A stretch of DNA of 20,418 nucleotides from a virus. The stretch covers positions 1 to 20,418 of IMG/VR virus record IMGVR_UViG_3300021376_000450. One strand, 5' to 3'. Shown here piece by piece: positions 1 through 20,418 of the stretch. The translations under genes and the position numbers were made by a program. The notes under the pieces are model-generated. The model did not search any database. It was not told where the DNA came from and saw nothing but the letters and a program-made list of their open reading frames with translations. Numbering within the stretch: the stretch's first letter is position 1; each line of letters opens with the position of its first letter.

Positions 1-1
1 T

Positions 2-67
2 GAGCAGCTGCGACAGTACGTGCGAGAGCTAAAAACTTGGATCCACCAGCAGGAGGGTCGCACGTAA
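2..67 (+). CDS. 3' end of an unknown plus-strand gene (partial)
   Basis: From base 2 an open frame runs 21 codons to a TAA at 65-67 and ends in TWIHQQEGRT. The rest of the gene lies to the left of the window. The residues (charged, with an RQYVRELKTW-like helix) look protein-like, but the piece is too short to identify. It is the only sign that transcription left of the tail operon runs on the plus strand. A chance open frame of this length is quite possible. Confidence 0.3.
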   Translation, partial: EQLRQYVRELKTWIHQQEGRT

Positions 68-148
68 GCCTGCACAGCTGGAAGCCTTCAGCCTCCGGTA
101 CGTGATCACTTGCGCCATCGTTTTGTTGATCGCGTCCAAGGTGTTGTC

Positions 149-322
149 ATGACACACGACCTGAGGGTTATTGGCCGCTGGGAGATCAACGGCGGCACGA
201 TTGAACAGCTCGAAGACGAGCAGGGTGAGCTTTACTACCGATCCTGCGCGCACGGCTATTGCCAATACTCAAGAGATCTGTGGTGCGCCGAGCTGCACCT
301 AAGCCACCTACTGGCGCGCTGA
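149..322 (+). CDS. small Cys/His-containing hypothetical protein
   Basis: This is a 57-residue ORF with ATG at 149 and an AAGG seven bases upstream (138-141). A longer in-frame version would need a TTG at 110, so the ATG was preferred. The product is acidic in its first half (EQLEDEQGELYY). Its second half has three Cys and several His in the order C-H-C-C-H-H over about 22 residues, which could bind a metal but matches no family I recognise. The reading frame on the opposite strand here (29-265) is less protein-like. The gene converges on the minus-strand ORF ending at 327, with four bases between their ends. No function is assigned. Confidence 0.4.
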   Translation: MTHDLRVIGRWEINGGTIEQLEDEQGELYYRSCAHGYCQYSRDLWCAELHLSHLLAR

Positions 323-326
323 TTGC

Positions 327-608
327 TCATTGATTCGCACCATCGTTGTCTGGGTACAGCGACTGCGCCCACTCCAAGTAGTTTCGATCCGGTTCAGGCA
401 TTAGCCCGGCTTTGGCCAGCATCACCTCGCAGCCACTAATCTGCGCGATCAGTTGGGCGGTGATGTCGGACTGCTGAGCCCAGGCACGCAGCAAGCTGGC
501 GGCTAAATGACGCAGCTCGTTGATGTCGTCGCAGTCACGGATCACTCGAACGTGCTTTTCGATCTCAAGCTCCTCATGAAGCGGCAGCTCTAAGTTCAGC
601 CACGCCAT
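327..608 (-). CDS. small hypothetical protein, cyanobacterial-type (begins MAWLNLELPL)
   Basis: This is a 93-residue protein. The start chosen is the ATG at 606-608, giving MAWLNLELPLHEELEIEKHV. The frame stays open upstream into the PAAR gene, but that extension is Arg-rich shadow sequence with no better start. The body is predicted mainly helical and acidic, with a central helix LRHLAASLLRAWAQQ and no signal peptide or membrane span. The opening WLNLELPL resembles a family of short uncharacterised proteins I associate with Synechococcus/Prochlorococcus chromosomes. That is recollection and needs a search. It lies 122 bases beyond the last tail gene and converges with plus-strand ORFs, so it may be outside the phage operon. 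No clear Shine-Dalgarno is seen, and a hairpin sits directly upstream of the ATG. Confidence 0.6.
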   Translation of the reverse strand: MAWLNLELPLHEELEIEKHVRVIRDCDDINELRHLAASLLRAWAQQSDITAQLIAQISGCEVMLAKAGLMPEPDRNYLEWAQSLYPDNDGANQ

Positions 609-610
609 AG

Positions 611-626
611 CGATCCCGCAGGATCG
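611..626 (-). promoter_or_regulatory. perfect 6-bp hairpin just upstream of the 608 start codon
   Basis: CGATCC and GGATCG pair perfectly around a four-base loop. The stem ends two bases before the ATG at 608, so in the transcript it would cover the place where a ribosome binding site should be. No U-tract follows on either strand, so it is not a convincing intrinsic terminator. It may be chance. Confidence 0.25.
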
Positions 627-730
627 TCTAAGGGTAGCCACGGCAAACCGTTGACATTCAGCAGGGGCGCGCACCTGGTAGATGAGGTAGCTCGCAGCGC
701 CGTGCGCCAGGTGGGAGATGGTTTGGGGGT

Positions 731-1018
731 TTAGCCCGCGAATACGTCGTGACTGCCCACGGCTACTGCCGTGCAAGTTGCGATCTTGTCGCCGACCCGG
801 CCACCGCCCTTGCCGTTGACGAACACCGTGCGGCTGCCGATGGCGATGGGGGCCACGTGTGTGGGGCACGGGTTGCCAGGTAACAGGTGAGGAGTATTCA
901 CGTCGCCCTGGCGAGACCACGGCCGCCCGTTCACAAAAACGTCAAAGCTGCCTACGGCGCGGACCATCGGAGAGCAATGCGGAATATCTGGATCACCGAC
1001 ACGTGTTGCGGGTGGCAT
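731..1018 (-). CDS. PAAR-domain tail spike tip protein
   Basis: This 95-residue protein is made almost wholly of a PAAR fold. PAAR proteins cap the central spike of contractile tails, sharpening the tip that pierces the target envelope, and usually bind zinc through three His and one Cys. Visible features are the N-terminal RVGDP and HCSP, two copies of a GS-x(2)-VFVNG strand (about residues 23-31 and 61-69), the later RVGD and the terminal GSHDVF. H14, H44, H54 and C82 are candidate zinc ligands. A strong AGGAGG (1023-1028) lies four bases before the ATG. The start overlaps the upstream small gene by 26 bases. It is the last recognisable tail gene of the operon, far from gpJ/gpI. In many phages the spike genes are near the baseplate genes. 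Confidence 0.93.
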   Translation of the reverse strand: MPPATRVGDPDIPHCSPMVRAVGSFDVFVNGRPWSRQGDVNTPHLLPGNPCPTHVAPIAIGSRTVFVNGKGGGRVGDKIATCTAVAVGSHDVFAG

Positions 1019-1220
1019 TAGTCCTCCTGAGCAGCTCAGTCAGTCTGCCCGGCCAACGCTCGATCTCATCGTGCTGGTTGCGCGTATGGGGTGCTGGCGG
1101 GATTACGGGTTCAAAGCAGATCACCTCATCGATCTCCTGGGGAATGTCCTCCCAGCGATCAAAGCGCCAGCGTGCGCCGCTGATCAAAACCTCAAAGCGG
1201 TGCCTCACGGCTTGGGCCAT
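993..1220 (-). CDS. small unknown protein between lysozyme and PAAR
   Basis: This is a 75-residue ORF starting with ATG at 1220. It overlaps the end of the lysozyme gene by 16 bases and the start of the PAAR gene by 26. The product is soluble-looking, with a strand-rich N-terminal half (HRFEVLISGARWRFDRW), a Pro-rich middle (EPVIPPAPHTRNQ) and a basic helical C-terminus. I recognise no family. The tight overlaps with two real genes on the same strand argue that it is translated. By position it could be a baseplate/spike accessory or a lysis accessory, but the sequence does not decide. The alternative is a chance frame across a gene junction, though the two neighbours would then be separated by about 190 bases, unusual in this packed operon. 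Confidence 0.6.
   Translation of the reverse strand: MAQAVRHRFEVLISGARWRFDRWEDIPQEIDEVICFEPVIPPAPHTRNQHDEIERWPGRLTELLRRTNATRNTCR
1023..1028 (-). promoter_or_regulatory. strong ribosome binding site for the PAAR gene
   Basis: The minus strand reads AGGAGG four bases before the ATG of the PAAR gene, inside the 3' end of the preceding gene. It confirms the chosen start and suggests independent initiation rather than pure translational coupling. Confidence 0.7.
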
Positions 1221-1648
1221 AGCTCACGCGGTGTTTTGCCGGTGGCCATCATCCGCGACAGGCGCTCGGCGCGTTGGCCCACCTGCGTGGCCCACTTACT
1301 GTCGAGCATCATCGCCGCGGCCTTGGCGTAGTCGCCGGCTTTAATCGTGGCGAGGGTGTTCTTGAACTGCAGCAGTCCACCTAGCCCCATGTTGAACGTC
1401 ATGTCGAGAAGCACCCGCTGGCGCACCTCGTCCAGCTGGCCCACCCACGGCAAGGCCCGGAGCAGCTCGCGCTCCTCCCGTGCGATGTCGTTGGCCAGCA
1501 GGTAGGCGGACTCCTCGGCGGTGATGCCTCGGTCATCCAGGTTCCGGCCCACCCCGATGGTGAGCTTGCCGGCGGTGCAGCGATAGGGCTTCAGGCGCTC
1601 GCCCTCGTGCAGGCGAAGCTGCCGCGTCATCGCAGCGCGGTCAATCAT
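1205..1648 (-). CDS. phage lysozyme (GH24 endolysin, T4-lysozyme family)
   Basis: The enzyme cleaves the beta-1,4 bond between N-acetylmuramic acid and N-acetylglucosamine in peptidoglycan. In a phage it serves host lysis or tail-associated wall penetration. The 147 residues match the usual compact GH24 length. The N-terminal HEGERLKPYRCTAGKLTIGVG segment carries the E-x8-D/C-x5-T catalytic arrangement as E15, C24 and T30; the middle position is Cys rather than the Asp of T4 lysozyme, a variant known in the family. The later LLLDMTFNMG segment (N at about 105) is also typical. There is no signal peptide or signal-anchor, so export would need a holin. The ATG overlaps the upstream stop as ATGA (1645-1648), which fixes the start; Met7 is the alternative. 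Confidence 0.92.
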   Translation of the reverse strand: MIDRAAMTRQLRLHEGERLKPYRCTAGKLTIGVGRNLDDRGITAEESAYLLANDIAREERELLRALPWVGQLDEVRQRVLLDMTFNMGLGGLLQFKNTLATIKAGDYAKAAAMMLDSKWATQVGQRAERLSRMMATGKTPRELWPKP

Positions 1649-1860
1649 TTGCGACGGTCCTTGGGCTTGACGCCGAGGATTAGGTCCAAAGGGCCGCCAC
1701 CGCCCTTTTGCTTTGGGGCGTAGGGGAAGGCGCGCATCGCAGAGGAGAGCAGCAGCTGCAGCAAGCTGTTGGAACGCAGCTTGCTCATGCCGACAACCTC
1801 ACTGGCCACGAACAAGGCCAGGCCGATGTATTCCAGATGCTGAGCGTCCATGTCGAACAT
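1645..1860 (-). CDS. small hydrophobic protein, possible holin-like partner of the lysozyme
   Basis: This is a 71-residue protein with an apolar stretch YIGLALFVASEVVG (about residues 11-24), a second apolar helix NSLLQLLLSSAM (31-42), and a Lys/Gly-rich tail ending KPKDRRK. Short proteins with this plan occur in cyanobacterial phages, as far as I recall, without assigned function. Its place immediately before the lysozyme, with an ATGA overlap, suggests a holin or membrane accessory. The first hydrophobic stretch is short for a classical transmembrane helix, so this is inference. The start is the ATG at 1860; an internal ATG at 1851 is an alternative. No strong Shine-Dalgarno is seen close to either. 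Confidence 0.65.
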   Translation of the reverse strand: MFDMDAQHLEYIGLALFVASEVVGMSKLRSNSLLQLLLSSAMRAFPYAPKQKGGGGPLDLILGVKPKDRRK

Positions 1861-1876
1861 GGTGGGTCACTCCAGG

Positions 1877-2419
1877 TTAGATGTAGTGCAAGTAAGTGCC
1901 GAGAATGTATTTCGGCCCGGTGATTGGTTTGCGTCCCGCGTGCAGCCAGGGCCACAGCGGCGGGAACATGAGCAGCGAACCAGCGCACGGTTTGAACGAC
2001 TGGCCCCATGACGGAAACTCAGTGCAGCCGCCCTCCTCAACGTCGTTGAGGTAGAGGAACGCCACCAGGAACCGGCGTGCGCTTTCGTGGTCGTGCACGT
2101 CCACGTGATCCGGGAACTGGTCGGAGTCGTTGGGCAGGTATCGCTTGAGGCGCAGCTGCTCAAACGCCATGTTGTCCGGCCACTCGTTGCGCAGGCCGAT
2201 GTCGTTGGCGTAGCGACTGAAGTTGGGGAAGATCGCCTCGAACGTCAGCTTGTGGATCTCAGGCCACTCGGCGGATACGTTCACCTCGGCGAACCGGTAG
2301 TGATCGGTCTGGTAAATGACGTGGTCCTGGGAGTGGGCCTCAAAGTGATCGATCACCTGCTGGCAGGCATCACGATCGAGCACCTCCGGGTAGTACCGGA
2401 CAAAGTGGCTCAGCTGCAT
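1877..2419 (-). CDS. 2OG-Fe(II) oxygenase, prolyl 4-hydroxylase type
   Basis: These enzymes use 2-oxoglutarate, O2 and Fe(II) to hydroxylate a substrate, often prolines in proteins. In this 180-residue sequence the iron ligands are visible as the HxD motif H105-V-D107 (in FPDHVDVHD) and the distal H160 (in WPWLHAG). K170, ten residues after H160 in GPKYILGTYL, sits where prolyl-4-hydroxylases bind the 2-oxoglutarate carboxylate. The core FLVAFLYLNDVEEGGCTEFP is the classic strand set. No signal peptide is seen. The gene is in the same operon direction, 15 bases after the C39-like peptidase and 16 before the small hydrophobic protein. Related oxygenases are common in cyanophage genomes, with unknown substrates. 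A tail protein of this virion or a host protein are both possible targets. Confidence 0.9.
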   Translation of the reverse strand: MQLSHFVRYYPEVLDRDACQQVIDHFEAHSQDHVIYQTDHYRFAEVNVSAEWPEIHKLTFEAIFPNFSRYANDIGLRNEWPDNMAFEQLRLKRYLPNDSDQFPDHVDVHDHESARRFLVAFLYLNDVEEGGCTEFPSWGQSFKPCAGSLLMFPPLWPWLHAGRKPITGPKYILGTYLHYI

Positions 2420-2434
2420 GGGGTAGTGGCCTTC

Positions 2435-3154
2435 TCAGGTCGTTGCCAGTATGGCCCAGCCAGAACCCGGCCCTTCAACCATCCAGCGTGGGCCGAAGTT
2501 CTTGTAGCTGTAACGCAGCTTCGCCCCCCAGTTGTTCACATAGGTGCCCGACACTAGATCGCAATCACCAAACGGGTCATGGACCACCAAACTCGTGTCG
2601 TCGTACCCAATGGCGCAGAGGTAGTGGCCTCCGCCTAGGGGCCTGCTGACCGGGCCTTTGTGGAGAAAGCCAAGCGGCACCGGGATTCCTTTGTCAATCT
2701 GCCTTTTCACCGTGTCGAAGTTGGCTTTCTGCGTGAACGCAGCCTGCACCCCATAGGTTGCCAGGGTCTTGATCTGTGCCCCGGCGTCCACCGTGTCTCC
2801 ATGACGCAGCACGCGGCCGAGGTAGGCGTCGTCGCCGTTGGGGCCGTTCAAGGTGCCCGGCTTTATAGTTTCCAGCAACATGGCGCAGCTGCTGGAGAAG
2901 CACATCCGTAAGGCGTGCTGAGTAGCTGAGTCCCGCTGTGAGTAGTACGGCACGCGGAGCGGGTTTGTCTTGGGCGCTGGCTCAGGTTGCTTCCCGGCTG
3001 CTCGATAAGTGTCCTTCCATTTAGCCGTTCGACTGTTCAGGCTTGCCGGCATCGCTTCATACAGTTCGCGGATGCCAGCGACCTGATGGGGCAAACCTTT
3101 GTAGTGCGTGAAGAACGGTAATAAATCTTCAATCTCGCTGCGTTTGTCAGTCAT
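2435..3154 (-). CDS. C39-like cysteine peptidase domain protein
   Basis: This 239-residue protein has an N-terminal helical region (about 1-65) and a C-terminal papain-like C39-type domain (about 66-239). Q73 in VPYYSQRDS would form the oxyanion hole and C85 in RMCFSSSCAM the nucleophile. H177 in GGGHYLCAIGYDD and D193 in VVHDPFGD complete a Cys-His-Asp triad. In C39_2-type proteins the domain can cut peptides, including peptidoglycan stem or leader peptides. In cyanophages such proteins sit where an endolysin would be expected. No signal peptide is seen. The ATG overlaps the upstream stop (ATGA, 3151-3154), coupling it to a membrane protein that could export or anchor it. A role in lysis is inferred from this position and from the GH24 lysozyme nearby. 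Confidence 0.8.
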   Translation of the reverse strand: MTDKRSEIEDLLPFFTHYKGLPHQVAGIRELYEAMPASLNSRTAKWKDTYRAAGKQPEPAPKTNPLRVPYYSQRDSATQHALRMCFSSSCAMLLETIKPGTLNGPNGDDAYLGRVLRHGDTVDAGAQIKTLATYGVQAAFTQKANFDTVKRQIDKGIPVPLGFLHKGPVSRPLGGGHYLCAIGYDDTSLVVHDPFGDCDLVSGTYVNNWGAKLRYSYKNFGPRWMVEGPGSGWAILATT

Positions 3155-3414
3155 CGCATTTGAGCTGGAGGGTTGTGGTGCTCAAAAAGTAGACGCGGCG
3201 CAGCCATGGTCACAAGGATTGGCACTACCAAACTGAGCATGGCGGCTGCTCCTAAGACCCAAGCCAGCTTGCTTTCAAGATCGCGCATCCGGCTGAACAA
3301 TCCGTCTAGCTCTGCTTTTCGCTCTGTGAGTGCCCCTATCAAAGCGTCGACCTTGCCTTCGAGCGCCCCAAGTTTGTGGTAAATATCGGCGTGCGATACC
3401 TGCTCGTCACGCAT
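3151..3414 (-). CDS. small coiled-coil, single-pass membrane protein (holin/XhlA-like or i-spanin-like)
   Basis: The 87-residue product begins with a heptad-patterned charged helix (about 10-48, LGALEGKVDALIGAL then RMRDLESKL). One hydrophobic span follows (about 51-72, AWVLGAAAMLSLVVPILVTM) and then a short His/Pro-containing tail. This helix-then-membrane plan is that of haemolysin XhlA-type and other small phage membrane proteins. It is translationally coupled to the C39-like peptidase by an ATGA overlap. An AGAGGAATGAGG stretch upstream of the ATG provides the ribosome site. A lysis role is inferred from its plan and place. The sequence does not show whether it is a holin, a spanin or a peptidase anchor. 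Confidence 0.75.
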   Translation of the reverse strand: MRDEQVSHADIYHKLGALEGKVDALIGALTERKAELDGLFSRMRDLESKLAWVLGAAAMLSLVVPILVTMAAPRLLFEHHNPPAQMR

Positions 3415-3453
3415 GGCCTCATTCCTCTCAGGCTTAAGTCTAGGGGGCAGTGT

Positions 3454-4545
3454 TTAGCTGGTAGAGCCTGTGCTCTCGCCATCCTTACCACTGGTGCCGC
3501 AGGTGATTTTTGTGGAGTAGCCCCGGCTTGAGTATTCGTGCGTCACGCTCTGGATCATCCACGTGGAGTTCAGTGGATCGCGGAAGCCGGTGAGTGTGAT
3601 GGGGCGTTCAGCGAAGATGTCAGGTCGGCCGGCGCAGGTCAAGTCGATTGTGACTGTGCCGCTGGCCAGGCTCTTGCCCCGGGCCTTAGCGGCCTCCATC
3701 GCCTCCTCCTTCGATGCGTGCAGCCTGCGATCCTGGTAGCTGGGGCCGGAGCTGCTGCTGTCGCCGACGGTGCTGCCGGTGATGATCCCGAACAGCGAGT
3801 CCAGAAAGCCGATGCCCCCGCCGGCCGTGCTGTTGGGCACCGGCACCTCAAGGGACTTCTCCGTGCCGGTCTCCTTGTCGTGGTACTTCGCCACGACCTT
3901 GCTGTAAGCGCCCCGGTCTTTAATAGTGGCCCGGTAGTCCTGCACCTGGGCCCGGTCAAGTGTCGCGGCAACCAGCTGCTCGCCTGATGCCCCTACCCCT
4001 TCGCCAGCTGGAATGAAGATCAACCGGCCCTCGGCCGGCTTGGATGTTGCCCCGTGCAGCCCAGCCAGCCGGGTCAGGAAGTGCGCGTCGCTTTCGGCGG
4101 TCTGATCAATGTGATCGATCAGGCGGTTGGTATAGCGCGAGTGCACGATCGGAATCAGGCTGTGCTCGCTGGCGATCTGGGTCACGATCTGGCCGATCGT
4201 TTTGTTGTGCCAACTGCGGGTTTTCTGCTCCTTGAGCTTGCCGCTGATTTCCATCGCCTTGGCCCTGATCTTGACCGTGGCTGGGGGGTGGCTTAGCTCC
4301 ACCTCGTCGATCACGTAGGTGCCCATCTTCTGAAGGCTCTGCCCGTCGTGGGTGTAGCCCAGCGCCACGGTCAGCTCGACCTTGGCATCGGGCAGCGGCA
4401 GGTTCTGGCCCCGGTCATCCAGGCTGATCTCTAGGGTGTCGGACTTCTGCCCGGCCTCATCCTGCACTCTGATCGACAGCAGGCGATCAGCGATCTGCTG
4501 AGTGATGTCGTTGCCGCTGCTGGTAACGCTGAACCCGGGTTTCAT
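3454..4545 (-). CDS. D: gpD-like baseplate hub / tail tube initiator (late control protein D family)
   Basis: This 363-residue protein belongs to the P2 gpD family. Despite its name, the family supplies the gp27-like hub at the base of the tail, below the tube and above the spike. Typical segments are the N-terminal strand set LLSIRVQDEAGQKSDTLEIS, LQKMGTYVIDEVELSHPP (about 71-88), the TIGQIVTQIASEHSL helix (116-130) and IDQTAESDAHFLTRLA (146-161). A Gly/Ser-rich loop at about 245-270 precedes the C-terminal domain, which ends with WMIQSVTHEYSSRGY-type strands. The length is normal. It follows gpX with one base between them and ends the conserved T-U-X-D block. The gpD hub probably carries the PAAR tip encoded further along, perhaps via a spike protein not seen here. 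Confidence 0.93.
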   Translation of the reverse strand: MKPGFSVTSSGNDITQQIADRLLSIRVQDEAGQKSDTLEISLDDRGQNLPLPDAKVELTVALGYTHDGQSLQKMGTYVIDEVELSHPPATVKIRAKAMEISGKLKEQKTRSWHNKTIGQIVTQIASEHSLIPIVHSRYTNRLIDHIDQTAESDAHFLTRLAGLHGATSKPAEGRLIFIPAGEGVGASGEQLVAATLDRAQVQDYRATIKDRGAYSKVVAKYHDKETGTEKSLEVPVPNSTAGGGIGFLDSLFGIITGSTVGDSSSSGPSYQDRRLHASKEEAMEAAKARGKSLASGTVTIDLTCAGRPDIFAERPITLTGFRDPLNSTWMIQSVTHEYSSRGYSTKITCGTSGKDGESTGSTS

Positions 4546-4546
4546 G

Positions 4547-4771
4547 TCAGCTCCACAGCTTTAGCCGTGGCTCGGGGGGTGGTGGTGTCAGGGCCGGCAG
4601 TGTGATCTCGATGCCCTCTGGCAAGATTGGCAGCAGCAAGGCCAACTCGCGGTTCGCCTCCAGGGCGAGCACCGCCTCAGTCGAGCCCCGGCTGTAGCCG
4701 TAGAACCGGAAACAAATCTCATCCAGCTCGTCGCCTTGCTGGGTCAGGTAGGTCTGGGAAAGGCTGCTCAT
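4547..4771 (-). CDS. X: gpX-like tail protein (LysM-like)
   Basis: This 74-residue protein has the P2 gpX pattern: an N-terminal YLTQQGDELDEICFRFYG segment (the LysM-like 'GDxLDxIcwxxYG' motif), an ALEANREL helix and a final LLPILPEGIEITLP strand. A Pro-rich tail (TPPPPEPRLKLW) follows. In contractile tails gpX-type proteins sit at the baseplate hub next to gpD and gpU. The start overlaps the gpU stop as ATGA (4768-4771), and the stop is one base from the gpD start. Confidence 0.93.
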   Translation of the reverse strand: MSSLSQTYLTQQGDELDEICFRFYGYSRGSTEAVLALEANRELALLLPILPEGIEITLPALTPPPPEPRLKLWS

Positions 4772-5244
4772 GCGATCACCCCAAACAGGTCACCAAACCA
4801 GCCGCCCCAGCCGCCACCACCGGAGCCGTCAGAGCCGCCACCGCCGCTGAACTGATCTTCACCGTAGCGGGCCAGCTCCATCGAAAAGTCCATTCGCCGG
4901 GGGATGCCCGGGCCCACGTAGACGGTCTGGGTCTCCTGCACCTGGGTGATGCAGTATTGCCCCAGCACGTTGCCTAGGCCGTCGATCAGCTGCAGCGGCT
5001 CGCCGCCCTCGGCCATCGTCCGCATGGTGTTGAGCTGGCCCAGACCGCCTCTGAAGTGGGGGTAGATCACCCCGTTCAGGTTGATCTTCTCTTCGCCCTT
5101 GCCGATGAACTGCATCGCCGGCTCGCGCCCCAGGCGGTCCTGCTTCTCCCAGCGGTAGGCGCTCTGCCGTTGCAGCTGGTCGTGGGCTGCGGTGTTGATC
5201 TCGAATTGGAACCCGCCAAGGGTCATCAGGATCTGGGCTGCCAT
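4768..5244 (-). CDS. U: gpU-like tail completion protein
   Basis: This is a 158-residue protein of the P2 gpU family, which terminates or completes the tail and lies in the gene order between tape measure and gpX. It shows the N-terminal LMTLGGFQFEINTAAHDQLQ strand region, the conserved EEKINLNGVIYPHFRGG segment (about 51-67), the LIDGLGNVLGQYCITQVQE region and the RRMDFSMELARYG strand (116-128). The family core ends near residue 130; the final 28 residues are a Gly/Ser/Trp-rich tail (GGGGWGGWFGDLFG), a common variable end. The stop overlaps the gpX start, and it begins two bases after the tape measure stop. Confidence 0.93.
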   Translation of the reverse strand: MAAQILMTLGGFQFEINTAAHDQLQRQSAYRWEKQDRLGREPAMQFIGKGEEKINLNGVIYPHFRGGLGQLNTMRTMAEGGEPLQLIDGLGNVLGQYCITQVQETQTVYVGPGIPRRMDFSMELARYGEDQFSGGGGSDGSGGGGWGGWFGDLFGVIA

Positions 5245-5246
5245 GG

Positions 5247-8219
5247 TCAGTCGTTAAGGAAGGCGCGGACGCCCGACTCAGCATCAGACAGGAACCCGCT
5301 CAGGGCCATAGTGACCTGCTGGGCAATCTCGTCTGCGCTGGCGTTGGTGCCGGCCACGTTGATATTGACGGTGGGGTTCATGTTCATCCCCATGGTGCCG
5401 CCCCCGGCCATTGCCATCGCGGGCGCTGGCGTGGGCACCTGCGGGGGGTTGAGCTGCTGGAGCATCCCCATGGCCCCTGACAAAAGGCCGCTGTATTGAG
5501 GGGCAAACTTTTTGACCGCACCTTGCAACAGCTGGCCCAGACCGCCAAGCATCCCACCGCCCTGGGCAGCCGGTGCCGTGGGCCTGGCGGGGTACTGTGG
5601 GATGAATGGCTGGCTGAGCATCGGCACGCCAGCTGCGGTCAGCTGCGGCTGCGCCTGGGGCTGCTGGCCTTGCTGGCCCTGCTGCGGGTTGTAGTTCTTC
5701 TGGGCTTTGGCCACTCCGCGCATCCCATGTGCGGCGGAGGCGTGAATCGCATTATGCAGGACGGGTGATGCCTCGTTCACCCCGTCCGCCAGGGTGCCGA
5801 TGATCGACTTGCCGCTAGCAGTCAGGTACTTGAAGGGGCCCTCCTTGGCGTCGGAGAAGGGCATCATCTTGCGCACATTGGCGAATACGCCTTTCACAGC
5901 GGCGTAAAGCGCCTGGGCCCGGGACAACACGCCCTGAATGATCGTGTCGATGATTGCCTGGCCGACGCCGACCACCATGCCGGGCACCGATTTGATGAAC
6001 GCCACGATGCCCTGGAATGCCGTCACCGCCGCTGCCTTGACTGCAGCGAACGCGGCCCCCACCATGCTCGGGATTTGCATGAGCGCCCCCATGATCTGCT
6101 GGCCCAGCGAAATTGCGGCGCTGACGATCGCGTTAAAAGCCGTCTGCGCCAGGGTCCGCAGGCCGTTGAACGCCATCGCTGCGGCCGTGCCCATGTATTG
6201 GAACGCCCCGGAGAACATCGCCCCCAAGCCCCCCACGATGTTGCGCAGGCCGGCGAAGGCTTGGTTCACGCCAGCCACTGCTCGAGTGGCGTCACCAGTA
6301 AAGATGCCGACGATCGTGTTCCAGATGCCTTTGATCACGCCGACCACGCCGCCCAGGGCCTGGCCGATCCCGCTGAACATTTGACTGAGGCCGCCGCTCC
6401 ATAGCGCCTGGCCGATCGACATGAGTGCGCCTTTGATCCGCCCGATCGCACCGGTCACCACGGCAAGGCCCTGATCGAACGCGCCCCGCAGACCGCTGGG
6501 GATCATCGCCCGCACCCAGCCCAGCCATGCCGACACCATTGTGCGCACGCCGCCCAGCGCCTGATTAAACCCGGCGGCGATCAGCCCAGGGTTGAAGGTG
6601 AATGCCCCGGCGACCATTTTGCCCAGGCCCCCAAGGTAGTTCAGGAAGCCGCCAAGGGCTGTCTTGATCGCACCGAACGTGGCTTGGAACCTGGCGGCGA
6701 TGCCCTGGAAGGCGCTCGTCACCGCCTGTCGGAACGCCGGCACCTTGTCCCATAGAGCCTTGAACGCTAGGCCCAGGCCAACGATGGCCAGCACCGCAAT
6801 GCCTATGGGCCCGGTGATCGCCGCACCGATCGCAGCCATGGCCGGGCCGATCGCGCCAGCCCAGCCGGCGATGGTGGCCCCCAGGCTCATCGCCCCGATC
6901 GCAGCCCCCAGGGACGAGATCACGCTGATGAAACTGGCGATAAACGGTGCAACCGCCACCAGCCCGACGAACGCAGCGCCCACGCCCACGATGGTGTTCG
7001 TCAGCCAAGGTGCTTTCTCCGCCAGCGCAGCAAAGCCCTCCACCAGGGGGGTGATCGCCTTGGCGGCAACCGCCAGCGCCGGCAGCAGAGCATTGCCCAG
7101 GGCGATGCCCAACCGCTCGGTGGTGGCCTTAAAGGTGTTGAGGTTCCCGTTCAAGGTGTTGATCGACTTCAGGTAGTCCTGCTCGACCGTGCCAGCTGCG
7201 GCATCACCGCCCGCATCCGCCTTGAGCTTCTCGTACTCCTTGCGGTACTTCAGCAGCGACATGAGGCCGAGTTTGGCCTCCTTGTCCCCGAAGATCTGAG
7301 ACAGCTTGAAGACATCACCACCGGTGACACGCTGCAGCTCGTCGAGCGCAGCCTCCATCGGGTTGACGCCTTTCTTCTTGGCGTTGGCGAGCACCTGTTC
7401 GATGTTGACGCCGAACTTTTTGAACCGTTTGACCGCATCAGGCGCGGTCATTTTGAGCATGGCGTCCGTCATCCGGGTCGCCGCTTGCCCAGCATCCGGC
7501 GCGTCCTTGCGCACCATCTGCATCATCGCCGCCAGGCTGACCGCACCCTGCTTGCCTTGGATCCCCAGCGTGCCAGCTGCCGCCGCGATGGTCGGCATGA
7601 AGGTAGCCATGTCCTTCAGCTCAAACGCGCCGGCTTTACCTGCAAAGGCGAGCGCATCGAACGTGGACTTGAGCTCGGTTGGTTTGATCTTGAGGGCGTT
7701 CTGGAGCTGGAAGCCGGTCTTCGTAACGTCGGTCAGCTCCGAGCCGGTTGCGGTCGCAACCTTGCCCAGCGCCTCCATCGAGGCGACAGCATCCTTAAGG
7801 TCCAGGCCCTGGGCCACCAGGTCCTGGACGCCCTGCGCCAGCACCGTGGGTGCCAGGTTGGTCGCGTTGCGGGCTGACAGCGCAGACAGCTGTGCGCCCA
7901 GCGCCTTTAGCTCCGACTGGCTGGATCCGCTGATCTTGCCGATCTCGGTAAGCGAGGTCTCAAACTTCGCAGCGGTCCGCACCGACTGGCCCAGAGCCAA
8001 GCCGATTGACGCCGCGCCAGCTGCCGCCACTTGGAACGCATCGTTCCGCAGCATCCCCTTGAAGCCCTTAGCTCCAGCGGTTGCCGCGTCGTTGAACGTG
8101 CGGTTGACGTTGCGGGAGAAGCTGGAGACCTGGGCTTGTGCCGCCCGGAGGGAGGCCGCCAGCGACGCCGCCAGCTTGCCTCCGATCTCAACGGTGATCC
8201 TGCTGGTTGCCCCGGCCAT
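5247..8219 (-). CDS. T: tail tape measure protein
   Basis: The 990-residue protein sets tail length and fills the tube before ejection. Using the usual rule of about 1.5 angstrom per residue it predicts a tail near 150 nm. Order of parts: helical N-terminus, TP901/P2-type tape-measure domain at about 85-330 (FETSLTEIGKISGSS, then a VTGGDVFKLSQIFGD segment), and a hydrophobic region with several membrane-like spans at about 405-487. Long Ala/Gly/Phe-rich helices follow. Next comes the family C-terminal motif MPFSDAKEGPFKYLTASGKS, then a Gln/Pro-rich linker (NPQQGQQGQQPQAQ) and a final NMNPTVNINVAGTNA strand region. GGAGGT precedes the ATG. It starts three bases after the gpE' stop, as in P2. 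Confidence 0.96.
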   Translation of the reverse strand: MAGATSRITVEIGGKLAASLAASLRAAQAQVSSFSRNVNRTFNDAATAGAKGFKGMLRNDAFQVAAAGAASIGLALGQSVRTAAKFETSLTEIGKISGSSQSELKALGAQLSALSARNATNLAPTVLAQGVQDLVAQGLDLKDAVASMEALGKVATATGSELTDVTKTGFQLQNALKIKPTELKSTFDALAFAGKAGAFELKDMATFMPTIAAAAGTLGIQGKQGAVSLAAMMQMVRKDAPDAGQAATRMTDAMLKMTAPDAVKRFKKFGVNIEQVLANAKKKGVNPMEAALDELQRVTGGDVFKLSQIFGDKEAKLGLMSLLKYRKEYEKLKADAGGDAAAGTVEQDYLKSINTLNGNLNTFKATTERLGIALGNALLPALAVAAKAITPLVEGFAALAEKAPWLTNTIVGVGAAFVGLVAVAPFIASFISVISSLGAAIGAMSLGATIAGWAGAIGPAMAAIGAAITGPIGIAVLAIVGLGLAFKALWDKVPAFRQAVTSAFQGIAARFQATFGAIKTALGGFLNYLGGLGKMVAGAFTFNPGLIAAGFNQALGGVRTMVSAWLGWVRAMIPSGLRGAFDQGLAVVTGAIGRIKGALMSIGQALWSGGLSQMFSGIGQALGGVVGVIKGIWNTIVGIFTGDATRAVAGVNQAFAGLRNIVGGLGAMFSGAFQYMGTAAAMAFNGLRTLAQTAFNAIVSAAISLGQQIMGALMQIPSMVGAAFAAVKAAAVTAFQGIVAFIKSVPGMVVGVGQAIIDTIIQGVLSRAQALYAAVKGVFANVRKMMPFSDAKEGPFKYLTASGKSIIGTLADGVNEASPVLHNAIHASAAHGMRGVAKAQKNYNPQQGQQGQQPQAQPQLTAAGVPMLSQPFIPQYPARPTAPAAQGGGMLGGLGQLLQGAVKKFAPQYSGLLSGAMGMLQQLNPPQVPTPAPAMAMAGGGTMGMNMNPTVNINVAGTNASADEIAQQVTMALSGFLSDAESGVRAFLND

Positions 8220-8222
8220 TGC

Positions 8223-8635
8223 TTACCTCCGTTTGGTCTTGGCCGCGATCTCCTTCTCTACCTCCACGGCTGTCTTGTGCCATGCCAGCAGATCTTCCTG
8301 GGTCAGGTTGAGCAGATCTCCCAGGCCCCAGCCGGTGAGCTTGGCGACGATCACGCAGATGCGTCTTAGCTCTCGTCCTGGGGCCCAGTGAAACCCGCCA
8401 TCACGTTGGCGAGTTTCTGGAAGTCCACTATGTCCAGCTGCTGGATGGTGGCAGGGGGCACGTCGCACAAGGCGGCCATCATGTTGACGGTCTTCTTGGC
8501 CTCGGTGCCCTTGCCTTCTTCGAAGGCCAGCTGATCGGCCACGGTGGGCCGGCGCATGGCCAGAGTTGAAACCTGGACCCCATCGACTTCGACGGGGTAG
8601 TCCAGGTCAATCGGGGTAGTGGGTCGGGTTTTCAT
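8223..8635 (-). CDS. E+E': gpE-E' tail assembly chaperone, -1 frameshift fusion
   Basis: In P2-type phages a small share of ribosomes reading gpE slip back one base and make a longer gpE-E' protein; the two forms chaperone the tape measure during tail assembly. Here the second frame has no start of its own that would give the conserved part. It lies in the -1 frame relative to gpE and overlaps it. After slipping at GGGTTTC (8396-8390) translation continues as HWAPGRELRRICVIVAK, then LGDLLNLTQEDLLAWHKTA, and stops at 8223. That gives an 82 + 55 = 137 residue fusion. The LTxxDLLxW helix matches the GpE-type tail. Position directly before the tape measure is diagnostic. Recorded as one span; the join re-reads base 8390. 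Confidence 0.88.
8366..8635 (-). CDS. E: gpE-like tail assembly chaperone (unshifted form)
   Basis: This 89-residue protein has the usual gpE layout: an N-terminal strand pair (IDLDYPVEVDGVQVSTLAMR), then RRPTVADQLAFEEGKGTE and a helical end (VNMMAALCDVPPATIQQLDI, DFQKLANVMAGF). It belongs to the tail assembly chaperone E family (Mu gp41/P2 E type) and is needed to assemble the tape measure and tube. It starts five bases after the tube gene stop. The zero-frame product ends six codons past the slip site, with a TAA at 8366-8368. Confidence 0.92.
   Translation of the reverse strand: MKTRPTTPIDLDYPVEVDGVQVSTLAMRRPTVADQLAFEEGKGTEAKKTVNMMAALCDVPPATIQQLDIVDFQKLANVMAGFTGPQDES
8390..8396 (-). promoter_or_regulatory. 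-1 ribosomal frameshift site GGGTTTC
   Basis: In the gpE frame the minus strand reads GCG GGT TTC ACT, so the heptamer G GGT TTC has the exact X XXY YYZ form in the correct phase. Slippage re-pairs as GGG TTT and enters the gpE' frame in-register. The heptamer lies in the short overlap of the two frames, six codons before the gpE stop. The following CTGGGCCCCAG contains a short GC-rich inverted repeat (TGGGCCCCA, close to palindromic), which could add pausing. The alternative T GGG CCC C just downstream does not satisfy the pairing rule. Confidence 0.85.
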
Positions 8636-8640
8636 CTAGG

Positions 8641-9147
8641 TCAGATGCCGATTGCGGAGCGGATGCTTGCGAGCTGATCGGCGCCATTGATGATCCGGGT
8701 CATGTTCTCCACGTCGATCTCATGCACCACAGACCCACCGATGGTGAGCTTGTAGTACCGGAGACCCATGAGGAACGTGGCCTCGGTGATTTCACCGGCG
8801 ACCATTGAGCCGGGGTCGAACTCCTTGATGTGGCCCGTCACGTTGTAGACGATCGAGGTCGCATCCTCGCCGTTGGCCATCAGGGCACCACGGATGGTGG
8901 CCTGAACGGCTTTCTGATCGAGCAGGCCGAACAGATTGAGAACCTCGAGCTCGTACTCGGCCAGGACGAACTCCATTTCGAGTGCTTCCATGCCCATGTC
9001 GATCTGGGCTGGGAGGTCCATGCCGCCGCCGCGATACTCCTCAGCCATCACGGTGAGGCTCGGAGGGGACAGCTCGGTTACGCGACCGGCGTAGCCACGC
9101 CCGTCCACGTAGAGGCTGAAATTGCGAAGAGTCTTAGGAAGTGCCAT
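8641..9147 (-). CDS. FII: major tail tube protein (P2 FII family)
   Basis: The 168-residue protein matches the P2 FII length (about 170). It has the family start ALPKTLRNFSLYVDGRGYAG, the loop LTVMAEEYRGGGMDLPAQIDMGMEALEMEF (seen in pieces at about 32-60) and a C-terminal strand LRYYKLTIGGSVVHEIDVEN. Tube subunits stack into the inner tail channel inside the sheath. A GAGG-containing site lies six to seven bases before the ATG, overlapping the end of the sheath gene. Confidence 0.95.
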   Translation of the reverse strand: MALPKTLRNFSLYVDGRGYAGRVTELSPPSLTVMAEEYRGGGMDLPAQIDMGMEALEMEFVLAEYELEVLNLFGLLDQKAVQATIRGALMANGEDATSIVYNVTGHIKEFDPGSMVAGEITEATFLMGLRYYKLTIGGSVVHEIDVENMTRIINGADQLASIRSAIGI

Positions 9148-9155
9148 GGTCGACC

Positions 9156-10364
9156 TCAGTTAGTGGTGAGAAGCTCGGTCAGGTAGCCGTTTGTCAGCAC
9201 TGACCGGAATGTGACTCGTTCTGCCGGGTAGCAGGGGGTGAAATCAAAGTCGAACGTCACCTGGCCGTTGGCGATGTCGCCGGGGCCATTGGCCTCGGGA
9301 TCGATCCAACATTGGCCACCGAGGATGGCACCGCGAGCCTTGAGGCTGCGCAGGTACTCGTTCACGCTTTCCGCAACGTCTTGGAGATAGGTGCGGTTTA
9401 TGCAGCGATCCACCGCCCATAGGTGGCCGCGCAGGATTGACTCGTTCACCATGTCAGCGGTGCGGCGCACGGAAAGGTACTGCCACTTGCTGTCGCTTGC
9501 GGTGGTGCGATTGCCCCATAGGCGGAAGCCCTGCTCCCGAATGATGGTGGCCACCTTGTTCTCGTTGAGAATGTTGGCCGCCGAGTTGGCGTCGCCCAGG
9601 GCAAAGGGCACAGGACGGCTGACGCCGCTGATGCCTTGCATGAGCTTGTTAGAAGGTGACTCCCAAAAGCCAACCTCGGCATCGACGCGGGCGATCATGC
9701 CGGCCACGCGAGCGGAGGGGGGCTGATTAACAAAGTTGACGCCGCTGAGCACCCTGACCCAGGGATCCACCACGAACAGACGTTCGTCGCCGTGGTCGTC
9801 GGCATAGGCTTGCGCCGCTGCGTCGGTGGTGTTGGGGCCGTCAGCGATCACCACGGCGCGCAGACGTTCACCCAGGCCCACGGAGTCCTGTGCGATGCCA
9901 AGCATCTCAGCCACTACCGGGTTCACCAGGAAGGAGCCGGCGTTGTCGGGATCTGGAATGCGCTGATGAGTGAAGCCTGGTGCGATCAGGATCTTGGGCT
10001 GCACGCCCAGATCCACCTCTGCCCTCAGCAGGGCGTAGACGCCGGTATAGGCAGTTGAGTTGCCCACCACGTTGGACATGGTGGCCATCTCGTTGGCCCC
10101 TTCAGCAACCCGCACCACTACGACAGCAGCTCCGATCTGATCGAAGATGCCGTCCATGGCTGAGGGCAGGGTTCCAGTTGATCCCAGCTGGGAAGCCTTG
10201 GCTCGGCTGCCAGCGATCAACACCGGAGTGTTGAGCGGGAATGCGTCGTTGTCAGCGTTGGGTGCTGTGCCGACCAGGCCGATGACCGCCGACCGCACGG
10301 TGCGGATAGGACGGATGCCTGTATCGAGCTCCAGAACCTCGACACCGTGCAGAAAAGTGGTCAT
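9156..10364 (-). CDS. FI: contractile tail sheath protein (P2 FI family)
   Basis: The 402-residue sheath protein is close to P2 FI in length (about 396). It opens with TTFLHGVEVLELDTGIRPI followed by VRSAVIGLVGTAPNAD, the universal sheath N-terminal strand and domain. A ligase-like middle domain carries PKILIAPGFTHQR and RLRAVVIADGPN. The C-terminus has ADMVNESILRGHLWAVDR and RSLKARGAILGGQCWIDPE, the region that weaves neighbouring subunits together. The sheath contracts to drive the tube and spike into the target cell, proving a myovirus-type or tailocin-type tail. AAGGAGG (10376-10382) lies eleven bases before the ATG, as fits a highly expressed structural gene. Confidence 0.97.
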   Translation of the reverse strand: MTTFLHGVEVLELDTGIRPIRTVRSAVIGLVGTAPNADNDAFPLNTPVLIAGSRAKASQLGSTGTLPSAMDGIFDQIGAAVVVVRVAEGANEMATMSNVVGNSTAYTGVYALLRAEVDLGVQPKILIAPGFTHQRIPDPDNAGSFLVNPVVAEMLGIAQDSVGLGERLRAVVIADGPNTTDAAAQAYADDHGDERLFVVDPWVRVLSGVNFVNQPPSARVAGMIARVDAEVGFWESPSNKLMQGISGVSRPVPFALGDANSAANILNENKVATIIREQGFRLWGNRTTASDSKWQYLSVRRTADMVNESILRGHLWAVDRCINRTYLQDVAESVNEYLRSLKARGAILGGQCWIDPEANGPGDIANGQVTFDFDFTPCYPAERVTFRSVLTNGYLTELLTTN

Positions 10365-10375
10365 GGCGAAGGAGT

Positions 10376-10382
10376 CCTCCTT
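10376..10382 (-). promoter_or_regulatory. strong Shine-Dalgarno of the sheath gene
   Basis: AAGGAGG on the minus strand is a near-perfect anti-16S match, eleven bases ahead of the sheath ATG (slightly long spacing). It lies in the short space after the 43-residue basic ORF. Confidence 0.7.
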
Positions 10383-10401
10383 GGGGTGATTCTAGGGGTG
10401 C

Positions 10402-10533
10402 TCAACGGCCCTGACCCCGGAGCTTCTTGCGTCCGTGGCTGGGCTTTGAGTGAAGGCCCTGGCCTTGTCTTGTGCGCTTGGGTTTGCACTCAATTTTGTC
10501 GCCGGTTGGGCGTGTCTTGGTTTTAGCGGGCAT
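10402..10533 (-). CDS. 43-residue very basic protein ending in KKLRGQGR
   Basis: ATG at 10533-10531 to TGA at 10404-10402 gives 43 residues, with 14 Lys/Arg against 2 acidic residues. It contains the segments GDKIECKPKRT and SKPSHGRKKLRGQGR. Similar tiny basic proteins ending in a K/R-rich stretch plus RGQGR recur in cyanophage and other marine phage genomes as I recall, usually unannotated and of unknown role; nucleic-acid binding is a natural guess. The start overlaps the end of the preceding membrane protein gene by 11 bases, which supports translational coupling. No strong Shine-Dalgarno is seen. It fills what would otherwise be an unexplained 150-base gap before the sheath gene. Confidence 0.65.
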   Translation of the reverse strand: MPAKTKTRPTGDKIECKPKRTRQGQGLHSKPSHGRKKLRGQGR

Positions 10534-10762
10534 CGTTCAGCTGCTGCATGAGGTATTCCCGCAGCGCCTTGTCGGCTGCGGTTGGGTTGAGCTTTAGGTC
10601 AAGCTCGAAGATGCGATCACGCAGCTGCTGCTTGCGTGCAGCGGCGAACTGTTGCTGGACCTCCTGGCTCTTGGCATAGCGGTTGTCGATGGTGATGGTG
10701 GTGCCGACGATAGACGCCAGCACCGCTGCACCTGCTCCAAGTAGCGACCACCAGCGTGGCAT
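10523..10762 (-). CDS. small membrane-anchored coiled-coil protein (spanin/holin-like position)
   Basis: The 79-residue product has an N-terminal hydrophobic span (about 5-25, WSLLGAGAAVLASIVGTTIT). After it come DNRYAKSQEVQQQF and a charged helix (QQLRDRIFELDLKL, then TAADKALREYLMQQLNDA) typical of a coiled coil. The chosen ATG overlaps the upstream stop exactly as ATGA (10760-10764); the longer in-frame version reaching 10951 is Arg/Trp-rich shadow of the fibre gene and was rejected. This plan resembles small phage proteins with an N-terminal anchor and periplasmic coiled coil (i-spanin-like). Its place, between a fibre gene and the sheath gene, is not that of a classical lysis cassette, so the function stays open. 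Confidence 0.72.
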   Translation of the reverse strand: MPRWWSLLGAGAAVLASIVGTTITIDNRYAKSQEVQQQFAAARKQQLRDRIFELDLKLNPTAADKALREYLMQQLNDAR

Positions 10763-11715
10763 CACTGCACATAGACGCCGATAGCGCCGTTCATGCAATA
10801 ACCATTGCCGGAGTGTGCATGGCTTAAGTCGCCATGGCCCCACCAGTGACCGTGACAGCGCCAGCCACGATCTGAGACGTAACTGCCGCCAATACCGCCA
10901 CCGAAGTGACCATTTGTGGTGCCTTCTCCGCCAATGCCAATCTGTGCCCAATAGTGGCCTCCCCCCGACGGGAAGCCGCCCTGAACTGACGAGGCAGCAG
11001 TGTAAGGTTGCGAGTCTGATCTAACTTTGAAACCAAAACGCACAGTAGTCTGGCAAGGCTGAGTGTCTACACCGGCATGAACGCGTAGACGTCGCAAAAG
11101 ACTTTTATCGTTATCGTTAACATTAGGAAACAGCCAGCTTTTAGCATGGTTGTTACCGGTCTGTGTTTGCATAATCATGGCGCGCATCGAACTACAGACA
11201 GTGTCGTGATGCCATGCAAGCCGATAGCTTTGATCAGCAAGAGTCACGAGCATGACTCTTTGAAAGGGAGACTCTAAGTAGACGGGCGTCATTGAGTCTT
11301 CATCGTTAATTCGTGCCCAGGCGGACACCCCCCCTCCAACGCCACCGCACTGTGCGCGTGTCGAGAAAGCCCATCCTCCCCAGTTAATGCAAAAAGCGTC
11401 GTTGATACCTTGAACTGTAATGCCAGGAGATACTTTTAACGCCTGCATCCATCCGCCTGCCTCGGTAAAGATGCAGTGAACTTGAAATGGAACTGTTTGC
11501 CCAGGGGGGAGGATCCAGTAAGCGCCGTTAGTTGCGGAATTGTTTTCTCTATAAATTTGCCCGGCGCTGCTTGCAGGATTTTCGTATGTGCCCAGCGCAG
11601 AGCTCGTCACTTGACCATAGTTGTCATTCCATTTGTTTGCGGCCACTAATCTCGAGACACGAAAAGCATCCCAAACACCAGTTCGGCTTAAAGAGGTTGC
11701 TCCGATTGTTGCCAT
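10762..11715 (-). CDS. tail adhesin with fibrinogen/intelectin-like region and His-rich tip
   Basis: This 317-residue protein lies in the fibre cassette. Residues about 45-95 follow the fibrinogen-related pattern: NPASSAGQI, NGAYWILPPG, FQVHCIF, then EAGGWMQALKV, compared with NGVYWI..FQVYCDM..GGGW in fibrinogen/intelectin folds. The family binds sugars or acetyl groups in animals and occurs in some phage fibres. The central part has paired Cys (109, 123, 174, 221, 287, 307). The C-terminus is Gly-rich, then His-rich, with two HxH motifs (H288-G-H290, H299-A-H301) plus H294. HxH motifs in trimeric tail fibres such as T4 gp37 bind iron. Local base composition is less G+C-rich than the tail genes, suggesting exchange of this receptor-binding gene. 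The fold call is by pattern only. Confidence 0.7.
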   Translation of the reverse strand: MATIGATSLSRTGVWDAFRVSRLVAANKWNDNYGQVTSSALGTYENPASSAGQIYRENNSATNGAYWILPPGQTVPFQVHCIFTEAGGWMQALKVSPGITVQGINDAFCINWGGWAFSTRAQCGGVGGGVSAWARINDEDSMTPVYLESPFQRVMLVTLADQSYRLAWHHDTVCSSMRAMIMQTQTGNNHAKSWLFPNVNDNDKSLLRRLRVHAGVDTQPCQTTVRFGFKVRSDSQPYTAASSVQGGFPSGGGHYWAQIGIGGEGTTNGHFGGGIGGSYVSDRGWRCHGHWWGHGDLSHAHSGNGYCMNGAIGVYVQ

Positions 11716-11724
11716 GCTCGTTCC

Positions 11725-12594
11725 TCAGATCTTGTAACGGATAATTGCAATGCCGCTACCGCCGGCAGAACCATTGATGGCATAGCCGCCGCCGCCGCCG
11801 CCACCCTGATTTGCGCCTCCAGGAGATGTGCTTTGCTGCTGAACACGGCCGCCATTGCCGCCACCACCTATCCCCCCATGGCTCCAGCCGGACGCGCCAG
11901 CGCCGCCGCCGCCACCAGCGAACCATTCTGTGTTGCCACGCCAGTCAATGGGAATGCCGGGACCTCCAGTGCCGCCGATGTCTTGATTAGTGCTAGATCC
12001 GTTGCCGCCTGGGCCACCAGCTCCGCCGCCGCCCCCGCCGTTTGCGCCGGAGAGTTTGTTGCCACCTGTGTGCCCTTGCCCAGGTGTGTAGTTATAAGCG
12101 TTTGGAGACTCAGCATCAGATCCACCGCCGCTAGAAGCAACAGTACCAGAGGAAGGAACATTACCCCCTCGCCCCTTACCGCCTCCAAGTGCAATCTGAT
12201 TCAGGAAGGTCGTTTGCCCTCCGTTACCGGATTCTGCTGCGCCGCCGAGGCCAATAACAACAGAGTGAGTTCCACTTGGCAGGATAACTTTTTTCATAAT
12301 TACACCGCCGCCGCCGCCACCCGAAATGTTACCGGTGCCGCCGCCGCCGCCGCCAACTAGGAAGATTTCTGCTTCGCCTTGCTTTGTAACGGTGAGATTT
12401 CCGTTTGAAGTAAAACTGTGAACGCGATAGCCGTTCACGTCTTGCGTCACGTTGCCGCCAGTCGCAAGTGCTGCTCCGCCACCTAGCTGCAAAGAACTTG
12501 TGTTCTCTCCTAGCGCCCACACGCCTTTAACGGTGTTGTCGCTTAACGCATCCGCGCCAAGGTAGCCGCCGTTGAATTGGTGCAGGCGTGCCAT
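11725..12594 (-). CDS. glycine-rich tail fibre/adhesin protein
   Basis: The 289-residue protein has an N-terminal head (about 1-78, MARLHQFNGGYLGADALSDN then YRVHSFTSNGNLTVTKQGEA) that would attach it to the tail. About 200 residues of polyglycine-rich sequence follow, with clusters such as GGGGGG and GGPGGNG interrupted by short polar loops (STNQDIG, IDWRGNTEWFA, RVQQQSTSP). The end GGSGIAIIRYKI is typical of glycine-rich phage and bacterial adhesin domains. Comparable polyglycine-II adhesins (phage S16/T2 gp38 type) sit at fibre tips, where the loops between Gly blocks determine receptor specificity. The start shares one base with the upstream stop (TAATG). Confidence 0.82.
   Translation of the reverse strand: MARLHQFNGGYLGADALSDNTVKGVWALGENTSSLQLGGGAALATGGNVTQDVNGYRVHSFTSNGNLTVTKQGEAEIFLVGGGGGGTGNISGGGGGGVIMKKVILPSGTHSVVIGLGGAAESGNGGQTTFLNQIALGGGKGRGGNVPSSGTVASSGGGSDAESPNAYNYTPGQGHTGGNKLSGANGGGGGGAGGPGGNGSSTNQDIGGTGGPGIPIDWRGNTEWFAGGGGGAGASGWSHGGIGGGGNGGRVQQQSTSPGGANQGGGGGGGYAINGSAGGSGIAIIRYKI
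11752..12354 (-). repeat. polyglycine low-complexity region
   Basis: Codons for residues 81-281 of the glycine-rich adhesin, dominated by GGN triplets (seen on the plus strand as GCC/CCGCC runs, longest near 11780-11805 and 12302-12355). Such tracts recombine easily between related phages. Confidence 0.75.
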
Positions 12595-12932
12595 TAGGAG
12601 ATCTCCAAAGCGGAAACAGTTACTTCCAAACCGTTTGAGCCACTTGCTGTTGCCCGAAGCTTTTCACCGTTCTTAAGCACTAGCTTATTTGCAATTAGCT
12701 CAAGAGTTGCGTCAGCCGGGACGCTAATGGTGTAGGCAATCTTCGACAGTTCGGTGTTTGCCGAGTCGGTAACAGCGACAGTTACGTCAAAGGCGCTAGA
12801 GCCGTTCACGTTTGCCACCATGGCAGAAAGAACGACGGCGCGATTAGTAGCCGCACCGTTTGGTGCCTGGTAGATGTCAGTGGCGTTAGTGGTCGTGAGC
12901 TTGGTGCTCACACGGTTAAAAGTTTCAGCCAT
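12594..12932 (-). CDS. small beta-rich virion protein, unknown
   Basis: The 112-residue protein is rich in Val, Thr, Ala and Asn with alternating strand-like pattern (RAVVLSAMVANVNGSSAFDV, TVAVTDSANTELSKIAYTIS, LIANKLVLKNGEKLRATASG) and no Cys. It looks like a single Ig-like or jelly-roll beta domain. Small proteins of this kind occur next to fibre genes in cyanobacterial phages and are called hypothetical or structural. It lies between a fibre-repeat gene (21-base gap) and the glycine-rich adhesin (one-base overlap), so it may be a connector or decoration of the fibre. No enzyme motif is visible. Confidence 0.75.
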   Translation of the reverse strand: MAETFNRVSTKLTTTNATDIYQAPNGAATNRAVVLSAMVANVNGSSAFDVTVAVTDSANTELSKIAYTISVPADATLELIANKLVLKNGEKLRATASGSNGLEVTVSALEIS

Positions 12933-12953
12933 GGGTCTGGAGGTCCTTAGGTG

Positions 12954-13379
12954 TTAGCCGAGGGCGATGGCCAGACCGATGCTGGCCTTGGTTGCTACCC
13001 GCGCGTCCACGTACTGCTTGGGCGCAGCGTGGAGCGCCTGGGTTGGATCACCCGACAGGGTGATGGCACCGGTCATTGTGCCACCAGCAAGCTGCAAGCG
13101 AGCTGCGAGGGCGTTGGTGACCGTGGTTGCGAAGTCCTGATCGTTGCCAAGGGCAGCGGCCAGCTCCTGCAGCGTGTTGAGCGCAGCAGGGCTGCCGTTC
13201 ACCAGGGCGGTGATGGCGTTGTCGATCAGGGTCTGGGTGGTTGTCGTGGTGGGGCGAGCAACCACGTCCGTGTCAATCGCCTGCAGCGCATCACGCAACC
13301 GCTGAACGTCATCCGCCAGGAGGTTTGACGGATAAGGGAGCGGGTAGGCCCGCCCTGTTGTCGTTTGGTTTGTAGGCAT
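12954..13379 (-). CDS. short tail fibre protein with phage-fibre repeats
   Basis: The 141-residue protein contains two fibre-type segments. Residues about 51-95 (LIDNAITALVNGSPAALNTL, QELAAALGNDQDFATTVTNA) form the repeat known from many tail fibres (phage fibre repeat type 2). Residues 98-126 (AGGTMTGAITLSGDP, then ALHAAPKQYVDA) form the 'tail fibre hinge/shaft' repeat usually preceding a collar or tip domain. Here the protein stops soon after it, without a collar domain. It would thus be a short shaft piece, with tip functions supplied by the separate downstream adhesins. It starts four bases after the DUF4815 gene. Confidence 0.85.
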   Translation of the reverse strand: MPTNQTTTGRAYPLPYPSNLLADDVQRLRDALQAIDTDVVARPTTTTTQTLIDNAITALVNGSPAALNTLQELAAALGNDQDFATTVTNALAARLQLAGGTMTGAITLSGDPTQALHAAPKQYVDARVATKASIGLAIALG

Positions 13380-13383
13380 GGCG

Positions 13384-16300
13384 TTACACCATCACGGCGC
13401 GGATGTTGCGGACCCGAGGCCGGTGGCCAGGGGTGCCGGTCAGATTGAGCTTCACCTTTGTAGCCGTCAGGCCGGTGATGCCGGTTGCCGAGAAGACGTA
13501 CTCGTTCCAGCCATCGCCGACCGGTGTGGTCTTGGTGAGGGAAAGGCTCTGGAATCCGTTGTTGAAATACTGCGGCACGACCGTGGCGCTGCCGGTGATG
13601 TTGGCCTCATACACCACGCGCATGGTGCTGCCACCTGCGCTGAGTTGGAACTCGCGGCTCTGGTAGAAGCCGGCGGTGTCAAGCGCACCCACCACCACCA
13701 GGGTGCCAGGGCTGAGCACAGGGCTCTGGGTGCTGGTGCCTGTCAGCACAGCCTGAATCTGAAGGGTGTCGCTGATCGCAACGTCGAAGCGCAGCAGCTG
13801 GCCGGGGGCCAGGTTGAACACTTCGCTGTTGGAGCGGGTCACCACGTAGCGCAGCTGGGTGTTGTCGGTGGGTAACTCGACCGGGCAGTTGATCAGCAGG
13901 TCGGTGCAACCCGACACCACGATCGAACCCATGCCAATGGTGGTGGTGGTGTCGCTGAAGTCGGCACCTATTAGGCGGAAGGTCAGATCCTTATCCTGGT
14001 GTGGGGTCCAGGTGCTGCCGTTGGAGCTGCTGAGCAGCACGCCCACGGTGTAGGGCTGAGCGGTCACCGTGCGGTTGGCGATCGGGTCAAGACGACCCAG
14101 CTCGGCCACGCGCACAGCGTGCTGGCCATCGTCGGTCAGGATGACGATGAAATACTCTTCGCCCGGCTCCAGCCAGATCGGGGTATGGAAGTTGGCCCGC
14201 ACGTAGGTGTTGGCGGTCGTCATCGACGAGACAGGAATCTGTGCGTCTGCGACCACGTTGCGGCTTGGGAAGCCGTTGTCGCCCTCGCGCAGCTGCACCA
14301 GCACGGGGTTCGCTGCGTTGCCGATGGTGGCGAACTTAAGATCGACGCCCGTGATGTGACGACCCTGCTCCAGCACGAAGCTCTGAGCAAGAGGGTCGTA
14401 GAACTCGGTCGTGATCGTGGTGGTGGACTGCCAGCGGCGAATGGTGAGGGTGCCCTCGCCGGTGTAGGTGGCGTTGCCGAAGTTGCCCTGGTTGCCCACG
14501 AAGCGCACCAGCTTGGTGCCGATTGGCACGTTGGCGGGCACGGTGAACGTGCCGGTCAACGTGCCCTGGGCGCTGGCCACCAGCGCGGGGTTGGGGGTGA
14601 TGTTCTGACCGTCGAAAATCAGCTGAGTCAGCACCTCGTTGGCGTCAAAGCCAGACACGGTGAACGACACGCTGCGCTGACGCAGAAACTCGATTGGGCG
14701 AGTCTCGTTTTGCACCAGGGTGGTGACCGTGTCCGTGGTGGTGCGCTGGATTAGGCCGAGGCTGCTGAAGGTGGTGAGGCGGTTGGTGTCGAGCTGGGTT
14801 TGATCGTCGGTCTCAGACCAGAGATCAACCGAAGGGGTCAGCACCACGCGGGCAGGCACGGGATCGAAGTTCCCGTAGGGGTTGATCTGCATGGAGCCGG
14901 TCCGCAGATCCTGCGCGATCACGCTGCCCTCGGTATAGGGCAGCAGGTGCGTGGTGGTGTTCTGCTGGGGAGCAGGCACCACAGAGCCGGGCACAGCCAG
15001 CCGCAGCTCGTTGCGCACGATCACGGCATCCTGCTCAACGCCGGCATCGCGCAGGTCGTTGTCGAACAGGGGGTCGGTGAAGACGCCGTATTTTGCGGTG
15101 GGTTCGCGGGAGCCAATGTCACGCAGCAGGCGCTCGTCAGCGATCAGGGAGTAGAGCTCCACGATCGAGTCTTTGACCTGCTGTTGCTCGGCCATAGACA
15201 CCACACGGGTGCCGTTGTTGTTCACCACCGGGGTGCTGGTGGTGTACCAGTCCAAGTAGATCTCGCACAGCTTTAGCTGTGTGGTCGGCACTGCAGGGGG
15301 AATCGGGTTAAAGGCCGAGGAGGTGCCTTTGATCAGGTTGAACAGACCGCTGCTGTCGAGCGCCAGCACGTCGTAACGCGGCATCTTCCAGCGGTAGTCA
15401 ATTAGCACCAGGCTGCCGGCGACAGCGCCAGTGATCTGGAAGGTGCCAGCGTCCGGGTTGATGTTGGTTGGTTCAACAGAGGTGAGATACTGGTAAGTCA
15501 CCGAGTAGGTGCTGCCAGGTGCAGGTTCAGGGCCAGCGGGGGTCCAGTCCACCTGATCGGCGGTCAGGTTGTAGCTGGTGCCGGCGACAAAGGTGGTCGC
15601 GCCTTGCGTCACCGACACAATCAGCAGCACAGCGGTGTCGGGCAGCAGGTCCAGCGCGCCGCTAAACGATCCGTGAGTCAGGGTCACGGTCTTCTGGGCC
15701 GTGATCACCACGTCCAGGATGTCGTTGAGCGGCTTGCGGTTCAGGGTCAGCGTCTGTGCGCTTACGGACTGACTTGCTTTGGGCTCGTTGTTGATCTGCT
15801 GCAGGTCGGGGTTAATCGGGAAAGCCTGCGGGGTTGCCGTTGGCTTGTCGATCTTGGTGCCCATCACGTTGGCCACACCGTCAGTCACGCTGAAGGTGTA
15901 GTTCGTCAGGCTGTTGTCCTTGCCCAGCGCAATGGCGCGCAGGCCACGCACGGTGTAGCTGCCGTTCGCGTCGTAGTCGTAACGGGCCAGCAGCTGCTTG
16001 ACGCCGTCCAGCTCGGGCGGGATCGCCTGGCTTACCAGCACGCCGTCGAGCACGGCGTAGACGGAGAAGAACTCGCCAGCGCCGCCATCACCAGACCAGC
16101 CCCAGGTGACGATGCGGCGGGTACGCCCTGCCCCAGCCTCCTGAAAGTTGCGAGTGCCAACTGCCGGATCACGCAGGTCAGGATCTTCCAGCTCGGTGAT
16201 CGTGGTGGTGACCACGCGCACCCCGATCAGCAGGCTGCCGGTAGTGGGGATGGTTAAGGCGGCACCAGCCACCTCACGCACCGCGCCCAGCACGTAGACC

Positions 16301-16530
16301 GCACCGGCATCCATCGTCACCGCACCGGTTTGCGGATTGATGGTTGCGGATGCACCACGCACCACGCCGCCGTCCTTGAACAGAACGTCGGAGATGCGCT
16401 TCATCCGATCACTTAGGACCGACTGAATCTCGTTCAGCTCGGCGGACTGGAGACCGCGACTTGCGCGGAATAGCAGCTCGTCGTACCGATCGGCTGCGTC
16501 AAAGCGGTTGTAGTAAGCCTGAAGGGTCAT
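13384..16530 (-). CDS. large DUF4815-containing tail/baseplate protein
   Basis: This 1048-residue virion protein has an N-terminal start MTLQAYYNRFDAADRYDELL and following SRGLQSAELNEIQSVLSDRM. That segment is characteristic of the DUF4815 family (about residues 1-550), which is found beside gpI-like genes in myovirus tail operons, including those of cyanobacteria and Alphaproteobacteria. The rest is beta-rich with many Thr/Val strands: about 590-720 carries Ig-like pieces (SVSFTVSGFDANEVLTQLIF), and about 740-860 includes FYDPLAQSFVLEQGRHITGV. The C-terminus resembles a carbohydrate-binding or jelly-roll strand set (WNEYVFSATGITGLTATKVK). No catalytic motif is obvious. It probably forms the baseplate rim or proximal fibre to which the downstream adhesins attach. 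This is the largest gene of the window. Confidence 0.85.
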   Translation of the reverse strand: MTLQAYYNRFDAADRYDELLFRASRGLQSAELNEIQSVLSDRMKRISDVLFKDGGVVRGASATINPQTGAVTMDAGAVYVLGAVREVAGAALTIPTTGSLLIGVRVVTTTITELEDPDLRDPAVGTRNFQEAGAGRTRRIVTWGWSGDGGAGEFFSVYAVLDGVLVSQAIPPELDGVKQLLARYDYDANGSYTVRGLRAIALGKDNSLTNYTFSVTDGVANVMGTKIDKPTATPQAFPINPDLQQINNEPKASQSVSAQTLTLNRKPLNDILDVVITAQKTVTLTHGSFSGALDLLPDTAVLLIVSVTQGATTFVAGTSYNLTADQVDWTPAGPEPAPGSTYSVTYQYLTSVEPTNINPDAGTFQITGAVAGSLVLIDYRWKMPRYDVLALDSSGLFNLIKGTSSAFNPIPPAVPTTQLKLCEIYLDWYTTSTPVVNNNGTRVVSMAEQQQVKDSIVELYSLIADERLLRDIGSREPTAKYGVFTDPLFDNDLRDAGVEQDAVIVRNELRLAVPGSVVPAPQQNTTTHLLPYTEGSVIAQDLRTGSMQINPYGNFDPVPARVVLTPSVDLWSETDDQTQLDTNRLTTFSSLGLIQRTTTDTVTTLVQNETRPIEFLRQRSVSFTVSGFDANEVLTQLIFDGQNITPNPALVASAQGTLTGTFTVPANVPIGTKLVRFVGNQGNFGNATYTGEGTLTIRRWQSTTTITTEFYDPLAQSFVLEQGRHITGVDLKFATIGNAANPVLVQLREGDNGFPSRNVVADAQIPVSSMTTANTYVRANFHTPIWLEPGEEYFIVILTDDGQHAVRVAELGRLDPIANRTVTAQPYTVGVLLSSSNGSTWTPHQDKDLTFRLIGADFSDTTTTIGMGSIVVSGCTDLLINCPVELPTDNTQLRYVVTRSNSEVFNLAPGQLLRFDVAISDTLQIQAVLTGTSTQSPVLSPGTLVVVGALDTAGFYQSREFQLSAGGSTMRVVYEANITGSATVVPQYFNNGFQSLSLTKTTPVGDGWNEYVFSATGITGLTATKVKLNLTGTPGHRPRVRNIRAVMV

Positions 16531-16537
16531 GGCAGCC

Positions 16538-17023
16538 TCAGAAGGTCAGGACGAACTCGAATGTTTCGCGGGTAGCCGGAGTGCGAATGATCGCCGCCAC
16601 GTGCTCTAGCAAGTAAAGCGTCCCTGCGGCGTCCACCTGAGCCGGGCTGAAGAACATCTGACCCACCGGCAGGCCGTCGGCTATGTCGGTATCAAGAAAG
16701 ATGCCGGTTTCCCGGATGGTGCTTGAGCTGATGTCGGCAAAATCCAGAGTGAACCTCAAATAGAGGAAGTTCGTCTGGGTCGCGCTCACGTCATAGCGAC
16801 CACTCGGAAGCACGATGGCGCCCTGGGCGGCCGGTGATACGAACGACACCTGGGCGCTCTTGCGATAGCCCAAGGGGTAGAGCAGTGCAGAAGAGCTGAT
16901 GCTCTCTGGTGGTGTGCCGCTGGAGTCCCAGCTGGCATCGCCAGCTCCTACTCCCAGGAAGATCTGCCGTGCGGCAACCGAAGCCGCGAGCCCGGCTCGA
17001 CCTGTGGTTACGAGGGTTGCCAT
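16538..17023 (-). CDS. small virion protein between gpI-like and DUF4815 genes
   Basis: The 161-residue protein starts MATLVTTGRAGLAASVAARQ and continues IFLGVGAGDASWD, a pattern I associate with uncharacterised phage tail proteins preceding DUF4815 genes. It is beta-rich (NFLYLRFTLDFADIS, ETGIFLDTDI, GQMFFSPAQVDAAGTLYLLE) and ends FEFVLTF. There is no signal peptide, membrane span or enzyme motif. Position equals that of the tail-fibre/collar block following gpI in P2. It could join the gpI-like protein to the DUF4815 protein at the baseplate. The gap to the upstream gene is 42 bases and to the downstream gene 7. Confidence 0.78.
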   Translation of the reverse strand: MATLVTTGRAGLAASVAARQIFLGVGAGDASWDSSGTPPESISSSALLYPLGYRKSAQVSFVSPAAQGAIVLPSGRYDVSATQTNFLYLRFTLDFADISSSTIRETGIFLDTDIADGLPVGQMFFSPAQVDAAGTLYLLEHVAAIIRTPATRETFEFVLTF

Positions 17024-17065
17024 TAGGCCATGGCCTCCTGAGTCGTTGTCATTCTATGGGGCAGT

Positions 17066-19426
17066 CTACGAAGACGATTCATGTGCGGTCTCAATGGTTT
17101 GTGATGTTGGTTCCCAGGCAATGAGCGCCGTTGCCCACTTAGCTGTGGAGTTCCAGTCGCTGTTGCCAGCAGCCCACTGCACTTGCGCCCAGTCGCCTGT
17201 CGTCCAGTCGCTTGTGGCCCCCAGGTTCCAGATCTGACCAGCACCGTGCTCGAACCAGCTGCCTGCGTCATTCCAGGTGCTGTAACTGAAACGCTCCCAG
17301 CTGATGCCCTGGTAGGTGCGCTCGTGCTGGCGTTCGCTGATGGTCTCGCCCGCGTAGGCGTGCACCTCGGTTGTGACGTGCAGGCGATCGAGCCGCTCGT
17401 CTGCAAACCAGCCGAGCACGGCGTTGGTCTCGCCCAGCTCGTCTTGCCAGCTGTCCGACAGATAGATATGCGCCTTGACACCACCGCTGTGGAAGCCGCC
17501 GAGCAGCCCCTCCCAGGTGACGGCATCGTCCCAAGGGATGCCGGCCCAGCTGGTGGCGTGGACCCCGGCGCCGGTGTTTTCGAACTGGTGGACCCGGGTA
17601 AGGCACGCCTGATCCGCCAGGGTGGCGAACTCGGACAGCAGGTGCTGGTCCAGCAGGTACTGATCGTCCAGGCCGTCCAAAATCCGCTGGTGCTCGCGCT
17701 TGAGCGTGAGCTGGCTGGCAAGGTCTGCGGCCGCAACGCCAGCTGCCGGATGCGAGCGGTCGAACCGCTGATCGATCGACAGCCAGGCGGTGTCCACCAG
17801 GTGCTGCGACAGCCGATACAGTCCGCTGGCCTGGTACTCGCTGGCCGGCAGCACCAGTTGCGCTGCGCTGATGTGCTCGGAAAGGATGCCGGATCCTGTG
17901 ATCTGGCTGGCCTCGCTGAGCACCAGCACACCCTGCCCGGTCTCCTGCAGGTAGCCGTAGTCGGCCAGGGCGTCGTAGTCAGCAGCGGTGATGACCTCGC
18001 TGGGGTCTGCCTCGGAGAGCTGGAACGGCTCGTAGCCGATTTCAATCTCCAGGGAGACGTTGAACGTGGTGTTCGTGTCTCCCAGCAGCTGCCCCTCAGA
18101 CAGATAGAGGCCCGCGATGCTCGCGGTGTAGGTGTCGCCCTGCAGGACGTTCGAGCCTGACAGATAGTCGCTGGCACCGCTCCACTCAATCTGGTGCAGG
18201 CGGCTGAGCGCCAGCTGATCGAGCAGCGGCAGCCACTCGCTGAGCAGGTGCTGATTGAGCAGGAACTGATCGTCGAGCCCATCGATAACCCGTTGGTGTT
18301 CTCGCTTGAGCGACAGGCTGCTGGCCTGATCGGCAGCGGCCACGCCCGTGATTTCGTGATCGCGGTCGAACCGCTCGTTCCACTCCTCGTAAGTGGGGCG
18401 GATGATCTGCTCGCTGAGCACACCCTCCCCGGTTGCAAAGTCTGGATCCGACAGCAGGAACGGATCGTCGCCCTCAATCGCGTCGAACCGTGAGCCAAAG
18501 GTGGTGTTTGTCTCCCCGAAAATGCACTGATCGCTGAGGTAGACACCAGCCTTGGCAAACTTGAGCGCCGGCTGAATGCGGTTGACCAGGCCGGCCCAGT
18601 CGAGGCCCTGGTCCCAAGTGTGATCCGCCCAGTTCGTAGACGGCTGCCACCAGGGGCCTACAGCGGTGAGGTGGCCACGACTGACCACCACACCCAAGTC
18701 GGTCATGTGGAACTCGCGCCAGACCAGCTCGCTGAGCTGGTTGACATCGAGGATCATCTTGTCCTCGTACCAGCCTTGATCGGTGTGAATCCGCTCGACC
18801 GCGCTGGTGATGGCGTTGCCATCGGTGAAGCTGACGGTCTCTTCGAACTCACGCCCGAACGACAGCTGCGGCCACGGCAGCTCCTGGTCTTGGTAGAGAT
18901 AGACCCCGGTGTGGTCGCAAAGCCACGACCCTTCGCTTAGCTGGTGGTCGTCGAGCTTGAACCGCCGGTAGTCGTAGCCGCCGTAAATCCTGAACAGGCG
19001 ACTGCGGATTGGTGCCGACAGGCGCGACACCTGGATCACGTTGTTCGTGAACTCCAGGTTTTGCGGGGCCTGATCCAGGCCCATCTGAAAATCAGCCCAG
19101 CGCAGTGTGCCGGCTTCGGACTCCTCGATGCTGGCGTTGAAGCCGATCCAATCGAGGGCTATTTGGACGGCGCTGCGAGTGCCCCGCACTCGCTGCCATT
19201 GGATTCCCTGCGCCAGCGCCTGCCGTAGATCAGGCACATAAGGGAGGATTTCACCGAGGCCGTATTCATAGATGAGCCACGGCACCACATCGTCGGGAAT
19301 GTTTTCGCGCTTGGCGCGGCGAACACGTGCGACGGCTGAGCTGAGTGTCGGCAGCACATCGCTGGTGCGCGATAGATCGCGCTCCAGCTGTGTGGCGTTA
19401 CTCGGTAGGAGATCGGTGGCCGTCAT
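17066..19426 (-). CDS. I: gpI-like baseplate protein with long repeat-containing extension
   Basis: The 786-residue protein begins with a tail-protein-I domain (about 1-160). LLPSNATQLERDLSRT, DVVPWLIYEYGLGEILPYVP and GTRSAVQIALDWIG are the family segments; P2 gpI ends near 176 residues. The other 600 residues are an extension made of repeats. A 67-residue unit recurs at 352-418 and 554-620 (45 of 67 identical by hand alignment). A YLSD/YLSE...G(E/D)TN unit recurs at 293, 438 and 653. A short LS(E/D) motif occurs about a dozen times (for example 163, 230, 297, 337, 395, 442, 470, 503, 515, 598). The last 80 residues are Trp-rich (WNDAGSWFEHGAG, GDWAQVQWAAG). The start overlaps gpJ as ATGA. 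gpI probably forms the baseplate wedge, the extension projecting outward. I know no function for the extension. Confidence 0.88.
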   Translation of the reverse strand: MTATDLLPSNATQLERDLSRTSDVLPTLSSAVARVRRAKRENIPDDVVPWLIYEYGLGEILPYVPDLRQALAQGIQWQRVRGTRSAVQIALDWIGFNASIEESEAGTLRWADFQMGLDQAPQNLEFTNNVIQVSRLSAPIRSRLFRIYGGYDYRRFKLDDHQLSEGSWLCDHTGVYLYQDQELPWPQLSFGREFEETVSFTDGNAITSAVERIHTDQGWYEDKMILDVNQLSELVWREFHMTDLGVVVSRGHLTAVGPWWQPSTNWADHTWDQGLDWAGLVNRIQPALKFAKAGVYLSDQCIFGETNTTFGSRFDAIEGDDPFLLSDPDFATGEGVLSEQIIRPTYEEWNERFDRDHEITGVAAADQASSLSLKREHQRVIDGLDDQFLLNQHLLSEWLPLLDQLALSRLHQIEWSGASDYLSGSNVLQGDTYTASIAGLYLSEGQLLGDTNTTFNVSLEIEIGYEPFQLSEADPSEVITAADYDALADYGYLQETGQGVLVLSEASQITGSGILSEHISAAQLVLPASEYQASGLYRLSQHLVDTAWLSIDQRFDRSHPAAGVAAADLASQLTLKREHQRILDGLDDQYLLDQHLLSEFATLADQACLTRVHQFENTGAGVHATSWAGIPWDDAVTWEGLLGGFHSGGVKAHIYLSDSWQDELGETNAVLGWFADERLDRLHVTTEVHAYAGETISERQHERTYQGISWERFSYSTWNDAGSWFEHGAGQIWNLGATSDWTTGDWAQVQWAAGNSDWNSTAKWATALIAWEPTSQTIETAHESSS
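17567..17767 (-). repeat. second copy of the 67-residue repeat in the gpI-like gene
   Basis: Residues 554-620, starting RFDRSHPAAGVAAADLA and including LKREHQRILDGLDDQYLLDQ. It matches the copy at 18173-18373 at 45 of 67 residues and lies 606 bases from it in the same frame. Confidence 0.85.
18173..18373 (-). repeat. first copy of the 67-residue repeat in the gpI-like gene
   Basis: Residues 352-418, starting RFDRDHEITGVAAADQA and including LKREHQRVIDGLDDQFLLNQ. Its similarity to the copy at 17567-17767 is clear at both protein and DNA level (for example the shared GGTCGAACCGCT at the unit start, plus strand), yet diverged enough to be old. Confidence 0.85.
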
Positions 19427-20409
19427 CGGTCATAGCCGGCCAACGTGATCGTGATGTTGCCCAGGGCCACAGCCGTGGTGCTGTCCGCGACGATCGGTCC
19501 ACCGCAGCCGTCGGGCGAGATCAGCTCGACGCGCTGGACTCCCGGGAGGTGGATTCTGCGGATTAGCCAGCTTGGTGTCAAGTCCCAACCCAGGCCAGCA
19601 GCGGCTTTGAAGTCGGCGCGGATGCTCGCCTGCAGGCCGTTCAGGATGATCGGGGATTGGTCGGGATACAGCCAGACGTTGGCGACCACATCGACTTTGA
19701 TGATCGTGGCGCTCACCACCTCAACCGTGTCGGTGATCACCCGCACGCTGTCGCCCTGCACGTAGTCATCGACGACGGACAACAGGTTCTGGCTTGCGGT
19801 TCCATCACCACCAGCGCCCAGGGCTGCCGTGCGCACTCGGGCGCGGAATGTCTCTAGCGGCTCAAGTGGGCTCAACACCCTGGTGGGCACCCCGTAGGTG
19901 GTCGCCAGGGTATTTAGTTGGTCCACGTTGGCCAGCTTGATTGTCTCGGCCTCGTTGCTCAGGATCGCCACCCGAACCTCGCCGGCGTCGGGGCTTGTCG
20001 CCAGAGCGTCCTGCACGCGGTTGTCGGCGCTTAGTGCTTGGTAGCGATACCAAGCAGCACCGCCAGCGGTTGAGCTGCCTTTGATCCGCTCGATTGTGCG
20101 CTCACGCAGCTCCGTGTCGGTCTCAGGCGATTGGCGGTTGACGCCGTAGAAGGCGGACAAGTGATCGAGGTCTCCAGCAGCTGCGAACGCCAGCAGTGTG
20201 GCCTTGAAAGAGTCGTTGACCCGTTGCCGCAGCACAAGCTCCCGATAGGCGAAAACCTGCAGCAGCTTCACCGCAGGGTCGCTCTCCAGCAGGGCGGTGT
20301 AGGCGGGGTGCCGATCGAGAAAGTCCTCCATCAGCTGGCGAAAGATCGTCTCGTAGTTCAGCTCCTCGATCAGCTGCGGCTCGGGGAGGTTGCTGATGGT
20401 GAAGGTCAC
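19423..20409 (-). CDS. J: gpJ-like baseplate wedge protein
   Basis: The 328-residue protein belongs to the baseplate J family (P2 gpJ, about 300 residues; related to T4 gp6). Baseplate J forms the ring of wedges that triggers sheath contraction. Family segments include ELNYETIFRQLMEDFLDRHP, LLQVFAYRELVLRQRVND (about 49-66), GDLDHLSAFYGVNR (79-92), TDTELRERTIERI (98-109) and the AWYRYQALSADNRVQDALA region (119-137), with a C-terminal strand-rich domain ending ITITLAGYDR. The start codon is GTG, preceded by AGG six bases upstream. It forms a GTGA overlap with an upstream frame ending at 20406. ATGA overlap with gpI downstream. Confidence 0.94.
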   Translation of the reverse strand: MTFTISNLPEPQLIEELNYETIFRQLMEDFLDRHPAYTALLESDPAVKLLQVFAYRELVLRQRVNDSFKATLLAFAAAGDLDHLSAFYGVNRQSPETDTELRERTIERIKGSSTAGGAAWYRYQALSADNRVQDALATSPDAGEVRVAILSNEAETIKLANVDQLNTLATTYGVPTRVLSPLEPLETFRARVRTAALGAGGDGTASQNLLSVVDDYVQGDSVRVITDTVEVVSATIIKVDVVANVWLYPDQSPIILNGLQASIRADFKAAAGLGWDLTPSWLIRRIHLPGVQRVELISPDGCGGPIVADSTTAVALGNITITLAGYDR

Positions 20410-20418
20410 AGAAAGCCT
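20406..20418 (-). CDS. possible 3' end of the preceding baseplate gene (gpW/gp25 position), partial
   Basis: Only 13 bases are in view: a frame ending in codons for G-F-L and TGA, which would overlap the GTG start of gpJ by four bases. In P2-type operons the gene before J is W (gp25-like). The identification rests on gene order alone. Confidence 0.25.

Follow-up and report, generated by a model that had tools for sequence, protein, structure and literature searches.

A 317-residue protein encoded among the tail genes of an uncultivated virus is best read, with a probability of roughly 0.6, as an exchangeable adhesin on the contractile tail of a P2-like phage, with an intelectin-like fibrinogen-related domain. 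Its gene lies in a window of 20,418 bases, the whole stretch of DNA analyzed here, which is a complete IMG/VR virus record. In the preferred reading, residues from about 45 to 317 would form the fibrinogen-related domain, most like those of intelectins, and the unmatched N-terminal segment (about 1–42) would attach the protein to the baseplate and fibre network or to its glycine-rich neighbour. The C-terminal subdomain, which is rich in glycine, aromatic residues and histidine, would bind a glycan of the host surface and thereby settle the host range. A His/Trp loop at residues 285–301 may line the glycan pocket instead of forming a metal clamp on a trimer axis, and the adhesin would be replaced whole on encounter with new host surfaces.

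Open Reading Frame and Tail-Gene Neighbourhood

The open reading frame (ORF) runs on the minus strand from an ATG start to a TGA stop, while the plus strand over the same interval contains many stop codons. A ribosome-binding-like GAGGAA sequence is located 5 nt 5′ of the ATG, the stop codon overlaps the ATG of the next small ORF (TGATG), and the region of the gene yielded no promoter-like site. The genes around it are listed below.

9156–10364, minus strand: tail sheath protein, the next gene after the cassette
10523–10762, minus strand: small ORF of about 79 residues, including a hydrophobic segment; its ATG and the stop of the 317-residue ORF overlap
10762–11715, minus strand: 317-residue ORF, fibrinogen-related/intelectin-like protein and putative tail adhesin (coding 10765–11715, stop 10762–10764)
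11721–11726, minus strand: GAGGAA, ribosome-binding-like as read from the sequence; it shares bases with the stop codon of the glycine-rich gene upstream
11725–12594, minus strand: glycine-rich tail protein of 289 residues (Pfam Gly_rich_2, E = 1.2e-16)
12594–12932, minus strand: 112-residue protein (phrog_1276)
12954–13379, minus strand: tail-fibre-like protein of 141 residues
13384–16530, minus strand: DUF4815 protein of 1048 residues (E = 7.8e-184)

The complete order is Baseplate_J, Tail_P2_I, BW3TFN, DUF4815, the 141-residue tail-fibre-like protein, the 112-residue protein, the glycine-rich protein, the 317-residue ORF, the small ORF, sheath, tube, tape measure, GpU and hub. The neighbours encode a contractile tail of the P2-like type. 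Enterobacter phage Arya and vB_EcoM-ep3 have sheaths about 60% identical to the one encoded here, and a megablast search of the whole window against phages gave no match.

Several other features were observed in the window. A PAAR-motif protein (PF05488, E = 5.2e-8; 731–1018, minus strand), a possible spike tip, is encoded near the lysis genes. A 2OG-Fe(II) oxygenase (PF13640, E = 1.3e-8; 1877–2419, minus strand) lies in the tail/lysis region; this enzyme class has also been found among the genes of metaviromic islands (PMC3909814). A Peptidase_C39-like protein (PF13529, E = 6.1e-11; 2435–3154, minus strand) is encoded between the oxygenase gene and a small ORF of membrane type, close to the lysozyme gene. 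The Tail_P2_I gene contains internal repeats of ~140 bases that are ~72% alike (17629–17769 and 18235–18375), and the DNA match between the window and another sequence, L032, is interrupted at 18135–18233.

Fibrinogen-Like Signature and Phage Relatives

An earlier sequence-only reading had noticed a fibrinogen-type pattern together with a C-terminal histidine cluster in this ORF, and had combined them into a lectin-type fold with a metal-stapled tip. Both motifs are indeed in the protein: NGAYWI at residues 63–68, FQVHC at 77–81 and GGW at 87–89, followed near the C-terminus by HGH at 288–290, HAH at 299–301 and an extra histidine at 294. The parts of the protein that are discussed below are located as follows.

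11446–11568, minus strand: fibrinogen-like signature NGAYWI...FQVHC...GGW, residues 50–90
11170–11568, minus strand: intelectin-aligned stretch, residues 50–182 (hhalign probability 90.8)
11296–11298, minus strand: Asp140, invariant in 17/17 members and placed by hhalign on Asp133 of intelectin-1
10813–10863, minus strand: residues 285–301, WRCHGHWWGHGDLSHAH, a variable His/aromatic loop preceding the last strand

The signature stretch was matched by the NCBIfam model NF040941 (fibrinogen-like YCDxxxxGGGW domain) with an E-value of 7.1e-7 and 29.2 bits, so that the protein alone narrowly misses the model's curated threshold of 30 bits. It contains the N-terminal signature of the FReD superfamily (YWI...YC...GGGW), and two phrogs without an assigned function also hit these residues. 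Pfam Fibrinogen_C (PF00147) gave no match to the 317-residue protein up to E = 1. As judged from these profile scores and those of the relatives described next, the fibrinogen signature is above chance.

Relatives that align over the full length were found in other phages. A tblastn search of phage genomes detected Actinomycetia phage DSL-LC01 (E = 9e-24), in which the C-terminal domain of an 824-residue protein aligns end to end with the 317-residue protein; cyanophage matches in this search were weak and limited to the signature stretch. Scans of IMG/VR with growing profiles added more relatives of the same 825-residue type. The final alignment (A6) comprises 17 members including the 317-residue protein, to which the other 16 are 33–37% identical. 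NF040941 matched all 17 (best E = 9.2e-17), Fibrinogen_C matched 9 of them (best E = 4.5e-6), and five matched phrog_15727, which is annotated as a virion structural protein. Outside this set, no close homologue was found in an IMG/VR pattern scan with the 317-residue protein alone as the query, two scans of 84,980 bacterial and archaeal genomes with the family profiles gave no confirmed relative, and the plasmids searched gave no match. A more distant fibrinogen-like phage protein (L015), tried as an extension of the family, led to no deeper family. The first 47 residues had no match in phages and are presumed to be an attachment segment without a found relative.

In phage DSL-LC01 (L001), collagen-like genes flank the homologous adhesin gene. 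Intelectin-1 binds galactofuranose. DSL-LC01 encodes a UDP-galactose mutase (PMC10611076), and a link between the two is speculation. The 317-residue protein has seven cysteines, six of which (positions 109, 123, 174, 221, 287 and 307) are cysteine in none of the relatives; these six are possible extra disulfides or metal ligands.

Relation to Intelectins and Predicted Fold

When the A6 profile of 17 phage sequences was searched against the PDB, human intelectin-1 ranked first (E = 2.7e-6), followed by fibrinogen beta, XEEL, MFAP4 and others, and earlier family profiles agreed with this ranking. For a direct comparison, three solved intelectins were aligned (A9), of which the human sequence is identical letter for letter to 6USC/4WMQ. 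Hhalign between A6 and A9 aligned residues 50–182 with the probability given above, and the N-terminal half can thus be securely assigned, on its sequence, as fibrinogen/intelectin-like. The C-terminal half gave 0.1 in hhalign, i.e., no sequence match to the intelectins, and a profile of this half produced just a chance match against the PDB.

An AlphaFold2 monomer model was obtained from 16 sequences with a mean pLDDT of 47.1 and a pTM of 0.54. Confidence was good only around residues 44–95 and 150–180, and residues 211–310 were below a pLDDT of 50 except residue 259; prediction from the single sequence without an alignment was useless (pLDDT 29.5). In a structural comparison of this low-confidence model (mean pLDDT 47), five intelectin-type lectins came out on top (Z 10.3–11.3) and the next family, ordinary fibrinogen domains, reached at most 7.7; the fold matches listed, at Z 6.8–11.3, are FReD and intelectin structures. 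The intelectin matches cover about 210 residues at an rmsd of about 4 Å within the model range 31–317, the best of them having a Z of 11.3 over 212 residues at 3.8 Å. Foldseek of the model gave weak E-values against the PDB (best 6.6e-3), and against BFVD it listed cyanophage and uncultured phage proteins first, with two named fibrinogen C-terminal domain proteins. That the domain as a whole has an intelectin-like topology is likely rather than firm, with moderate support from the model. The lectin part of the earlier proposal hence stood, through the NF040941, PDB-profile, hhalign and fold matches, the C-terminal half of the protein being matched in the low-confidence model and not in sequence.

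Calcium-Ligand Positions

The intelectin match raises the reading of a calcium-dependent X-type lectin that works exactly as intelectins do, with a C-terminal calcium chelating a vicinal diol. The top fold match is consistent with it, as is the invariant Asp140, since Asp133 of intelectin-1 appears to correspond to a residue of lamprey LSSL that binds structural calcium (PMC9682848; the numbering equivalence is read from alignments). The structural calcium motif of intelectins, HENxxxGxCTxGD (PMC9682848), is nevertheless absent from the 317-residue protein and its relatives. Moreover, lamprey LSSL uses Glu/Asp residues in its C-terminal ligand calcium region (PMC9682848), whereas no column after residue 234 has Asp or Glu in at least 6 of the 17 members. 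This makes an intelectin-type ligand calcium unlikely, and we regard a strictly X-type mechanism as very improbable.

Histidine Cluster

The second half of the earlier proposal was that H288, H290, H299 and H301 of the lectin-type domain would come together at the axis of a trimer to bind iron or some other metal, as in T4 gp37. Binding of seven irons through repeated HxH motifs in a trimeric fibre is established for T4 gp37, and HxH iron binding has been proposed for other fibres (PMC11705849), giving this idea a precedent. The cluster is also uncommon by composition: when the 317 residues were shuffled 100,000 times, 1.6% of the shuffles had two HxH within a span of 14 residues and 0.5% had five histidines in such a span. 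As the cluster was picked after reading the sequence, it is unusual, not extreme.

Conservation does not follow such a role. Of the 12 histidines, H170 alone is invariant among the 17 members. Position 288 is His in 10/17 and otherwise Gly, and position 290 is His in 13/17 and otherwise Asn or Val, so that an intact first HxH occurs in 6 members; the second (299–301) is found in 1/17, the window protein only. Elsewhere in the family these positions drift to GGH, GAH, GSH, HGN and HGV, a pattern unlike that of a structural metal clamp. In addition, T4-type sites repeat along a trimeric fibre, whereas the present loop is embedded in a globular domain, close to its last strand. The metal staple was discarded on these conservation counts; we give it almost no credence, and the idea should be dropped unless metal turns up in the 317-residue protein.

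The same loop may have a different role in the adhesin reading. In a weak, non-significant HMM alignment, W291 falls near W288 of intelectin-1, a residue of the aromatic box in the sugar pocket (PMC12800186). From this alignment, a His/Trp loop lining the glycan pocket is a lead.

Cassette between the DUF4815 and Sheath Genes

The gene belongs to a segment that closely related phages, retrieved using the DUF4815 protein, either do not have or have replaced by other genes.

10420–12590, minus strand: exchangeable cassette of the glycine-rich gene, the 317-residue gene and the small ORF (the L030 match ends at 12591; the L033/L031 match begins at or before 10419)

The DNA identity of close relatives is 96–99% on one side of the cassette and 89% on the other. 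L030 is 96% identical to the window up to its breakpoint, beyond which its glycine-rich gene is a different one. In L033, identity is 89% over 4782–10419, there is no DNA match from 10420 to about 13140, and the match then resumes at 67–72%. In L031/L033, L035 and L036, the slot between the DUF4815 and sheath genes is occupied by other glycine-rich or adhesin-like genes. In L036, an unrelated 421-residue adhesin-like protein (7219–8484, plus strand) occupies the slot preceding the sheath gene. The 317-residue gene has a GC content of 52% against 62% for the window. The DNA breakpoints, replaced genes and GC difference fit an exchangeable adhesin cassette, and within the tail operon the 317-residue gene is a variable occupant of the slot for tail fibres and adhesins. 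Fibrinogen-like proteins have been listed among the host-recognition genes of variable metaviromic islands (PMC3909814) and, in roseophages, as subgroup-specific genes of the tail module (PMC12629253).

The same arrangement could be explained if the 317-residue protein served the fibre cassette in an accessory or structural capacity, such as a cap, an assembly helper or an attachment piece, with the 289-residue glycine-rich protein as the receptor binder. Its gene adjoins, and is probably translationally coupled with, the glycine-rich tail gene, and in L031/L033 and L035/L036 glycine-rich proteins fill the slot with no fibrinogen-like gene present, both of which speak for an accessory role. 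We nonetheless consider such a role unlikely: most members of the fold family bind ligands, in DSL-LC01 the domain forms the C-terminal end of a long protein, and the glycine-rich tips could stand in for the 317-residue protein instead of working with it. Returning to the adhesin reading, lectin-like relatedness together with an exchangeable adhesin cassette suggests that the 317-residue protein probably grips sugars on the host surface.

Significance

Phage fibrinogen-like proteins are already annotated, for example in P-SSM4, and what is new here is a divergent stand-alone member. Among the papers available for searching, none dealt with phage fibrinogen-like adhesins as such, and there were only mentions (PMC3909814, PMC12629253, PMC9682848). 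The present case adds a divergent, stand-alone fibrinogen-related adhesin to phage tails, and its synteny is evidence that phages which are otherwise nearly identical exchange fibrinogen-like genes in cassettes. A phage or bacterial ancestor has been proposed for animal intelectins (PMC9682848). With a full-length set of 17 phage members whose closest solved fold is that of intelectin, a phage origin of intelectins becomes testable by structure. A far-reaching version, in which phages carry full-length intelectin-like lectins as living relatives of that proposed ancestor and the 317-residue protein represents them in divergent, stand-alone form, its glycan pocket made up of His and aromatic residues and free of calcium, seems to us quite unlikely.

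Comparison with Known Systems

With the HxH iron-binding fibre tip of T4 gp37, the 317-residue protein has in common the presence of HxH; in its family the motif is unconserved and unrepeated along a fibre, and the fold is different. The cyanophage fibrinogen-like proteins (P-SSM4 Q58LR8, P-HM2 E3SSV2, S-RIM14 and S-CAM4; phrog_1325 and phrog_10681) have the same N-terminal signature, but the sequence match is confined to the N-terminal 50–60 residues and the C-terminal halves differ. Intelectins and X-type lectins (human ITLN1 4WMQ/6USC, Xenopus XEEL and lamprey serum lectin 7E1E) are the best solved relatives by profile, by profile–profile alignment (50–182) and by fold, from which the 317-residue protein differs in the C-terminal sequence, in the structural calcium motif and in the conserved carboxylates of the ligand site. 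The likeness extends furthest to the C-terminal domain of DSL-LC01 WJZ48559.1 and its IMG/VR relatives (L006–L010, L019–L025, L029 and L064–L073), with 35% identity over ~290 residues that include the C-terminal half. In that type, the domain ends a protein of ~825 residues encoded near collagen-like genes, whereas in the window it is a stand-alone protein of a P2-like phage with extra histidines and cysteines.
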